In this document: one piece after another, positions 1 through 64,000 of the stretch
How positions within the stretch are numbered: the first letter of the stretch is position 1
Layout: each line of letters begins with the position of its first letter
Source of the DNA: Amycolatopsis antarctica
Lineage (GTDB): Bacteria > Actinomycetota > Actinomycetes > Mycobacteriales > Pseudonocardiaceae
Direction: 5' to 3'
Assembly (NCBI RefSeq): GCF_002262875.1
Contig: NZ_NKYE01000007.1
Span: 1-64,000 of the forward strand
Length of the DNA stretch: 64,000 bases
The notes under the pieces: model-generated
What the model was told of the DNA's origin: nothing
Databases searched by the model: none
What the model saw: only the letters and a program-made list of their open reading frames with translations
Position numbers and translations under genes: made by a program

Positions 1-52
1 ACGACTCCGCGCGACCCGCACGACGTCCTCACGGAACTCACGGGGATAGGGC

Positions 53-394
53 TTGGGCACAGCGACATCCTTCCAGCCTGCACATCAGCAAGCGATCTCA
101 GATGTCACAGATCCCTTCAGCAGCCCCGAACGGGTACACCGCTTCACCGAACACGTCGACGACATGGGTTTCTGCCTGGAACACAAGGAAAGCCGCCGGG
201 AGAACTGGCTGGTGCGGTACACCCGCGCCTGCGCCGAGGACTACCTCGGACGAGTGGCCGCGCCGTGCGGGACCTGGGTGGTGAGCGTCTACCGGACGGG
301 TGGGCAACGACGGCACCTGGTGACCATCCGGATGAACCGGCGAAAAGAAGTCGCGCCGGACCCGTCGGAGAAGACAGTCCCCGTACGACGATGA
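53..394 (+). CDS. small hypothetical protein upstream of ECF sigma factor
   Basis: I do not recognise this 113-residue protein. The TTG start follows an in-frame TAG six bases earlier, so the frame is bounded. The first 30 codons have poor G/C third-position bias, whereas from about residue 35 onward the bias is strong, so the true start may be later, for example the ATG at 164. The better-coding part is rich in Arg, Cys and aromatic residues (a GFCLEH stretch, two further cysteines in RACAEDYLG and AAPCGTW). No membrane segment or signal peptide is visible. It ends four bases before the sigma-factor start, so co-transcription is likely. Function unknown. Confidence 0.5.
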   Translation: MGTATSFQPAHQQAISDVTDPFSSPERVHRFTEHVDDMGFCLEHKESRRENWLVRYTRACAEDYLGRVAAPCGTWVVSVYRTGGQRRHLVTIRMNRRKEVAPDPSEKTVPVRR

Positions 395-398
395 GGGT

Positions 399-911
399 AT
401 GAGCGAGCCACGGGTACGTCCGGACCCGGCGTTCGCGCTGCTCGGGATGTACGACGCGGCGTTGCCGGAGGTGTACGGCTACCTGCTGTCCCGGTGCGGA
501 AATCGCACGCTGGCGGAGGAGCTGACCTCGGAGACCTTCCTCGGTGCCGTGTCCGGCGCCCGCAAACCGGGCGTCGAGGTGAGCGTCGGCTGGCTGATCG
601 GGATCGCCCGGCACAAGCTGGTCGACCATTGGCGTCGCCGGGAACGCGAGGAACGCGGCCTGCGGCTGGTACACGACACCGAGCCGGAGTCGGACGATCC
701 GTGGGACACCGAACTGGACGCGCTGCTCGCCCGGCAGGTGCTGGCCCGGCTGGGCCCGCACCACCGGGCGGCGCTGACCCTGCGCTACCTGGACGGTCTC
801 GGCGTCGCCGAGGTCGCCGAACACCTGGGCCGGACGCTCCATGCGACGGAGGCCTTGCTGGTGCGGGCGCGGTCCGCATTCCGCCGTGAGTACGAGGGAG
901 GGCAGCGATGA
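399..911 (+). CDS. ECF-family RNA polymerase sigma factor
   Basis: A 170-residue sigma-70 family member of the extracytoplasmic-function type, directing RNA polymerase to a small regulon. Region 2 spans about residues 15-85: RTLAEELTSETFLGAV matches the helix that binds core enzyme and WLIGIARHKLVDHWRR the -10 recognition part. Region 4 follows at about 112-165, with LGPHHRAALTLRYLDGLGVAEVAEHLG as its helix-turn-helix. Length is typical. The TGA stop overlaps the ATG of the VOC gene (ATGA at 908-911), so the two are translationally coupled. No separate zinc-binding anti-sigma gene is adjacent, so control probably comes through the coupled VOC protein or other signals (inference). Confidence 0.9.
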   Translation: MSEPRVRPDPAFALLGMYDAALPEVYGYLLSRCGNRTLAEELTSETFLGAVSGARKPGVEVSVGWLIGIARHKLVDHWRRREREERGLRLVHDTEPESDDPWDTELDALLARQVLARLGPHHRAALTLRYLDGLGVAEVAEHLGRTLHATEALLVRARSAFRREYEGGQR

Positions 912-1804
912 CTGGTCCGTACGACAACTTCGACGCCCTCCACAGGCCCGCGCACGCGATCGAACCCGACCCGGAATTCGCGTCGGCGTTGAAGGAACGA
1001 CTGCGTGCCGAACTGCTGACCGGAGGAGACATGACGACCACCGAGATTTCCGCCCGTATGCACGCCCTGACGCCGTACCTGGTGGTCACCGACGCACGGG
1101 CGGCCATCGAGTTCTACGTCGAGGTGTTCGGCGCGAGCAGACGAGCCGAACCGATCGTGATGCCGGACGGCAAGGTCGGCCACGCCGAGGTGGCGATCGG
1201 CGACTCGGTGCTGATGATGGCCGAGGAGTTCCCGGAGATGGGCAACACGGTCGCCCCCTCGGGCGGACCGCTCATCCGGGTCGAGGTGTCCGATGTGGAC
1301 AGAGTGATCGCGCGGGCGGGTGCCCGGGGCGTGGAAGTCGACGACCGCGGCGACACCGGGCACGGCCGCTCGGTCTCGATGCGCGACCCCTTCGGCCAGC
1401 GCTGGCTCATCGCGCAGGCACCGCCGCCGTCCACGGACGGCACGCCGGGCATCCGGCACGGCGAGGCCGGGTACTTCACCTTCCAGGTCCCGGACGACAC
1501 CGCCGCGAAGGCGTTCTACGGTGCCGTGCTCGGCTGGCAGTTCTCCCCCGGCAGCGTCGAGGGCGGCTGGGCCGTCGAGGGCAACGGCGTGCAGGGTGGC
1601 CTGTGGGGCGGACCGGGCCGTCAGGTCGGCTGGAAGCTGATGTACGCCGTGGACGACCTAGCGGCCGCGCTGGAACGGGTACGCGCGCACGGCGGCACGG
1701 CGGGCGAGCCGGAGCGTCAGCCCTACGGACTCAGCGCCGACTGCGCGGACGACCAGGGCATCGAGTTCTGGCTGTGGGAACAGCCCGCGAACCCCGGGGC
1801 GTGA
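908..1804 (+). CDS. two-domain VOC (glyoxalase-like) protein, sigma-factor partner
   Basis: A 298-residue cytoplasmic protein with a short N-terminal segment (about 1-40, DALHRPAHAIEPDPEFASALKERLRAELL) followed by two vicinal-oxygen-chelate domains at about 52-172 and 185-296. Repeated FYxxVFG / FYGAVLG and PFGQRW-like elements mark the betaalphabetabetabeta modules. VOC proteins bind metal and small molecules or antibiotics. The acidic-proline N-terminal segment resembles leaders of proteins encoded directly after some actinobacterial ECF sigma factors, so a sensing or sigma-modulating role is plausible but inferred. It overlaps the sigma gene by four bases. A second VOC gene follows after six bases. 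Confidence 0.85.
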   Translation: MTGPYDNFDALHRPAHAIEPDPEFASALKERLRAELLTGGDMTTTEISARMHALTPYLVVTDARAAIEFYVEVFGASRRAEPIVMPDGKVGHAEVAIGDSVLMMAEEFPEMGNTVAPSGGPLIRVEVSDVDRVIARAGARGVEVDDRGDTGHGRSVSMRDPFGQRWLIAQAPPPSTDGTPGIRHGEAGYFTFQVPDDTAAKAFYGAVLGWQFSPGSVEGGWAVEGNGVQGGLWGGPGRQVGWKLMYAVDDLAAALERVRAHGGTAGEPERQPYGLSADCADDQGIEFWLWEQPANPGA

Positions 1805-1810
1805 TCGAAC

Positions 1811-2161
1811 ATGCTGAAGGTCGGATCGATCGTGATGGGCGTGTCGGACGTACGGCGGGCGACCGCGTTCTGGACCGAAGCGCTCGGGTACGTCCCGCGT
1901 GCGGACGCGGACGACACCTGGGCGCTGCTCTCCCCCGCGTCCGGGGCGGGCCCGAACGTCTCGCTCGACCTGTCCGAGACACCGTGGCAGGAACGTCCCC
2001 GGGTGCATCTGGACCTCTACTCCGACGACCAGGCCGCCGAGGTGGAGCGACTGCTCGGCCTCGGCGCGTCCACAGTGGACTGGGAGTACCCGTCGGACGC
2101 GGACTTCGTGGTGCTGGCCGACACCGAAGGCAACCGCTTCTGTGTCATCGCCCCTGGCTGA
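1811..2161 (+). CDS. VOC family protein
   Basis: A 116-residue single-domain glyoxalase/bleomycin-resistance-fold protein. It begins with LKVGSIVMGVSDVRRATAFWTEALGY, the classic VOC N-terminal strand and helix, and ends with the typical LADTEGNRFCVIAPG. It follows the two-domain VOC gene by six bases and probably closes the sigma-factor operon. Its last 17 bases overlap the 3' end of the convergent gene on the other strand. The substrate cannot be deduced. The mid-part FVVLADTEGN holds the usual C-terminal metal-ligand region. Confidence 0.85.
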   Translation: MLKVGSIVMGVSDVRRATAFWTEALGYVPRADADDTWALLSPASGAGPNVSLDLSETPWQERPRVHLDLYSDDQAAEVERLLGLGASTVDWEYPSDADFVVLADTEGNRFCVIAPG

Positions 2162-2540
2162 GCAGCGCCAGGTGATCGGCGTGCGGGCCGTCATGGTTCG
2201 GGTTGCGCAGTCCGGTGCTGGCCCAGTCGCGCTCGCGGACGCCGGGCGGCGCCACCGGCAGCGGTGCGGCGAGGTCGACGCCGTAACCATGCTGTCCGGC
2301 GGGGTCGACCGTCCGCAGGTCGAGGTCGCCGGGCGGGGTGCCGATACCGTTCGCGAGCAGGCCGGCCTCGGGCACGTCGAGGGTGAACGCCGCCCAGCCG
2401 CCCGCGAACTCGCGGACCCGGACGGCCACCTCCCGGCCGTCGACGCGCCAGGAGCACCGAGGCCACGCCCGGTGCTCCCGTGGTCCACCGGCAGCTCCTT
2501 CGGCGCGAACGGCGTGCCGCCGGCCCGTTTGGAGGTCCAC
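2145..2540 (-). CDS. hypothetical protein, probable frameshift near its 5' end
   Basis: I do not recognise the family. The C-terminal two thirds (about from WRVDGREVAVRVREF to the end) have excellent codon bias and read as a compact soluble domain rich in Asp, Pro and Gly (GIGTPPGDLDLRTVDP). The annotated GTG start follows directly on the stop codon of the upstream gene. Codons for the first 30 residues have poor third-position bias, while the +1-shifted frame over about 2465-2535 has near-perfect bias and reads TSKRAGGTPFAPKELPVDHG. That points to a one-base indel near 2460. The shifted frame has no usable start codon, so the gene may be decayed or the base call wrong. Confidence 0.5.
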   Translation of the reverse strand: MDLQTGRRHAVRAEGAAGGPREHRAWPRCSWRVDGREVAVRVREFAGGWAAFTLDVPEAGLLANGIGTPPGDLDLRTVDPAGQHGYGVDLAAPLPVAPPGVRERDWASTGLRNPNHDGPHADHLALLSQGR

Positions 2541-2990
2541 TTACCGAGAGTTCCTGTTCACGGCCAGCGCGCCGCCCGCCGCCAGCAGGCGGACGGCGTT
2601 CAACCGGTACCAGCGGCGCAGCAGCGCGTCCCGCTCCGCCTCGGACACCGGCGGGCCGGCCACGAACAGCCGGAGGTTCACCGCCCGCACCAGATACGCC
2701 GTCAGCAGCGCACCGGTGACGGTGGCGCCGGCGGAGGTGGCCAGCCGGGGGCGATCGGCGGGAACGTCCCAGCCGGTGACCGTCGCGGCCAGCGTCACCG
2801 CGACCGTGACCGGAGCGGCGGGCAGGTAGTACCGCACCGGGCTGCCCTTCGCGAACGGCGACGAGGGCTTGGGATCCGCCCGGGCCAGACTGTCCGGCAA
2901 CCGCACGACCGCCTCGTACAGGTTGCCGAAGAACCAGTGCGCCTGCCCGATCCGGGCGGCGGTGAGCAGTCGTCTCGTCCGCGCTCTCAT
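2541..2990 (-). CDS. small integral membrane protein (DUF1772-like)
   Basis: A 149-residue membrane protein. Visible features are an amphipathic start (MRARTRRLLTAARIGQAHWFFGNLYEAVV) and three to four hydrophobic segments, including APVTVAVTLAATVTGW, ATVTGALLTAYLVRAV and the final VRLLAAGGALAV. The pattern of aromatic and Asn residues resembles the DUF1772/anthrone-oxygenase-like superfamily, but I would not assign a reaction. The ATG at 2990 is chosen because it forms an ATGA overlap with the stop of the gamma-glutamyltransferase-like gene, indicating coupling. The longer ORF to 3092 would need a poorly biased extension. Confidence 0.7.
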   Translation of the reverse strand: MRARTRRLLTAARIGQAHWFFGNLYEAVVRLPDSLARADPKPSSPFAKGSPVRYYLPAAPVTVAVTLAATVTGWDVPADRPRLATSAGATVTGALLTAYLVRAVNLRLFVAGPPVSEAERDALLRRWYRLNAVRLLAAGGALAVNRNSR

Positions 2991-4756
2991 CGCCCCACAG
3001 CGTAGCCCTGCATCCCGCGGGCGTTGGCCGCCGCGCGCAGGATCCCGGTGGCCGGATCGCGCGACACGGCCGACAGCCTGCCCAGCGCCCACGGCCCCGC
3101 GTCGACGACCCGGTGACCACGTGCGGTCAGTTCGTCCATTGTGGACTCACCGAGCCGGGACTCCACCACGATCTCCCTCGGCTCCCAGGAGCGCGGGTAG
3201 AAGGAGCTGGGGAACGCCGTCGTGTGCCAGGCGGGAGCGTCGATCGCCTGCTGGAGGTTCAGCCCGGCGACGGTGTGCGCCAGCCAGAAGCACACCTGCC
3301 ACTGGTCCTGCTGGTCACCACCCGGCGTGCCGAAGGCAATCACCGGCTCCCCGTCGCGCAGCGCCATCGACGGCGAGAGCGTGATCCGGGGCCGCTTGCC
3401 GGGCGCCAGCGTGTTCGGCAGACCCTTCTCCAGCCAGAACATCTGCGCCCGCGAGTCCAGGCAGAAGCCCAGCTCCGGGATCGCCGGGCTGGACTGCAGC
3501 CAGCCGCCGGACGGGGTCGCCGAGACCATGTTCCCGGCCGCGTCCACCACGTCGATGTGCACCGTGTCGCCGCGGGTCTGCCCAGTCGGCCCGACGGTCG
3601 GCTCCCCGATCGCGCCCGAGGCGGGCTGCACGCCGCGCAGCTCGCCGAGGATCCGGGGCAGCCGGCCGTCGAGTCCGGGGCGCAGCTCGGCGCTCGCCTC
3701 GTCCCCGATCAAGGCCCGGCGCGCGGCGATGTAGTCCGCCGACAGCAGGCGGTCCAGCGGCACCTCGGTGTCGCCGTACCAGGCCTCCCGGTCGGCGAAG
3801 GCCAGCTTCGCCGCCTCCACGGCCAGGTGCACGGTCCGTGCGCTCGGCACACCATCCACATAGGACAATTCGTCACGGAAGCCGTCCAGCAGCAGCAGTT
3901 GCTGCGCCAGTGCGGGCCCCTGCGTCCAGCCGCCGCACTTCACCAGGCCCCAGTCGCCGAACTCGGTGACCAGCGCGTCCTCGTAGGTCGCCTCCCAGCT
4001 CGCCAGATCGTCGCCGGTCAGCAGGCCCGCGTGGTCCCGGCCGGAGTCGTCGCGGAACGCCTGCCTGGAGAAGACGTCCACCGCCTCCGCGACGAAGCCG
4101 CGCGACCAGGCTCGGCGGGCGGCGTCGAGCTGCGCCTCCCGGCCGGACACCGACTCCGCCTCGGCGAGCAGCCGTCCCCAGGTGCGGGCGAGCGCCGGGT
4201 TGCGGTGCAGCGTCCCGGCCACCGGTGGCACGCCACCCGGCAGCCACAGTTCCGCCGAACCGGGCCAGTGGTCGGCGAACAACCCGGCGACGGTGGCGAT
4301 GGTGGCGGCCACCCGGTCCAGCACCGGCACCCCGCGCTCGGCGTAGGAGATCGCGTACTTCAGCACCTCGCGCAACGACTTCGTGCCGTGGTCGCGCAGC
4401 AGGAGCAGCCAGCCGTCCCAGGCTCCCGGGACCGTGCCGGGCAGCAGGCCGCTGCCCGGGATGAGGTCGAGGCCGAGGTCGGCGAAGTGCTCGGGGGTCG
4501 CGGCGGCCGGGGCGACGCCCTGTCCGCACAGCACCCTCGGCGTGCGATCGGCCGCGGTGACGAAGATGGCGGGCACCTGCCCGGCGGGACCGTTCAGGTG
4601 CGGTTCGGCCACCTGCAGCACGAACCCGGCGGCCGCCGCGGCGTCGAAGGCGTTGCCCCCGTCCTCCAGGACGGCCATGCCCGCCGAGGAAGCCAGCCAG
4701 TGCGTCGACGCCACCATGCCGTGGGTGCCGGCGAGTTCCGGCCTCGTGGTGAACAT
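2987..4756 (-). CDS. gamma-glutamyltransferase family protein
   Basis: A 589-residue Ntn-hydrolase precursor. The family self-cleaves before a conserved Thr, which becomes the nucleophile for gamma-glutamyl transfer or hydrolysis. Here that Thr is residue 398 in GQTRGDTVHIDVVDAAGN. The large-subunit hallmark EDGGNAFDAAAAAGFVLQVAEPHLNGPAG is near residues 31-59, and the late substrate-loop motif is FGTPGGDQQDQWQ. There is no signal peptide, unlike secreted glutathione-degrading GGTs, so a cytoplasmic YwrD-type or acylase-like member is likely. It lies 54 bp downstream of the UDP-glucose dehydrogenase gene on the same strand and is coupled by ATGA to the membrane-protein gene. Substrate unknown. 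Confidence 0.9.
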   Translation of the reverse strand: MFTTRPELAGTHGMVASTHWLASSAGMAVLEDGGNAFDAAAAAGFVLQVAEPHLNGPAGQVPAIFVTAADRTPRVLCGQGVAPAAATPEHFADLGLDLIPGSGLLPGTVPGAWDGWLLLLRDHGTKSLREVLKYAISYAERGVPVLDRVAATIATVAGLFADHWPGSAELWLPGGVPPVAGTLHRNPALARTWGRLLAEAESVSGREAQLDAARRAWSRGFVAEAVDVFSRQAFRDDSGRDHAGLLTGDDLASWEATYEDALVTEFGDWGLVKCGGWTQGPALAQQLLLLDGFRDELSYVDGVPSARTVHLAVEAAKLAFADREAWYGDTEVPLDRLLSADYIAARRALIGDEASAELRPGLDGRLPRILGELRGVQPASGAIGEPTVGPTGQTRGDTVHIDVVDAAGNMVSATPSGGWLQSSPAIPELGFCLDSRAQMFWLEKGLPNTLAPGKRPRITLSPSMALRDGEPVIAFGTPGGDQQDQWQVCFWLAHTVAGLNLQQAIDAPAWHTTAFPSSFYPRSWEPREIVVESRLGESTMDELTARGHRVVDAGPWALGRLSAVSRDPATGILRAAANARGMQGYAVGR

Positions 4757-4810
4757 GCGCCAGATCGTACGCTTTGCTAACTACATCCGCCGCGATCCGC
4801 CGAGACGGTC

Positions 4811-6112
4811 TCAGGCGGGGGCGTGCACGCGGGGGCGCGGACGGCCGAGGCCCTGCCAGCACAGGCCCGCGTCCAGCACCGCCGCGGGGTCGAGCAGGTT
4901 ACGGGCGTCCACCACCGACTCGCCCGCCATCAGCTCCGCCACGAACGGCCAGTCCAGCCGCCGGAACTCAGCCCACTCGGTCAGCACCACGATCGCGTCG
5001 GCCCCCTTCGCCGCGCGGTAGGCGTCGTCCACCACCGACATGCCCGGCAACGGCCCGCCGATCGCCGGGTCGTACGCCGTCACCTCGGCACCGTGCGCAC
5101 CCAGCACCGAGGCGACGCCCAGCGCAGGCGAATCGCGCAGGTCGTTCGTCCCCGCCTTGAACGCCAGCCCCAGCACGCCGATCCGGCTGCCCGCCAGCGT
5201 GCCGCCGACCGCCCCGGCCACCTTCGCGACGATCCGGTCCCGCTGCCGCAGGTTCTCCTCCGCCGCCGCCGCGAGCAGGCCGAAGTCGAAGCCCGCCGAC
5301 TCCGCGAAGCGCAGCATCGCGCCGGTGTCCTTCGGCAGGCAGGAGCCGCCCCAGCCCGGCCCCGGTGTCAGGTACGCGCCGCCGATGCGCCGGTCGTACC
5401 CCATCCCCTCGGTCACCTTGAACACGTCCGCACCCACCCGCTCGCAGAGTTCGGCGATCGAGTTCACGTACGACAGCTTCACCGCGAGAAAGCAGTTCGC
5501 GGCGTACTTGACCAGCTCCGCGCTGGCCGCGTCCATCACCACCACCGGCGCGGGCACGTCCTCGTACAGGGCGGCCACCCGGCGCGCGGCGGCCTCGTCG
5601 TCCGAGCCGACCACGATGCGTTCCGGGCCGAGGAAGTCCGCCACCGCGGTGCCCTCGCGCAGGAACTCCGGGTTCGACACCACGGCGACGTCAGGGCGGC
5701 ACAGCGCGCGGGCGATCCGCGCGGACGTGCCCACCGGCACGGTCGACTTGGTGACCAGCGCGCTCCCCGGCGGCAGCACCTCGCGGATCTCCGCGGTCGC
5801 CGCTTCGACCGCGCGCAGGTCGGCCGCACCGCCGGAGCCCATCGGCGTCGGCACGCACAGGAACACCGCGTCCGCGTCCCGGACGGCCTCTCCGGCGCCG
5901 ACGACGAAGCGCAACCGCCGGGTACTCAGCCCGCGCGTCACCAGCCCCGCCAGATCCGGCTCCAGGATGTCCACCCGGCCCGCCGCCAGCCGCGCGACCT
6001 TTGCCTCGTCCACGTCCACACAGGTCACCTGGTGGCCGAGCCCGGCAAGGCAGGCCCCGGTGGTCAGCCCCACGTATCCGGTCCCGACAACCACGATCCG
6101 AGCAGCGATCAT
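4811..6112 (-). CDS. ugd: UDP-glucose/GDP-mannose dehydrogenase family protein
   Basis: A 433-residue NAD-dependent four-electron sugar-nucleotide dehydrogenase, most likely oxidising UDP-glucose to UDP-glucuronate for polysaccharide precursors. The Rossmann motif VVVGTGYVGLTTG is at residues 7-19. The central helix carries AELVKYAANCFLAVKLSYVNS, and the catalytic thiol is Cys258 in GWGGSCLPKDTGAM. The C-terminal UDP-binding domain includes GLAFKAGTNDLRDSPA. The ATG at 6112 is chosen because the Rossmann strand normally starts within ten residues. The 48-codon upstream extension is Arg-rich shadow sequence. The gene is divergent from the SDR gene across 200 bp. UDP-specificity is inferred. 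Confidence 0.93.
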   Translation of the reverse strand: MIAARIVVVGTGYVGLTTGACLAGLGHQVTCVDVDEAKVARLAAGRVDILEPDLAGLVTRGLSTRRLRFVVGAGEAVRDADAVFLCVPTPMGSGGAADLRAVEAATAEIREVLPPGSALVTKSTVPVGTSARIARALCRPDVAVVSNPEFLREGTAVADFLGPERIVVGSDDEAAARRVAALYEDVPAPVVVMDAASAELVKYAANCFLAVKLSYVNSIAELCERVGADVFKVTEGMGYDRRIGGAYLTPGPGWGGSCLPKDTGAMLRFAESAGFDFGLLAAAAEENLRQRDRIVAKVAGAVGGTLAGSRIGVLGLAFKAGTNDLRDSPALGVASVLGAHGAEVTAYDPAIGGPLPGMSVVDDAYRAAKGADAIVVLTEWAEFRRLDWPFVAELMAGESVVDARNLLDPAAVLDAGLCWQGLGRPRPRVHAPA

Positions 6113-6312
6113 GGCAGGAAACGGTGCCAGCCGGAGTTGGCCGGAACGCGAACGAGAACCGTCCCGTCCGGGTACTCCGCGCGACGGACCGGCGAGTGAG
6201 CGAGCACACCGGCGACGGCCGCGCGAACGAGCGTTAACCTGTCCGAGGATCAACGGCGCTCACCGCGCGGGCGCGACACGGTTCCCCGGCGCGGTCAGGA
6301 AGGAACGCACAC

Positions 6313-7071
6313 ATGCAGATCACCGACACCGCGGCCATCGTCACCGGAGGCGCTTCCGGCCTCGGCGGGGCGACGACCGCGGCGCTGGCCGCCAAGGGCG
6401 CCCGCGTCTTCGCCCTCGACCTGGCCGCGTCGATCGAGAAGGCCGAGCAGCTCGACGGCGTCACCTACGTCGAGGCCGACGTCACCGTCGCGGACCAGGT
6501 GCGGTCCGCCGTCGAGCACGCCGCCGGCTCCGGCGTCCCGCTGCGCACGGTGGTCAACTGCGCGGGCATCGGCCCGTCCGCCCGGATCCTGTCCCGCAAG
6601 GGCGCCCACGATCTCGACCTGTTCCGCAAGGTCGTCGAGATCAACCTGATCGGCACGTTCAACGTCGTCACCCTCGCCGCCGAGGCGATCGCGAAGACGG
6701 AACCGCTCGCCGACGACGCCCGCGGCGTCATCATCAACACCGCGTCCGCCGCCGCCTACGACGGGCAGATCGGCCAGGTCGCTTACGCCGCGTCGAAGGG
6801 CGGCATCGTGGGGATGAACCTGCCCGCCGCGCGTGATCTCGCCTCGCAGGGCATCCGGGTGATGACGATCGCGCCCGGCATCATCGACACCCCGATGCTC
6901 GCCACCGTCAGCGACGAGTTCCGCGCCGGGCTGGCGGCGGGCATCCCGTTCCCGAAGCGTCTCGGCCGCCCGGACGAGTTCGCGCAGCTCGCCCTCGGCA
7001 TCGTCGAGCACGACTACCTCAACGGCGAGGTCATCCGGATGGACGGCTCGCTGCGCATGGCACCACGCTGA
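6313..7071 (+). CDS. SDR oxidoreductase, 17beta-HSD10 / 3-hydroxy-2-methylbutyryl-CoA dehydrogenase-like
   Basis: A 252-residue classical short-chain dehydrogenase. The cofactor motif TGGASGLG is at 11-18, the NAG-equivalent NCAG at 82-85, and the catalytic set is Ser145, Tyr158 and Lys162 (YAASK). The acidic residue after beta-2 (FALDLA) favours NAD. The long insertion before the active site (IAKTEPLADDARGVIINTASAAAYDGQIGQVAY) and IPFPKRLGRPDEFAQL are characteristic of the type-10 17beta-HSD group, which oxidises 3-hydroxy-2-methylacyl-CoA in isoleucine and branched fatty-acid breakdown. A strong Shine-Dalgarno (AGGAAGGA) precedes the ATG. Followed by a family-1 palindrome array. Confidence 0.92.
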   Translation: MQITDTAAIVTGGASGLGGATTAALAAKGARVFALDLAASIEKAEQLDGVTYVEADVTVADQVRSAVEHAAGSGVPLRTVVNCAGIGPSARILSRKGAHDLDLFRKVVEINLIGTFNVVTLAAEAIAKTEPLADDARGVIINTASAAAYDGQIGQVAYAASKGGIVGMNLPAARDLASQGIRVMTIAPGIIDTPMLATVSDEFRAGLAAGIPFPKRLGRPDEFAQLALGIVEHDYLNGEVIRMDGSLRMAPR

Positions 7072-7156
7072 CCGGTCACCCCGGCCGCTTGTTACCACAG
7101 CCACCGCTCACGCACCGTTCGATCAGCGCTCCGCCACCCGATCCGGTGCACGAAAA

Positions 7157-7253
7157 CGCAATATGTCGACGAATTGCGGGGCCGGCGACCGCAATATGGC
7201 GACGTATTGCGATGCCTTGTGCACGAGGTATCGCAATATGTCGCCATATTGCG
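7157..7253. repeat. family-1 palindromic repeat array, copy A (three units)
   Basis: Three 22-bp palindromes built from the half-site CGCAATATGTC and its reverse complement lie at 7157-7178, 7190-7211 and 7232-7253. Spacers are exactly 11 bp and 20 bp. The 20-bp spacer begins ATGCCTTGTGCACG, as at the 59-kb copy. The units carry a few substitutions (GGCGAC or GTCGCC replacing the central GTCGAC). The array sits between convergent genes. I see no coding gene or promoter here. The sequence could form RNA hairpins or serve as protein-binding sites. Confidence 0.93.
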
Positions 7254-7279
7254 GGCCTTGGCGGGGAGGGAGGGCGGGG

Positions 7280-8917
7280 TCAGAGGTCGTGCATGTAGGG
7301 GACGTCGGTCATCGCGCGGTCGGTCATCCACTCGCGCAGCACGCTGGTGGCCCGCACGTCGTCCTCGTTGTAGCGCAGCAGACGCAGCCGCTGGGCGGCG
7401 TCCGGCTCGCCGCCGTCCATCCCGACGGCGTCGCGGTACCAGCCCATCGACGCCTCGCCGCCCGCCTCGGGGTCACGCCAGCGGAACCCGGCGGCCGGGG
7501 CGATCACCTTCAGTCCCTTGCCCTGCGCACACAGGAACTGCTCCGAGACCAGCTGGAAAAGGTCCACCCACTCCTCGGATTCCACAAAGGACCGGACCTC
7601 GGCGCGGGAGGGAATTCCGTCCATCCCGGCGAACCGCTCCACCGAGCCGTACAGCCACCGGTTCTCGGCAAGCGCGTTGTAGCAGTAGGCGCGGAACGTC
7701 AGCCCCGCCTGCTCGGTGCGCTCCCGTACCTCGGTGAACCAGGACCAGAACCGGGCGAACGAACGGGCCTCGTCCGGCGTCGGTAACGGCTCCCAGGTGG
7801 AGAACTCGTGGTAGCCGTGCGGAATCCCGACGTCGGCGCCGGAGAGCAGGCAGCCCCACATGTACGCCCCGGAGTCGCCGAAGCTCTCCATGTCGACGTC
7901 CACCTCGACATCGCCGCGCGGTACCTCGGTGCGCACGACCCGGCGCACCACGGTCAGATCCGCCAGCCACGCCCTGGCCAGGATCACCGAGTCGGTGAAC
8001 GAGTTCGACGTCCACTGCATCGGCGGTTCGTCCGCCGGATCCATCGCCGCCAGATGGTCCACAGTGGACACACCCAGCCTGCGCAGCTCCATCGCGTCCT
8101 CGCCACGTACCACCAGGCTGACGTCGCGCTTCGCCTTCAGCTCCGCCTCGCACACCGGCCACCACGGGCACCGGCGGCACTCCAGGATGCGCGAGGGCTC
8201 GGCCAGCGGTTCCGCACCCGAGGCGGCCGCGCGGGCGATGGCGATCCGGTCGGCGAAACGCCTGTCGTACTCGGCCATCGCCGTGCTGCCGCCCGGCCAG
8301 GTCGGCGCGTCCAGGTCGTGCCAGACGACGACGTCCGCGTCCAGCCCGATCACCCCGCCGATCGCGCGCCCCGGCTCGGCGTGTCTCGCCGCCTCCAGCA
8401 GTCGCCGCAGATGCGCGAGACGGAGCTGGTCGCGCGGCTGCGACCGGACCTTGCGCTGCGGGTCGGTGAGCGCGTGCGCCGGATCCAGATCGGTCATCGG
8501 CGTGGTGCGGGCCCCGGCGCCCCGGTCGGAGATGCGATGCCGAACCACCAGCACCGGCACGTAACCCCGCGGAGTGCGCACCAGCAGTTCGGAGTGCCCC
8601 CGCCTGCCCGCGGCCAGGTCGGCGGACAGCACCGCCCCGGAGATCAGGTCGACGCCCTCGGCCAGCGCCCGTTCGGTGGCCACACCGCGCGCCCCGGTGG
8701 GCAGGTCGCGGGGCACGGTCACCCAGCTCCCCGCCGTCGCCCCGGCCAGCCGCTGGGCGATGTCCGCACGGTGCGCCGCCGCGTCCGCGATGCGCTGCTC
8801 GGTGGCCGGATCGAGTGGGCGTGGCGGCGTCTCCCGCATCGAGTCGTCGTGTTCGAGGTGCACCCGACGCCGGCAGCGGGTCACCGCCCCGGCATCCAGC
8901 AGCACCTCGGAACTCAC
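7280..8917 (-). CDS. TM0106-family RecB-like nuclease
   Basis: A 545-residue protein combining a RecB-like PD-(D/E)XK nuclease half with a C-terminal RNase-H-like (YprB/exonuclease-type) domain. Known actinobacterial relatives are annotated as TM0106-family nucleases. The four-cysteine-type cluster region CRRCPWWPVCEAELKAKRD (about 250-270) resembles the C-terminal cysteines of RecB-family nucleases. The C-terminal domain begins at about 320 with DVEVDVDMESFGD (acidic exonuclease-like motif) and ends with YNEDDVRATSVLREWM. Probably a cytoplasmic DNA or RNA processing enzyme; the exact substrate is unknown. The start at 8917 gives the normal MSSEVLLDAGAVTRCRRRVHLEHD opening. Confidence 0.85.
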   Translation of the reverse strand: MSSEVLLDAGAVTRCRRRVHLEHDDSMRETPPRPLDPATEQRIADAAAHRADIAQRLAGATAGSWVTVPRDLPTGARGVATERALAEGVDLISGAVLSADLAAGRRGHSELLVRTPRGYVPVLVVRHRISDRGAGARTTPMTDLDPAHALTDPQRKVRSQPRDQLRLAHLRRLLEAARHAEPGRAIGGVIGLDADVVVWHDLDAPTWPGGSTAMAEYDRRFADRIAIARAAASGAEPLAEPSRILECRRCPWWPVCEAELKAKRDVSLVVRGEDAMELRRLGVSTVDHLAAMDPADEPPMQWTSNSFTDSVILARAWLADLTVVRRVVRTEVPRGDVEVDVDMESFGDSGAYMWGCLLSGADVGIPHGYHEFSTWEPLPTPDEARSFARFWSWFTEVRERTEQAGLTFRAYCYNALAENRWLYGSVERFAGMDGIPSRAEVRSFVESEEWVDLFQLVSEQFLCAQGKGLKVIAPAAGFRWRDPEAGGEASMGWYRDAVGMDGGEPDAAQRLRLLRYNEDDVRATSVLREWMTDRAMTDVPYMHDL

Positions 8918-9026
8918 CCCACCACTCTAGGAGCATGCCCCGACACCCCCACCGGCCCCGCCGACATGCCCGTCGCCCGGCGGAGCAGTAGGTTTGACGG
9001 CGACGAACCACGGAGGTGCAGGCCGG

Positions 9027-9698
9027 ATGACGCGCAAGAACGCAGAGGACGACCACTCGCTGCCAGGGCTCGCGGGCGAGACCGTGGATGCCGTGGCGCA
9101 CGTGGCCGGATCGAAAGCCGCCAAGAAGGCGGAGAAGCGGGCCGACAAGGACGAGAAGAAGTCCGTCAAGCAGGCGAAGAAGGATGCCAAGAAGGCGGTG
9201 AAGAAGGCGCGCAAGAAGGGCGAGCCCGTCGGCGACGTCACGGTCAGCGCCTCGTCCGCGGACGCCCCCAAGTTCACCCCGAAGCGCGCCCGCAACGCCG
9301 TGGGCGTGGCGAAGGTGCTGGCACCGGCCGTGATCCCGATCCTGGCGCCGTACGCGGTGCGCGCGGCCGGGGCAGCCAGGGAGAGCTACGACCGCGTCCA
9401 GGCGCGCAAGCTGGGCGTCGGCGTGGACTCGCTCGGCGAGTTCAGCGGCAAGGGCGCCGCGGTGCACGCCCGGATCTCCGGGCTCGCGACCGGCCTGTCC
9501 GAACTGCGCAAGTCGGAGAAGGCGACCGCGGACGACACGGCGTTCGCGGACAAGGGCGACTCCACGCTGCGCCAGCTCGCGGCGACCATCCGCGCCTCCG
9601 AGCGGATGCCAGGCGCCCGTCGCAAGGCCGCGCACAAGGCCGTCGCGGCCGAACTCGACCGCCTCGAGGACCAGCTTCTCGGCCGCCTCGGCGTCTGA
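9027..9698 (+). CDS. lysine-rich conserved actinobacterial protein (DUF6474-like)
   Basis: A 223-residue soluble protein of unknown function. Residues about 25-75 form a highly basic, Ala/Lys-rich helix (KAAKKAEKRADKDEKKSVKQ onward), which could bind nucleic acid or acidic partners. A hydrophobic segment follows (VAKVLAPAVIPILAPYAVRAAG) that might contact membrane, then a helical C-terminal half. The arrangement fits a conserved actinobacterial family annotated DUF6474 (my assignment from memory). The ATG at 9027 is preferred because GGAGGT lies at 9012-9017; the upstream start at 8994 lacks one. Transcription faces the osmoprotectant operon, with a strong terminator between. Confidence 0.75.
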   Translation: MTRKNAEDDHSLPGLAGETVDAVAHVAGSKAAKKAEKRADKDEKKSVKQAKKDAKKAVKKARKKGEPVGDVTVSASSADAPKFTPKRARNAVGVAKVLAPAVIPILAPYAVRAAGAARESYDRVQARKLGVGVDSLGEFSGKGAAVHARISGLATGLSELRKSEKATADDTAFADKGDSTLRQLAATIRASERMPGARRKAAHKAVAAELDRLEDQLLGRLGV

Positions 9699-9725
9699 GA
9701 CCAGCGCCGGAGACCACGAACGCGA

Positions 9726-9762
9726 AACGGGGCCCGTCACCGATTCGGTGACGGGCCCCGTT
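9726..9762. terminator. bidirectional intrinsic terminator
   Basis: A near-perfect inverted repeat with left arm AACGGGGCCCGTCACCG and right arm CGGTGACGGGCCCCGTT around a very short ATT loop. It lies between the convergent lysine-rich protein gene and the osmoprotectant operon, where a two-way terminator is expected. There is no long U-tract, which is common in high-GC actinomycetes. Confidence 0.85.
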
Positions 9763-9782
9763 CGTCGTGCGGTAGCTGCCGG

Positions 9783-10781
9783 TCAGGAAGCCTGCACGGT
9801 GCTGTCCGGGGACTTCACGAAGCCCTTCGACACCATCCAGTCCAGCGCCACGTCACCGGGATCGCGCCCGTCGACGTCCACCTGCTTGCACAGCTCGATC
9901 ATCTGCGTGTTGTCCATCGCCTGGCCGAGCGGCTCCAGCACGCCCCGGATCTCCGGGTGCTGCTCGAGGAACTCGGTACGCAGCGTCGCGGCCGCGTTGT
10001 ACTGCGGGAAGAACTTCTTGTCGTCCTCCAGCACCTTCAGGTTCAGCCCGGCGATACGGCCGTCCGTCGTGAAGATCTCGCCGAACTGACAGGTGCCGCT
10101 GGCGACCGCCGCGTAGATGGCGCCCGTACCGAACTGCTTGATCTCGCCCGAGGGGAAGCCGTACGTCTGCTGCACACCGGGGAACCCGTCCTGCCTGCTG
10201 ACGAATTCGGTTTCCAGGCAGAACACGGCCTCGGCCGGGTTCTGCTTGAGGAACTCCGTCATGTCGGAGGTGGTGTTCAGGCCGTTCTTCTCGGCGTACT
10301 CCGCCGTGGTGGCGAAGGCGTACGTGTTGTTGACGGGCGAGTAGTCGAGCCAGGTGATGCCGTTCTGCTCCTGGTCCGCCTTGTTCACCGCGTCGTACTG
10401 CTGCTGCTCGTCCGGGATCGGCTTCTCGTTGCCCTGGTAGGAGATCCAGCCGGTGCCGGTGTACTCCCAGGTGACATCGGTCTGCCCGGCCTCGAGTGCC
10501 TGCCGGGAACTGTTGGAGCCCTTGATGTCGGTGAGGTCGGTGACCTCGGCACCGGCCGCCGACAACGCGATCTCCGCCATGTAGCCCAGCAGAATGTTCT
10601 CGGTGAAGTCCTTGGACCCCACCGTGATCTCGACGCCCTCCAGCGCCGGCACGGCTGCGATCGACCCCGGCTCGATCTGGAACGGGATCGACGCGTTGGT
10701 CTCCAGCCCGCAGGCGGTCAGCGAGAACCCCGCCAGCGTGACGGCGAGAGCCGCCTTGACACGTTTCGTCCTGGTGCTCAT
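9783..10781 (-). CDS. opuCC: glycine betaine/choline-type ABC transporter substrate-binding lipoprotein
   Basis: A 332-residue extracytoplasmic binding protein. The N-terminus is a lipoprotein signal, with Cys24 in LAGFSLTACGLET as the lipidation residue. The mature domain starts with ITVGSKDFTENILLGYMAEIAL, the classic OpuC/ProX opening, and includes the aromatic cage-type strands DVTWEYTGTGWISYQG. The family captures quaternary ammonium osmoprotectants for osmoprotection. It is the last gene of a five-gene operon and overlaps the upstream permease by four bases. The exact ligand (betaine, choline, carnitine, ectoine) cannot be fixed from sequence. Confidence 0.92.
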   Translation of the reverse strand: MSTRTKRVKAALAVTLAGFSLTACGLETNASIPFQIEPGSIAAVPALEGVEITVGSKDFTENILLGYMAEIALSAAGAEVTDLTDIKGSNSSRQALEAGQTDVTWEYTGTGWISYQGNEKPIPDEQQQYDAVNKADQEQNGITWLDYSPVNNTYAFATTAEYAEKNGLNTTSDMTEFLKQNPAEAVFCLETEFVSRQDGFPGVQQTYGFPSGEIKQFGTGAIYAAVASGTCQFGEIFTTDGRIAGLNLKVLEDDKKFFPQYNAAATLRTEFLEQHPEIRGVLEPLGQAMDNTQMIELCKQVDVDGRDPGDVALDWMVSKGFVKSPDSTVQAS

Positions 10782-11556
10782 CGCAGTCCCTTCGGTCCGA
10801 GGTACTGCTCGGCGACCGCACCGAGCCAGTCCACCAGCAGTGCCAGGCCGACGGCCAGCACCGAACCGGTGATCAGCACCTTGGGCAGGTTGAGCTTGTA
10901 GCCCGTGTCGATCATGGTGCCGAGCCCGCCACCGTTGACGAACACCGCGAACGTCGCGGTACCCACCGCAAGCACCAGCGAGGTCCGCAGACCCGCCAGC
11001 ACCAGCGGGATGGCCAGTGGGAACTCGATCCGGCGCAGCACCGAACCGGCCGACATGCCGATACCCCGGCCGGCGTCGATCAGCGAGGGATCGACCTGTT
11101 CGAGGCCGACCATCGTGTTCCGCAGCACCGGCAGCAGCGAGTAGAACGCCAGCGGGAAGACGACGATCCAGAAGCCACCCGTCGCGCCGGTGACCAGGAA
11201 GAACAGCACCAGTACACCCAATGCGGGCGCCGCCTGGCCGATGTTCGCGATGGCCAGGAACAACGGTGCGAACTTCTTGCCCGCCGGGCGCGTCAGCGCC
11301 ACGCCCAGCGGTACGGCCACCAGCACCACGATCGCCGAGACGACGACGGTGATCACCAGGTGCTCCCAGAGCGCCTGGAAGATCGCCGAGGCGTTCAGCG
11401 TCTCCTTCTCGGTCTCCTTCAGCTCACTGCCGAACGCCCAGAGCAGCACCGCGGCGATGATCACCACGACCGCGGCGGGCTGGGCGAGCAGCCTTACCCG
11501 TTCGGCCCGCTTCGAGCTCGATCCGGCGGACAACCCGGTGTCGACGTCGGTGGTGC

Positions 11557-11560
<4 letters not shown>
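10778..11560 (-). CDS. opuCD: osmoprotectant ABC transporter permease
   Basis: A 260-residue inner-membrane permease with about six hydrophobic segments, first AAVVVIIAAVLLWAFGS and then VITVVVSAIVVLVAVPLGVAL. The EAA-type cytoplasmic loop that contacts the ATPase is in EQVDPSLIDAGRGIGMSAGSVLRRIEFPLAIPLVLAG. It overlaps its neighbours by four bases on both sides, indicating coupled translation. Paired with the second permease encoded after the BCCT carrier to form an OpuC-type heterodimer. Confidence 0.92.
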
Positions 11561-12730
<1,170 letters not shown>

Positions 12731-12744
<14 letters not shown>

Positions 12745-13378
12745 CCCTCGAGACGGTGATGCGAGCGATCAGTGCGTAGATGCCTTCCAGCACCAGTGCC
12801 AGGATGACGACGCCGAGCGTGCCGGCGAGGGCCTGGTTCGTAGCGTTGGCGCTGCCCGCCCGCGTCAGCCCGGAGAAGACCTCCGAGCCCAGGCCGGGGC
12901 CCTTGGCGTAGGCGGCGATGACGGCGATACCCATCAGCATCTGGGTGGCCACGCGCATGCCGGCCAGGATGGCCGGCCAGGCGAGCCGGAGCTCGACCCT
13001 GGTCAGCACTCCGAACCGGTTCATCCCGATTCCCTTTGCCGCGTCGCTGATCGCCGGGTCGACCCCGCCCAGCCCGACGATCGTGTTGCGCACGATCGGC
13101 AGGAGGGCGTAGAGCACCAGCGCCACCACGGTGGGGCCGGTGCCGAGGCCGATCACCGGGATCAGCAGACCCAGCAAGGCGAACGACGGAATGGTCAGGA
13201 TCGTGCTGGCCAACGCCGTGGCCACCGCCGATCCGATCGGACTCCGATACACCGCGACACCGATGAGCACTCCGATGACGGCGGCGATGATCGTGCACTG
13301 CACGACGGCACTGACGTGGAGGAGGCTCTCCAGCGAGAGCTTGCTCCACCGGTCCGCGATGTACTCGAAGAGGTTCAC
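12731..13378 (-). CDS. opuCB: osmoprotectant ABC transporter permease
   Basis: A 215-residue permease, shorter than its partner, beginning MNLFEYIADRWSKLSLESLLHVSAVVQ from a GTG codon. Membrane segments include CTIIAAVIGVLIGVAVY, ALLGLLIPVIGLGTGP and ALAGTLGVVILALVLEGIYAL. The ATPase-contact loop is VDPAISDAAKGIGMNRFGVLTRVELRLAWPAILAG. It overlaps the BCCT gene stop by four bases (ATGA-type), so it is translated with the secondary carrier. Confidence 0.92.
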
Positions 13379-15111
13379 GACTTGCGACCTCGCCTGGTGA
13401 GCTTGTCCTTGAGCCGATCCTGCTTGCGCTCCTCGTGCAGCTCACGCAACGAATTCATCATCGCGTCCTCCTGCTTCATCAACGGGTCGTCCCGAAGGTC
13501 CTTCCACAGTGAGACGCACAGCGCGACCATCACCACGACGAACGGCACCGCGATGAGAATCGTCAGATCTCGCAGGCCCTTCAGTCCGTCGTCACCGCCG
13601 ACCAGGAGCATCACCGCGGCGACCGCACCCATCAGCACACCCCAGAAGATCACGACCTTCTTCTGCGGATGCACGGATCCCTTCTGCGACAGGGTGCCCA
13701 TCACGACCGAGGCCGCGTCGGCGCCCGAGACGAAGAAGATCGACACCAGTGCCATCACCAGAATCGCGATGGGAATGAACAACGGAAGCGTCTGCAGCAA
13801 CGAGAACGTCGCCACTTCCTCCCCGCCCGCTCCGGCGATGTCCACGCCGTTGAGCTGACGGTCGATCGCCGCGCCACCGAAGATGGCGAACCAGATCAGG
13901 CTGACCACACTCGGCACCGCGATGACGCCGATGATGAACTGCCGGATGGTGCGGCCACGCGAGATGCGGGCGATGAACATGCCGACGAAGGGCGTCCACG
14001 AGATCCACCAGGCCCAGTAGAAGACGGTCCAGCCGCCCAACCAGGTCTGCATCTCGTCGCCACCGGTGACACCGGCGCGGCCGGACATCTCGGCGAGCTC
14101 ACGGAAGTAGTCGCCGATCGCGTTCGGCACCAGGTTCAGGATCAGCACCGTCGGGCCGACGACCAGCACGAAGAACGCCAGCACACCGGCGAGCACCATG
14201 TTGATGTTGGACAGCCACTGGATGCCCTTCGCCACACCGGACACGGCGGAGGCGATGAAGGCGACCGTCAGCACGGCGATGATGGCGACCATCAGCAGGC
14301 TGCCCGGGTTCTCGATCCAGCCGACCGAGGCCATACCGCCACCGACCTGCAGGGCACCGAGGCCGAGCGAGGCCGCCGAACCGAACAGCGTGGCGAAGAT
14401 GGCCATGATGTCGATGGCCTTGCCCAGCGGGCCCTCGGTCTTGCGCTTGCCCAGCAGCGGCGCGAACACCGAACTGATGAGCTGGCTGCGGCCCTTGCGG
14501 AAGGTGCTGTAGGCGATCGCCAGTCCGACCACGGCGTAGATGGCCCACGGGTGGACCGTCCAGTGGAACAGCGTGGTGGCCATGGCCGTGTGCACGGCCT
14601 CGTCGGACCCCGGCGCGTTCGTCCCGGGCGGCGGGCTCGCGAGGTGCGAGACCGGCTCGTAGACACCGAAGAACATGAGGCCGATGCCCATGCCGGCGCT
14701 GAACATCATCGCGATCCACGATGAAGTCCGGAACTCCGGCTTCTCCCGGTCGGCACCCAAGGGGATCCGGCCGTACCGGCTGATCGCCAGGCAGAGGGCG
14801 AACACGACGAAGCCGGTCGCCACGAGCACGAAGATCCAGCCACCGAACGGGATGACCGCGTTGTTCAGCAGCGTGGAGGACACGTTCGCCAAACTGGTCG
14901 GGGAGGAAACACCCCAGATGACGACCACCAGCGCCAGGGCGGCGGCCACCGCGAACACGACCTTGTCGGTCTCGGCAGGCTTGTCGGCCGCCAGCGCAGG
15001 TACTTGCTCCTCCTCGTGGTGACCCGACCCGGTCGTGTCGAGCGCATTGGCGTGGCTGTCCTCGACAACCGCGTCCTGCTCAGGTTTTATGTCTTTGGAA
15101 TCGGTAGACAT
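13375..15111 (-). CDS. betT: BCCT-family betaine/choline/carnitine secondary transporter
   Basis: A 578-residue twelve-helix sodium- or proton-coupled carrier for quaternary ammonium compounds. The signature around FYWAWWISWTPFVGMFIARISRGRTIRQFI (TM8 region) and the tryptophan-rich substrate region are present. The N-terminal tail is long and acidic (EQDAVVEDSHANALDTTGSG), and the C-terminal tail is strongly basic (LHEERKQDRLKDKLTRRGRKS), as in osmosensing BetP, where these tails regulate activity. The ATG at 15111 is chosen; the longer ORF adds an Arg-rich shadow extension. First gene of the osmoprotectant operon. Confidence 0.93.
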   Translation of the reverse strand: MSTDSKDIKPEQDAVVEDSHANALDTTGSGHHEEEQVPALAADKPAETDKVVFAVAAALALVVVIWGVSSPTSLANVSSTLLNNAVIPFGGWIFVLVATGFVVFALCLAISRYGRIPLGADREKPEFRTSSWIAMMFSAGMGIGLMFFGVYEPVSHLASPPPGTNAPGSDEAVHTAMATTLFHWTVHPWAIYAVVGLAIAYSTFRKGRSQLISSVFAPLLGKRKTEGPLGKAIDIMAIFATLFGSAASLGLGALQVGGGMASVGWIENPGSLLMVAIIAVLTVAFIASAVSGVAKGIQWLSNINMVLAGVLAFFVLVVGPTVLILNLVPNAIGDYFRELAEMSGRAGVTGGDEMQTWLGGWTVFYWAWWISWTPFVGMFIARISRGRTIRQFIIGVIAVPSVVSLIWFAIFGGAAIDRQLNGVDIAGAGGEEVATFSLLQTLPLFIPIAILVMALVSIFFVSGADAASVVMGTLSQKGSVHPQKKVVIFWGVLMGAVAAVMLLVGGDDGLKGLRDLTILIAVPFVVVMVALCVSLWKDLRDDPLMKQEDAMMNSLRELHEERKQDRLKDKLTRRGRKS

Positions 15112-15414
15112 GCGTACGCGCCGTCGGCGCGACCTCCTTACGACTGATGTAACCCATTCGGTGTAGCAGGATAAACCCCGAGGACCCACCGAGTCGCGAT
15201 CAGCACTGGCCCCCGTAGCCGTCACTGGTGGAAATAAGCTTCACCATCATCCGAAGATCGGCAACCGCCCCCTCTCGGTGATTTAGCGGTTAACCGGTTC
15301 TCAGATTACCTCTGACCTGCAAAGACAACGATTCAGAACCATTTCCGGTAGCGCGGGCCACGTGTGGCAGCCGGGAGGTCACCACACCGGGCAGCGATCC
15401 CATACCCTTGCCGG
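15112..15414. promoter_or_regulatory. divergent intergenic region between betT and copper cluster
   Basis: About 300 bp without a gene, locally lower in GC than its surroundings. It must carry the promoters of the osmoprotectant operon (leftward) and the copper cluster (rightward). A palindromic GGTTAACC followed by GGTT lies near 15290, a possible regulator site. No confident -35/-10 pair can be named. Confidence 0.4.
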
Positions 15415-15954
15415 GTGAGCAAGAGGTCCGATGGTCGCGCTGCGTTACGCACAGTACGCGGCTGCCTGCTTGCCATCTCGTCCGCGGGTCTGGGGACCAC
15501 CGCGCACACTCTCGCCGACGGGGGCCTGCCGAACCTCCCGCTGACGATCCTGCTCACCGCGATCATCGGCTGGACGTCCACGTTCCTTGCCGAGCGCACC
15601 CGGGGCGTGCTCGGCATCCTCGCCGTCCTCGCCGCAGGTCAGCTGCTCATGCACGTGGTGCTGACCGAACTCGCCGGGCACGGCCACGCCATCTCGGCCG
15701 CCACCGACGGCACGGCGATGACGATGGCCCACGTGCTCGCCACCGGGCTCACCGCCGTGGTGCTGGCCCGCGCCGAGCGTCTGCTGCGACTCGTGGCCGC
15801 GACCCTGCGCCTCGTTGTGCCGACCGTCTTCCGGTCACTGCCCGTGCCCGGCCCGCTCGCCCGTCCGGAGCCGAGGAGCCGCGCCGGGCAGGCCCTGATC
15901 GAGCTGTACTTCCGTCGCGCGCACGGCGTCCGTGGACCGCCGGTCTTCTCCTGA
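15415..15954 (+). CDS. small integral membrane protein of the copper cluster
   Basis: A 179-residue protein with about four to five hydrophobic stretches (LLAISSAGLGTTAHTLADGG, LTILLTAIIGWTSTFLAE, GILAVLAAGQLLMHVVLTE, MAHVLATGLTAVVLARAE). It contains several His residues near helix ends (THTLAD-type, MHVVLTELAGHGHAIS), suggestive of metal handling. I do not know a named family. It precedes ycnI by 80 bp in the same direction, with a strong hairpin between, and probably belongs to the same copper regulon. The GTG at 15415 is chosen over upstream starts because coding bias begins there. Confidence 0.7.
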   Translation: MSKRSDGRAALRTVRGCLLAISSAGLGTTAHTLADGGLPNLPLTILLTAIIGWTSTFLAERTRGVLGILAVLAAGQLLMHVVLTELAGHGHAISAATDGTAMTMAHVLATGLTAVVLARAERLLRLVAATLRLVVPTVFRSLPVPGPLARPEPRSRAGQALIELYFRRAHGVRGPPVFS

Positions 15955-15975
15955 ACCGACGCAATCCACCCAGAG

Positions 15976-16003
15976 CCGGAGGAATCACAACGGATTCCTC
16001 CGG
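15976..16003 (+). promoter_or_regulatory. 11-bp perfect hairpin upstream of ycnI
   Basis: Left arm CCGGAGGAATC and right arm GATTCCTCCGG flank the six-base loop ACAACG. The hairpin sits 22 bp after the membrane-protein stop and 31 bp before the ycnI ATG. No U-run follows, so it may be an attenuator or processing/stability stem instead of a full terminator. The right arm contains TCCTCC, the complement of a Shine-Dalgarno, and the left arm GGAGGA could mask or mimic a ribosome site. Confidence 0.7.
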
Positions 16004-16034
16004 GATTTCATGACTATTTCAGGAGTTTTCCTTC

Positions 16035-16793
16035 ATGACGACACTTCGTGTCTTCCGGCGCGCGGCGTTCACCGCGGTCGTCGTCGGTGCCACCGGCCTG
16101 CTCGGCGCGGGCATCGCCTCCGCTCACGTCACCGCCGTCGTCTACGGCGACGAACCGCAGCAGGGCGGCTACGGGGCGATCGTGCTCCGCGTGCCCAACG
16201 AGGAAAAGGACGCGGGCACCAACAAGGTCGAGCTGACCGTCAAGCCCGAGTACGCGCTGGGCTCCGTGCGCACCAAGCCGGTCCCCGGCTGGACGGCGGA
16301 GGTGGTCAAGACCGCCCTGCCCACCCCGGTCAAGAACGCCAGCGGCACCGACGTCACCGAGGCCGTCACCAAGGTGAGCTGGACGGCGCAGCCCGGCAGC
16401 GAGATCAAGGCGGGCAGCAGCGAGTACCAGGAGTTCGAGATCTCCGCCGGTCCGCTGCCCGCCGACGTCGATGAGATGCTGCTGCCCGCCGCGCAGACCT
16501 ACACCAGCGGCAAGGTCGTCAACTGGGACCAGCCGACCCCGGAGAACGGCGAGGAACCGGACAAGCCGGCCCCGACCGTCACGCTGGCCCCGGCCTCCGG
16601 TGATGGCCACGGTCACGGGCACGGCGGGGAGCAGGCGGCCGAGGGCGCGTCCGCGTCCGGCGCGGAAGGCGCGTCCGGCACCGACGAGACCGCCCGCTGG
16701 CTCGGCGGTGCCGGGCTGGCGGTCGGCGCGCTCGGGCTGGGCATCGGCGCCGGGGCGACCCTGCGTGCGCGGAAGGCAGGTGCCGGCAAATGA
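16035..16793 (+). CDS. ycnI: YcnI-family copper-binding exported protein
   Basis: A 252-residue exported, membrane-anchored protein of the DUF1775/YcnI family, which binds Cu(II) through an N-terminal His after signal cleavage. The signal peptide ends in GAGIASAHVTA; His32 would be the mature N-terminus. The domain (residues about 32-165) contains the conserved WTAQPG and YQEFEIS segments and a Trp in NWDQPTPENGEEPDKPAP. A His-rich linker GDGHGHGHG and a C-terminal TM helix followed by ARKAGAGK give a sortase-independent membrane anchor. ATGA overlap with copC shows coupling. Confidence 0.93.
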   Translation: MTTLRVFRRAAFTAVVVGATGLLGAGIASAHVTAVVYGDEPQQGGYGAIVLRVPNEEKDAGTNKVELTVKPEYALGSVRTKPVPGWTAEVVKTALPTPVKNASGTDVTEAVTKVSWTAQPGSEIKAGSSEYQEFEISAGPLPADVDEMLLPAAQTYTSGKVVNWDQPTPENGEEPDKPAPTVTLAPASGDGHGHGHGGEQAAEGASASGAEGASGTDETARWLGGAGLAVGALGLGIGAGATLRARKAGAGK

Positions 16794-17338
16794 GGCGCGC
16801 GGCCGTCGCGGTACTGCTGACCGCGTTCGCACTGCTCGGCCTGGCCGTTCCCGCGTCGGCGCACAACGTGCTGGTGTCCTCGGATCCGGCGGAGAACGCG
16901 GCGCTGCCCGCGGCCCCGCCCGTGGTGACGCTGACCTTCGACCAGTACGTGCAGGCGGGCGACTCCAACCAGGTCGCGGTGACCGGCCCGGACGGCAGCC
17001 AGTGGGCCGAGGGGCAGATCTCGGTGCGGGGCAACGTCGTCACCGCACCGGTGCGCCCGCTCGGGCCGGCGGGCCAGTACACCGTCGGCTACCGGATCCT
17101 GTCCGCCGACGGTCACCCCGTCCCCGGCGAGATCCGGTTCACCCTCACCACGGCGGGCAACGGCACGCCCGCCCCGGCAGACGCGGCGGCCTCCGGCGGA
17201 ACGGGGACCCAGGCGTCCGAAGCGGACTCCGGCTCCGGCGGCGTCCCGGTGTGGGTGTGGATCGTCGGCGCGGTACTCCTGCTCGGCGTCGGCCTGGTGC
17301 TGGCGCTGCGGACCGGTAAGGAGAGCCCGAAGTCATGA
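16790..17338 (+). CDS. copC: CopC-domain copper resistance/uptake protein
   Basis: A 182-residue exported protein. The signal peptide ends at ASAHN, leaving His as the mature N-terminus, which in CopC is a copper ligand. The CopC beta-barrel (about 25-120) includes the typical LVSSDPAENAALPAAPPVVTLTF and YRILSADGHPVPGEIRF, with the second copper-ligand region DGHP. A Pro/Ala/Gly linker and one C-terminal TM helix (VWVWIVGAVLLLGVGLVLAL) anchor it outside the cell. It overlaps both ycnI and copD by four bases. Confidence 0.93.
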   Translation: MRRAAVAVLLTAFALLGLAVPASAHNVLVSSDPAENAALPAAPPVVTLTFDQYVQAGDSNQVAVTGPDGSQWAEGQISVRGNVVTAPVRPLGPAGQYTVGYRILSADGHPVPGEIRFTLTTAGNGTPAPADAAASGGTGTQASEADSGSGGVPVWVWIVGAVLLLGVGLVLALRTGKESPKS

Positions 17339-18357
17339 CCAGGGCCGGGACCACCTCGCACGTCCGCCACTCCACGCTGATCGGTTTCGTCACGGCCGCG
17401 CTGCTGGCCACGCTGATCGGGGTGGCACTGACCGCCACCGCGCCCGTCCCGGGCGTCACGGAGGTCAGCGAGGTGGTCTCGGTCGCCATCCCGATCGTCC
17501 GGGTGCTGCTGGACATCGCCGCGGTCGTGACGGTCGGGTTGGCGCTGCTGTCCGTGCTGGTCGGTTACGACCGGCCGAAACTGACCGAACCTGTGTTACG
17601 GCTTGCCCGGCCCGCCGCCGTCGCGGCCGCGCTGGTCTGGTCGGTGACGGCGTTCGTCGCGCTGATCCTGCAGACGGCCGAGTACCGGCCGCAGCTCGGC
17701 ACCGTCGGGCCGGGCGACGTGTGGGAGTACGTCGCGGGCGTCGGCGCGGGTAAGGCGCTGCTGATCATCGCCGTGCTGGCACTGGTTCAGGTGTGGCTGG
17801 GCGTGTTGTCGCTGCGGCACGGCGAGAAGGTGCCGGCCGAGGTGCGCGTCGGCGTCGGCCTGTTCACGCTGCTGCCGCTGCCCGTCACCGGACACGCCTC
17901 GAACTGGGACTTCCACGACTACACGATGATTTCGATGGAGCTGCACGTGATGAGCGCCGTCGCGTGGACCGGCGGGCTCGGCGCGATGGGCGTCCTGCTC
18001 GTCGGCAATCGGACGCTACTCGCGCACGCGCTACCGCGGTTCTCCAAGCTCGCCACGCTCTGCCTGCTGCTGTCCACGGCCACCGGGCTGTTCAACGGCA
18101 TCGTCGAGATCAATCTGAACCCGAACCTCGGCTTCCTGGAGGGCGTGTTCACCACGCCGTACGGGCAGCTCGTCCTGCTGAAACTGACCTGCACGGTGGT
18201 GATCGCGATTCTCGGCGCGCACGTCCGCTGGCGTCTGCTGCCGAAGATCGAGGCGCACAAACACACCGCGCTGGCCGCCTGGGCCGCTCTGGAAGTGGCG
18301 GTGATGGGGCTGGCTTTCGGCTTCGCCGTGGTGCTCACCCGCGCCCCGGTCTCGTGA
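17335..18357 (+). CDS. copD: CopD-family copper transport membrane protein
   Basis: A 340-residue polytopic membrane protein with eight or so helices. Conserved CopD features include the His pairs in PVTGHASNWDFHDYTMISMELHVMSAVAWTGGLGAMGVLL and in the later FLEGVFTTPYGQLVLLKL. In related systems CopC, CopD and YcnI act together in copper acquisition or tolerance; here all three are coupled by ATGA overlaps. Intracellular destination and direction of transport are not evident from sequence. Confidence 0.92.
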   Translation: MTRAGTTSHVRHSTLIGFVTAALLATLIGVALTATAPVPGVTEVSEVVSVAIPIVRVLLDIAAVVTVGLALLSVLVGYDRPKLTEPVLRLARPAAVAAALVWSVTAFVALILQTAEYRPQLGTVGPGDVWEYVAGVGAGKALLIIAVLALVQVWLGVLSLRHGEKVPAEVRVGVGLFTLLPLPVTGHASNWDFHDYTMISMELHVMSAVAWTGGLGAMGVLLVGNRTLLAHALPRFSKLATLCLLLSTATGLFNGIVEINLNPNLGFLEGVFTTPYGQLVLLKLTCTVVIAILGAHVRWRLLPKIEAHKHTALAAWAALEVAVMGLAFGFAVVLTRAPVS

Positions 18358-18544
18358 GGTTCCCGCTGGCAGTCACGCTACGGAGCTGCAACTTGCACAT
18401 TTGGCCGCGTCGGTCCACAACCAGAGTGACCAGCCCGGCCGAATTGGTAACGGTGAGAAATGCCGAATCCACAAACGACGAACGGCACGATTCTGTCGCC
18501 CAATGCCGCCTTTTCCGGTCCGAAAGTAGGAATGGCGCGGGTCG

Positions 18545-19432
18545 TCAGCGGTAACGGGACCACGGGGTTCCGGTACGGCCGGCACGCAGATCGTCGAGCC
18601 TGCGCATCAGCTCCCCGCGGACGTGCGGCCTGCTCCGCAGGATCGGCAGCACGCTGGTCGTCAACTTGAGTTCCCTGGCCAGCCGTAGCACCGGGTAGCC
18701 GTCCCACGCCGTCAGGTCGAAGCCGTACTCGTCGACGAGCATGCGGTACCGGCCCGCCGGGTCCCCGAAACGTTCCCGGCCGACGGCGAGCGGCGTCAGG
18801 TCCCACTCCGGCGGCCCCACGCTGGTGGAGTCGAAGTCGCACAGCACCGGACCGTCCGGCCCGACGATCACGTTCCCCGGGTGCGCGTCGCCGTGCACGA
18901 GCCCGCGCGGCAACCGGAACTCGAGCCCGGCCAGCGCGCCGTCCACCTGGTCGCAGCGCAGCAGCAGGAAGCGGCGGTCGCCGGGATCGAGTTCCTCGGC
19001 GTCGTCGATGCGAGCCCGCACGTCGTCCAGCGGGTTCCACTCCGGCAGACCGTCCGGGACCGGAAGCTCGTGCACGCGGCGTAGCAGAAATGCCAGGTCT
19101 GCGGCGGTGGAGCGGCGCTGCGCGGGCACCACCGTCGACCAGGCCGTGGCCACGTGCTCGCCGGCGACGAGCGGCTGCTCGACACCCGGCAGCAGGCGGA
19201 TGGCCGGGATGCCGTGCTCGGCGAAGTGACGAGCGACGTCGACGACCTTCTCCGCCCGGTGGCGCAGGGTCCGTGAGCCGACGATCCGCACCACCACCGG
19301 CGCGGAGGCGAGCGAGTACACGGCGTTGTTGGTGAACCGGATCAGCGTCGCGTCACGCGGGTCGAGGTCGAGCTGGGCGCAGAAGGCGGCCAGGGCGGCA
19401 TCCAGCTTCTCCCTGGTGAAACGCCCGTCCAA
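18545..19432 (-). CDS. aminoglycoside phosphotransferase-fold kinase
   Basis: A 295-residue APH/choline-kinase-fold protein. The Brenner motif is LVHGDAHPGNVIV and the metal-binding DFG equivalent is LCDFDSTSVGPPEWDLTP, both intact. The N-lobe (FTNNAVYSLASAPVVVRIVGSRTL) carries the nucleotide Arg/Lys region. It starts from TTG at 19432, 20 bp after the stop of the upstream NsdA-like regulator, implying one transcript. The frame is open a little further upstream, so a non-ATG start overlapping the regulator is possible. Substrate unknown; the linkage to a developmental-type regulator argues against a simple drug-resistance role (inference). Confidence 0.8.
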   Translation of the reverse strand: MDGRFTREKLDAALAAFCAQLDLDPRDATLIRFTNNAVYSLASAPVVVRIVGSRTLRHRAEKVVDVARHFAEHGIPAIRLLPGVEQPLVAGEHVATAWSTVVPAQRRSTAADLAFLLRRVHELPVPDGLPEWNPLDDVRARIDDAEELDPGDRRFLLLRCDQVDGALAGLEFRLPRGLVHGDAHPGNVIVGPDGPVLCDFDSTSVGPPEWDLTPLAVGRERFGDPAGRYRMLVDEYGFDLTAWDGYPVLRLARELKLTTSVLPILRSRPHVRGELMRRLDDLRAGRTGTPWSRYR

Positions 19433-19452
19433 GGTGGGCCGCTCGCCGTCGC

Positions 19453-20853
19453 TCAGGCCGCGTAGAAGGCGTTGAGACGCTCGGCGAGATCGCGGGCGTC
19501 GGCGTTGTTCTTGCGCCGCTCGGCCTCGATCAGCAGGGGCTTCATCCGGTCCTTGACGCGCGCCGACTTGAGCCCGTCCGCCGAGTCCAGCGCGCTGCGG
19601 CCGATCTTGGCACCGTGCTCGATGTCGCCGTCGAGCAGGTGGTTCGTGGCGAGCGCGCTCAGGTTGAACGTCTTGCTGCGCGCCATGTCGTCGCCGTAGG
19701 AGTCGATCGCCCTGGTCAGCGCTGGAATGGCGTACTTCGTGTGCGAGGGGTCCGCCGTCTGCGCCAGCACCGTGTGCACGGTGCCGATCATCGCGTGGAC
19801 GTCGGTCTCGTTGAAGAACTTGACCCAGGACTCGGCGTTCTCCAGGTCGGCGCGGGAGAACTCGTCCTTCGTCCGGCCGAGCAGCTTGGTGGCCTGCGTG
19901 CTGTTGCCCATCATCGCGTAGGCCCAGGCCTCGTTGGCGCAGAGCACCGCGACGGCCAGCTCGGAGCCGGATTCCTGCGCGGCGATCTGGCCGAGCTGGA
20001 AGAGTTTCAGCGCGTCGTCCGGCGCGTTCTGGTGCAGGTAGACGCGGCCCATCCGATACAGGACGTTCGCGACGAGCGGGTGGTTGTCGCCCTGTTTGGC
20101 CAGGTCGAGCGCGTTCGCGAAATGCCCGCGCGCCGAATCGACCAGCCCGGTGTCGAACGAGGTCCAGCCGGCCAGGCTGTGCAGGTCGGCCAGCGCCACG
20201 TAGAGCCGGTGCTTCACCGGATCGGCGCCGTTCGACTGGAGCATCTGCTGGCCCCAGGAGAGCTGCGCGACCACGGCGTCCCGGCAGAAACCGCCGCCGT
20301 ACTGGTAGTCGAGTGCGCGCAGGGCCCGCGTCGCGGCCTCCACCTGGCGCACGTCCGTCATGCCGATCCGACCGGGCGCGGGGGTGCGCGCCGGGGATGC
20401 GGCCCAGGCCTCCGGAGCGGATCCGAAGACCGCCGCTCCCATCGTGACCTGGGCAGCGTGTGCGAGGAACTTCCGCCTCTTCACGGCCTCGCCCTCCTCT
20501 GCCTGCTCGCCGCCGACCGCGCCTGCCGCGCTGACGACCTGTACCGCCGTCGCCTCGTCGTACGCGAGGCCCATGTATCCACGTGGGACACCCAGGCCGT
20601 CGGAGATCCTGGCGAGCACGTCGTAGGCCATGACCTGGCGGCCCTTGAGGATCTCCGACACCTCGGACTGCGACTGGCCGGTCATCGCGGCGATCTGCCG
20701 CTGCGATATGCCGACCCGGCGGAGCAGCCGGTACACCGTGCTGATCTCCCGGGCCGCCAGCGCATCGCGCATGTCCCGTTCCTCCCACGTGTCAGGAGGG
20801 ACGGGGTGACCCTTGCGGGTCTCGGAGACCTTGGAGATCTTGCCGATGTCCAT
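19453..20853 (-). CDS. HTH-XRE / TPR transcriptional regulator, NsdA-like
   Basis: A 466-residue regulator with an N-terminal XRE helix-turn-helix (about 28-90: YRLLRRVGISQRQIAAMTGQ, SEVSEILKGRQVMAYDVLAR), a GVPRGYMGLAYDE linker, then tetratricopeptide-like helices from about 180 to the end. The architecture and linker match the NsdA group of actinobacterial regulators, which repress antibiotic production and morphogenesis in Streptomyces. A Tat-like RRKFLAHAAQVTMGAAVFGSA stretch occurs internally (about 123-143), as is common in this group, but is not a start. The ATG at 20853 gives the conserved MDIGKISKVSE opening. Confidence 0.85.
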   Translation of the reverse strand: MDIGKISKVSETRKGHPVPPDTWEERDMRDALAAREISTVYRLLRRVGISQRQIAAMTGQSQSEVSEILKGRQVMAYDVLARISDGLGVPRGYMGLAYDEATAVQVVSAAGAVGGEQAEEGEAVKRRKFLAHAAQVTMGAAVFGSAPEAWAASPARTPAPGRIGMTDVRQVEAATRALRALDYQYGGGFCRDAVVAQLSWGQQMLQSNGADPVKHRLYVALADLHSLAGWTSFDTGLVDSARGHFANALDLAKQGDNHPLVANVLYRMGRVYLHQNAPDDALKLFQLGQIAAQESGSELAVAVLCANEAWAYAMMGNSTQATKLLGRTKDEFSRADLENAESWVKFFNETDVHAMIGTVHTVLAQTADPSHTKYAIPALTRAIDSYGDDMARSKTFNLSALATNHLLDGDIEHGAKIGRSALDSADGLKSARVKDRMKPLLIEAERRKNNADARDLAERLNAFYAA

Positions 20854-21147
20854 TGCGCACCCTCGCAGTCCGTTGGGCGTCGTCGAGAAGAGTAGGCAAA
20901 CCTCATTCAACCGCGCGAAACCCCGTTTGTGCTGTCTGATCGGCAGGGCCGATATCCGCCGACCGCTTAACGTGGAACCAGGCCCGGTCGCCGCTATGAC
21001 GGCGATCCCACCTTCTATCGGCTCGCTTTTCACCGCAATGTAGTCCTCAGTTCTCTGTGAGCGAGCCGCCACGGTCCGCGATCACTCAGAGCTACGACAG
21101 GCAGTTACGGAGCGCGGCGGAAGCCGCCGGGCAGATCGGAGCAGACG

Positions 21148-21492
21148 ATGGCACTCGTCGACTCGCTCGCCGCGGAAGCGGACATCACCGCGAACTCCGC
21201 GCGCTCCTCCCGCGGCGAGGACCGCGGTCCGGCCCAGCGCCCCGCCCTGTCGGTCGCACCCGCGGCGTCCTCCCCGAAGGACTCCGGTGTGCGCAGGAAC
21301 GAGGGCAAGCACACGGTCTGGCGCATCCAGTGCGGCGATCTCATCAGCCGCGAGCGCTGCGTGACCGTGTTCGTGGACAACGACGAGGTGGTCCTTGTGG
21401 GACCCCCCGGCGAAACCGCGCGGATGACGGGTGGCCAGCTCGGCCAGCTCCGTGCCGCGCTCAACGAGGCCGCCAAACTGGCGGAAAGGTGA
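21148..21492 (+). CDS. small conserved hypothetical protein
   Basis: A 114-residue soluble protein I cannot assign. The N-terminal 45 residues are Ala/Ser/Pro-rich and probably disordered. The rest forms a compact domain (HTVWRIQCGDLISRERCVTVFVDNDEVVLVGPPGETARMTGGQLGQLRAALNEAAKL), with a strand-rich part followed by a helix. It is divergent from the NsdA-like gene and precedes the next small gene by 13 bp, so the pair probably forms an operon. It has good codon bias throughout. Confidence 0.75.
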   Translation: MALVDSLAAEADITANSARSSRGEDRGPAQRPALSVAPAASSPKDSGVRRNEGKHTVWRIQCGDLISRERCVTVFVDNDEVVLVGPPGETARMTGGQLGQLRAALNEAAKLAER

Positions 21493-21505
21493 CGGTGAGT
21501 TCTAC

Positions 21506-21937
21506 GTGGATCAGATCCTCGGGCAGGTTCTCCGCAATGCCGTATGGGAACGCCTCGACATGCTCTCCGACCTGGCCGACCAGGCCGACGCGGCATCTCT
21601 GGTCTCGGTGGCACGGTCCGAACTGCCGCGGCTGACCGACGGCTGGCGGGCCATGCTCCGTGCGCACGAGCCCGACGAGCGTGGTGACTGCCCGACCTGC
21701 TCCACCCGCTGGCACCGGTGCAAGGCTCCGTGCTCGGTCTGGCAGGTCGCACATGAGCACCTGGTGGCCGGCGGCCTCGCGCCCCAGCAGAACGTCCGGC
21801 CCGGTCGGCGACGCGCCCCCGAGCCCGCCATGCAACAGGAGACGGTGCCCCCGGCCCGCCAGGCACCGCTTCCCCGCCGGGTCCCGGCGGCCGAGACCAC
21901 CGGCAGGCACGCTCTCGTCGCCGCATCGGCGCGATAG
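21506..21937 (+). CDS. small conserved protein with Cys-rich motif
   Basis: A 143-residue soluble protein starting at GTG 21506, preceded by GGTGAG seven bases upstream. Residues 1-60 look helical (ILGQVLRNAVWERLDMLSDLADQADA). A CPTCSTRWHRCKAPCSVWQVAHEH segment (about 59-82) has four Cys and two His and is a plausible zinc-binding knuckle. The C-terminal 50 residues are basic and Pro-rich. I do not recognise the family. Immediate proximity to the preceding small gene and divergence from the NsdA-like regulator suggest a shared regulatory setting. Confidence 0.75.
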   Translation: MDQILGQVLRNAVWERLDMLSDLADQADAASLVSVARSELPRLTDGWRAMLRAHEPDERGDCPTCSTRWHRCKAPCSVWQVAHEHLVAGGLAPQQNVRPGRRRAPEPAMQQETVPPARQAPLPRRVPAAETTGRHALVAASAR

Positions 21938-22574
21938 CCCCACCGGCAGGCGAGTTCCGGCCGACCAGCAGCCCCGCTGGGAAGACTCCGGTAGCTCGCC
22001 GTCCCCGACGGTTGGCTCGTCCGTACCCCCGAACGAGGCGAGCCGACCGTCGGCCAAACAACTCAACAACGTGAGGTTCCAGTGGCCGGTTCCAGCCACA
22101 CCCCTTGCGGCAAGAACTCTGCGATTAATCTTAAAAAGTTCGCCCGAATGGCTAGCGGAGTAGCTGTCCGCCAGCTATCTTGATCCACAGAGGCCACTGG
22201 CCCAAAAATTGCAGAACGCAAGCTGTGGCTCCCCGCCCACATTGCGGCCCCGAAACTCCGCGGGCCGGTGCCGTTGCACTCCCCCTCCCCCGACCGGCAC
22301 CGGTCCGCGGCCCCAACGCCCACCCACGTGTTGGCTTTCCTACCTGGTCATCCAGGATCTCCTTACGCAGCCCCGATGCGCGCACTCGCGCATCGCGTGA
22401 GCGCGTCGATTCCTTCCCAGAATTCCAGCCCGACCTGCCGGTAAGGCGTTACCCGACCTGCCGGCAATTGTTCTCGTCGCGTTGAATAAGCACCGTGGCG
22501 AAGCTGGCATCCGGCTAGTGGACGTTTACTTACGAGTCGCCGTCATTGGTCGCTTATCGGCCGTCGCGGATTAC
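21938..22574. other. 637-bp gap without a supported gene
   Basis: Between the Cys-rich protein gene and the convergent MFS gene. ORFs here are short with poor third-position bias. A lower-GC patch occurs around 22125-22150, followed by two mutually exclusive small hairpins (TAGCTG 22161-22166 with CAGCTA 22172-22177, or GCGGA 22155-22159 with TCCGC 22167-22171). A short direct repeat CCCGACCTGCCGG occurs near 22430 and 22453. No gene or known element identified. Confidence 0.5.
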
Positions 22575-23834
22575 TCAGGGGACGGCGCGGACGCGGCTCA
22601 GCAGGACTCCGGCCAGCAGGGTGAGCACGGCGGCGAGGGCGTAGAGGCCGCGGTAGCCGGCCGGAGTGGTCAGCACGACCGTCGCGATCACCGGGGCGAG
22701 CACCTGCGGCAGTGAGTTCGAAATGTTCAGGATGCCGAGGTCCTTGGCGCGACCGGAGGCGGCGGGCAGTACCTGCGTCAGCAGCGCGAGGCCGACTGCG
22801 GCGTAGACGCCGAAGCCGAGCCCGAGCAGGAGCGCGGCGAGCATGGTTCCCGGCCAGGTCTGCCAGACGGCGAGCAGCGCTGACGCGACGGCCATCACGG
22901 CCACGGACAGGTAGATGTAGGGCTTCCTGCGCCCGGACCGGTCGGACAGGGTGCCGGTGACGACGGCGCCGAGCACGACCGCCGCGGCGTAGATGCCCAT
23001 CGCGATCAGCAGACCGCCCTCCGGGTCGGGCAGCCGTACGACGTCGGTGAGGAAGAACAACAGGTACATGACGCCGAGTGCGTTGCCGACCTGGGTGAGG
23101 AAGTGCCCGCCCCAGGCCCACGCGAAATCCGGATGCTCGCGCGGCGACACCCAGAGTCCGCGCAGCGCTGCGCCCAGCGGTTGCCGTGCCGCGGCGGAGC
23201 GGGGCAGCACGGCGTCCTCGGTGCTGAGAACGAACGTGAGGACGCAGGCCAGCACGACGGCCGCGCAGACGAGGTAGCCGCCGGCCGGGCCGGCGATGAA
23301 GGTGGTGATCACCAGCGTTCCGACGAGCGTGCCGAGGATCTGGGTGGTCCCGACGACTCCGGCGACCCGTCCGCGCTGGAGTACCGGAACCCGGTCGGGC
23401 AGTGCCGCGGAGAGCGCGGCCAGCGTCGCGTTGAGTCCGGCCTGGGCGAGGCACCAGCCGGCCGTCATCTGCGGGACGTCCTGTGCTCCGGCGAGCGCCA
23501 GGAACCCGAGCCCGCCGGTGACGGCGCCGCCGACCGCCCACGGCCCGCGGCGGCCGAAGCGTGAGCTGGTGCGGTCGGAGGCGGCGCCGGCCAGCGGTGC
23601 GGCCACGGCGGCGACGAGCGCGCCGGCACCCGCGACGAGACCGAAGATCGTTTCCTTGGCCGCCGCGTCGAGAAGTTCGGCCTGTTGCGGCAAGAGAAGC
23701 TGGATCGGCGTGATGAGGGCGAACCAGAGTCCGAGGTTGGCGAGGAACAGCAGGCTCGTCCAGCCCAGCCGCACCGGGGTCCTCGGCTCGTCGAGTGCGC
23801 TGGGGCCCACGTCCCGCCCGGCCGCCCTAGCCAT
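22575..23834 (-). CDS. MFS transporter (sugar-type), partner of GH1 enzyme
   Basis: A 419-residue twelve-helix major facilitator. The loop 2-3 motif GAASDRTSSRFGRRGPWAVGGA and its repeat TGTLSDRSGRRKPYIYLSVAV after helix 8 are the MFS signatures, and the long SSRFGRRGPW resembles GPH/sugar-cation symporters. It overlaps the preceding glucosidase gene by eight bases, so it probably imports the beta-glucoside that enzyme cleaves. The divergent TetR gene is the likely regulator. Substrate inferred from context only. Confidence 0.88.
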   Translation of the reverse strand: MARAAGRDVGPSALDEPRTPVRLGWTSLLFLANLGLWFALITPIQLLLPQQAELLDAAAKETIFGLVAGAGALVAAVAAPLAGAASDRTSSRFGRRGPWAVGGAVTGGLGFLALAGAQDVPQMTAGWCLAQAGLNATLAALSAALPDRVPVLQRGRVAGVVGTTQILGTLVGTLVITTFIAGPAGGYLVCAAVVLACVLTFVLSTEDAVLPRSAAARQPLGAALRGLWVSPREHPDFAWAWGGHFLTQVGNALGVMYLLFFLTDVVRLPDPEGGLLIAMGIYAAAVVLGAVVTGTLSDRSGRRKPYIYLSVAVMAVASALLAVWQTWPGTMLAALLLGLGFGVYAAVGLALLTQVLPAASGRAKDLGILNISNSLPQVLAPVIATVVLTTPAGYRGLYALAAVLTLLAGVLLSRVRAVP

Positions 23835-25161
23835 CGATCAGCTTCCGATACCAGTGGTACGAGTCTTTGGGGGTGCGGCGCAGGGTGTCGTAGTCGACGT
23901 GCACCAGGCCGAACCGGGGCGCGTATCCCTTGGACCATTCGAAGTTGTCCAGCAGCGACCAGACGAAGTACCCGCGTACGTCGACGCCCTCGGCCATCGC
24001 GGACCGGACGGCGTCGAGGTGCTGGTCGAGGAAGTCCACCCGGTCGGGGTCGTGCACGGTGCCGTCCTGGCCGACCTCGTCGGCGCAGGCGCAGCCGTTC
24101 TCGGTGATGTGGATGGGCGGCAGGGCGTCGCCGTAGTCGCGGAGCATGCCGGTCAGCAGTTCCCGGAACGCGCCGGGCACGACCGGCGAGTCGTTGGTGG
24201 TGCGGCGATACCCCTCGACCTGGCGCAGCTCGAACGGCAGCGGATTCCCTTCGCCGGGAGCGGCGACGGCCTGCGGCTCGTAGTAGTTGACGCCGTAGAA
24301 GTCGATCGGTTCGGCGATCACCGGCAGGTCCTCGGCGTAGCCCTCGGGCAGGTGGGTGGCGAGTTCCTCCGGGTACCGGCCGAGCAGTACCGGGTCGGCG
24401 TAGAGGCGGTTGAGCAGCACGTCGAGGTGCCGGGCGGCGGCGCGGTCGGCGTCGTTGCCGGTGACCGGCCAGACCGGGCCGTGGTTGTTCGCCGTGCCGA
24501 CGCTGCCCGCCCCGGCCGCGCGCAGTGCGCGGACGCCGAGGCCGTGGGCGAGATTCTGGTGGTGTGCGGTGGGAATCGCGTCGAGCAGCAGGGTGCGGCC
24601 GGGGGCGTACTCACCGATCGCGTAGCCGTACACGGTGGTGACCATCGGTTCGTTGATCGGGATCCACATGGTGATCCGGTCGGCGAAGCGCTCGCCGAGG
24701 ATGGCGGCATAGTCGGCGAAGCGTTCGGCGGTGTCCCTGGAAAGCCAGCCGCCCGCGTCTTCCAGTGGCTGCGGGAGGTCCCAGTGGTAGAGGGTGGCGA
24801 CGGGCGCGATGCCCGCCTCGCAGAGGCCGTCGACGAGGCGGTCGTAGAAGTCGAGTCCGGCAGGGTTGGCCGGCCCGGAGCCGCTTGCCTGGATTCGGGG
24901 CCAGGCGAAGGAGAACCGGTAGGCGTCGACGCCGAGGTCGCGCATCAGCGCGATGTCCTCGGGATAGCGGTGATAGTGATCGGCGGTGACGTCGGCGTTC
25001 TCGCCGTTCGCTATCTTTCCGGGCGTGCCGGTGAATGTGTCCCAAATGGACGGTCCGCGGCCGTCGGCCCGCGTCGCTCCCTCGATCTGGAACGAGGCCG
25101 TCGCGACGCCCCAGGTGAACTCGTTCGGGAAGCTGTGTCGTGGCACCGAAGTGTCTCCCAT
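23827..25161 (-). CDS. bglA: glycoside hydrolase family 1 beta-glucosidase
   Basis: A 444-residue cytoplasmic GH1 enzyme. The N-terminal signature is FPNEFTWGVATASFQIEGA. The acid/base Glu lies in WIPINEPMVTTVYGY and the nucleophile Glu in PPIHITENGCACADE; the aglycone/glycone wall is GYFVWSLLDNFEWSKGYAPRFGLVHVDY. Retaining hydrolysis of cellobiose or aryl beta-glucosides is expected. The ATG at 25161 gives normal GH1 length, with the enlarged ORF upstream being shadow. It is first in the operon with the MFS gene and divergent from the TetR gene. Confidence 0.94.
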   Translation of the reverse strand: MGDTSVPRHSFPNEFTWGVATASFQIEGATRADGRGPSIWDTFTGTPGKIANGENADVTADHYHRYPEDIALMRDLGVDAYRFSFAWPRIQASGSGPANPAGLDFYDRLVDGLCEAGIAPVATLYHWDLPQPLEDAGGWLSRDTAERFADYAAILGERFADRITMWIPINEPMVTTVYGYAIGEYAPGRTLLLDAIPTAHHQNLAHGLGVRALRAAGAGSVGTANNHGPVWPVTGNDADRAAARHLDVLLNRLYADPVLLGRYPEELATHLPEGYAEDLPVIAEPIDFYGVNYYEPQAVAAPGEGNPLPFELRQVEGYRRTTNDSPVVPGAFRELLTGMLRDYGDALPPIHITENGCACADEVGQDGTVHDPDRVDFLDQHLDAVRSAMAEGVDVRGYFVWSLLDNFEWSKGYAPRFGLVHVDYDTLRRTPKDSYHWYRKLIDG

Positions 25162-25295
25162 CGCCGCTTCGCGAGCCCCACGCTGGGAACCAGCGAATAA
25201 ACGTGAATAGTTCTCGGATTCTAGGTGTTCCCTCGACCGGGCGAAAGGCCGTCGACAGGTTATTGTCCCTGACCAGCAGGGGGAGGAGTCACGAC

Positions 25296-25934
25296 ATGAC
25301 CGATGGTCAGACGACGAGGTCGGCCGGTTCGGCTCCGCTGCGGCGCCAGCCCGTCCAGCAGCGCAGCGCGGACCGAGTCGAACGCATGCTGGACGCCAGC
25401 GCGGCGCTGATCGAGGAGATCGGCTACGACGGTGTGACCACCACGCTGATCGCGAAGCGCGCCGGTGTCGCGGTGGGTTCGCTCTACCAGTTCTTCCCGG
25501 ACAAGCGGGCCGTGGTGCAGGCACTGACGCAGCGGAACCTCGAACGGTTCATGTCGGCGGTCGGCGAGCAGATGAACGCGGGCGAGCATCAGCACTGGTG
25601 GGATCTGGTCGACGGGATGCTGGACATCTACCTCCGGATGCACCGCGAGGTACAGGGTTTCTCGCAGGTGCACTTCGGCGACGTGGTGGATACCCGGCTG
25701 CTCGACGATCAGCGGGACAACAACGGCGTCGTCGCCGAAGCGGTGGTGCAGTTGCTGGCGGAACGGTTCGGCCTCGACGAGGAGCGGCTGGAGCTGCCGG
25801 TGGCGGTGGCCATCTCCACCGCGGACGGCCTGTTGAAACTCGCGTTCCGCGACAATCCGGCCGGCGACCAGGCCGTCGTCGATGAGACGAAGTACCTGCT
25901 CAAGGGCTATCTGGCGAGCAGGCTCGGCGACTGA
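25296..25934 (+). CDS. TetR-family transcriptional regulator
   Basis: A 212-residue regulator. The HTH (about 20-70) reads RVERMLDASAALIEEIGYDGVTTTLIAKRAGVAVGSLYQFFPDKRAVVQAL, a textbook TetR domain. The C-terminal ligand domain is helical, with a Trp-rich start (GEHQHWWDLVDGMLDIYL). Shine-Dalgarno GGAGGAG precedes the ATG. Divergent transcription from the glucosidase-MFS operon across 134 bp suggests it represses that operon and responds to its sugar or glucoside (inference). Confidence 0.92.
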   Translation: MTDGQTTRSAGSAPLRRQPVQQRSADRVERMLDASAALIEEIGYDGVTTTLIAKRAGVAVGSLYQFFPDKRAVVQALTQRNLERFMSAVGEQMNAGEHQHWWDLVDGMLDIYLRMHREVQGFSQVHFGDVVDTRLLDDQRDNNGVVAEAVVQLLAERFGLDEERLELPVAVAISTADGLLKLAFRDNPAGDQAVVDETKYLLKGYLASRLGD

Positions 25935-25938
25935 TCAC

Positions 25939-25972
25939 AGTTGTCCACAACGGGCGTTGCCTGTGGACAACT
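25939..25972. terminator. hairpin made of two inverted DnaA-box-like sequences
   Basis: Left arm AGTTGTCCACA (25939-25949) and right arm TGTGGACAACT (25962-25972) enclose a 12-base loop. The position, five bases after the TetR stop and before a convergent gene, fits a terminator. Each arm contains a perfect TTGTCCACA, the actinobacterial DnaA-box consensus, in inverted orientation. No dnaA, dnaN or AT-rich origin is near, so this is not oriC. Confidence 0.6.
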
Positions 25973-26062
25973 CGGATCGATCGCCCTACGCCGGGGGTGG
26001 GCGGCGGTAGGGTGGAGCGGGGACGCCCCCCAGGGCGGGTGGGGGGTCGGAAGGCTCCGAAT

Positions 26063-27247
26063 TCACCCGAAGCAAACCCCTTCACCGCGGTAGGTGGGCA
26101 CGGTGCGTTCCACCCGATCGCCGTCGACCAGGTGATAATCGGTGAACCTTTCCGCCAGTTCCCCCGCCTTCGCGTGCCGCAGCCAGACCCGGTCACCGAC
26201 ACGCAGCGACCGCGCCGCCTTGCCCGCCACCGGGGTCTGCACCTCCCCCGCGCCCTCCGCACGCAGCAGGCGCAACCCCTCCGGCAGGTAGGGCACCGGC
26301 GGCCGGGACGGCCCCACCGGCCCGGACGCGACGTACCCGCCCGCGAACAAGGTCGCGATCCCCTTCGACGGCTTGCGCACCACCGGCAACGCGAACAAGG
26401 CCGCGGGCCGCGGCGCGAAGCGCGTGTAGGCGTCGAACAACGCCGGGCCGATCAGCCCCGAACCGGCCGCGATCTCGGTGACCGAGCCATCCGCGGACGT
26501 CGACTCGATGCTGCCCGTCCCCCCGCCGTTGACGAACTCCAGCTCGGCCAGCTCGCCGACGGCGCGCACCACCGCCCCGCGACGCCGCGCCAACTCGTCC
26601 GCCGACCGGCGCTGCATCCACCGCACCGCCGAACCGAGCGCCGCGTTGCCGGGCGCGTCACCGATACCGGCGATCTGCCCCTCGTACGCCATCACGCCGA
26701 CCAGCCGGAAACCCTTGCGCGACAACACCTTGCGCGCCATCTCGACGGCCTGCCGAACGGTGAACACCGGCGACCGCCTCGTCCCCACCTGCACCCTCGG
26801 CAACGGCCGCCAGGAGGCGTCCAGCTCCAGGCAGACCCGGATCTCCGGGTGGTCCAGACCGAGCGCCGCATCGACCAGGTCGAGCTGCTCCGGCGAGTCG
26901 ATCATGATGGTGATCTCCCCGCGCGCCCGCTCATCCGCGGCGAGCGCGCGCAGGGCGGCATGATCCACCGTCGGGTAGGCGACGACCAGGTCACCGCAGA
27001 CCCGCTGGCGGGACAGCCACAACGCCTCTGGCAGCGAGTAACACATCAACCCGGCGACGCCCGGCACGGCGAGCGCCCGCTCCAGCAGCGCCCGGCAGCG
27101 CACCGACTTGGTGACCAGCCGGATCGGCTTGCCGTTCGCCCGGCGCACCAGGTCCGCGGCATTGGCGTCGAACGCCGCGAGGTCGACAATGGCGAACGGC
27201 GGGTCGAGATCCTTCGTCGCCAGGTCGTACACGTTCGGAGCAGTCAC
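26063..27247 (-). CDS. PLP-dependent amino acid deaminase/aldolase (alanine-racemase fold)
   Basis: A 394-residue fold-type III PLP enzyme. The PLP Lys is in the early barrel strand IRLVTKSVRCRALLERAL (about residue 47), and the phosphate-binding and metal-binding region is near the C-terminus, as in D-threonine aldolase/D-serine dehydratase relatives (FVNGGGTGSIE, EIAAGSGLIGPALFD). The gene is typically found next to a D-arabinono-1,4-lactone-oxidase-type gene in actinomycetes, and here it is divergent from one across 103 bp. Reaction and stereochemistry are inferred from family only. Confidence 0.85.
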   Translation of the reverse strand: MTAPNVYDLATKDLDPPFAIVDLAAFDANAADLVRRANGKPIRLVTKSVRCRALLERALAVPGVAGLMCYSLPEALWLSRQRVCGDLVVAYPTVDHAALRALAADERARGEITIMIDSPEQLDLVDAALGLDHPEIRVCLELDASWRPLPRVQVGTRRSPVFTVRQAVEMARKVLSRKGFRLVGVMAYEGQIAGIGDAPGNAALGSAVRWMQRRSADELARRRGAVVRAVGELAELEFVNGGGTGSIESTSADGSVTEIAAGSGLIGPALFDAYTRFAPRPAALFALPVVRKPSKGIATLFAGGYVASGPVGPSRPPVPYLPEGLRLLRAEGAGEVQTPVAGKAARSLRVGDRVWLRHAKAGELAERFTDYHLVDGDRVERTVPTYRGEGVCFG

Positions 27248-27350
27248 AGGTTAACCGTACGACAATCCCGGTTGAAACGCGAATACAATTCACTTATCGT
27301 TCTCGGAAGTACACGAGGACGAGACCGACCAGCGAAAGCGTGGCGAGCCG

Positions 27351-28655
27351 ATGACGTCGTGGACGAACTGGGCGGGCACCGCGACCGCTGACCCGCAACG
27401 GGTGCACCGGCCACGCGAGACCGCCGGGATCGCCGAGGCCGTCACCCGGGTGGCTGTGGACGGACGCACGGTACGCACCTGGGGTAGCGGGCATTCCTTC
27501 AGCCCCATCGCCGTCGCCGACTCCGACGCGATCGACCTCACCGGCTGGACCGGCATCGCCTCGGCCGACACCCGCACGGGCCTGGTGACGGTGCGCGCGG
27601 GCACCACGCTGCGCACGCTGAACACCGATCTGGAACGCCTCGGCCTGGCCATGACCAACCTCGGCGACATCGACGCGCAGACGATCGCCGGGGCGATCTC
27701 CACCGGGACGCACGGCACCGGCGCCCGGTTCGGCGGTATCGCCACCCAGGTCGCGGAACTGGAACTGGTGCTCGCCGACGGCTCGGTGGTCACCTGCTCG
27801 GCCGAAGACCGGCCGGAGCTTTTCGCCGCCGCCCGAGTTGGCCTCGGCGCGCTGGGCGTCATCACCACCGTGACGCTGCGCTGCGAACCGTCCTTCACCC
27901 TCGCCGCCAGGGAATATCCAGCGCCGCTGGAGTCCGTGCTGGAGGGTTTCGACGAGTCGGCGACGGCCAACGACCATTTCGAGTTCTACTGGTTTCCCTA
28001 CGGCCGCAACGCGCTGGTCAAGTGCGACAACCGGCTCCCACTCGGCAGCGAAACGGCTCCGCTGAGCCGTTTCCGCCGGTTCCTGGACTACGAGGTGATG
28101 GAGAACGTCGCCTTCGGCACGCTCTGCCGGATCGGCCGCGCGGCGCCGAAACTGGTGCCGCGACTGGGAAAACTGTCCTCGTCGGTGTTGTCCTCCCGGG
28201 AGTACAGCGACCTTTCCCATCGGGTCTTCGTGACGCACCGGGGGGTGCGGTTCGTCGAGTCGGAGTACGCGGTGCCACGCGAGGCGCTGCCCGAGGTGCT
28301 GGCGGCACTGCGGGCACTGGTGCCCAGGCTGCACACGCCGGTGGCGTTCCCGGTGGAGGTCCGGGTCGCCGCCGCCGACGACATCTGGCTCTCCACCGCC
28401 TACGGCCGCGACTCGGCCTATGTGGCGGTCCACCAGTTCGCCGGGATGCCGTACGAGCGGTACTTCGCCGAGTTCGCCGCGATCGCGGGCGCCGCAGGGG
28501 GGCGCCCGCACTGGGGCAAGCTGCACGACCTGGACGCCGCCGCGCTGCGCGAACGCTATCCGCGTTTCGACGACTTCCTGCGCGTGCGCAAGGAGGTCGA
28601 CCCGGACGGGGTGTTCCGCAACGCATACCTCGACCGGGTGCTCGGCCCCGGCTGA
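27351..28655 (+). CDS. D-arabinono-1,4-lactone oxidase family FAD enzyme
   Basis: A 434-residue VAO-fold flavoprotein. The FAD-binding N-domain includes TWGSGHSFSPIAVADSDAIDLTG and TLNTDLERLGLAMTNLGDIDAQTIAGAISTGTHGTG, where the His of GSGHS is the position used for covalent FAD linkage in this family. The C-terminal HWGKLHDL is the HWxK motif of aldonolactone oxidases, essential for substrate oxidation. It probably oxidises a sugar lactone or polyol. Divergent from the PLP enzyme, a pairing seen elsewhere. Length is normal. Confidence 0.93.
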   Translation: MTSWTNWAGTATADPQRVHRPRETAGIAEAVTRVAVDGRTVRTWGSGHSFSPIAVADSDAIDLTGWTGIASADTRTGLVTVRAGTTLRTLNTDLERLGLAMTNLGDIDAQTIAGAISTGTHGTGARFGGIATQVAELELVLADGSVVTCSAEDRPELFAAARVGLGALGVITTVTLRCEPSFTLAAREYPAPLESVLEGFDESATANDHFEFYWFPYGRNALVKCDNRLPLGSETAPLSRFRRFLDYEVMENVAFGTLCRIGRAAPKLVPRLGKLSSSVLSSREYSDLSHRVFVTHRGVRFVESEYAVPREALPEVLAALRALVPRLHTPVAFPVEVRVAAADDIWLSTAYGRDSAYVAVHQFAGMPYERYFAEFAAIAGAAGGRPHWGKLHDLDAAALRERYPRFDDFLRVRKEVDPDGVFRNAYLDRVLGPG

Positions 28656-28669
28656 GGCTGCCCGGCGAG

Positions 28670-29320
28670 CTACGCGCGGATCAGTGCCTCGTCGATCGGC
28701 GTGTTGCCCTCGGTGAGTTCCAGGGTGCGGCCGAAGGTCGTGTCGTCGGCCAGCAGGGCGGCGATCACCGCTGCCACGTCCTCGCGCGACACCTCGCCAG
28801 CGGGAACGCTGTCGGCGAGGTGCACGCTGCCGGTGGCGGGCTCGTCGGTGAGCTTGCCGGGCCGCAGGATCGTCGAGTCCAGGTCACGGGCGCGCAGGTC
28901 GTCCTCCGCGGCGGCCTTGGCCCTGAGGTAGATGGCGAACACCTCGTCCATACCCGGGTCGTCCGCCCGGTCGAGACCCATCGCGCTGACCTGGATGTGC
29001 CTGCGTACGCCCGCGCGCTCGGCGGCCTCGGCGAACAGCGCCGCGGCGGCGCGGTCGACGGTGTCCTTGCGGTCCGACCCACTGCCGGGGCCGGCTCCGG
29101 CGGCGAACACGGCCGCGTCGGCACCCTCCAGCACCTTCGCGACCTCCGCGACCTCGGCGTGCTCCAAGTCCAGAACGGCCGGTTCGGCGCTGGAATCGCG
29201 CAGGTCTGCCGCGTGCTCCGGGTTACGGATGATCCCCACCGCGTCGTCGCCCTGGGCGGCCAGCAGCCGCTCCAGGTGCAGTGCGATCTTGCCGTGCCCG
29301 CCCGCAATCACTACTCGCAT
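28670..29320 (-). CDS. atypical SDR (NAD(P)H-binding) protein
   Basis: A 216-residue extended/atypical short-chain dehydrogenase of the YwnB/HSCARG-like group. The Rossmann motif is VVIAGGHGKIALHL (residues 3-16), with Arg at IIRNPEHAADLR suggesting NADP preference. AVFAAGAGPGSGSDRKDTVDRAAAALFAEAAERAGVRRHIQVSAMG matches the dinucleotide-binding core. The classical YxxxK is replaced by IYLRAKAAAED, so Tyr and Lys are retained. Cytoplasmic. It converges with the lactone oxidase gene 15 bp away. Role in redox sensing or small-molecule reduction unknown. Confidence 0.85.
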   Translation of the reverse strand: MRVVIAGGHGKIALHLERLLAAQGDDAVGIIRNPEHAADLRDSSAEPAVLDLEHAEVAEVAKVLEGADAAVFAAGAGPGSGSDRKDTVDRAAAALFAEAAERAGVRRHIQVSAMGLDRADDPGMDEVFAIYLRAKAAAEDDLRARDLDSTILRPGKLTDEPATGSVHLADSVPAGEVSREDVAAVIAALLADDTTFGRTLELTEGNTPIDEALIRA

Positions 29321-29339
29321 ACCGGCGACCCTATGCGTC

Positions 29340-29984
29340 TCAGTCGACGCTCGCAGGAATCTCCCCGGTGGCCAGCAGTTGCTCGTAGACGACCTCGTTG
29401 ACCCAGCGGGACACGGCGTCCTCGTCGAGCAGGATCCGCTCCTCGCCCCCGGCCAGGTCCAGCCCGACGATCGCGTCCTCGTCGGCGCTCACCACAGCGA
29501 GGCCGTAGGCGCGGGCACGGGGCAGGCAGTTGTCGACGTAGTCGCGGGTGAGTACCGCGGTGGAGGGCAGGACCATCGCCGCCTCGCCGTACCGCGCGAA
29601 CGGGACCGTGGCGGCGATGGCGGTACGCCAGTGCCGTTCGACGGCCAGCACGCCGACGATCTCCGCCGCCGCACCCGGCACCGAACCGGCCATCTCCGGC
29701 CACATCCAGGTGGACACCGTGGTGCGGTCGGTGATCGGCTCCACGCCCATCGCGATGCGCTCGGCGTGGACCTCGGTGCGCAGCCGCGCGACCACACAGA
29801 CCTTGCGGCCCAGGATCCGCTGCTGCGGCAGCACGACGCCGTCCCAGCCGAGCTGGGCGGCCGCCTCGGCGGCCAGCTCCTCGACGCTCGCGGGCAGTTC
29901 GAGCGGTGGCACCTCTCGGGTCGGTCGCGGACGGCTCCCGATCGAGCCGCCGGTGATCGCGGTGTGCCCTGGTGTAACCGCCAC
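29340..29984 (-). CDS. hypothetical actinobacterial protein
   Basis: A 214-residue protein I do not recognise. After a Pro/Arg-rich start it has an alpha/beta pattern (LGRKVCVVARLRTEVHAERIAMGVEPITDRTTVSTWMWPEM; TAIAATVPFARYGEAAMVLPSTAVLTRDYVDNCLPRARAYGLAVV; AIVGLDLAGGEERILLDEDAVSRWVNEVVYEQLL). No membrane segment or signal. Codon bias is strong. It lies 19 bp upstream of the SDR gene on the same strand, so probably co-transcribed. No function proposed. Confidence 0.75.
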   Translation of the reverse strand: MAVTPGHTAITGGSIGSRPRPTREVPPLELPASVEELAAEAAAQLGWDGVVLPQQRILGRKVCVVARLRTEVHAERIAMGVEPITDRTTVSTWMWPEMAGSVPGAAAEIVGVLAVERHWRTAIAATVPFARYGEAAMVLPSTAVLTRDYVDNCLPRARAYGLAVVSADEDAIVGLDLAGGEERILLDEDAVSRWVNEVVYEQLLATGEIPASVD

Positions 29985-30343
29985 GAAGTCCGCCTCCCTC
30001 TTCCTGCTTCGGTATCGCTCTGCAGTACCCGGTCCGATCGGGTGACCCGGGGCGGACCGTTCGGCCGCCGCCCGCGTCCTGGAACACCGGCGGTGACGTG
30101 TGCACTGCTGTACCTCTCCTGGCTACCAGGTAGAACACGGGTCATCGCCAGGTCAGCGACCCGACTGCGATCGACGGCGTCGAACGGTCGGTGACCGGTC
30201 GACGGGCGGTCATCCGACTTCAGTCCGACCGTGCCGCCGGAAGAGTGAGCGCGGGCCGAACGGCATCTACTCCGCGCAGCGCCGCCGGGAGTCGCAGGTC
30301 ACACGGAAGCGTTTTCCGTTGTATGTCAACGGTTTTCGGCCGC
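29985..30343. other. 359-bp gap, promoter region of the hypothetical gene
   Basis: This stretch lies upstream of the leftward hypothetical gene and downstream of the leftward kinase gene. Open frames have no codon bias. It should contain the promoter for the 29.3-30.0 kb genes. No terminator, repeat or RNA gene could be identified with confidence. Confidence 0.5.
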
Positions 30344-32707
30344 TCAGCCGACCGTCCCCTCGGCGAGCATGCGGTCGACCTCCGGGCTTCCCCATTCGTC
30401 CACGACGACGACCTGGCTCTTCGGCAGGAACCACAGCCGTTGCGTGACACTCACTGGCCCGGATGTCTCACCGCTTCCCTTGGGCACGCAGGCGACCGTC
30501 CACTTCTCGTAGACGGCCTCGACGGCGCCGACCGATGCCAGCCCGGACTCCACCTTCGTCGCCGTGCCCTCCTGCCACAGGTCCTTGCGCCCGGCGGCGT
30601 TGCAGGCCCTGCCGTTCGCGCTGCGCCGGTACGGCCGCCCCGGCTCGTAGCTCGGCTGCTCGGCGTTCGCCCGTGCGTTGTCGGTGACCAGGAAGTAGGC
30701 GCAATTGCTGTAGCGCTGCGGATCCGGGCAGTCCGCGCCGTTCACCACGACCCGTTCGAGCCCCTGGTCCTGCACCGTCCAGCCGAACGGAACGCCGATG
30801 GTGAGCCTGCCGACGCTCAGCGGGTCGCCGCCCGGAGCGGGCACCCCGGCGGACGGCGAAACAGACGGCGAGGCAGCAGGCGGGGCAGCCGGTGACGGCG
30901 AACCGGGCGTCGGCCGCGGCAGCGTCCGCACGGAGGGCAGCCGGGCCGCCATCTCCGGCGCGAGCAGGTCGGTCACCTGCTCGTACGGCAGCGTGATCGT
31001 CCTGGTGACGCCGCAGCCGGTGGGGTAGCCGAGTTCGAACTGCGAGATCACCACGTCCGCACCGTCCGGGCCGAACGCGAGCTGTACGCCGGGCCGCTTG
31101 CCCTGCTCGCCGGTGAGCGCCCGGGTGGTGATGTTGCCCCGATCTGTGACGCTGTCGCCGTAACCAGGACAGAGTTCGCCGCCGTTGACCTCGTGCAGGC
31201 GATCGACCAGCAGAGCGGTCCCGGTGTCGGTGAGCGTGGACGCGGCGAGGACCTCCTTCGGGCTCAGCCCGCTCGCCGCCTTCAGGTCGATGTTGACGAT
31301 CTCGCTCTGCTTCCAGGACGAGTGCCAGAGGAAGTCCGAGTCGAGCGTGAAGTCGTAGCGGACGGACAGGAAGTCGGGCGTGTGCGCACGGATCCGCACC
31401 TCGGAGGTGAGGTGCGGCATTTCGGCCGTCCCCTCGGGCGGGGTCGCGCGGAGCTGGTCGCGGACCTGATCCGCGTAGTCGTCGACGGGTGCCATCAGCA
31501 GCGCGTTGATCTTCCCGTCGGTGGCCGGATCGGGATAGCCGGAGACCGCGACGTACTTCGCGTTCAGGTCGAAACCCGGGTCGCTGGACGTCTCCGAGCG
31601 GGTCTGCACCGCGACCAGCACTGCCGGGGGCGGCGCGGCGGCGGGCGTCTCCTCGGCACCGATCGTGGTCACGGCGATGACCGCGCCACCGACCAGCACT
31701 GCCGCGCCGACGCCGATCGTCGCGACCTTGGCCCCGACCGAGCCCAGGACGCCCTTGCCGACCGGCCCCGCCGCGACGGGCACGCTCGCCGCCACCCCGC
31801 CCGCACCGGCCGGGGCGAGCACCGACGCCGTGCCGAGCAACGCCAGCGGCGACAGCGCGACCAGCGTGGCCGCCCGCTCGGCGAGCCTGCGCAGGCCACG
31901 GTCCTCCCAGTCCTGGCCGTACGCCGCGGCCGCCGCCGACTCCAGCTCCGCGACGAACGCCCGCGCCCCCGCGGGCCGGGCCGCGAGCTCCTTCGCCATG
32001 CCGCGCACGACCAGCCCGCGGACCGCCTCCGGCACCTCGCCGAACGGGATCGGGGCGTACTCGTGCAGGTTGCGCAGGGCTTGCGGGTCCTCGGCGCGAT
32101 ACGGCTTGCGGCCCGTCACGCACTGGAAGAACACGCAGGTGGCGGCGTAGACGTCGGTTGCGGGCGTACCGGGCTGTCCCGCCCACTGCTCGGGTGCCAT
32201 GTACGCGGGCGTTCCGGCGGCGAGGCCCGCCTGCCCATCGAGCACGGCGAGGCCGAAGTCGACGAGCTTGCTCTCCCGCTGCCCGCCGACTAGCACGTTG
32301 TCCGGCTTGTAGTCCCGGTGCGCGACGCCGGCCTCGTGCGCGGCGGCCAGCCCCAGCAGGGAACCCTTCAGCACGGCGAGTGCGGCCTCCGGGGCGAGCA
32401 CGCCGTCCGCCCGCAGGACGGACCGCAGCGACACCCCCGGCACGGCCTCCATCACGATCGCGGCGCCCTGCGGGGTCTCGGCGAACTGGTACAGCCGGAC
32501 GACGTGCGGACTGCTGACGCGCTGGAGCAGGTACGCCTCCTGCCGGAAGCGGGACAGGTACAGCTCGTCGGCGAGGTAGCGCTCGTACAGGTACTTGATC
32601 GCGACGAAGGTGCCCGAATCGTCGTGTCTGGCCAGCACCACGCGGCCGAATCCGCCCTCACCGAGCCGTTCGATCTCCGTGTAGCCGGACAGCTGCCAGT
32701 CCCCCAC
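30344..32707 (-). CDS. membrane Ser/Thr protein kinase with RsiV-like ectodomain
   Basis: A 787-residue receptor-type kinase. The kinase domain (about 8-275) has glycine loop GEGGFGRVV, Lys38 in VAIKYL, catalytic HRDYKPDN with Asp132, and metal Asp150 in DFGLAV, all intact. A hydrophobic, Gly/Val/Ala-rich segment with a TM helix ([21 protein letters not shown]) follows at about 330-360. Outside lies an ectodomain with [33 protein letters not shown] resembling DUF3298/RsiV C-terminal domains, then a Pro-rich linker and a second disulphide-type domain. GTG 32707 is chosen for the GGAGGAGG Shine-Dalgarno. A signal-sensing cell-envelope kinase is inferred. Confidence 0.9.
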
Positions 32708-32862
32708 GGCGCCTCCTCCTCGATCCCGCTGGTGAGAGTACGTGCGCGCGCCGACGGTTCCCACGGTGCTCGCAGCCGGGCGCGGGTGACCTTGACCGCA
32801 GCGCTTCGGGCAGGTGCGGGGTTAGGGTCACCGCAGGTGAACCCCATCGTTGTGGAGGATGC

Positions 32863-33933
32863 ATGCGCTCGCCGAAGGACTTCTTCGCGCCCCTTGCCGT
32901 GGGTGCGCCCGATCCCGTTCGGGAGATCCCGGCGCTGCCCTCCCGCATGATCCACTTCTTCGATCCGAGCAACGAGAAGATGGCCGCGAAGGCGCCCGAG
33001 ATCGCCAGGAAGGTCGACGTCCTGCTGGGCAACCTGGAGGACGCCGTCCGGGCCGACCGCAAGGAGGCCGCCCGGGACGGCCTGGTGGCGATCGCCAAGG
33101 CGAACGACTTCGGCCGTACCCAGCTCTGGACCCGGATCAACAGTCTCGACTCGCCGTGGGTGCTGGACGACCTGATCACGCTGGTCACCGAGATCGGCGA
33201 CAAACTCGACGTGATCATGGTGCCGAAGGTGGAGGGCGCGCAGGACATCCACTACGTCGACCGGTTACTGGCGCAGCTCGAAGCGCGCGCCGGCATCGAG
33301 AAGCCGTTGCTGGTGCACGCGATCCTGGAGACGGCGTCCGGCGTGGCATGCGTCGAGGAGATCGCCGGGGCCAGCCCCCGGATGCAGGGCATCTCGCTCG
33401 GCCCGGCCGACCTCGCCGCGAGCCGCCGGATGAAGACCACCCGCGTGGGTGGCGGCCACCCGGGCTATCTGGTGCGCACCGATCCGGTCGGCGAGGACCT
33501 CGACGCGGGCCGCACCACCTACCAGCAGGACCTGTGGCACTACACGGTCGCGCGGATGGTGGACGCCTGCGTGGCGAACGGGATCCTGCCGTACTACGGG
33601 CCGTTCGGGGACATCCGCGACGTGGTGGCCTGCGAGGACCAGTTCCGCAACGCTTTCCTGCTCGGCTGCGTGGGGGCGTGGAGCCTGCACCCGGCGCAGA
33701 TCGAGATCGCGAAGCGGGTGTTCTCGCCGTCCCCGGAGGACGTGGCGTGGTCGCGCAGGGTGATCGACGCGATGGGCGACGGCACGGGTGCCGTGATGAT
33801 CGACGGGAAGATGCAGGACGACGCCTCGGTGAAGCAGTGCCGCGTGGTCGCGAAACTGGCCGACGAACTGTCGGCGGAGGACCCGGAACTGGCCGAGGCA
33901 TACGACAAGGCGACGAAGGAACTCACTCGATGA
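32863..33933 (+). CDS. HpcH/HpaI aldolase / malyl-CoA-lyase-like protein
   Basis: A 356-residue TIM-barrel class of citrate-lyase-beta/malyl-CoA lyase enzymes. Features include the Arg-containing [13 protein letters not shown] opening, the acidic metal/CoA region [52 protein letters not shown] (metal Glu) and GPADLAASR. The C-terminal [17 protein letters not shown] is the lid typical of L-malyl-/beta-methylmalyl-CoA lyases. Reversible cleavage of a (methyl)malyl-CoA-type thioester is likely. ATGA overlap links it to a second lyase gene. Confidence 0.9.
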
Positions 33934-34799
33934 CTGAACTCAGACCCCGCCGCTCGGTGCTCTACATGCCGGGCGCCAACGAGCGCGCACTGGAGAAGGC
34001 CAAGGGTCTCGACGCGGACGCGCTCATCCTCGACCTCGAGGACGCCGTCGCCCCGGATGCCAAGGAAGCGGCCCGCGAGCGGGTGTGCGCCGCGGCGTCG
34101 TCCGGTGAGTACGGCGACCGTGAGGTGACGATCCGCGTCAACGGCATCGACACCGAGTGGCACGAGCCGGACCTGCGGGCGGCGGCGAAGGCCGGCCCCG
34201 CCGCGGTGGTGGTGCCGAAGGTGAACTCCGCGCGGGACGTGCAGAACATCGAACGCGCGCTGGAACTCGGCGGCGCGCCGGAGCACACCGCGATCTGGGC
34301 GATGCTGGAGACGCCGGTCGCGATGCTGCGGGCGGAGGAAATCGCCTCGGCGTCGGAGCGGCTGACCGTGCTCGTGATGGGGACCAACGATCTGGCGAAC
34401 GAACTGCACGCCGAGTTCGTGCCGGACCGGGGGCCGCTGCTGGGCGGGCTCTCGCTGTGCCTGCTCGCCGCCCGCGCCACCGGGAAGGTCATCCTGGACG
34501 GCGTCTACAACGACGTGAAGGACCTGGAGGGGTTCGAGGCGGAATGCCTGCAGGGCAGGCGGTTCGGCTTCGACGGCAAGACGTTGATCCATCCCGGCCA
34601 GCTCGAACCGTGCAACCGCGTGTTCGCCCCGTCGGACGACGAGGTGACAAACTCCCGCAAGATCATCACCGCGTTCGACGAAGCGCAGGCCGCCGGCAAG
34701 GGCGTCGTCACGGTCGACGGGCGGATGATCGAGAACCTGCACGTCGCCAACGCGCAGCGGATCCTCGCCCTGCACGAGGCGATCGGCGCGAAGTCCTGA
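33930..34799 (+). CDS. HpcH/HpaI aldolase / CitE-like CoA ester lyase
   Basis: A 289-residue CitE-type protein. The N-terminal [44 protein letters not shown] is diagnostic; [36 protein letters not shown] and [10 protein letters not shown] supply the metal and substrate residues, and [22 protein letters not shown] the C-terminal region. Members cleave or hydrolyse malyl-CoA-like esters ((3S)-malyl-CoA thioesterase or citramalyl-CoA lyase). Its pairing with the preceding malyl-CoA-lyase-like gene suggests consecutive steps or a hetero-oligomer in C4-C5 acyl-CoA metabolism (inference). Confidence 0.92.
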
Positions 34800-34818
34800 A
34801 CCGGCCGCACCCGGCGGT

Positions 34819-34848
34819 GCCGGGCCGGAGATCATCTCCCGGCCCGGC
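34819..34848. terminator. bidirectional terminator hairpin
   Basis: GCCGGGCCGG (34819-34828) pairs perfectly with CCGGCCCGGC (34839-34848) across a ten-base loop that is itself partly self-complementary. It lies between the convergent CitE-like gene and a secreted-protein gene. Free of a U-tract, as usual in GC-rich actinomycetes. Confidence 0.8.
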
Positions 34849-34864
34849 CGCTCGCCGCTGAAGA

Positions 34865-35320
34865 TCAGCAGTTCAGGCTGTAGAACCACGTCGGGTTGTA
34901 GAGCCGGATCCACGAGCCTGGCGAGTAGTACCAGCCGCGGAAGAAGATCCCGCACTTGGTGGACCGCACGCAGTCCGTGTCCTCCCAGTATTTCGTCGAG
35001 TCCTGGCCTGACCGCAGGTCACGCCGGTCGGGACCGTCCGGATCGGACGCCGGTTGGCACGACCACCGGTCCGACGAGTTGTGGTGGATCTGCAACGTCC
35101 GACCGGTGCGGTTGTGCGCCTCACCGCATGCTGGCCACGTGCAGTCCTCCCCCAGCGCGCCGACCTCGCCACTCGCCGGCACTTCCTCGACGAGGATCAC
35201 GCCGACCCCTTCGGGTGCCGTCCTGGACCGGTCGACGTCGCCCGCCTGCGCCGATCCGGTGAGTCCCAGCGATGCCGCGGCCAACGCCGCGGCCACCACT
35301 GCCGTCCTCCATCTACGCAT
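34865..35320 (-). CDS. small secreted Cys-rich protein
   Basis: A 151-residue exported protein. The Sec signal peptide MRRWRTAVVAAALAAASLGLTGSAQA cleaves after AQA. The mature part has seven Cys residues (CTWPACG, WSCQP, TDCV, TKCGIF, final LNC), mostly able to form disulphides, and many aromatic residues near the C-terminus (FRGWYYSPGSWIRLYNPTWFYS). I do not recognise a family. The aromatic, Cys-rich composition would suit extracellular binding. No partner gene is adjacent; it stands alone between two terminators. Confidence 0.75.
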   Translation of the reverse strand: MRRWRTAVVAAALAAASLGLTGSAQAGDVDRSRTAPEGVGVILVEEVPASGEVGALGEDCTWPACGEAHNRTGRTLQIHHNSSDRWSCQPASDPDGPDRRDLRSGQDSTKYWEDTDCVRSTKCGIFFRGWYYSPGSWIRLYNPTWFYSLNC

Positions 35321-35513
35321 CTCGCTTCCCCCTGCTCTGTTCGCTTCTCCCGCCCTTCGGCGAGGAAACGAGAGTCGCCGACGCGGTGCCGCCCGGGCAA
35401 CGGGTTCACCGTCCCGAACGGCGCTGGGACGGCGAAAAGCCCGCCGAGCTGGGCCTTCTTCACCTGCGCGGGACGCTTGACCTCTACTTTAGTCGAGGTT
35501 CTACCGTGGAGGC

Positions 35514-35948
35514 ATGGGTCTCACCGAAGTGGAACGGACGTACCTCGCGGGACAGTCGATCGGCAGGCTGGCGACCGTCGGACCCGACGGTGTGCCGCAG
35601 ATCCGGCCGGTCGGTTTCCGGCTCAACGCCGACGGGACGATCGACATCGGCGGGCCGGAGAACGCCAGGAGCCAGAAGTACCGCAACGCCCAGTCGAGGC
35701 CGCGCGCGGCGTTCGTAGTCGACGACATGACCCCCGACGATCCGGGCGAAGTGTCACCTGGCTGGGGCCGAGGTGTGGAGATCCGCGGCGACGTGGAGGT
35801 GCTGTCGGTGCGGGACATCCCGGTGGCACCGGGCTTCTTCAGCCACGACGTGATCCGCCTGCATCCGCGCCGGGTGATCAGCTGGGCCATCGATCACGAA
35901 CAGCCCAAGGGAACCTCACGCACGGTGGCGCGGGAATCGGCGGAGTGA
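35514..35948 (+). CDS. PPOX-class (F420/FMN) oxidoreductase
   Basis: A 144-residue split-barrel flavoprotein-like protein of the pyridoxamine-5'-phosphate-oxidase superfamily. The start LTEVERTYLAGQSIGRLATVGPDGVPQIRPVGFRLNADG and later RPRAAFVVDDM fit the actinobacterial F420-dependent subgroup. Such enzymes reduce diverse substrates with F420H2 or FMNH2 in the cytoplasm. Shine-Dalgarno GGAGG precedes the ATG. An imperfect inverted repeat CCTCTACT-TT-AGTCGAGG at 35481-35498 lies just upstream and may be an operator. Confidence 0.85.
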   Translation: MGLTEVERTYLAGQSIGRLATVGPDGVPQIRPVGFRLNADGTIDIGGPENARSQKYRNAQSRPRAAFVVDDMTPDDPGEVSPGWGRGVEIRGDVEVLSVRDIPVAPGFFSHDVIRLHPRRVISWAIDHEQPKGTSRTVARESAE

Positions 35949-35957
35949 TCCGCATAC

Positions 35958-35998
35958 GGCGCGGCCGGTCACCGTCTCGGACGATGACCGGCCGCGCC
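35958..35998. terminator. bidirectional terminator hairpin
   Basis: GGCGCGGCCGGTCA (35958-35971) pairs perfectly with TGACCGGCCGCGCC (35985-35998) over a 13-base loop, giving a 14-bp stem. It lies between the convergent PPOX gene and a secreted-protein gene. Confidence 0.87.
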
Positions 35999-36013
35999 GC
36001 CCCCTGAATGTGG

Positions 36014-36481
36014 CTACTCGACCTTCGCCTTGCCGCAGATCTTGCCGCCGGTCGGGTGGTGCAGGCAGGTGCGCACGGAGTGCCCGGTGTTGTTCAAAAA
36101 CCCGATGGCCGCGAAGTAGCCACCCGGAACCGGGTGCACGCCGGTCGGCCCGCACACCTGTCCGTCCTCGTTCTCCAGCGAGACCCGGACGTCGGAATTC
36201 TCGGTCGTGACCGTCGCGAGGTTCTTGTCCGAGATCCGTAGCTGCGTCATCGCGACCGACGACGTGCCGTACCCGAAGCTGTACGGCGACGGCAGCAAGT
36301 ACGGCACGTCGTTGTGCCACGGTGGCAGGTCGCAGTCGCTACCCGCCGGCACCGCGGCGGCCGCGGCCCGTGCCACGGTGTCGGCCGGCGCCTCCGGTTC
36401 CGCCTGCGCGGCTCCCACGCCCACGAGCGGCAGTACCGCCGCCGCGGCGAGCACCGCACCCATCTTCCATTTGCCGTTCAT
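36014..36481 (-). CDS. small secreted protein
   Basis: A 155-residue exported protein with signal peptide MNGKWKMGAVLAAAAVLPLVGVGAAQA. The mature region has four Cys (DCDLPPW, GQVCGPTG, RTCLHH, KICGKAKVE) and an all-beta appearance with SVAMTQLRISDKNLATVTTENSDVRVSLENEDG, reminiscent of immunoglobulin-like strands. No family recognised. It is divergent from the HTH-membrane-barrel gene across about 200 bp, which could place both under common control. Similar in general design to the other small secreted protein at 34.9 kb but without clear sequence relationship. Confidence 0.75.
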   Translation of the reverse strand: MNGKWKMGAVLAAAAVLPLVGVGAAQAEPEAPADTVARAAAAAVPAGSDCDLPPWHNDVPYLLPSPYSFGYGTSSVAMTQLRISDKNLATVTTENSDVRVSLENEDGQVCGPTGVHPVPGGYFAAIGFLNNTGHSVRTCLHHPTGGKICGKAKVE

Positions 36482-36687
36482 GATTCCCCCATTTCGAAAT
36501 TGAGTTCCCGCCGGCCCCTTCCGGCGACGGACCAACCGTGCCGAGTCGGACACCACCGCGGCAAGGTTCTCCCCGTCCCGATCCCGCATGGGACGGCCGA
36601 ATGGGCACTGTCCAGCGGATTCACCCCATCGATGGGACGCGTTGTGCGATCCTCGATCGGGTTTCCGGACACGCGAGGAGGAGGGCG

Positions 36688-38292
36688 TTGGACGCGTCCG
36701 AAGGGCTGGCGGACCTACTGCTGGCGTTGAAGGAACGCAGCGGGCTGAGCTATTCGGAACTCGCCCGCCGCACCTACACCAGCAGTTCCACGCTGCATCG
36801 TTACTGCCTGGGCAAGGGCGTCCCTGGCGACTACCAGTCGGTCGCGAAGATCGCCCAGGAATGCGGCGCGTCGGACGACGAGCTGCACGAACTCCTGCTC
36901 CGCTGGCGGCGCGCCACCGGACCGGCGACCGAACGGCCCGCCGAACCGGAACCCGCCGCCGAGATCTCCGCCGTGCCACCGGACGCCCCGGTTCGCCGCC
37001 GCTCCCGGTTGCCCGTCGCGGTCGCGCTCGCCGCGGTGCTGGCGTTGCTCGCGGCGACCTCCAGCGCGCCACGGAGCGCCCCGGGCGATCCGGCGTCCGT
37101 ACAGGTGCCCACCGGCCATCCGTGGGTGAACGACCCGTCGCCGGTACCCACCGAATTCTTCGGCGTGACGATGAACAGCACCTCCGGGACGATGCCGGCG
37201 TTCCGGGTCGGCAGCGTGCGGTTCTGGGACAGCCGCACCCGCTGGGCGAACCTGCAACCGCACCGCGACGCCTACGACTGGGCGACGCTGGACCGGTTGG
37301 TCGAAGGCGCGCGACGGGCCGGACTGCCGTCCATGTTCACGCTCGGCGGCACGCCGGAATGGGCGGCTCCGAACGCCCCGAAGGGCGTCTACCGGGACAG
37401 CTCCCGCTCCGGCCCGCCGGACGATCTCGCCGACTGGGACCGGTTCGTCCGGACGCTGACGGAGCGGTACCAGGGCCGGATCGAGGCGTACGAGCTGTGG
37501 GTGAGCGCGACCGATCCGAAGCTCTACGCGGGTTCGGTCGAGACGTTGGTGGAGATGACGCGCCGGGCGGCGGAGATCATCCGTTCCGAGGACGGCGAGG
37601 CCACGGTCGTCTGCCCCTCGATGGGTGAACTGTGGCAGCCCCAGGGACGCGAACTGCTGCGCCGGTTCGCCGAACTCGGCGGGTACGACCACTGCGACGT
37701 GGCCGGGGTGAAGCTGCACCAGCGCGACGCGGCCGACCCGCCGGAAACGCTGGTGGGGCTGCTCGCCGACATCGACGACGTGCTGCACGCGGCCGGGGTG
37801 CACCCTCGGCTGTGGAACACCGGGACGACGTACGACATCCAGTTCCAGGGCCCGCTGGATCCCCGCCGGGCCGCCGACCACGCGATGCGCTTCTACCTCG
37901 CCGGCCTGTACGGGCGGGAGTTCGGGCTGGCGCGAATGTACTTCTACAACTGGGGTTCCGGCCGGTTGCCGCTCGTCCTGCAGGCGGAGGGCAGCCAGCC
38001 GACCGGAGCGGCGCTGGCCGTGGCGGAGTTGCAACGCTGGCTGGCCGACTCGCGGAGCCGTGCCTGCGGGCAGGGGTCGCGGATCGGCCTCCCGGAGAAC
38101 GTGTGGCAATGCGAGTTCGTCCGCGACGACGGCAAGCCGCTGACCGTCCGCTGGACCAGCGGCGGCACCGCGCGAACCCCGGCCGGTCCCGGCGCGGAGT
38201 CCACCACCGGCGTCGACGGCCAGACCACGCCGCTGGCGCCGGGCGCGACGGTGACCGTCACCGAGACACCGACGCTGATCACCTACGCCTGA
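36688..38292 (+). CDS. HTH - membrane helix - TIM-barrel (GH39-like, catalytically degenerate) protein
   Basis: A 534-residue single-pass protein. Residues 5-75 are a helix-turn-helix of XRE type (SYSELARRTYTSSSTLHRYCLGKGVPGDYQSVAKIA). A Pro/Glu linker follows, then a TM helix at about 107-124. From about 155 onward is a GH-A clan barrel resembling GH39 (FFGVTMNSTSG, VRFWDSRTRWANLQP, YDWATLDRLVEGARRAGL). The acid/base NEP site reads WVSATD (271-276) and the nucleophile strand LWNTGTTYD (375-383), so both catalytic Glu are absent. A transmembrane sugar-sensing regulator is inferred. The TTG start is chosen because GAGGAGGAGGG lies just upstream. Confidence 0.82.
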   Translation: MDASEGLADLLLALKERSGLSYSELARRTYTSSSTLHRYCLGKGVPGDYQSVAKIAQECGASDDELHELLLRWRRATGPATERPAEPEPAAEISAVPPDAPVRRRSRLPVAVALAAVLALLAATSSAPRSAPGDPASVQVPTGHPWVNDPSPVPTEFFGVTMNSTSGTMPAFRVGSVRFWDSRTRWANLQPHRDAYDWATLDRLVEGARRAGLPSMFTLGGTPEWAAPNAPKGVYRDSSRSGPPDDLADWDRFVRTLTERYQGRIEAYELWVSATDPKLYAGSVETLVEMTRRAAEIIRSEDGEATVVCPSMGELWQPQGRELLRRFAELGGYDHCDVAGVKLHQRDAADPPETLVGLLADIDDVLHAAGVHPRLWNTGTTYDIQFQGPLDPRRAADHAMRFYLAGLYGREFGLARMYFYNWGSGRLPLVLQAEGSQPTGAALAVAELQRWLADSRSRACGQGSRIGLPENVWQCEFVRDDGKPLTVRWTSGGTARTPAGPGAESTTGVDGQTTPLAPGATVTVTETPTLITYA

Positions 38293-38388
38293 CGGGCGTG
38301 GAACACAAACTCGGACGCGAGTTGTCCGGCGGCGCCCTGGCGACATGATCGCGGAGCGAGTTCTCCGACCGGCACTGACGGAAACCGG

Positions 38389-39425
38389 TCAGCGGCTGGT
38401 GCGGTACAGGTCCTTGAACTCACGCAGGACGTCCAGGTGGGCGCCGATCTCGGACTTGCGGGCGAGCCTGATCCGCCAGGCGAACCCGACCGCCACCACC
38501 CCCAGTACCGCCATCGCGGCCCCGATGTTCACCGCGATCGCCGATTCCTCTTGCAGACCGATGATCAGCGGGAACGGGGCGACGGCCAGCAACAGCCCGG
38601 CGATCCAGCCTGGCCGGAGGAACTTGCGAAGCCAGTGGTTGTTCCGCGTACGAAGCAGATTCAGCTCGGCGGGCGCCAGCGGGTCGAAACCGTGCTCGAC
38701 CTGGAACCGCCGCGCCCGGTCGGCCACGGCGGGATGTTCCCGCAATTCGGCGGGCTGTACGCCGTGCAGCCTGGGTTCGTCCGTCGACGGTCCCGAGGTG
38801 ACCGTGGTCCCGGGACGGGTGAGCGGCACGACGCCCGCGACCATCCAGCGCCGGTGGACCTCCCAGCCGGCCGAGTTGATCACCCGGTCCCGTTCCTCGG
38901 CTTGCCGCCGGAGGGTTTCCACCGACTCGGTGGCCTCGCCCGCCGCTTTGTCGGTCGCCGCCGAGGCGTTCGAATCGGCATTGGCCTGCTGCCCCAGGGT
39001 CGGCGAGTCGTTGGGGTTGTTGATGGCGTTGTTGAACGACTGGGTAGCGGTCGCGTGTGCCTGTTCGGCGGCCGCGAGCAGCTGCTTTTCCTTCTCCAGC
39101 GCCGCGCGCAGATCGTTCTCGATCGACGCCGCGTCCTTCTGTACTGCCTGAGTTCGTCCGCCCAGTCCTTCAGCGCGTTACCCGCGTGCTCCATCGCCCA
39201 GTGCGCGTCACCGAGGTAGCCGGGCAGGTCCTCGATGTTCTCGGCGAACTTCTTCGCCGCCTCGCCGGTCCAGACGTCGCGGTTGTCCTTGACGGCGTTC
39301 AGCGCGTTGCGCGCCTCGTCGGCGTAGGTGGCGGTGCCGGTCAGGTCGGTGGCCAGCCCCGCCAGCGTGTCGACGTTGCCGCGCGCCGGGTCATAGCCGA
39401 TGCACGGGTACTTGTCGGCGCCCAT
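38389..39425 (-). pseudogene. ESX/WXG100-like protein with C-terminal membrane segments, frameshifted
   Basis: Reading from ATG 39425, the N-terminal 95 residues (ARNALNAVKDNRDVWTGEAAKKFAENIEDLPGYLGDAHWAMEHAG) resemble the helical WXG-type domain of type VII secretion substrates. At about 39141-39146, after DELRQ, the frame breaks. The +1 frame continues without interruption as KDAASIENDLRAALEKEKQLL through NAINNPNDSPTLGQQANADS into the 177-residue downstream frame, which ends with two TM helices (WIAGLLLAVAPFPLIIGL, NIGAAMAVLGVVAVGFAW). One missing base restores about 345 codons. Either a real lesion or a base-calling error. Coupled by TGATG to the upstream small gene. Confidence 0.8.
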
Positions 39426-39741
39426 CAGACCTCACCCGCCTGCTCGAGGCTCGCGGACATCTTCTGCAGGTTCTCCCGGATGCCGTCTTCCAGTTCCTGG
39501 TAGCCCTGCTTGGCTTTGTCCAGTCCTTCGGAGATCTGATCGACCGCTTCCTGGATTTCGCCGAGGCCTTCCTCCCCGACCTCCTTGAAATCCGCGCACG
39601 CCTCGTCGAGCTCGTCCGAACCGATGGAGTCAGGGCCCAGAATCGCGAGCTTTTCCGTCGCTCCCTTGATGTTTCCTTGGTCCGGGCCAAATTCTTCTGC
39701 AAGGCGTCCAAGCCACCGATGTCCACTGTGAAATCAGGCAT
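39425..39741 (-). pseudogene. small WXG100/ESX-like protein gene, frameshifted
   Basis: From ATG 39741 the first 21 codons read MPDFTVDIGGLDALQKNLAR plus Thr. The frame then breaks at about 39675-39679, where an AAGGAAA run occurs. The shifted frame continues with strong coding bias as GNIKGATEKLAILGPDS, ELDEACADFKEVGEEGLGEI, QEAVDQISEGLDKAKQGYQE and ENLQKMSASLEQAGEV to a TGA that overlaps the ATG of the next gene (TGATG). Repaired length is about 105 residues, helical and acidic, typical of small ESX-type substrates or chaperones. One inserted base would repair it. Confidence 0.78.
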
Positions 39742-39862
39742 CGCGGCCCCGTCGTCGATGTGTCAGGTCGCCGGCGCCTGTTCCTCCCTGGGCGGCCGCT
39801 CGGCGCGGCCGACCGTAGCAAACCGGACAGTGCGCAGGGGGCGTTATGAGCGGATCGAGTGG

Positions 39863-41260
39863 TCAGAAACCGCCCGGCCAGGGACGTTGCTGCGGGCGGA
39901 CGCGCTCGAACGCCGCGGCTGCACGCAGCACGCCGAGGTCGTCAAAGCGCCGTCCGGCGATCTGCAGGCCGACGGGCTGGCCCTCGGGGGTGTACCCGCA
40001 GTTGAGCGACACGGCGGGCTGGCCGGACATGTTGTACGGCAGGGTGAACACGATGTGCTCGAACGGCCGCGCCGGATCGCCGGTCGGCGATGCCGCGTCG
40101 GCGGCCGGGGCGGACACCGGGCAGGCGGGCGAGAGCACGAGGTCGTACGCCCCGGTCGCCCGCAGCGCGGCCACGCTGATCGTGTCGATCCGGGTGAACC
40201 CGCGGTACACCTCGACACCGGACAGTCTCGCGCCCCCGGACGCCCACTCGGCGATGTAGGGCAGCACGGTGGCCCGCCGCTGTTCGGTGAGCGCCGCCAT
40301 GTCCGCCCAGGCGCGGGCCCGCCAGAACCGGTCCAGCCCGTCGAGCATGTCACGGGTGAGGAACGGATCGACGTTCTCGACGATCGCGCCGTGCGCCTCG
40401 AACAACCGGGCGGCGGCGGTCACGGCGTCCCGCACGGCCGGCTCGACGTCGAGGCCGATGCCAGGATCGAGTTGCAGGCCCACGCGCAGCCCGTCGAGTT
40501 GCCGGTCGAGGTCGTGCCAGGACAGTTCCTCGGGCGGGAGGCTGAGGTGGTCCCGGACGTCGGCGCCGGAGAGCACCTCCATCAGCAGCGCGGCATCGGC
40601 GACCGTGCGCGTCATCGGCCCGGCGACGCGACCGAGGAACGGCGGGTCCACCGGCACCCGCCCGAAGCTGGGCTTGAGGCCGACGAGGCCGCACCAGCCG
40701 GCGGGGAGTCGGATCGAACCGCCGATGTCGGTGCCGACGTGCAGCGGGCCGTACCCGGCGGCGGCCGCCGCGCCCGCCCCGGCGCTGGACCCGCCCGGCG
40801 TGCGCTCGGTGTCCCACGGATTCCTTGCCGCGGCGTGGAAACTGGACAGCCCGGAGGTGAGCATTCCGTAGTCGGGCATCGTCGTCTTGCCGATCAGCAC
40901 GCCACCGGATTCGCGGATCCTGGCGGCGGCGGGGGCGTCCTCGGTGGCGGGACGCAGGGTCGTGGCGGCCGTGCCCAGCGGCACCGGGGTGCCCTCGGTG
41001 GCGATGTTCTCCTTCAGCGTCAACGGAATCCCGTCGACCGGGCCCAGCGGCGTACCAGCCTGCCAGCGTTGCTCGGACGCCTTGGCCGCGGCCCGCGCGG
41101 CGTCCGGGTCGGCGGCGTAGAGGGCGTGCAGTCGCGGTTCGAGCACGTCGGCGCGGCGCAGCACCGCCTCGGTCACCTCGACCGGTGACAGGCCGCGCGC
41201 CGCGTACTCCTCACGCAGCCGGGTCGCGCTCAGCTCGGCCAGCTCCGTCGGTTCCGTCAT
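39863..41260 (-). CDS. amidase-signature family amidase
   Basis: A 465-residue amide hydrolase with the Ser-cisSer-Lys triad: Lys in IPLTLKENIATEG, the cis-Ser in TPGGSSAGAGAAAAAG and the nucleophile Ser in GTDIGGSIRLPAGWCG. All are intact. No signal peptide, so cytoplasmic. It is the last gene of the transporter-dehydrogenase operon, 16 bp after the SDR gene, and could cleave an amide imported by the ABC system, delivering ammonia and an acid or amino alcohol (inference). Substrate unknown. Confidence 0.92.
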   Translation of the reverse strand: MTEPTELAELSATRLREEYAARGLSPVEVTEAVLRRADVLEPRLHALYAADPDAARAAAKASEQRWQAGTPLGPVDGIPLTLKENIATEGTPVPLGTAATTLRPATEDAPAAARIRESGGVLIGKTTMPDYGMLTSGLSSFHAAARNPWDTERTPGGSSAGAGAAAAAGYGPLHVGTDIGGSIRLPAGWCGLVGLKPSFGRVPVDPPFLGRVAGPMTRTVADAALLMEVLSGADVRDHLSLPPEELSWHDLDRQLDGLRVGLQLDPGIGLDVEPAVRDAVTAAARLFEAHGAIVENVDPFLTRDMLDGLDRFWRARAWADMAALTEQRRATVLPYIAEWASGGARLSGVEVYRGFTRIDTISVAALRATGAYDLVLSPACPVSAPAADAASPTGDPARPFEHIVFTLPYNMSGQPAVSLNCGYTPEGQPVGLQIAGRRFDDLGVLRAAAAFERVRPQQRPWPGGF

Positions 41261-41276
41261 CGAGTGAACCTCCAGC

Positions 41277-42053
41277 TCATGCGGCGGGTGGGTCGAAGCG
41301 TCCGTCGATCGCCGTCCAGCCGCCGTCGACGGGCAGGACCGCGCCGGTGACGAAGCTCGCCGCGTCGGAGGCCAGGTAGACGACGGCGCCCGCCAGCTCG
41401 TCCGGACGCGCCCAACGCCCCAGCGCGCTCTTCTCCGCGTAGGCGCGATACCACTCCGGTGACGCCTTGATCTGGGCGGTCAGCGGGGTTTCCACGACGC
41501 CGGGTGCGATGGCGTTCACCCGCACCCCGGCCGGGCCGAACTCGGCCGCCGCGGTGCGGAAGAGCTGCACCAGCCCGGCCTTGGTGGCGGCGTAGACGCC
41601 CTGGCCCGGCTCGACGGTGGTACCGCGGATCGAGGAGAAACCGATGATGCTGCCACGTCCGCGTTCCACCATGCCCGCACCGAACGCCCGGACGACGTCG
41701 AAGGTCGCGCCGAGATTGAGCCGGACGACACGGTCGAACTCCTCGTGGCTGTAGTCGAGCAGCCGCTTGCGGACGTTCATCGCTGCGGTCAGCACGACGA
41801 CGTCCGGATCGCCGAGTTCATCGGCGGCCCGGTGCACGGCATCGGTATCGAGCAGGTCGATCTGGTACGCAGTCGCCGCGTCACCGATCGAGGTGGCGGT
41901 GTCCTCGGCGGCGGCCAGGTCCCGGTCGGCGCAGACGACGGTCGCGCCGTGCGCGGCGAGCGCCTGCGCCGACTCGCGGCCGATGCCGCTGCCCGCGCCG
42001 AGCACCACCGCGGTACGTCCGTCCAATCGGAACAGTCGCGTGTAGTCGGTCAT
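41277..42053 (-). CDS. SDR-family oxidoreductase
   Basis: A 258-residue classical SDR. The cofactor loop is VLGAGSGIG (about 17-25), CADRD after beta-2 suggests NAD, and the catalytic residues are Ser in GFSSIRGTT and YAATK. NVRKRLLDYSHEEFDRVVRLNLG marks the NNAG-equivalent region, which is unusual (TAAMNV instead of NNAG). The C-terminus VTGAVLPVDGGWTAIDG is typical. It overlaps the aldehyde dehydrogenase by four bases, so an alcohol-to-aldehyde-to-acid pair is likely. Confidence 0.92.
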   Translation of the reverse strand: MTDYTRLFRLDGRTAVVLGAGSGIGRESAQALAAHGATVVCADRDLAAAEDTATSIGDAATAYQIDLLDTDAVHRAADELGDPDVVVLTAAMNVRKRLLDYSHEEFDRVVRLNLGATFDVVRAFGAGMVERGRGSIIGFSSIRGTTVEPGQGVYAATKAGLVQLFRTAAAEFGPAGVRVNAIAPGVVETPLTAQIKASPEWYRAYAEKSALGRWARPDELAGAVVYLASDAASFVTGAVLPVDGGWTAIDGRFDPPAA

Positions 42054-43492
42054 GGCCGGATCACCGCCATCCTGGTCACGGTCAGCTCCTCGATCGCGAA
42101 ACGCGGGCCCTCCCGGCCGATACCGGAATCCTTGACGCCGCCGTAGGGCATGGTGTCGCTGCGGAATCCGGGCACCTCGTTCACCACGACGCCGCCCACC
42201 TCCAGCCGGTCGATGGCGTGCATGGCGGTACGCAGCGAGGTGCTGAACACGCTGGCGTGCAACCCGTAACGGGAGGCGTTGACGGCCTCGAAAGCGCTGT
42301 CCACATCGGACACGGTGCGCAGGCAGACGACGGGGCCGAAGACCTCGGCGTCCCAGCAGTCCGCGCCGTCGGGCACGTCGGCGAGCACCGTCGGCCGGAC
42401 GATCCCCTCGGACGCCCCGCCGCCGGCGAGTACCCGCCCCCCGGCGTCGATGGCGGCGTCCACCCAGGCGAGCACCCGTTTCGTGGACGTCTCGTCGATC
42501 AGCGCGGACACCCGGGTCGCCGGGTCGCGCGGGTCGCCGGTCGTCACCTCGGGGAGCCGGTCGAGCAGCCGGCGGGCGAACTCCTCGGCGACCGATTCGA
42601 CGACGAGTACCCGCTGCACGGAGATACAGGCCTGCCCGGAAGCGTAGAAGCCGCCGCGCAGCACCGCGTCCGCCGCGGCGTCCAGATCGGCGTCCCCGGC
42701 GACGACCAGCGCCGCGTTGGAGCCGAGTTCCAGCAGGGTTTTGCGGGGCGCGGCGTCCCGGGCGATCCGGTGGCCGACCGGCGCGGAACCGGTGAACGAC
42801 ACCGCACCCGCCCGCTCGTCGGTGACCAGCCTGGAGCCGACCTCGGCGTCCCCGGTGACCAGTTGCGCCATCGCCTGCGGCGCGCCCGCGTCCTGGGCTG
42901 CCCGGCGGACGAGGTCGAGCAGCCACAGGGTGGCGAGCGGGGTCGTCGGCGCCGGTTTGCAGATCACCGGGCAGCCGGCGGCGATGGCCGGCGCGATCTT
43001 GTGCGAGGCGAGCAACAGCGGGTAGTTGAACCCGGCGATGCCGATGACGACGCCGATCGGCCGCCGGGTCCAGAACCCGAGCAGCCCGTCACCCGAGGGC
43101 AGCAGGTCGAGCGGCACCGTCTCGCCGTGCAGCCGGGCGACCTCCTCCGCCGCCGCCTGCCACGTGACGAGCGTGCGGGCGACCTCGACCCGGCAGTCCA
43201 CGAGCGGTTTGCCGGTCTCCAGGACGAGCAGGTCCTCGAACTCACCGCGACGTTCGCCGAGCGCGGTCCCGACGGCCGAGAGCACCGCGCGCCGGACGTG
43301 CGAGGGCAGTGCCGCGACCTCCTTCGCCGCCGCGACCGCCTCGTCCACAGCTCGGCGGGCCAGGTCGGCGTTACCAACGGGGGCCTGCGCGACGATGCTG
43401 CCGTCGAAGGGAAACCGCACCGGTTCGTGGGTTTCGACGGTGACCCAGCCGTCGCCGATCGGCAGCCCGGCCGGGTACGGCGCCTCGAACAT
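42050..43492 (-). CDS. aldehyde dehydrogenase family protein
   Basis: A 480-residue NAD(P)-dependent aldehyde dehydrogenase. The catalytic Cys is in FYASGQACISVQRV, the general-base Glu in LLELGSNAALVV, and the cofactor motif SFTGSAPVGHRIA is present. PVICKPAPTTPLATLWLLDLV completes the Rossmann region. Residues EVPGFRSDTMPYGGVKDSGIGREGPRFAIEELT match semialdehyde/lactaldehyde-type subfamilies. Start ATG 43492 forms TGATG with the upstream ATPase gene stop and has a GAGGA Shine-Dalgarno. Part of the catabolic operon. Confidence 0.93.
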   Translation of the reverse strand: MFEAPYPAGLPIGDGWVTVETHEPVRFPFDGSIVAQAPVGNADLARRAVDEAVAAAKEVAALPSHVRRAVLSAVGTALGERRGEFEDLLVLETGKPLVDCRVEVARTLVTWQAAAEEVARLHGETVPLDLLPSGDGLLGFWTRRPIGVVIGIAGFNYPLLLASHKIAPAIAAGCPVICKPAPTTPLATLWLLDLVRRAAQDAGAPQAMAQLVTGDAEVGSRLVTDERAGAVSFTGSAPVGHRIARDAAPRKTLLELGSNAALVVAGDADLDAAADAVLRGGFYASGQACISVQRVLVVESVAEEFARRLLDRLPEVTTGDPRDPATRVSALIDETSTKRVLAWVDAAIDAGGRVLAGGGASEGIVRPTVLADVPDGADCWDAEVFGPVVCLRTVSDVDSAFEAVNASRYGLHASVFSTSLRTAMHAIDRLEVGGVVVNEVPGFRSDTMPYGGVKDSGIGREGPRFAIEELTVTRMAVIRP

Positions 43493-44322
43493 CAATCCTC
43501 CTCGTACGACTGCGACTGGTTCTGCGGCTGCGTGCCGAGGCGGGCCAGCGCGTCACGCAACCTCGGCGCGGCAGCGATCAGCTCGCGGGTGTACTCGTGC
43601 TCCGGTTCGTCGTAGACGGTGTCCACCGGGCCCTGCTCGACGATCTCGCCCGCCCGCATCACGGCGACGCGGTCGCAGAGGTGCCGGACGACCGCGAGGT
43701 CGTGCGAGACGAACACCAGCGTCAGGTCGAAGCGGTCCACCAGATCGGCGAGCAGATCGAGGATCTGCTTGCGCACCAGCACGTCCAGCGCGCTGACGGC
43801 CTCGTCGGCGAGCAGCACCTTCGGCCGGGGCGCGAGCGCGCGGGCGATGGAGATGCGCTGACGTTGCCCGCCGGAGAACTGGTGCGGATAGCGGCCCGCG
43901 GCGTCGGCGGGCAGGCCGACGGCGTCGAGCAGTTCGGTGACCCGCTCGTGCCGGTCCGGAGCGCGGCCGAGCGTTTCGCAGACGATGTCGCGTACCCGCA
44001 TCCGCGGGTCCAGCGAGCCCATCGGGTCCTGGAAGACGATCTGCATCTCCTCGCGCAGGAACCGCAGATCGCGTTCGCGGACGCCGTTGACGCGCTTGCC
44101 GTCGAAGCGGATCTCGCCGGAGGTGGGGGTGTCCAGCGCGGCGAGCAGCCGGACGAGGGTGGACTTGCCGGAGCCGGACTCGCCGACGATGCCGAACCGT
44201 TCGCCCGCCTCCACGTCGAAGGACACCCCGCGCAGCGCCTCCACCGAATCGCGTCCGCCGAACAGCGAGCTACGCGGGCGACGGTAGCTGCGGTGCAGGT
44301 CCCGTACCTCGATCAGGCTCAT
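43492..44322 (-). CDS. peptide/opine-type ABC transporter ATP-binding protein (DppF-like)
   Basis: A 276-residue ATPase. Walker A GESGSGKST, Q-loop MQIVFQDPMGSLDPRMRV, signature FSGGQRQRISIARAL, Walker B VLLADEAVSALD and switch His in VFVSHDLAVVRHL are intact. The C-terminal extension IVEQGPVDTVYDEPEHEYTRELIAAAPRL is the oligopeptide_HPY region of Dpp/Opp ATPases. Note DEAVSALD in place of the usual DEPxSALD. Forms a heterodimer with the adjacent ATPase. Start ATG 44322 overlaps the stop of a 21-codon micro-ORF (ATGA). Confidence 0.93.
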   Translation of the reverse strand: MSLIEVRDLHRSYRRPRSSLFGGRDSVEALRGVSFDVEAGERFGIVGESGSGKSTLVRLLAALDTPTSGEIRFDGKRVNGVRERDLRFLREEMQIVFQDPMGSLDPRMRVRDIVCETLGRAPDRHERVTELLDAVGLPADAAGRYPHQFSGGQRQRISIARALAPRPKVLLADEAVSALDVLVRKQILDLLADLVDRFDLTLVFVSHDLAVVRHLCDRVAVMRAGEIVEQGPVDTVYDEPEHEYTRELIAAAPRLRDALARLGTQPQNQSQSYEED

Positions 44323-44384
44323 GCGCCCTCCGATTCGCTCGCACGCTCGCTCAAACACACCGATTCGCTCGCAAGCTCGCTCAT
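44319..44384 (-). CDS. 21-codon repeat-derived micro-ORF between two ATPase genes
   Basis: Two direct copies (44331-44353 and 44361-44383, period 30 bp) of a 23-bp sequence encode MSELASESVCLSERASESEG on the minus strand, followed by Ala and a stop. The ATG overlaps the stop of the upstream ATPase gene (ATGA at 44381-44384) and the TGA overlaps the start of the downstream one (ATGA at 44319-44322). It could act as a translational bridge. Similar Ser-Glu-Arg-Ala-Ser starts are common in actinobacterial annotations and reflect a dispersed repeat. No independent function is claimed. Confidence 0.6.
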   Translation of the reverse strand: MSELASESVCLSERASESEGA

Positions 44385-45157
44385 GCCGTCTCCAGGTCCG
44401 ATGCCGCGAGCAGCTTCCGGGTGTAATCGTGTTCGGGTGCGCTCAGCACCTGGTGCGTGGTGCCGGACTCGACGACCCGCCCCTCGTGCATCACCAGCAC
44501 CCGCTCGCACATTCCGGCCACCACGGCCAGGTCGTGCGTGATGAACAGCAGCGCAGTGCCGGATTCCGTTGTGCGGGAACGGATCTCGTCCAGAATGCGG
44601 GCCTGCACGGTGACGTCGAGCGCGGTCGTCGGCTCGTCGCAGACGAGCAGCGGCGGATCGTTCGCCAGCGCGATCGCCAGCACCACGCGCTGACGCTGGC
44701 CACCGGAGAGCTGGTGCGGGTACGTCCGCGCGGTACGTTCCGGATCGGGCAGGCCCATCGTGCCCAGCAGCTCCACGGCCCGACGGTGGGCGTCCCGGCG
44801 GCCGGATCGCGTGCCGTGCACCAGCATCGCCTCGGCCACCTGCCGCCCGACCCGCATCGAAGGGTTGAGCGCCGTCATCGGTTCCTGGAACACCATCGCC
44901 AGCTCGCGTCCGCGCAGCGACGACATCGTCCGTTCACCCGCACCGACCAACTCGACCTCGCCGAGTGTCGCGGAACCGGTGGCGGTCAGGCCGTCCGGCA
45001 GCAGGCCGAGCAACGCGGACGCGGTGAGCGACTTGCCGGAACCGGACTCGCCGATCAGCCCGACCCGCTCGCCTGCCCCGATCTCCAGGTCCACTCCGGA
45101 CACCAGCGCCGAACCGCCTGCCGTGACGCCGAGGTCGCGTACCCGCAACAAGGTCAT
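44381..45157 (-). CDS. peptide/opine-type ABC transporter ATP-binding protein (DppD-like)
   Basis: A 258-residue ATPase. Walker A GESGSGKSL (Thr replaced by Leu after Ser), Q-loop AMVFQEPMTALNPSMRV, signature LSGGQRQRVVLAIAL, Walker B LLVCDEPTTALD and FITHDLAVVAGM are present. The end SGTTHQVLSAPEHDYTRKLLAASDL is the Dpp-type C-terminal segment. It overlaps the upstream permease by four bases and is coupled through a micro-ORF to its ATPase partner. Confidence 0.92.
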   Translation of the reverse strand: MTLLRVRDLGVTAGGSALVSGVDLEIGAGERVGLIGESGSGKSLTASALLGLLPDGLTATGSATLGEVELVGAGERTMSSLRGRELAMVFQEPMTALNPSMRVGRQVAEAMLVHGTRSGRRDAHRRAVELLGTMGLPDPERTARTYPHQLSGGQRQRVVLAIALANDPPLLVCDEPTTALDVTVQARILDEIRSRTTESGTALLFITHDLAVVAGMCERVLVMHEGRVVESGTTHQVLSAPEHDYTRKLLAASDLETA

Positions 45158-45993
45158 CGCCGCACCTCCAGCTTCGGGTCGAAGCGGTCGCGCAGCCCGT
45201 CGCCCAGCAGGTTGAAGCCGAGCACGGCGATCGCGATGGCGATCCCCGGTACCAGGGCGAGACGTGGTTGCACGGCAAGGAGTTCCTGCGACTCCTGCAA
45301 CATCCGCCCCCAGGACGGTGTCGGCGGGGCGGTGCCGAAGCCGAGGAACGACAGCGCCGCCTCGCTCAGCACGGCGATCGCGAAGGACACCGAGGACTGG
45401 ACCACGACGAGCCCGGAGATGTTCGGCAGCACGTGCCGTCCGGCGATGAACAGCCGGGAACGCCCCGAGGCACGGGCGGCGAGCACGTACTCGGTGCTCA
45501 TCACCTGCAGGGTGCCGGAGCGGGCGATCCGGGCGAACGACGGGATGGTGGCGATACCGATCGCGATCATCGCCGTGAGCGTGCTGGCGCCGTAGACCGC
45601 GCCGAACATGATCGCCAGCAGCAGAGCCGGGAACGCGAGCACGAGATCGCCTGCGCGCATGACGAACTCGCCGAGCCAGTTGCGTGACATCCCGGCCAGG
45701 ATGCCCAGCGGTGTGCCGATGACGGCGGCGATCCCGACGGCCACCACGCCGACGTAGAGTGTGGTGCGCGCGCCGACCATGAGCTGGCTGGCGAGGTCGC
45801 GGCCGAACTTGTCGGTGCCCAGCACGTAGTCGCCGGTCGGGCCGAGCAGCCGGGCGCTCGCCTCGACGAGCAGCGGATCGTGCGGGGTCCAGACGAACGA
45901 CACCAGCGCGGCCAGCACGACGAGGCCGACGAGTACCGCGCCCGCGACGAGGGCGAGCGGGCGGGAGCGGTGGGTGTTCTGCACGGCTGCCAT
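45154..45993 (-). CDS. peptide/opine-type ABC transporter permease (DppC-like)
   Basis: A 279-residue permease with six helices, first LALVAGAVLVGLVVLAALVSFVW. The Dpp-type loop TDKFGRDLASQLMVGARTTLYVG follows, and the ATPase-contact loop STEYVLAARASGRSRLFIAGRHVLPN precedes the last helices. Its GTP...PTPSWGRMLQESQELL end is characteristic of DppC. Start is adjacent to the DppB stop, and its end overlaps the first ATPase gene (ATGA). Confidence 0.93.
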   Translation of the reverse strand: MAAVQNTHRSRPLALVAGAVLVGLVVLAALVSFVWTPHDPLLVEASARLLGPTGDYVLGTDKFGRDLASQLMVGARTTLYVGVVAVGIAAVIGTPLGILAGMSRNWLGEFVMRAGDLVLAFPALLLAIMFGAVYGASTLTAMIAIGIATIPSFARIARSGTLQVMSTEYVLAARASGRSRLFIAGRHVLPNISGLVVVQSSVSFAIAVLSEAALSFLGFGTAPPTPSWGRMLQESQELLAVQPRLALVPGIAIAIAVLGFNLLGDGLRDRFDPKLEVRR

Positions 45994-46938
45994 CTACGAA
46001 CCTCGCAGTCTGGGATCGACGACGGCGTAGAGCAGGTCCACCAGGAAGTTCACCAGCAGCACGCCCACCACCAGCACCAGCACGATCCCTTGCACCGCAA
46101 GGAGATCACGGGAGGCGACCGAGTCGAGCAGCATGCTGCCGAGCCCGGGCAGCACGAACACCCGCTCCACCACGACGGCACCGACGAGCAGCGTGGCGAG
46201 TTGCAGGCCCAGCACGGTGACCACCGGGACGGCGGCGTTGCGCAGTCCGTGCCGGATCAGCGCCGGGTACGGCCGCAGGCCCTTCGAGCGGGCGGTACGC
46301 AGGTAGTCCTCACGCAGCACGTCGAGTACCGAGGAACGCACATACCGGGTGAGCACGGCACCCTGCACCAGGCCGAGTGACAACGCGGGCAGGACCAGTC
46401 CACTGAGGAACGCGCCCGCGTCCTGGTTCGGCGGGGTCCAGCCACCGGAGGGCAACCAGCCGAGCCGGACGGCGAACACCTGAACGAGGATGATCCCGGC
46501 GAGGAACGCGGGCACGGCCACGCCGAGCTGGGACAGTCCGGACAGCGCGGTGCCGGCGGGGCGGCGGTGCCAGACGGCGGCGACGGTACCGAGCGGAAGG
46601 GCGATCAGCGCGGCGACCGCCATGCCCGCGCCCACCAGCCACATCGTCACGCCGAGCCGGTCCAGCAACTGTGGCCCGATGGGTTCGCGCGTCACGTAGG
46701 ACTGACCGAAGTCGCCGGCGAAGACGCCGCCGATCCAGTCCAGGTACTGGGTGAGCAGCGGACGGTCGATGCCGAACTCCGCGCGGGTCTGCGCGACCAG
46801 TTCCGGCGTCGCGTTGACGCCGAGCGCGACCTGCGCCGGGTCGCCCGGCAGCACCGCCATGAAGAAGAACACGACGACGGAGGCCACCACCACGCTCACG
46901 GCCAGGATGGCGAGCCGCCGCAACGCGAGGATCAGCAC
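45994..46938 (-). CDS. peptide/opine-type ABC transporter permease (DppB-like)
   Basis: A 314-residue permease beginning LILALRRLAILAVSVVVASVVVFFFMAVLPGDPAQ, the standard DppB opening, with VLREDYLRTARSKGLRPYPALIRHGLRNAAVPVVTVLGLQLATLL as ATPase-contact loop and helix. The GTG at 46938, with GGGAGG eight bases upstream, is preferred. The frame remains open for 58 more codons through a family-1 palindrome array to a GTG at 47112 that overlaps the stop codon of the binding-protein gene, so a repeat-encoded N-terminal extension is conceivable. Confidence 0.9.
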   Translation of the reverse strand: MLILALRRLAILAVSVVVASVVVFFFMAVLPGDPAQVALGVNATPELVAQTRAEFGIDRPLLTQYLDWIGGVFAGDFGQSYVTREPIGPQLLDRLGVTMWLVGAGMAVAALIALPLGTVAAVWHRRPAGTALSGLSQLGVAVPAFLAGIILVQVFAVRLGWLPSGGWTPPNQDAGAFLSGLVLPALSLGLVQGAVLTRYVRSSVLDVLREDYLRTARSKGLRPYPALIRHGLRNAAVPVVTVLGLQLATLLVGAVVVERVFVLPGLGSMLLDSVASRDLLAVQGIVLVLVVGVLLVNFLVDLLYAVVDPRLRGS

Positions 46939-46948
46939 GGCACCCTCC

Positions 46949-47078
46949 CGCAATTCGTCGACATATTGCGCTTCCCAGGACCGCAATTCGTCGACATATT
47001 GCGATCCATCGTGCACAAGGCATCGCAATACGTCGACATATTGCGCTTCCCAGGACCGCAATATGTCGACGTATTGCG
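46949..47078. repeat. family-1 palindromic repeat array, copy B (four units, complete)
   Basis: Four 22-bp palindromes made from half-sites CGCAATAYGTC or CGCAATTCGTC lie at 46949-46970, 46982-47003, 47024-47045 and 47057-47078. Spacers are 11, 20 and 11 bp. Both 11-bp spacers are identical (CTTCCCAGGAC) and the 20-bp spacer is the reverse complement of the one at 59.06 kb, with a central GTGCAC. The array fills the gap between the binding-protein and permease genes inside an operon, so it will be transcribed and should fold into strong hairpins. Confidence 0.95.
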
Positions 47079-47104
47079 GTGCCGGGCGGGTGCTCGGGAG
47101 GTCA

Positions 47105-48595
47105 TCACGCACGCCCCAGGCGGGTGAGGTCGAAGGACTCGGTGACCTGGTTCTGTGCCAGGCCGGTGACCTTCTTCTTCGCCACCATGACGTTCGGGAA
47201 GAGGAACAGCCAGTTGGCGGCGGCGTCGGCGTCGAGCGTGCGCGCGACCTCCCGCATGACGCCCGCCTGCTCCTCCGGGGTGCCCGCGTCGGCCCGTGCC
47301 AGCAGCTCGGTGACCTGCGGATTGTCGTAACCCCAGTAGAACGACGGCTTGCCGAAGGTGACGATGTCGCGCGCCTCGACGTGCTGCACGATCGACAGGT
47401 CGTAGTCGTGCTCGGTGAACACCTGCTTGAGCCAGACGGCCGGGAAGTCGAGCGGTTCGATGGTGACGTTCACGCCGACCTTGCTCAGCTCCGAGGACAC
47501 CACCTGCGCCGAGGACACCGCGTACGGCAGGTTCGGGATCCGCAGCCGCAGGGACAGGTTCTCCTTGCCCGCCTCACGCAGCAACGCCTTCGCCTGCTCG
47601 GGATCGTGCGGCTGGGCCCCGGAGAGGTCCTCGTACCAGGGGTCGGTGGGCGGGACCATGCTGCCGAGCAGCGTGCCGCGCCCGGCCCAGGCCGTGTCCA
47701 GCAGCGCGCGCCGGTCGATCGCGAGGGTCAGCGCCCGGCGTACCCGCGGGTCGGCGAGTTCGGGGCGCTTGTTGTTGTACGCCAGCACGACTTCGCTGTT
47801 GGTGGTGCCCTGGACGACGTTGAAGCGGTTGTCCTTCTCGAACTGGGGCACCGAATCGGGCGCGACGATCGAGGAGATGACGTCGATGCCGTTGCTCAGC
47901 AGCGCGTTGTTCAGCGCCGTCGCGTCCTTGTAGTACTTCAGGTAGACGGTCTGGTAGGCCGGTTTGGCACCCCAGTAGGCGGGGTTCTCGCTCAGCGTCA
48001 CCGAGTCGCCGCGGCGGCGCTGGGCGAACACGTACGGCCCGGTGCCGATCGGCTTGTTCGCCAGGTCGCCGACGCCGGTGGGGCTGAACATCGCGCCGAT
48101 CCGGCTGGTCATGCCGAACAACCAGGCGTTGCTGGGTTTGCTCAGCACGACCCTGGCCCGCAGCGGATCGACCACCTCGACGCGATCCACGACGTCCATT
48201 GTGGACTTCACCGAGATCGTCCAGTCGGTCTTCACCCGGTCCACGGAGAACTTGACGTCCTCGGCGGTGAAGGGCGCGCCGTTGCTGAAGGTGACGCCGG
48301 GCCGGAGGGTGAAGTCGTAGACCAGCCGGTCCGGGCTGACGGTCCAGGATTCGGCCAGCGCGGGCCCGATGCGTCCCTGCTCGTCGAGCTTCACCAGGGT
48401 CTCGTAGACGTTGTAGAGCAGGGCCTGCGGGATCGCGGCACCGTCGGTGCGGGTGAAGTCGAGGTTCTGCGGTTCGGCGGTGAACCCCACGGCCAGCGCG
48501 GAGTCGCCACCGGCGACGAACGCGCTCGATCCCGCCGAGCAGCCCGTGATCGCGAGCAGCACCGCCGCCGCGATCGCACCCAGACGGACCTTCAT
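47105..48595 (-). CDS. peptide/opine-type ABC transporter substrate-binding lipoprotein
   Basis: A 496-residue family-5 extracytoplasmic solute-binding protein. The lipoprotein signal is VRLGAIAAAVLLAITGCSAG with Cys19 as the lipidated residue. The SBP_bac_5 hallmark region LAESWTVSPDRLVYDFTLRPGVTFSNGAPFTAEDVKFSVDRV is at about 85-130, and YWGAKPAYQTVYLKYYKDATALNNALLSNGIDV further on. It captures oligopeptides or other amide-containing solutes. First gene of the eight-gene operon and divergent from the FadR-type regulator. ATG 48595 is chosen because the signal starts there; the ORF upstream is shadow. Confidence 0.92.
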   Translation of the reverse strand: MKVRLGAIAAAVLLAITGCSAGSSAFVAGGDSALAVGFTAEPQNLDFTRTDGAAIPQALLYNVYETLVKLDEQGRIGPALAESWTVSPDRLVYDFTLRPGVTFSNGAPFTAEDVKFSVDRVKTDWTISVKSTMDVVDRVEVVDPLRARVVLSKPSNAWLFGMTSRIGAMFSPTGVGDLANKPIGTGPYVFAQRRRGDSVTLSENPAYWGAKPAYQTVYLKYYKDATALNNALLSNGIDVISSIVAPDSVPQFEKDNRFNVVQGTTNSEVVLAYNNKRPELADPRVRRALTLAIDRRALLDTAWAGRGTLLGSMVPPTDPWYEDLSGAQPHDPEQAKALLREAGKENLSLRLRIPNLPYAVSSAQVVSSELSKVGVNVTIEPLDFPAVWLKQVFTEHDYDLSIVQHVEARDIVTFGKPSFYWGYDNPQVTELLARADAGTPEEQAGVMREVARTLDADAAANWLFLFPNVMVAKKKVTGLAQNQVTESFDLTRLGRA

Positions 48596-48628
48596 GAGAA
48601 CTCCAACCCCAGCGCTGAACCTAGTATG

Positions 48629-48641
48629 CTGGTCGGACCAG
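48629..48641. promoter_or_regulatory. operator for FadR-type GntR regulator
   Basis: Perfect palindrome CTGGTCGGACCAG, containing TGGTCGGACCA, which fits the TNGTNNNACNA consensus of FadR-subfamily GntR regulators. It lies between the divergent binding-protein gene (start 48595) and the GntR gene (start 48732). A TAGTAT hexamer at 48622-48627 adjoins it, consistent with control of promoter access. Confidence 0.8.
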
Positions 48642-48731
48642 TAGCCTAGGGTTACATCGGCGGGGACGTAGGTCAAGGGCTCACGGCCGGCCCGGTGCAC
48701 GGACACCGGGGTGTCGGAGGGGGTGCGCGCG

Positions 48732-49469
48732 ATGCGGTTCGAGCCGGTCACGACGGTGCGCGCGTACGAGCGGATCGTCGAGCAGATCGAGCAGGCGGTG
48801 CTGTCCGGGCAGCTCTCCCCCGGCGAACGGCTGCCCGGCGAACGGGAGCTGATGACGCAGTTCGGCGTCAGCCGGTCGACCGTGCGCGAGGCGCTGCGGG
48901 TGTTGCAGGCCGGGGACGTCATCCGTTCCAAACCGGGCGACCCGCGCGGGCCGGAGGTGCTGGGCGCCTCGGCCGCGACCCTGCAGAAGTCGATGCACCG
49001 GCTGGCCAGGGCCGAGCACATGGGGCTGGGCGAGCTGTTGCAGTTCCGGATGCTGCTGGAGGGTTCGGCGTACCTGCTGGCCGCGCGCTTCCGTTCGGAC
49101 ACCCAGCTCGCCGAGATGCAGGCCGCGCTCGAGGCGATGCGCGCCGAGGAGGACTACCACGAGTTCAGCCGCGCGGACGTCGCGTTCCACGACGCCGTCG
49201 CCCGTGCCACGCAGAACCCGCTGATCGTCGTCTGCGGCGAGGTGGTGCGGGGCGTGGTGCTGGACCTGATCGAGGACAAACTCGCCCACGCCGACGACCG
49301 GCGGGCCCTGATGAGTGCCTCGCTGCGCCACCACACCGAGGTGCTGGAGGCCGTGCGTTCCGGCGACGGGGAACTGGCCTCCCGCCTGGCCCGCCACGCC
49401 CTGCACGACTACTACGCCGACTACCTGCCGCCCGCCGAACGCCCCCGCCTGGCCCCCCTCCTCGACTGA
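48732..49469 (+). CDS. GntR/FadR-family (FCD) transcriptional regulator
   Basis: A 245-residue regulator. The winged helix is IVEQIEQAVLSGQLSPGERLPGERELMTQFGVSRSTVREALRVLQAGDVI (about 15-65); the all-helical FCD ligand domain follows, with metal-ligand-type residues in FRMLLEGSAYLLAARF, DVAFHDAVARA and LRHHTEVLEAVRSGD. FCD domains bind carboxylates through a metal site. ATG 48732 with GGAGGGGG upstream is chosen over GTG 48711. Divergence from the transporter-catabolic operon and the operator between them make it the operon regulator (inference). Confidence 0.92.
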   Translation: MRFEPVTTVRAYERIVEQIEQAVLSGQLSPGERLPGERELMTQFGVSRSTVREALRVLQAGDVIRSKPGDPRGPEVLGASAATLQKSMHRLARAEHMGLGELLQFRMLLEGSAYLLAARFRSDTQLAEMQAALEAMRAEEDYHEFSRADVAFHDAVARATQNPLIVVCGEVVRGVVLDLIEDKLAHADDRRALMSASLRHHTEVLEAVRSGDGELASRLARHALHDYYADYLPPAERPRLAPLLD

Positions 49470-49478
49470 CCACCACCC

Positions 49479-49566
49479 CGTGTCGCGCGCTACGACATGC
49501 CGTGTCGCGCGTTCGGGCACCCCGTGTCGCGCCCCTGGGCACCCCGTGTCGGGCGTTCGGGCAGGC
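49479..49566. repeat. family-2 22-bp tandem repeat, copy D (four units, reverse orientation)
   Basis: CGTGTCG begins at 49479, 49501, 49523 and 49545, an exact 22-bp period. Unit pattern is CGTGTCGCGC followed by a variable centre and GGGCACCC. It is the reverse complement of the arrays at 53.0 and 63.3 kb. It starts ten bases after the stop of the GntR gene. No spacers distinct enough for CRISPR; no leader seen. Confidence 0.93.
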
Positions 49567-49601
49567 TGGCCGGGAATCCGTAACCGGAGAGGGGTAGTGC
49601 C

Positions 49602-50135
49602 GTGGCGATCGAGACCGGTGCCGTCGTGGTGATCACCGGCGTGATGGCGTCCGGGAAGTCGACGGTGGCCGAGGCCCTGTGCGCCCGGTTGCCGCGCAGC
49701 GCACACGTCCGCGGGGACGTCTTCCGCCGGATGATCGCTTCCGGCCGGGTCGACCTCCCACCGGACGCCGACACCGAGGCGGCCGCGCAGTTGCGGCTGC
49801 GTTACCGGATCTCCGCGATGGTCGCCGAGGAGTACGCGCGCGCCGGGTTCACCGCCGTGGTGCAGGACGTCATCCTGGGTGACCACCTCGACGGTTACGT
49901 CCGCTCGATCGGCCGCCCGGTGTACGTGGTCGTGCTCGACCCGGACGACGACGCTGTTGCCGCCCGTGAAGCTGGCCGCGGCTAGACGGGCTACGGCGAC
50001 TGGAGCGTCGACGCGCTGACCTCCGTGCTGCGCAAGGAAACCCCACGCCTCGGACTCTGGCTGGACACCTCCACACAGACACCGGAGCAGACCGTCGACG
50101 CGATCCTCGACGGCCTGTCCGCCGCGAAACGCTGA
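49602..50135 (+). pseudogene. AAA-type/adenylylate-kinase-like phosphotransferase, interrupted by stop codon
   Basis: A small P-loop kinase with Walker A GVMASGKST (13-21), beginning at GTG 49602. The first 127 codons read through VVLDPDDDAVAAREAGRG to TAG at 49983-49985. In the same frame coding resumes immediately as TGYGDWSVDALTSVLRKETP and continues through LGLWLDTSTQTPEQTVDAILDGLS to TGA at 50133, giving 177 codons. Related kinases have a Lys near here (RAKTGYG-like), so one AAG to TAG change would explain it. Either a nonsense pseudogene or a base-call error. Confidence 0.85.
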
Positions 50136-50247
50136 CGCACAGCCCCTTGCCATCGGGACATCCGCTCAGAACGTGACGACCAGTCGTGGAATATCCGGCT
50201 CCACCACGCGGTTCCGGCATCAACGATCTTCGGCTTCAGGAGTGCGT

Positions 50248-50727
50248 ATGTCCGCGAATGACACCGCAGGCGAGGCACGGCGACCGGGAAGGCTGACCCG
50301 CTCGGAACGGGAGGACTTCCTCGCGCAGCCACATATCGGAGTGCTGTGCGTGGTCGACGACGGTGACCGGCCTCCGCTGGCGCTGCCGACCTGGTACGCG
50401 TACCGGCCGGGCGGCAACCTCGCCGTCGTCACGCGCAAGGACCGACGCAAGTCGCGCCTGATCGCGCGGGCCGGGTCGCTGTCCTTCTCCGTTCAGTGGA
50501 CGGAGAAGCCGTACCGGTACGTCACCGTCGAGGGCACCGTCGTCAAACAGGCGCGGCCGACGAGGGAAGAACTGGTCAGCATCGGCAGCCGGTACATTCC
50601 CGCCGACCAGATCGAGGCGTGGGCGGAGTGGGAACTCGGCGGTGGCAACGGCAACGGCGAGCCCGAGTACGTCGAGATCCGGCCGGATCGCTGGCTGACC
50701 GCGGACTTCTCCTCGACCGACGGCTGA
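50248..50727 (+). CDS. pyridoxamine 5'-phosphate oxidase-fold protein
   Basis: A 159-residue FMN- or F420-binding split-barrel protein. LTRSEREDFLAQPHIGVLCVVDDGDRPPLALPTWYAYRPGGNLAVVTRKDRRKSRLIARAGSLSFSVQ is the typical barrel start, and TEKPYRYVTVEGTVV follows. The ATG at 50248 has an AGGAG upstream; the longer start is unsupported. Cytoplasmic. It stands alone next to the VOC remnant. Substrate unknown. Confidence 0.85.
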   Translation: MSANDTAGEARRPGRLTRSEREDFLAQPHIGVLCVVDDGDRPPLALPTWYAYRPGGNLAVVTRKDRRKSRLIARAGSLSFSVQWTEKPYRYVTVEGTVVKQARPTREELVSIGSRYIPADQIEAWAEWELGGGNGNGEPEYVEIRPDRWLTADFSSTDG

Positions 50728-50738
50728 GAGCTGATCGT

Positions 50739-50796
50739 TCAGGATGTCGCCGCGCGTTCGGCCGCGCTGCGCAGTACGCAGAACTCGTTGCCCTCG
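50739..50796 (-). pseudogene. remnant of a VOC gene 3' end
   Basis: On the minus strand this piece reads EGNEFCVLRSAAERAATS followed by a stop. About 31 bp are identical to the end of the intact VOC gene at 51499-51873 (EGNEFCVLRSESDRAA). Upstream of it no further similarity is visible, so only the last codons of an ancestral or duplicated VOC gene survive. Confidence 0.75.
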
Positions 50797-50922
50797 GCAA
50801 TACCCCACATGTGACATGTTTCTGCAAGTGACGGGATCTAGCCGACCAGGCCAGGTGGCCGCGTGATCAGCGCGCACGCCAGTCCGATGGGCGGCTGTGC
50901 GGACGGGTGGCAAGATTTACCT

Positions 50923-51450
50923 ATGCCTGCTTCTCGCCTCGAACTACTGCGCTGGCAGTTCGACCTGGTCTGGTCGCTTTTCGAACTACACCTCGACCAG
51001 TTGGCTTCCGAGGATTTCCGCTGGGAGCCGGCCGGTCACACCTGGACTGTTCGATCGAGCGACGACGGGACGTGGGTACCGGATTTCGCCGAAACCGAGC
51101 CGGACCCCATCCCGATCCCCACCATCGCGTGGACCACCTGGCACATCGGCTGGTGGTGGACGGTGACGATCGACCACGCGCAGGAGCGAACGCCGCGGGA
51201 CCGCACGGAGATCAAGTGGCCCGGTGACGGGCAGCCAACCATCGACTGGCTGCGCGGCCTCCGCGCGGACTGGCTGGCCGTGCTGGGCCGGCTCACCGAC
51301 GCCGAACTGGACGGTACCGCGCCGTTCCCGTGGCAGAACGACCCCGAAATGACCGTGGCCCACATGGTCGGCTGGGTGAACGCCGAGCTGATGAAGAACG
51401 CCGCCGAGATCGGGCAGCTCCGGCTGCTGCGCGCCGTGCCCGCGGCATGA
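50923..51450 (+). CDS. DinB-superfamily protein
   Basis: A 175-residue four-helix-bundle protein of the DinB/YfiT group. The helix-1 pattern LELLRWQFDLVWSLFELHLDQL, the WTTWHIGWWWTVTIDHAQ segment carrying the likely metal His (HIGWWW, DHAQ) and VAHMVGWVNAELMKNAAEIG with the third His support this. Members can be thiol transferases or metal-dependent hydrolases. ATG at 50923 is chosen as the first residue of good bias. No partner gene adjacent. Confidence 0.85.
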   Translation: MPASRLELLRWQFDLVWSLFELHLDQLASEDFRWEPAGHTWTVRSSDDGTWVPDFAETEPDPIPIPTIAWTTWHIGWWWTVTIDHAQERTPRDRTEIKWPGDGQPTIDWLRGLRADWLAVLGRLTDAELDGTAPFPWQNDPEMTVAHMVGWVNAELMKNAAEIGQLRLLRAVPAA

Positions 51451-51498
51451 ACCCGCTCAGCGTCGGCCAGGTCTCCTCACCTCGCTGCCACGACGTGA

Positions 51499-51873
51499 TC
51501 ACGCGGCTCGGTCGGATTCGCTGCGCAGTACGCAGAACTCGTTGCCCTCCGGATCGGCCAGCACCACCCAGCCGGTGCCGTCGTCCTGACGCCGGTCGTC
51601 GACGACGGACGCTCCGGCGGCGATCAGCCGTTCGACGTCCTCGTCCCGGCGTACCTGCGGCTGGAGGCACAGGTGCATCCGGTTCTTCACGGTCTTCGGC
51701 TCGGGAACCTTGATGAACAGCAGTTCCTGGTCTTCGCCGATGGGGATGCCGACCTCGTCGTCGCCGGGCTGGTCCTCCGGACCGACAGGCAGGTGCAGTA
51801 CCTGGCTCCAGAACTGGCCGAGCCGGTACGGATCGGCACAGTCCACGGCAATGTTCACGATGAGTGGGGTCAT
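51499..51873 (-). CDS. VOC family protein
   Basis: A 124-residue glyoxalase-fold protein starting MTPLIVNIAVDCADPYRLGQFWSQVLHLPVG, ending in WVVLADPEGNEFCVLRSESDRAA. The start codon is the last triplet of a 70-bp sequence repeated at 52645. A remnant of its 3' end is present at 50739. Binding of a small ligand or metal is likely; substrate unknown. It is divergent from a second VOC gene at 52178. Confidence 0.88.
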   Translation of the reverse strand: MTPLIVNIAVDCADPYRLGQFWSQVLHLPVGPEDQPGDDEVGIPIGEDQELLFIKVPEPKTVKNRMHLCLQPQVRRDEDVERLIAAGASVVDDRRQDDGTGWVVLADPEGNEFCVLRSESDRAA

Positions 51874-51940
51874 CGGGAAAGTCTCGTACCGCCGGGACGC
51901 TGCCCGCCACCCGTTTAACAGCCAGCAGAGATTTGGCCAT
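51871..51940. repeat. 70-bp leader repeat, copy 1 (upstream of VOC gene)
   Basis: Ungapped 70-bp sequence matching 52645-52714 at 59 of 70 positions. On the minus strand it begins with ATGGCC and ends with the VOC start codon, so it is exactly the 5' leader of the VOC gene. The remaining gap to 52178 (about 240 bp) contains no supported gene and should hold promoters of the two divergent VOC genes. Confidence 0.85.
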
Positions 51941-52177
51941 GTCCTGAAGGCCGATGAGATCGAGGAGCCGACGTTTCTCGGCGGCCTCGCTGCCGGACGC
52001 GGCGGTTGCCGTCGACCACATCTGGTACGCCGAATTCGACACCACCGTCATCCACCGTTCGCTGTCCTCACACGGTTAGGGGCCGCACGTTTGAATTGGC
52101 TCGGACGGTTGCTGACGAACAATCTCGACGGTTCGGTCCGCGAGCAGTCCGCTTACGGGGAACGTAGTGTTGGGGCA

Positions 52178-52540
52178 ATGATCACCCACATCGGTACAGC
52201 CATGATGTACGTGTCCGACCAGGAGAAATCGCTGGGCTTCTACCGTGACGTGCTGGGTTTCTCAGTCGTCACAGATCAAGACATGGGGGGCGGCACTCGT
52301 TGGTTGGAGGTTGCACCCCCAGACGGTTCGACCACTATCGCACTGCACGATGCTGCGGCCGAAAACAAGCAGCCGGGTGAGGGCGCCTATCTAACATTCG
52401 CCTGTGACGATGTCGCAGCCACGGTCGATGAGCTGCGTGGCAAGGGTGCGGAAGTTTCTGACCCAGATGAGCAGCCGTGGGGGACTTTCGCTTTCGTCGA
52501 GGGTCCTGACGGCCATCGCGTCCAGATACACCGCAAGTGA
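52178..52540 (+). CDS. VOC family protein
   Basis: A 120-residue glyoxalase-fold protein: ITHIGTAMMYVSDQEKSLGFYRDVLGFSVVTDQDMGGGTRWLEVAPPDG, with final FAFVEGPDGHRVQIHRK. The paired FYRDVLGF and DGHRV motifs are the VOC hallmarks. Codon usage is noticeably less GC-biased than its neighbours (many T/A third positions), suggesting recent acquisition. Close to bacterial glyoxalase/dioxygenase relatives; substrate unknown. Divergent from the other VOC gene. Confidence 0.88.
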   Translation: MITHIGTAMMYVSDQEKSLGFYRDVLGFSVVTDQDMGGGTRWLEVAPPDGSTTIALHDAAAENKQPGEGAYLTFACDDVAATVDELRGKGAEVSDPDEQPWGTFAFVEGPDGHRVQIHRK

Positions 52541-52644
52541 ACGTCGGCCGGTGAGAACGTACCCGGGCGCCGTGCGGGCCTGATGGGCCAACGGCGGAAA
52601 AGATACGACCGGGCCCAACTACAAGCCGCCGTTCGCGCGCCGGT

Positions 52645-52714
52645 CATCGGGACAGTCTCGTACCGCAGGGACGCCGCAGGCCCCCCGTTGAACGGCCGGC
52701 AGAAATTCGGCCAT
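52645..52714. repeat. 70-bp leader repeat, copy 2 (orphan)
   Basis: Matches 51871-51940 without gaps at 59 of 70 positions, including the CAT that is the VOC start codon in copy 1. No VOC gene follows this copy on the minus strand, so it looks like the orphan leader of a lost gene or a mobile leader element. Confidence 0.85.
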
Positions 52715-52935
52715 CTTCGCGCAAGTGCGTGCCCGGTACCCATGAGCGAACGCTCACCTCGGTTCAACAGGTCAGTGCGAGTAATTCGTCGATCACCGGC
52801 TCTATAGGTGAGGTGCGCGATCACGGCCATCGGCGCGACCACCCGACTCCAGGCATACAGCCTGTCCCCGTCGAGTCCGCACGCGACCGCCACCCGCTGA
52901 CAACGGGCCTCGACACCCTCGTGTCCGGCACCTGC

Positions 52936-53123
52936 CACCACGGCGTGCCGGAACGCACGACACGGGGTGCTGTACCGCGCGACACGGGGTGCCCAAACGC
53001 GCGACACGGCATGTCGTAGCGCCCGACACGGGGTGCCGGAGCGCACGACACGGCATGACGTAGCGCCCGACACGGCGTGCAGTACCGCCCGACACGAGGG
53101 GTCGGGGGGCGCGACACGCGAGG
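52936..53123. repeat. family-2 22-bp tandem repeat, copy E (nine units)
   Basis: CGACACG recurs at 52958, 52980, 53002, 53024, 53046, 53068, 53090 and 53112, exactly 22 bp apart, plus a degenerate unit from 52936. Two sub-types occur: CGACACGGGGTGC and CGACACGGCATG, each followed by a variable piece and GCGC or CGCC. The last unit ends next to the DUF397 stop. No distinct spacers, so not CRISPR. Confidence 0.95.
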
Positions 53124-53306
53124 TTAGCTGGGGGTGTGCCGGAGGTGCGTGAGGGCGGCCGACCAGGCGTCGGGGGTGAACGTCAAGGTTCCGCCGTCGC
53201 GGTCCTTGGTATCCCGGACGCCGACCCGAGCGGCCACGGCGACCTCGACACAGTTGGATTCTTCTCCGCTGTGGCTCGACTTACGCCAGCTCGATCCGTT
53301 GCGCAC
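53124..53306 (-). CDS. DUF397 domain protein
   Basis: A 60-residue member of the DUF397 family, recognisable from SSWRKSSHSGEESNCVEVAVAARVGVRDTKDRDGGTLTFTPDAWSAAL. DUF397 genes nearly always accompany an XRE/DUF5753 regulator in actinomycetes and may act as its small partner; here its first 26 bases overlap the end of that gene. Soluble. Family-2 repeats abut its stop codon. Confidence 0.92.
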   Translation of the reverse strand: MRNGSSWRKSSHSGEESNCVEVAVAARVGVRDTKDRDGGTLTFTPDAWSAALTHLRHTPS

Positions 53307-54144
53307 TGTCTTTCCACCTTGCCTGGTATCGGGTGATCAGACCCGCCGATTCTGTCTCACTCAGTGCAACAGAATCTACTGCAGTCAACGTGCCGATGTA
53401 GGGATCGGTCTGCCTGTCCTCATCCATGAAGACGCTCGACCTCACCAACTCGACGTGGACGACAGTCGGTGAATCGGCGAACTCGAGTGCGATGAACGCA
53501 CCCAACTGCGCCCGAGGGGGCACCGACCCGATCGGCACGATCCGGACCGAAACATTCGGCCACCTGCTGACCTCACGAAGGTGGGCCAGTTGGGCGGCGG
53601 CCGTCACGCCGCCGCCAACCGCCGTGTGCAACGCCGCTTCGCCCACGTACGCGACATACTGCACTTCACCTGCGAGTATGCGTTGTCGTCTGGCCCTGGC
53701 TCGCACCCGGGAATCGATCACCGACTCCGCGACTCCCACGGAACCCAGCCATGCGCGTGAGAATGCGGAGGTTTGCAGCAGCCCAGGTATCAGCAACGGA
53801 GCCCAGTCAGCGATTCTGACGGCTTCGCTTTCGAAATCCGCCAAGGTAGCGAGTCCCGCAGGCAGTTCCGGAACGCTTTGTTCCCACCAGCCTGGTTCGT
53901 CCATGGCGCGGGCGATGGCGAGCAGGTCGTCGCGTTGCTGTCCGCGAACCCGGTAGACACCGAGCAACTGCGCGACCTCCTCCACCGACATGTTCCGCTT
54001 GCCGGTCTCCAGCCGGGACAGCATCGACTTGTCCCAGTCGATCGCCTCGGCGGCGTCGCGCAGGTTCAGCCCGGCGTTCTCCCGGCACGAGCGCAACCGC
54101 GCGCCGAGCCCTTTCGCCTTGGCACCGGGGGATTTCCGGGGCAC
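53281..54144 (-). CDS. XRE-family regulator with DUF5753 (Scr1-like) domain
   Basis: A 287-residue regulator. HTH at about 13-70 (LGARLRSCRENAGLNLRDAAEAIDWDKSMLSRLETGKRNMSVEEVAQLL). DUF5753 follows (about 100-280): FESEAVRIADWAPLLIPGLLQTSAFSRAWL, RQRILAGEVQYVAYVGEAALHTAVGG and VRIVPIGSVPPRAQLGAFIALEFADSPTVVHVEL. Paired with DUF397 downstream and a divergent zinc-ribbon gene upstream, the common Scr1-type arrangement in Pseudonocardiaceae and Streptomyces. Such regulators often influence secondary metabolism or development (family knowledge). Confidence 0.93.
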   Translation of the reverse strand: MPRKSPGAKAKGLGARLRSCRENAGLNLRDAAEAIDWDKSMLSRLETGKRNMSVEEVAQLLGVYRVRGQQRDDLLAIARAMDEPGWWEQSVPELPAGLATLADFESEAVRIADWAPLLIPGLLQTSAFSRAWLGSVGVAESVIDSRVRARARRQRILAGEVQYVAYVGEAALHTAVGGGVTAAAQLAHLREVSRWPNVSVRIVPIGSVPPRAQLGAFIALEFADSPTVVHVELVRSSVFMDEDRQTDPYIGTLTAVDSVALSETESAGLITRYQARWKDSAQRIELA

Positions 54145-54247
54145 GAGAACCTCCGCTGTCTCGTTGTGGCAACCGGATTGCCGAGAGTGTACGAGTGGCT
54201 ACGGTTGACGCAAGAGCAGTACCGGAAGGCGCACCGAAGGAGGAACG

Positions 54248-54439
54248 ATGTTGCGGTGGCAGCAGGCGGAGGGGCTTCGGCACGCCCTGCTGGGGCGACC
54301 GCCGACCGAGGGCGGCAGCTTTGTTTCCTTGTGCGGCAAGGAATTGACCGTCGCACGCGGGGACATCCCGGAACTCGGCGGCCGCTGGTTCGACCCGACA
54401 TGCACCGGCTGCGAACGGGAATGGCTGACGCGGGTATGA
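54248..54439 (+). CDS. small zinc-ribbon-like protein
   Basis: A 63-residue protein divergent from the XRE regulator. It contains SFVSLCGKELTV and a CTGC knuckle near the end (FDPTCTGCEREW), giving three Cys plus a His (RHALLG) as candidate zinc ligands. Such small proteins commonly accompany Scr1-type regulators. The TGA stop overlaps the ATG of the next gene (ATGA). Function unknown; too short to fold without metal. Confidence 0.8.
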   Translation: MLRWQQAEGLRHALLGRPPTEGGSFVSLCGKELTVARGDIPELGGRWFDPTCTGCEREWLTRV

Positions 54440-54714
54440 ACGAGACCGACGCCGCACTGCTCAATCGCGTCCGCAGGCTGCATCGCACGCTGACCCAGCG
54501 GACCGTGTTGCTGACCCACGTCCGGTCCGAAGTGGACGTCTACGCCGAGGGTCTGCGCGACCTCGGCGGCGAACTGCACCGGCTCGGTGCCGACCTGCTC
54601 GCCCGGGTCGCGGAGCTCGACGCGCAGCCACCCGGGGACATGGACCCGTCGCCGCGGATCGCCGCGCTGGCGGGCAGGCTCGTCACGCTGAGCCAGCCCC
54701 CGTACGACGGCTGA
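54436..54714 (+). CDS. small helical protein coupled to zinc-ribbon gene
   Basis: A 92-residue protein (MNETDAALLNRVRRLHRTLT onward) predicted mostly helical with heptad-like Leu spacing (YAEGLRDLGGELHRLGADLLARVAEL), possibly a coiled coil. No membrane segment. It starts within the stop of the zinc-ribbon gene (ATGA), so the two are coupled. I do not know the family; the trio with the XRE/DUF397 genes is a recurrent actinobacterial neighbourhood. Confidence 0.75.
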   Translation: MNETDAALLNRVRRLHRTLTQRTVLLTHVRSEVDVYAEGLRDLGGELHRLGADLLARVAELDAQPPGDMDPSPRIAALAGRLVTLSQPPYDG

Positions 54715-54833
54715 CCCCGTCCGCAGCAGCGCGTGTACGCGCTCGGTCACCGGCCCGACTACCCGTTGGTCGTTGCGGGTCCACCTGCATGGTGTCGCGG
54801 AAAGTCGCCGCTTGGTCACTCTATGATTGCCCG

Positions 54834-55913
54834 ATGAGCAGCGGTGGTGGAGTGGGGTTGTGCCTGTCCGGTGGTGGGTACCGGGCGATGTTGTTCCACA
54901 CCGGGGCCTTGCTGCGGCTGAACGAGCTCGGCTGGCTGCCCCGGCTGGACGTGGTGTCGAGCGTGTCCGGCGGTTCGCTGGCGGCCGGGATCCTGGCCCG
55001 CTACTGGGACACGCTGGACTTCGGGATCGACGGCGTGGCACGGAATTTCGACGCGAACGTACTGGAGCCGGTGCGGGCGGCCGCCCGGCTCAGTCTGGAC
55101 GTACGGGTGGCGCTGCGGGCGATGGTGAAGCCGGGAATCAGCGCGGGCGAGGAACTCGCCGCCTCCTACCGGCGGCACGTGCTGGGCGATATCGGCCTGC
55201 GGGAGCTGCCCGCGCAGCCGCGTTTCGTGTTCACCGCGGCCAACCTGCAGACGGGCGCGCTGTGGCGCTTCAGCCGGGACACCATGGGCGACAAGGTGGT
55301 CGGCGGCTCGACCTCGCCGGAGGTGTCGCTGGCGACGGCGGTCGCCGCCTCCTCGGCGTTCCCGCCGCTGCTCTCGCCGGTACAGGTGCCGATGCCGCGC
55401 TGGGACGTGCCGGGTAACGGGCGCACGGAACGTCCGGCGAAGGTCGTGCTCTCCGACGGCGGCGTGTACGACAACCTGGGCCTGGAACCGACGGATGGTT
55501 GCGAGTTGCTGCTGGTCAGCGACGCGGGGCTGCGGATGCCGCGCACCAACGACATCGCCCGCGACTGGGCCCGGCACATGCTGCGCGTGGTGGACGTGAT
55601 CGACAACCAGGTGCGCAGCCTGCGCAAGCACGAACTCATCGAGTCCTATGTAGACGGTTCAAACGCGGGCGCCTACTGGGCCAGTTACAGCCGGATCGGC
55701 AACTTCGGCCTGCCGGACGCACTGCCCGCCCCGGCCGAGCTGACGCACCGGCTCGCGCAGCTTCCGAGCCGCTGCAAACGTACCCCGGAACTCACCCAGG
55801 AGCGGCTGCTGAACTGGGGTTACGCGGTCTGTGACGCGGGGATGCGGCGCTGGGTCGCGCCGGACGCTGCCCGGCCGCGGGACTACCCCTTCGCCTCGGC
55901 GGGCCTCGGCTGA
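54834..55913 (+). CDS. patatin-like phospholipase family protein
   Basis: A 359-residue acyl hydrolase with a Ser-Asp dyad. The oxyanion loop is CLSGGGYRAMLFHTGAL (about 9-25); the nucleophile elbow is SSVSGGSLAAG, where GxSxG is modified to SVSGG; the catalytic Asp is in VLSDGGVYDNLGL (DGG motif). No signal peptide. The first glycine of the elbow is replaced by Ser, as seen in some bacterial patatins. It converges with the HTH-Ig protein gene 13 bp away. Lipid substrate unknown. Confidence 0.9.
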   Translation: MSSGGGVGLCLSGGGYRAMLFHTGALLRLNELGWLPRLDVVSSVSGGSLAAGILARYWDTLDFGIDGVARNFDANVLEPVRAAARLSLDVRVALRAMVKPGISAGEELAASYRRHVLGDIGLRELPAQPRFVFTAANLQTGALWRFSRDTMGDKVVGGSTSPEVSLATAVAASSAFPPLLSPVQVPMPRWDVPGNGRTERPAKVVLSDGGVYDNLGLEPTDGCELLLVSDAGLRMPRTNDIARDWARHMLRVVDVIDNQVRSLRKHELIESYVDGSNAGAYWASYSRIGNFGLPDALPAPAELTHRLAQLPSRCKRTPELTQERLLNWGYAVCDAGMRRWVAPDAARPRDYPFASAGLG

Positions 55914-55926
55914 CCTCCGGTGACGG

Positions 55927-56811
55927 TCACGGAAGGACGATGACCTCGAAGAAGATCGGCCGGGAACCGGGAAAGAGCTGACGGTTCTGGCCGTCGACCA
56001 TCTTGAACGCGACCCGGCAGGTCATCGGCCGCGACGGGGCCTGCACCTGCACGGCGATCTTGACCTCCTCGTTCGGCAGGGTGTCGCCGATGGCGACCCG
56101 CTCCGGGGTCTGGCAGTCGCCCGTCGGCAACGGCGGCGCGTCGCGCTGGACGAACCGGCCGGTCCACTTCACGGTTCCGGTGTTCTCGATCTGCCACACC
56201 TTGGTGAAGATCTCGCCCTGCTTGACCTCGGTTCCGTCCGGGATCGTCACGTCGTCGACGAAGCGGGACTGGTCCCCCGGGTAGAAGGGGCCGTTCGACG
56301 CCGGGGACGGCGATGGGCTGGGGGCGGCGTTGGCGGGCGCGTCGGACCGGCCGAGTTCGCGGCCGACCAGCACGGCCGCGACGGTGGCGCCGAGGAAGAC
56401 GAGCACGGCGGCGATGACGAGCAACCCACGCCGCCGCTTCGGGCCACCGGAAGGCTCGGGTTCCGTCTCCGAGGCTGACTCCGGGACCGGCTCCGGGACC
56501 AGCTCCGGGACCGGAGTCGGCTCGGCGGGTTCCGGGCGCGGGCCGTTCTTCGCCTCGTCCCAGCGGACCCGCCACTGCGTCTCGTCGCCGTTGCACGCCT
56601 TGACGAACTCGCGCGTCGTCTCCCACGAGGGCAGGCGCGCACCGGTCGCCGCCTCGTGCAGGGTCGTGTGGGAGATGTAGCCGGAGGCCGCCGCCATCCG
56701 CCGGAACGACGGATCGCCCGCTTCGGCGCGGAGCGTCCGCAACGCTGCCGCGAACCCGGCGGTCGCCTCCCTGCGCCGTTCCTCCTCGGGCGTCCGACCG
56801 GCGTCCGGCAT
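55927..56811 (-). CDS. HTH - membrane helix - NBR1/Ig-like ectodomain protein
   Basis: A 294-residue single-pass protein. Residues 18-72 form an XRE-type HTH (LRTLRAEAGDPSFRRMAAASGYISHTTLHEAATGARLPSWETTREF). A Pro/Glu linker spans 91-123, a TM helix (LLVIAAVLVFLGATVAAVLVG) about 130-150, then a Ser/Pro linker. From about 185 a beta-sandwich follows with VTIPDGTEVKQGEIFTKVWQIENTGTVKWTGRF and DTLPNEEVKIAVQVQAP, matching the NBR1-type Ig-like domain used for ligand or surface contacts. DNA or partner binding inside coupled to an extracytoplasmic sensor is inferred; a second such design lies at 36.7-38.3 kb. Confidence 0.88.
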   Translation of the reverse strand: MPDAGRTPEEERRREATAGFAAALRTLRAEAGDPSFRRMAAASGYISHTTLHEAATGARLPSWETTREFVKACNGDETQWRVRWDEAKNGPRPEPAEPTPVPELVPEPVPESASETEPEPSGGPKRRRGLLVIAAVLVFLGATVAAVLVGRELGRSDAPANAAPSPSPSPASNGPFYPGDQSRFVDDVTIPDGTEVKQGEIFTKVWQIENTGTVKWTGRFVQRDAPPLPTGDCQTPERVAIGDTLPNEEVKIAVQVQAPSRPMTCRVAFKMVDGQNRQLFPGSRPIFFEVIVLP

Positions 56812-56953
56812 GTAACCCCCAGTTCGGAAGTGTTGTCAGGCTCTGTAAGGCACTTTCGTACAGACCCGTCGAGACCACATCGTAGAGCAGGCCGACGCGC
56901 CGACCGCCCGTTCCGGACCGGCAAGAACCCAGGCGAACCGAGGAGGTGTCACG

Positions 56954-57598
56954 ATGCCGCTCAAGCGAAGGACGAAGCTCATCGTGGCCGGGAGCCTCGC
57001 CATGACCTGCTGGCTGGGTGGCGCGGTGGCGTTCGGCATGCACCTGGCGGAGGTGGAGCGCGGGAACGTCCCGGCGGCGCCCGGCGTCGGCGCCGTGCAC
57101 GGCCGCAACGACGGGCCCGCCGGGCCTGCCACCGGGACCCGCGAGGAGAAGATCGCCCGCGTGCTGGACGTGGCGAAGTCGCAGGTCGGCAAGGGGCACG
57201 ACTACGCATGGGGTTCCGGCGGCAAGGGCGGGCCCTCGTACGGGGTGCACCACCACCCGGACGGCGACCCGGCGCGGGGCGACGACCACGACCGCAGGGG
57301 CTTCGACTGCTCGGGACTGACCTTGTACGCGTTCTGGAAGGGCGCGGGCATCGACATCGGCGCCTCCACCGTGCCGCAGTACGTGGCGGGCAGGAAGGTT
57401 TCACCGGACGAGCTGCGGCCCGGTGACCTGGTCTTCTGGGGCGACGGCGACCAGGCGGAGAGCACCACGCACGTCGTGCTCTACCTCGGCGGCAACACGA
57501 TCGTCGAGGCGGCACCGCCGCGCGACGGCAGGAGCGTCCACATCAGGGAGCTCTACGGCAAGGACGAATGGACGACGCACGCGGTTCGCGTCATCTAG
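56954..57598 (+). CDS. secreted NlpC/P60 cell-wall hydrolase
   Basis: A 214-residue exported hydrolase cleaving peptidoglycan stem peptides. N-terminal signal or anchor KRRTKLIVAGSLAMTCWLGGAVAFG. The catalytic Cys lies in DRRGFDCSGLTLYAFWKGAGI, the His in AESTTHVVLYLGG and the third polar residue in the following strand (NTIVEAAPP). An unusual His/Asp-rich insertion (YGVHHHPDGDPARGDDHD) precedes the active site. The stop codon TAG is formed at the junction with a MITE. Confidence 0.9.
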   Translation: MPLKRRTKLIVAGSLAMTCWLGGAVAFGMHLAEVERGNVPAAPGVGAVHGRNDGPAGPATGTREEKIARVLDVAKSQVGKGHDYAWGSGGKGGPSYGVHHHPDGDPARGDDHDRRGFDCSGLTLYAFWKGAGIDIGASTVPQYVAGRKVSPDELRPGDLVFWGDGDQAESTTHVVLYLGGNTIVEAAPPRDGRSVHIRELYGKDEWTTHAVRVI

Positions 57599-57761
57599 GG
57601 CGTGTCTGGTGATTCTCGGTCGATGGGATTCGTGATCGAGGTGGTTTTTGGCAAGGCGGCGGTAAGCCTTCGTACCGGCGTCGTACTCGGGCTTTCCGTC
57701 AACGCCGCCAGGAGCCGCCTCGGCGCGAATACCGCGACCACGGAATCGCCAGACACGCCCT
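57597..57761. mobile_element. 165-bp MITE-like element
   Basis: The ends carry inverted repeats AGGGCGTGTCTGGTGATTC (left) and AGGGCGTGTCTGGCGATTC (right, reverse complement), 18 of 19 identical. The interior has no coding ORF. The left end supplies the last two bases of the NlpC/P60 stop codon. Flanks read CTAG and CTGG, so an exact target duplication is not evident. No transposase is present in the window. Confidence 0.85.
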
Positions 57762-57824
57762 GGCACTGGGGGTATCGGGCGGGCCACTCCTTCTCCGGGG
57801 TGGTCCGCCCGATCCGTGCCCGCC

Positions 57825-58892
57825 TCAGGTGAGCGTGTCGAGGACGGCGGCGAGGTCGCGCCACAGGTCCTCCGGGTCCTCAAGGCCGACGCTGAAACGC
57901 ACCAGGCCCGGCGGGACGTGCTTGTCCATCTCCAGTCCGGCGCGCCGTTCGACGGTGCTCTCCACGCCGCCGAGGCTGGTGGCGTGCGTGATCAGCCGCA
58001 GGCCGGCGCAGAGCTTGTCGGCGGCCGCGGCGTCGGCGAGTTCGAAGGCGATCATGGCCCCGGTGCCGGGGAAGCGGACGCGCTCGACGGCGGCGTGTGC
58101 CTCCAGTCGTTCGGCGAGCCGGGCCGAGGTGGCGCAGGCGGCGGCGTACCGCACCGGCAGGGTGCGCAGGCCACGCAGCGCCAGCCACGCCTCGAACACG
58201 CCGGGAGTGGCCCCGCCGAGCGTGCGCGACCGGCGCAGTTCGGCGGTCAGTTCGGCGTCCGCCGAGACCGTCACACCCAGCAGCAGGTCGCTGTGCCCGC
58301 CGATCAGCTTGGTGGCGCTGTGCACGACCACGTCGGCGCCGTCGACCAGCGGCTGCGCGCCCAATGGCGTGGCGAAGGTGCTGTCCACGACGACCTTGGG
58401 GCGGCGTTCGCTGTCCCGGGCCGCAGCGACGATGGCGCGGATGTTCATCACGTCCAGCGTCGGGTTCGTCGGCGACTCCAGCCACAGCACGTCCACCTCC
58501 GGCGCGGCGGCGACCCACGCCTCGGTGTCGGTGGGGTCGAGGCTGCGCACGGCGATCCGGCCGAGGCGTTCGTCCCGGTCGAGCAACGCCCGCGTCCCGC
58601 CGTAGCTGTACGCGGGGACGACGACCTCGGCGCCGATCGGCAGGGTGTCGATTACCGCGCTCACGGCCGCCAGCCCCGAGGCGAACGCCGTCGCAGTCCC
58701 GCCTTCGAGCGTGCCGACGGCGGCCTCGAAGGCCTCCCAGGTCGGCGTCCCGTTCTCGCGCGAGTACTGCCGGTCGCTGCCGGCGACGAAGTTGCTTGCG
58801 GGGACGATCGGCGTGTTCAGCGGCTCACCCGCGCCGCTCGGCCGGCCCGCCTGGATCGCTCGCGTCCGCGCTGACCACTCGTTCTCGTTCAC
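57825..58892 (-). CDS. PLP-dependent trans-sulphuration/Cys-Met metabolism enzyme
   Basis: A 355-residue fold-type I enzyme of the Cys/Met-metabolism family (cystathionine gamma-synthase/lyase, methionine gamma-lyase). The PLP Lys is in VVVHSATKLIGGHSDLLLG, the preceding active-site Tyr region is YSYGG and the substrate loop is in YSRENGTPTWEAFEAAVGTLEGG. It is shorter than typical (about 380-400). The N-terminal region is fairly brief. Start GTG 58892 is chosen (VNENEWSARTRAI); the reading frame extends 17 codons further. Substrate among homocysteine-type compounds is not resolved. Confidence 0.9.
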   Translation of the reverse strand: MNENEWSARTRAIQAGRPSGAGEPLNTPIVPASNFVAGSDRQYSRENGTPTWEAFEAAVGTLEGGTATAFASGLAAVSAVIDTLPIGAEVVVPAYSYGGTRALLDRDERLGRIAVRSLDPTDTEAWVAAAPEVDVLWLESPTNPTLDVMNIRAIVAAARDSERRPKVVVDSTFATPLGAQPLVDGADVVVHSATKLIGGHSDLLLGVTVSADAELTAELRRSRTLGGATPGVFEAWLALRGLRTLPVRYAAACATSARLAERLEAHAAVERVRFPGTGAMIAFELADAAAADKLCAGLRLITHATSLGGVESTVERRAGLEMDKHVPPGLVRFSVGLEDPEDLWRDLAAVLDTLT

Positions 58893-58998
58893 CCGATCAC
58901 GGTAACTCGGACCCCCGTCGCGAGCCTCGGCGGCGACCAGCACGTGGAACGCAGGTCACGCTGTCCCGGCGGCACACCCTCCCCGCTCTCCCGGAGAC

Positions 58999-59095
58999 CG
59001 CAATACGTCGACATATTGCGGTCTCCGGGAGCGCAATATGTCGACGTATTGCGATGCCTTGTGCACGATGGATCGCAATACGTCGACGTATTGCG
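58999..59095. repeat. family-1 palindromic repeat array, copy C (three units)
   Basis: Three 22-bp palindromes at 58999-59020, 59032-59053 and 59074-59095 with spacers of 11 and 20 bp. Half-sites are CGCAATACGTC or CGCAATATGTC. The first unit is embedded in a larger inverted repeat because flanks CCGGAGAC and GTCTCCGG pair, extending it to 38 bp. The array lies 14 bp after the acylase stop and about 107 bp before the PLP gene start. Confidence 0.95.
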
Positions 59096-59108
59096 CGCTG
59101 GGCTGCGG

Positions 59109-61970
59109 TCAGCGGGTGGCCGGGCGGCGGGAGGGGAACTCGGCGACCTGCTGGAACGTCGGGCGGTTCTGGGTGCTGACCTCGTCCTGGGTGATACCGC
59201 CGAGCGCACGGTGCACGAGCGCGTCGGCGCACCACTGGTCACCGGCCTCGCAGGTGTCGTCGCCCGGGTAGACCTGGGCGATCGGCTGGTCAACGGCGGC
59301 GTTCAGGCTGCCGGCGAGCACCTGACGGCACGCGCCGAGGTCGCCGGATCCGCAGTACGGCGTGCCCATCGGCGCCCGCACCTCGTCGCCGAGCAGCGAA
59401 CGCAGGTCCTTGTGCAGGTAACCCCACCAGCCGAACTGGTACGCCGAGCCCTGGTGTGGCTGGCCAAGGTGCTCGCCCGGCGTGTCGTTCTGGAAACCGG
59501 ACGGTGACTGGTTGATCTGCAGCACGTTCGTCATCGCCTCGAACGCCGCGTCCCCCATCGACGGCGTGAACGAGCCGTCGACGAGCAGCGGCCACCAGGC
59601 GTCCATGATCTTGATCGCCTCGGCGTGCCGGTACGCCTTGCTGCCGGGTTCGGTCTGCTGGCGCAGCCCGCCGTCCGCCTGCCACTCCTTCAGCAGCCGC
59701 AACGCTTCCGCCGTCTTCGGATCGTCGACGGGGCTGGATTCCAGCACCCGGATCAGCAGCGGCAGGACGCGCTCGGTGCGCAGGTCGGCGAGGCCCGCCT
59801 CGGCCATCGCCTGCGTCAGGTTGACGCGGTTGACCTTGGTGCCGCTGTCGATCAGTCCCTTGACGCGGGCGTCGAGCAGGTCGCCCCGGTGCACGGCACC
59901 GCGTTCCAGCCCGGCGCTCGCGTAGTCCTCGGCCTGCCCGTTGTTCCAGCTCACGTAGTAGTCCTGGTTGACCGAGTTCGGGTGCTGCTCGAACGGCGTG
60001 TACTGCGCCTTGTTGCCTGCCGGATCCCAGCCCTGCCAGTCGAAACCGGCGTGCGCCCTGATCGGCATGCTCGGGTCGACGGCCGGGTCGCGTACCGGGT
60101 TGTCGCCGGAGTTGAAGTAGGCGGTGTCGTCCGCGTCGGCGTAGAGCCAGTTGAAGGTGTAGTTGATGTCGGACGCGGCACGCTGGAAGTCCTGCGCGGA
60201 CTTGATCACGTCCGGGTCGTTGAACTGCTGGAAGCCGATGATCGAGTCGACCTCGTGCAGGTAGCTGGAGCGCAGCGCCGCGTAGGCCACCGGCGCGCCG
60301 CCGACCGTGCCGCGCGAGGTCACCGGTCCGTACTCGGTGCGGAAACTGCGCAGCGTGTACGAACCCTCGGGGGTGCCGTCCGCGACGGTCGGCTTCCAGG
60401 CGTTCTTGCGCTCCACCGTTTCCATCGGCACGCACTGTCCGCCGGAGAGGTAGGCGTTCGACTCGACGGTCGGCGTGCCGCCGTTCGGGTCGCACAGCTC
60501 CAGGGCGTAGGTGTCGGTGATGTCCTGGGCCGAGGTGGTCGCGCTCCAGGAGTAGTCCTGGCCACGGCCGAGCAGCACGTAGAAGCTCAGTCCGGCGAAC
60601 GAGGCGCCGCGGGCGCTGATGCCAGGGCCCTGGAGTTCCTGCAGCATCAGCAGTTGCGGGGCGAAGTAGCCGGTCTGCGGTCCCCACACGGCGACCGGGT
60701 TGCCGCTCTCGGTGTGCTCCCCGGAGACGGCGAGTGCGTTGGACATGCCGTGTGCCCCGGAGAGCATGTCGCCGGGCAGCACGCCGTCGTCGAACATGCC
60801 GCGGGCGGCGTCCAGGTTCGGCGTCCCGTCGGGGTTGGTGGCGTTGCCCGCCGGGGTGACGGCGGGGGCCTGCTGCCCGTCCGCGGCCGAACCGGTGGGG
60901 TCGAAGACGAGCTGCTGCGGCACGACGCTGCCCGCGTCCGGCATCGCGGTGCCCTGCGGATCGGCGGGTGTCTGCGCGTACGGGAAGCTCTGGCCGTCGT
61001 GCAGGGTGTTGACGTGCTCGGGATCGTTCTCCGAGCGCAGCGCCTGCCACACCTTCTCGCCCTCGGCGAGGCCGTACTGCTCCTGGATGGCGAGCTTGGC
61101 GACGGCGGCCTGCACCTCGTCGCCACCGCCCGCGCCGAACTGCGCGCCGACGACGGCGGCCAGCACGACCAGGTCGGTGAGCTTGAAGGGCTCGATCTCG
61201 CCGGAGTTGGTGATCGCGTCCTTGTGCCCGGTCAGCACGTACTCGCCGGGGAAGTACCGGCCGCTGTCGGACTTCGCGATGTAGGCGTTGATGCCCTCGA
61301 CGTAGGCGGTGACGTCGGCGAGTGCCTGCTGTCCGCGGTCACCGCTCCCGGCGACGGCGGAGTCGATCTGCTGCTGGAGTTCTTCCTCGGTGTACGGCGC
61401 GGTGGCGAAGAAGCTCTGCTCCAGTTCGCGGTTTCCCTCGGCTCCGCCCGCGAAGGGGGTGAGCTGGCCGCGTCCGACGTGGCGCAGGACGTCCATCAGC
61501 CACAGCCGGTCCTGGGCGGCGGCGTATCCGGCGCCGAACTCGGTGCCCTCGCGGGTGGTTCCGGCGATGTGCGGGACGCCGGTGGCCTTGTCCCGGGTGA
61601 TGGTGACGTCCTCGCGGGGCTGCTCGGTGCTCTCCACCGCCTCGTCCGGGACGCCGAAGGAGGCGTCGTTGAAGAACTGGCCGATGGTGTCGGTGGTGAG
61701 GCCGCGGTAGCCGTCGCCGAGGTCGGCGTACTTGCCGAGCTGGTCGGCCGAGTGCGCGGGCCGGGTGCCGAGCGTCTTGTGCGCCAGGATCCCGGCGAGG
61801 GTGGCGTTGCCGTTCTGCCCGGGCGGGAGGATGTCGGCGCACTGCGTTCCGCAGTAGTCCGTCGGTGGTGCCGGTACGGCGGGTGCGGCCACCGCCGGTC
61901 CCTGCACCGCGACCACTGTTCCGGCCGCGATGGCGCCTACGGCCATCAGAGTCCCCAAACGCCTGCGCAT
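59109..61970 (-). CDS. secreted penicillin acylase family hydrolase
   Basis: A 953-residue Ntn-hydrolase precursor secreted by a signal peptide (LGTLMAVGAIAAGTVVAVQGPAVAAPAVPAPP). Maturation normally removes a spacer and exposes a nucleophilic Ser; here that is Ser410 in SGAHGMSNALAVSGEHTESG. Further hallmarks are FGAGYAAAQDRLWLMDVLRHVGRGQL and NFNWLYADADDTAYFNSGDNPV-type segments in the beta subunit. Length is typical of large actinobacterial acylases that hydrolyse quorum-sensing acyl-homoserine lactones, cyclic lipopeptides or beta-lactams. Cys pairs near the N-terminus (CGTQCADIL) indicate disulphides. Substrate undetermined. Confidence 0.92.
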   Translation of the reverse strand: MRRRLGTLMAVGAIAAGTVVAVQGPAVAAPAVPAPPTDYCGTQCADILPPGQNGNATLAGILAHKTLGTRPAHSADQLGKYADLGDGYRGLTTDTIGQFFNDASFGVPDEAVESTEQPREDVTITRDKATGVPHIAGTTREGTEFGAGYAAAQDRLWLMDVLRHVGRGQLTPFAGGAEGNRELEQSFFATAPYTEEELQQQIDSAVAGSGDRGQQALADVTAYVEGINAYIAKSDSGRYFPGEYVLTGHKDAITNSGEIEPFKLTDLVVLAAVVGAQFGAGGGDEVQAAVAKLAIQEQYGLAEGEKVWQALRSENDPEHVNTLHDGQSFPYAQTPADPQGTAMPDAGSVVPQQLVFDPTGSAADGQQAPAVTPAGNATNPDGTPNLDAARGMFDDGVLPGDMLSGAHGMSNALAVSGEHTESGNPVAVWGPQTGYFAPQLLMLQELQGPGISARGASFAGLSFYVLLGRGQDYSWSATTSAQDITDTYALELCDPNGGTPTVESNAYLSGGQCVPMETVERKNAWKPTVADGTPEGSYTLRSFRTEYGPVTSRGTVGGAPVAYAALRSSYLHEVDSIIGFQQFNDPDVIKSAQDFQRAASDINYTFNWLYADADDTAYFNSGDNPVRDPAVDPSMPIRAHAGFDWQGWDPAGNKAQYTPFEQHPNSVNQDYYVSWNNGQAEDYASAGLERGAVHRGDLLDARVKGLIDSGTKVNRVNLTQAMAEAGLADLRTERVLPLLIRVLESSPVDDPKTAEALRLLKEWQADGGLRQQTEPGSKAYRHAEAIKIMDAWWPLLVDGSFTPSMGDAAFEAMTNVLQINQSPSGFQNDTPGEHLGQPHQGSAYQFGWWGYLHKDLRSLLGDEVRAPMGTPYCGSGDLGACRQVLAGSLNAAVDQPIAQVYPGDDTCEAGDQWCADALVHRALGGITQDEVSTQNRPTFQQVAEFPSRRPATR

Positions 61971-62152
61971 GGCGTTGCTCCTTCCCGAGCGTGACGCGCG
62001 GCACGTTACCGAGAAACCCAGATTTTGTGAAGAGTTTTCGCTTTTCCTCGGCGCCCGGACCACCGGGAACGGCGCGGGCGGGCTCTGCTCCGAATGAGTA
62101 GCGTGAGTGTTCGAGTTCGACGCCAAGTAACCAATCCGAGGAGGAAACCCAG

Positions 62153-62527
62153 ATGGCGCTGGAAAAGCCCGAGATCGATCGTCCGGATGGCACCCCGCCT
62201 ACCGACCTGACGATCACCGACATCACGGTGGGCGACGGTCCGGAGGCGCAGCCGGGACAGACCGTCGACGTGCACTACGTCGGCGTCTCGTTCTCCACCG
62301 GCGAGGAGTTCGACGCCTCCTGGAACCGCGGGCAGGCGCTGCAGTTCCCGCTCGGCGCGGGCTACGTCATCCAGGGCTGGGACAAGGGCGTCACCGGGAT
62401 GAAGGTCGGCGGACGCAGGCACCTGGTGATCCCGCCGCAGCTCGCCTACGGCGACCAGTCGCCGAGTCCGCTGATCAAGCCGGGCGAGACGCTGGTCTTC
62501 GTGGTGGACCTCGTCGGCGTGAGCTGA
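62153..62527 (+). CDS. FKBP-type peptidyl-prolyl cis-trans isomerase
   Basis: A 124-residue FKBP: ITDITVGDGPEAQPGQTVDVHYVGVSFSTGEEFDASWNRGQALQFPLGAGYVIQGWDKGVTGMKVGGRRHLVIPPQLAYGDQ, with all core active-site residues (Tyr, Phe, Asp, Trp). No signal peptide, so cytoplasmic. Acts in protein folding. Shine-Dalgarno GAGGAGG precedes the ATG. Followed by a strong terminator. Confidence 0.95.
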   Translation: MALEKPEIDRPDGTPPTDLTITDITVGDGPEAQPGQTVDVHYVGVSFSTGEEFDASWNRGQALQFPLGAGYVIQGWDKGVTGMKVGGRRHLVIPPQLAYGDQSPSPLIKPGETLVFVVDLVGVS

Positions 62528-62538
62528 GGTCTTCGCGG

Positions 62539-62569
62539 GCGCCCCGTGGCCGGTCCGGCCGCGGGGCGC
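62539..62569 (+). terminator. intrinsic terminator of the FKBP gene
   Basis: GCGCCCCGTGGCCGG pairs with CCGGCCGCGGGGCGC (one T-G wobble), separated by a single base and followed by TTCTTGACTTCTT, a U-rich tail. Placed 12 bases after the FKBP stop. Confidence 0.85.
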
Positions 62570-62595
62570 TTCTTGACTTCTTCCCCTGCGCGGCG

Positions 62596-62609
62596 TGCAA
62601 TATATTGCA
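62596..62609. promoter_or_regulatory. palindromic operator overlapping the start of the GntR gene
   Basis: Perfect 14-bp palindrome TGCAATATATTGCA, extendable to near-perfect 20 bp (62593-62612). Its last A is the first base of the GntR ATG. No ribosome-binding site precedes the ATG, so the transcript may be leaderless. Binding here by the encoded FCD-type regulator would give tight autoregulation of it and the ACC-deaminase-like gene (inference). Confidence 0.7.
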
Positions 62610-63304
62610 TGCCGGTACCTGAGACGCAGAACGTCTCCCCCCGATCCCTGCTCCGCGACAGCGCGTTCCGCCTGCTTCGCGACGCGATCGTCGACGGCAC
62701 CCTGGCCCCCGGGGAACGCCTGCGCGACAACGAACTCGAAAGCTGGCTGGGCGTCAGCCGAACCCCGATCCGGGAGGCACTGGCCCGGCTCGAACAGGCG
62801 GGCCTGGTGCGGACCAGGCCCGGCCGTTCGACCACGGTCAGCCCGCTGGACCTCACCCGCACCCGGGAAGCGCAGCTCGTCGTCGCGGCGATGCACGAGC
62901 TGGCCGTACGGGAGGCGGTGCCGTTGCTGACCGGCACCGACATCGACCGGATGCGGGCGGCCAACGACCGTTTCGCCGGCGCGTTGCGGGCGGGCGACCC
63001 GGACACGGCGCTGCTCGCCGACGACGAGTTTCACGCCGTCACCGTCTCGGCGGCAGGCAACCAGGCCGTCGTCTCGGTGCTCGGCCAGCTCACGCCGGTG
63101 CTGCGGCGCGTCGAACGGCTGCGCTTCTCCTCGCTGTCCGGCCGCGCGTCGGTTGCCCAGCACGAGCGGATCGTCTCGCTGTGCGGCGCCGGTGACGCCG
63201 AGGCGGCCGCACTGGCGACCCGGGAGAACTGGCACACCCTGCAACCCCTGCTCGACCTGCCGAAACGCCGGGAACAGGGTGCCGGAAAGCAGGACACGGC
63301 ATGA
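62609..63304 (+). CDS. GntR-family (FCD-type) transcriptional regulator
   Basis: A 231-residue regulator with a winged helix ([51 protein letters not shown]) and an FCD domain carrying [13 protein letters not shown] and [14 protein letters not shown] for metal-ligand binding. The C-terminus (about GAGKQDTA) is encoded inside family-2 repeats. Its TGA overlaps the ATG of the ACC-deaminase-like gene (ATGA), so it probably controls that gene in response to its substrate. Confidence 0.92.
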
Positions 63305-63357
63305 CGGGGCGCGCGACACGGGGTGCCGAGGCGCACGACACGACGGGGACAGACGGG
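63292..63357. repeat. family-2 22-bp tandem repeat, copy F (three units) spanning a gene junction
   Basis: Units start at 63292 (GGACACGGCATG), 63314 (CGACACGGGGTGC) and 63336 (CGACACGACGGGG), exactly 22 bp apart. They contain the end of the GntR gene and the first 18 or so codons of the following gene. Confidence 0.92.
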
Positions 63358-64000
63358 TTCGAACGGTATCCGCTGCTGCTGGGGCCCTCCCCGGTACACC
63401 GTCTCGACCGGCTCACCGCGGAGCTCGGCGGTGCCCGGATCTGGGCGAAGCGGGAGGACCTCAACTCCGCGCTGGCCTTCGGCGGCAACAAGACCCGCAA
63501 GCTCGAGTACCTGCTCGCCGACGCGATCGCCGAGGGCGCGGACACGCTCGTCTCGATCGGCGGGGTGCAGTCCAACCACACCCGCCAGGTCGCCGCGGCC
63601 GCCGCCTACGCGGGCCTGAAAGCCGTGCTGGTCCAGGAAAGCTGGGTCGACTGGTCCGATCCCGGTTACGACCGCGTCGGCAACATCCAGCTCGCCAGAA
63701 TGCTCGGCGCCGACGTCCGCCTCGTCGACGCCGGTTTCGACATCGGCTTCCGGCAGAGCTGGGAACAGGCCGTCGCCGAGATCGAGAGCACGGGGGGTAC
63801 GCCGTACGCGATCCCCGCCGGGGCGTCCGACCACCGGCTCGGCGGGCTGGGCTTCGCGAACTGGATCGCCGAGCTCGAAGCGCAGGAGGCGGAACTGGGC
63901 GTCTTCTTCGACACGATCGTCGTCTGCTCGGTCACCGGAAGCACCCAGGCCGGGATGATCGCCGGCGTCGCCGCCAGTGGGACGCCCCGCCGGATCCTCG
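63301..64000 (+). CDS. 1-aminocyclopropane-1-carboxylate deaminase / D-cysteine desulfhydrase-like PLP enzyme (cut by window end)
   Basis: The first 233 codons of a fold-type II PLP enzyme. The core motif [54 protein letters not shown] carries the PLP Lys in FGGNKTRK, and [21 protein letters not shown] the substrate loop, as in ACC deaminases. The first 19 residues ([19 protein letters not shown]) come from family-2 repeat sequence and replace the usual short leader. No other in-frame ATG or GTG occurs before the core. Coupled by ATGA to the GntR gene. ACC versus D-cysteine specificity cannot be settled from the visible part. Confidence 0.88.

Follow-up and report, generated by a model that had tools for sequence, protein, structure and literature searches.

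A REP-like family of imperfect extragenic palindromes in Amycolatopsis antarctica and its array between two genes of a transporter locus

The window, a 64-kb stretch of Amycolatopsis antarctica DNA, carries on its minus strand a gene for a solute-binding protein (SBP_bac_5; 47105..48562, the start at 48562 being approximate and hand-set for the family scan) followed by a gene for an ABC transporter permease (BPD_transp_1, BPD_transp_1_N; 45994..46938). The binding-protein gene ends with a stop codon at 47107-47105, and the likely start codon of the permease gene is the GTG at 46938, with GGAGGG (46943..46948, minus strand) just upstream as its likely Shine-Dalgarno sequence. Array B (46949-47078) lies between the two genes and consists of four near-palindromes (P) of 22 bp each, at intervals of 33, 42 and 33 bp, none of its elements having an assigned strand: P1 (46949..46970; CGCAAT-TC-GTCGAC-AT-ATTGCG), P2 (46982..47003), P3 (47024..47045) and P4 (47057..47078). 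The outer pairs are separated by 11-bp linkers (46971..46981 and 47046..47056), and the inner pair by a 20-bp linker, Q (47004..47023), itself a near-palindrome centred on GTGCAC. The P-11-P-20-P-11-P layout and the periods of 33 and 42 bp given in the preliminary description are thus confirmed. That description regarded the layout as the complete element, but array B is the only clean example among the 59 arrays of the genome described below; L050 has a weak fourth palindrome (4 mismatches, 34 bp). Both 11-bp linkers of array B have one sequence, the sole identical pair among 55, and array B therefore looks like a local duplication. With up to 3 mismatches allowed, P has 10 matches in the window where 0.03 would be expected, and two further arrays of the family, both P-11-P-20-P, lie at 7157..7253 and 58999..59095.

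Array B is open in all six frames. As described earlier, its minus strand encodes the QYVD motif four times in a frame continuous with the permease, giving a 372-aa ORF (45994-47112). The GTG said to overlap the upstream stop exists at 47112, shortly ahead of the stop codon inside the 3' end of the binding-protein gene, but is unlikely to be where the permease starts. Translation from the GTG at 46938 gives VLILALRRLAI; here, and in 27 of 29 relatives, the conserved RR is preceded by 6 residues. Because this GTG has its own putative Shine-Dalgarno sequence and yields the N-terminus length of those relatives, the QYVD-extended permease proposed earlier is unlikely. A 57-codon ORF is also predicted on the minus strand (46932..47105): its ATG overlaps the binding-protein stop (TGATG), and it crosses array B and ends just past the permease start codon (stop 46934-46932). 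Translational coupling across array B through this ORF is possible.

P is a genome-wide family. A pattern search of the whole genome of the window (6.34 Mb, 64 contigs), with the reversed pattern as a control, yields 172 sites when up to 3 mismatches are allowed (control 2) and 151 when up to 1 is allowed (control 0). The pair patterns P-11-P and P-20-P occur 57 and 32 times, respectively, and never in the control. Fifty-five stretches were fetched, which hold 59 arrays and together 149 of the 172 sites at up to 3 mismatches; 23 of these 172, and 7 of the 151 at up to 1 mismatch, lie outside the arrays read. A lone 4-mismatch site in L045 was excluded before counting, leaving 59 of 60 groups, as were 6-mismatch matches in L081 and L091 and the 4-mismatch palindrome in L050. 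Among the 59 arrays, P-11-P and P-11-P-20-P (or its mirror) account for 20 each, the latter number rising when weak matches are disregarded, P-20-P for 8 and P-11-P-11-P for 4. The 11-bp linkers have 54 distinct sequences among 55, with a weak GT(C/G) edge beside P. The 20-bp Q linkers (n = 32 in the arrays read) are conserved and near-palindromic themselves, CCTTGTG and CATCGTG being their two main half types. With its 33/42-bp spacing, variable 11-bp linkers, few perfect palindromes and conserved Q, the family is an unusual REP-like variant, and no published description of the P repeat was found in the openly readable papers searched.

A gene for a DUF559 nuclease-like protein (L078, 3090-3986) is located between two P-11-P-11-P arrays within L078:3001-4168; among the arrays read, no other single called gene is flanked by arrays in this way. 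This arrangement recalls REP-flanked RAYT genes, and chance is a plausible explanation of it. The gene was considered as a mobiliser of the family and rejected; DUF559 scores above its cut-off, MTES_1575 lies below it, and the adjacency is plausibly accidental.

The two variable bases of the P half-site are AT, AC or TC and rarely TT. Perfect palindromes are scarce: among 132 sites without mismatch there are 7, against 50 expected from shuffled halves, and none of 5000 shuffles is as low. The combination AT/AT occurs 3 times among the 148 sites with up to 2 mismatches used for the half-site table, with an altered core every time. Similarly, 0 of 32 Q sites are perfect against 4.1 expected, although 43 of 5000 shuffles also give 0. 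The few perfect dyads reflect either selection against them or descent from an asymmetric founder. At least nine perfect palindromes occur among the listed sibling palindromes of other genus genomes, which argues against a general instability of perfect palindromes.

Variable complementary flanks that extend P were considered and rejected as a general feature, since the flanks of the 149 P sites are complementary at fewer positions than those of shuffles (727 vs 840). Such an extension is clear in two copies, L089 (11 bp) and L041 (8 bp), and one of five sets of flank stems exceeds chance, namely P with the left 11-bp linker (sum 47 vs 31.6; 2 of 2000 shuffles). Copying of linkers from an array's own flanks was also dismissed, because similarity to these flanks is barely above that to other arrays (7.49 vs 7.34 in direct and 7.42 vs 7.31 in inverted orientation). 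In tandem arrays no orientation preference relative to transcription is found, with P of the AC/AT type on the sense strand in 29 cases vs 24, and Q in 7 vs 6. Pairs at 11 bp are exactly inverted in 17 of 55 cases against 11.5 expected (p 0.04), and pairs at 20 bp in 6 of 32 against 7.4 expected. Over the 59 arrays (L039-L093), C prevails in the 30 bases to the left (796 C, 446 G) and G in the 30 bases to the right (884 G, 413 C), which may be the base composition behind stop codons.

None of the 59 arrays lies inside a called gene. Genes were called with our own codon-score script, and comparison gene pairs were taken from the same loci as the arrays. The gene pairs that flank the arrays are tandem in 32 cases, convergent in 22 and divergent in 5, whereas the other adjacent pairs at these loci comprise 163 tandem, 36 convergent and 47 divergent ones (convergent vs rest, Fisher p = 1.8e-4). 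The median distance from an array is 26.5 bp to facing stop codons vs 117 bp to facing starts. A facing stop codon lies within 60 bp in 46 of 59 arrays, and in 26 of the 32 tandem pairs the array is closer to the upstream stop. The downstream start is called inside the array at two loci, array B and L060, because the frame is open there.

The site of array B is empty in relatives. A 3-kb query of the locus is matched by all 80 genus genomes searched, the own genome included, with only a weak match in G001, and the junction between the binding-protein and permease genes was read in 29 relatives (L095-L123). In 28 of them the ATG or GTG of the permease gene overlaps the TGA of the binding-protein gene; in L105 an overlapping ATG is present, but the permease begins after a 52-bp gap. 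No P at up to 5 mismatches occurs at any of the 29 junctions, in a region reaching from 100 bp ahead of the stop to 200 bp past it. Because the genes of relatives overlap and their junctions lack P, array B is, as judged from this comparison, a lineage-specific insertion that splits the transporter operon; given the overlapping stop and start in relatives, it moved the two genes 166 bp apart. The earlier proposal of a mobile or hairpin element inside an operon is supported to the extent that P is a dispersed hairpin-forming element and its site is empty in relatives. At the loci of three other arrays, two in L055 and one in L079, no P at up to 5 mismatches is found in 15 junctions of relatives. 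For another array of L079 (2968-3055), these searches yielded no junction that could be compared. Across L079:2968-5700, two array-adjacent genes are missing in some relatives, G060 for example, where just 37 bp separate the genes on either side, and so this array borders a 2.7-kb insertion here or loss elsewhere.

Of 80 genus genomes, 17 carry the sibling palindrome TTAGTCGACTAA, with 1-17 copies each, and the genome of the window lacks it; its control occurs in two other genomes, with 1 and 2 copies. The sibling matches with a named source come from Amycolatopsis orientalis, oliviviridis, thailandensis, roodepoortensis, decaplanina and strain WAC 01376. In two other Amycolatopsis stretches, sibling palindromes CGCAATTAGTCGACTAATTGCG (L037:3813-3834 and L038:4671-4692) have flanks that differ and yet are complementary, lengthening the hairpin. 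Among 84,980 species genomes, the P pattern matches 14 stretches, 8 of which are Amycolatopsis sequences of the TAG/CAG type and 6 of which are Proteobacteria-type records, two of them from one Sphingomonas bin. Q with both P edges has no match in the 84,980 species genomes, array B has none in plasmid and phage collections, and P has none in IMG/VR viral contigs; each of these collections may omit records of the own genome.

The preliminary description suggested that the element is adapted to keep reading frames open. Forty-eight of the 59 arrays are indeed open in all six frames, and an array taken as a whole has many more open frames (5.8) than mononucleotide shuffles (2.2), although the same P is counted repeatedly in this comparison. 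However, 11 of the 16 variable dinucleotides that are possible leave P by itself free of stops in all six frames, and six-frame openness is as frequent in convergent arrays (18 of 22) as in the tandem class (25 of 32). The openness is therefore taken as a consequence of the P motif. In addition, the listed sibling palindromes in other Amycolatopsis genomes contain TAG or TGA stops. Stops occur in 7 of 55 linkers of 11 bp (12.7% vs 17.7% in shuffled ones, not clearly fewer) and in 1 of 32 linkers of 20 bp. The idea of a spacing in multiples of three holds for 87 of 90 P-to-P intervals at up to 3 mismatches in the arrays read, of which 55 are 33 bp and 32 are 42 bp, and fails for the single intervals of 34, 53 and 74 bp, which break the frame. 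Adaptation to open frames is thus not borne out, and the array is most likely not a coding element or a part of any protein.

Array B is probably a copy of a REP/BIME-like extragenic palindrome that has spread in one Amycolatopsis lineage and would act through an RNA hairpin at 3' ends. Folding of 46940-47107 on the minus strand predicts a single long hairpin of -99.9 kcal/mol, an energy reached by 0 of 200 shuffles (z = -10.7). The array would have entered between a binding-protein gene and a permease gene that previously had an overlapping stop and start, and its RNA may form one long hairpin behind the binding-protein gene. By analogy with malE-malF in E. coli, such a hairpin could shield the 3' end of the binding-protein mRNA and lower permease expression or uncouple it. 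The malE-malF structure is a REP. Because of its two-fold symmetry, the array could act on either strand, which would fit convergent genes. An RNA 3'-end role is our best guess. The two strands of the AC/AT-type P fold unequally (-9.5 vs -5.8 kcal/mol), yet there is no orientation preference, and this counts against it, as does the lack of the tag and the RAYT typical of many REPs. Rfam gives no match above the gathering score; the 8 matches at E <=1 are all miRNA precursor models far below their cut-offs.

Protein-DNA binding would explain at least equally well why the spacing is fixed at 33/42 bp, close to whole numbers of helical turns, while the 11-bp linkers vary, and because the spacing is rigid and an orientation preference is absent, a putative DNA-binding role has to be weighed. 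The arrays may then be DNA binding platforms, with P for a dimeric protein such as a nucleoid factor, topoisomerase or regulator and Q for a MarR-type regulator, a possibility that we hold to be clearly weaker than the RNA hairpin. Centre distances of 21, 33 and 42 bp would bring the sites to almost the same face of the helix, 55 linkers (54 of them distinct) are exactly 11 bp and 32 are 20 bp, and the sites are near-dyads used in either orientation. Outside the arrays, Q at up to 1 mismatch matches at only two places, both upstream of genes on contig C18 (G000:C18:24073-24092 and 34755-34774; L148, L149), while weaker Q-like sites have 3 mismatches. The second of these lies 20 bp upstream of a MarR gene (L149:8232-8735) that adjoins an OsmC gene, the first upstream of an alpha/beta-hydrolase gene. 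In one of the sites both halves are CCTTGTG, and in the other they are CATCGTG and CATTGCG. Genes like these are under Ohr-type regulators. Contig C18 was considered as a master element and rejected, because the 40 kb read contains no P at up to 5 mismatches; its stand-alone Q sites are for this reason read as putative MarR-type operators, which provides a lead. Against binding platforms, the arrays lie behind genes and not at promoters (divergent pairs 5 of 59), each Pfam family is matched by at most 3 of the 102 neighbour proteins scanned, and the link to MarR depends on just these two putative operators.

A bolder reading, which we regard as speculative, is that of a RAYT-independent family laid down by an 11-bp ruler, in which a protein adds or keeps imperfect P and Q is a captured MarR-type operator. 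Fifty-four of the 55 linkers are distinct, and arrays are absent at four loci in ~80%-identical relatives; if this is general, P-11-P would not be a unit that was copied and then drifted. If this reading is true, the exact distance between P sites is set by a protein that also requires imperfect palindromes, and ~32 gene ends would become binding sites or decoys for a stress regulator.

It is improbable that the arrays are remnants of a conventional MITE or IS, bounded by terminal inverted repeats and mobilised by an ordinary transposase. Their lineage-specific dispersal would suit such an origin, but they share no unit with fixed ends, the number of palindromes and the linkers vary between copies, and the flanks have little in common besides the weak GT(C/G) edge. 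Moreover, no transposase is found among the 25 commonest of the neighbours' 155 Pfam and 72 PHROG families, a census in which a single such gene is possible. Least probable of all is a coding or frame-neutral element that would sustain translation within operons through a longer permease or a coupling leader ORF: the 48 six-frame-open arrays and the 57-codon ORF from TGATG, whose stop falls just after the permease start codon, would agree with it, but the equally open convergent arrays, the openness of P alone, the stops in listed siblings, the 3 of 90 frame-breaking intervals and the permease N-terminus conserved from 46938 speak against it.

The family is a REP/BIME-like system in an actinomycete that has neither the usual tag nor a detectable RAYT, and another route of origin and spread is therefore possible. 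The locus offers a before/after pair, an overlapping stop and start in relatives vs a 166-bp hairpin-filled gap here, and because this pair is clean, the effect on expression of the binding protein vs the permease is directly testable.

The P family is real, genome-wide, lineage-specific and REP-like. An excerpt of one account places REPs extragenically, near stop codons and between convergent or tandem ORFs (PMC3733652), and the part of a second consulted describes location, copy number and array form of REP/BIME similarly (PMC2817692). P shares with them short imperfect palindromes, more than 100 copies, these locations, and an arrangement in dimers and small arrays whose spacers are variable or conserved; in the broad sense, it agrees in copy number (172 vs 2 in the control), extragenic 3'-end placement and dimer or mosaic arrays. 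Its spacing, unlike that of REP/BIME, is almost confined to two lengths; in E. coli BIME-1/RIB, an IHF site lies between two REPs. Tagged REPs have GTAG/CGTC and often a RAYT, whereas P has neither: within 8 bases on either strand, GTAG and CGTC each occur in 1 of 118 outer flanks at the foot of P arrays, and the search for a RAYT-like transposase suggested earlier (Y1, PF01797) gives 0 matches in the 99.6% complete assembly against 5 of 14 control genomes with a match. The family is therefore termed REP-like and not a member of the tagged REPs. An actinomycete host has precedent, since RepRanger, according to a portion of its report, predicts REPs in three Actinomycetota (PMC12306157). REPINs are described, in an extract, as inverted REP doublets that form a single hairpin, with spacer length more conserved than spacer sequence (PMC3116915). 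P resembles them in its doublet unit and in conserved spacer length; exactly inverted pairs, which could form one hairpin, occur in P too, more often than expected at 11 bp (17 of 55) and less often at 20 bp (6 of 32). Its spacers of 11 or 20 bp are shorter, its pairs follow no clear rule of orientation, and a RAYT is missing. Rickettsia palindromic elements are likewise palindromic and can be open in frame, but they lie inside genes in the account excerpted (PMC3733652), whereas 0 of 59 P arrays are intragenic and the permease start is outside array B. N-terminal ORF extensions over REPs have previously been suspected to be non-coding, in passages of two papers (PMC3733652; PMC2817692). Array B differs from malE-malF in sequence and host, and its effect would follow by analogy, but the part of the malE-malF study consulted has an intercistronic structure that protects malE mRNA, and the two loci are alike in placing a hairpin between a solute-binding-protein gene and a permease gene (PMC5927463).
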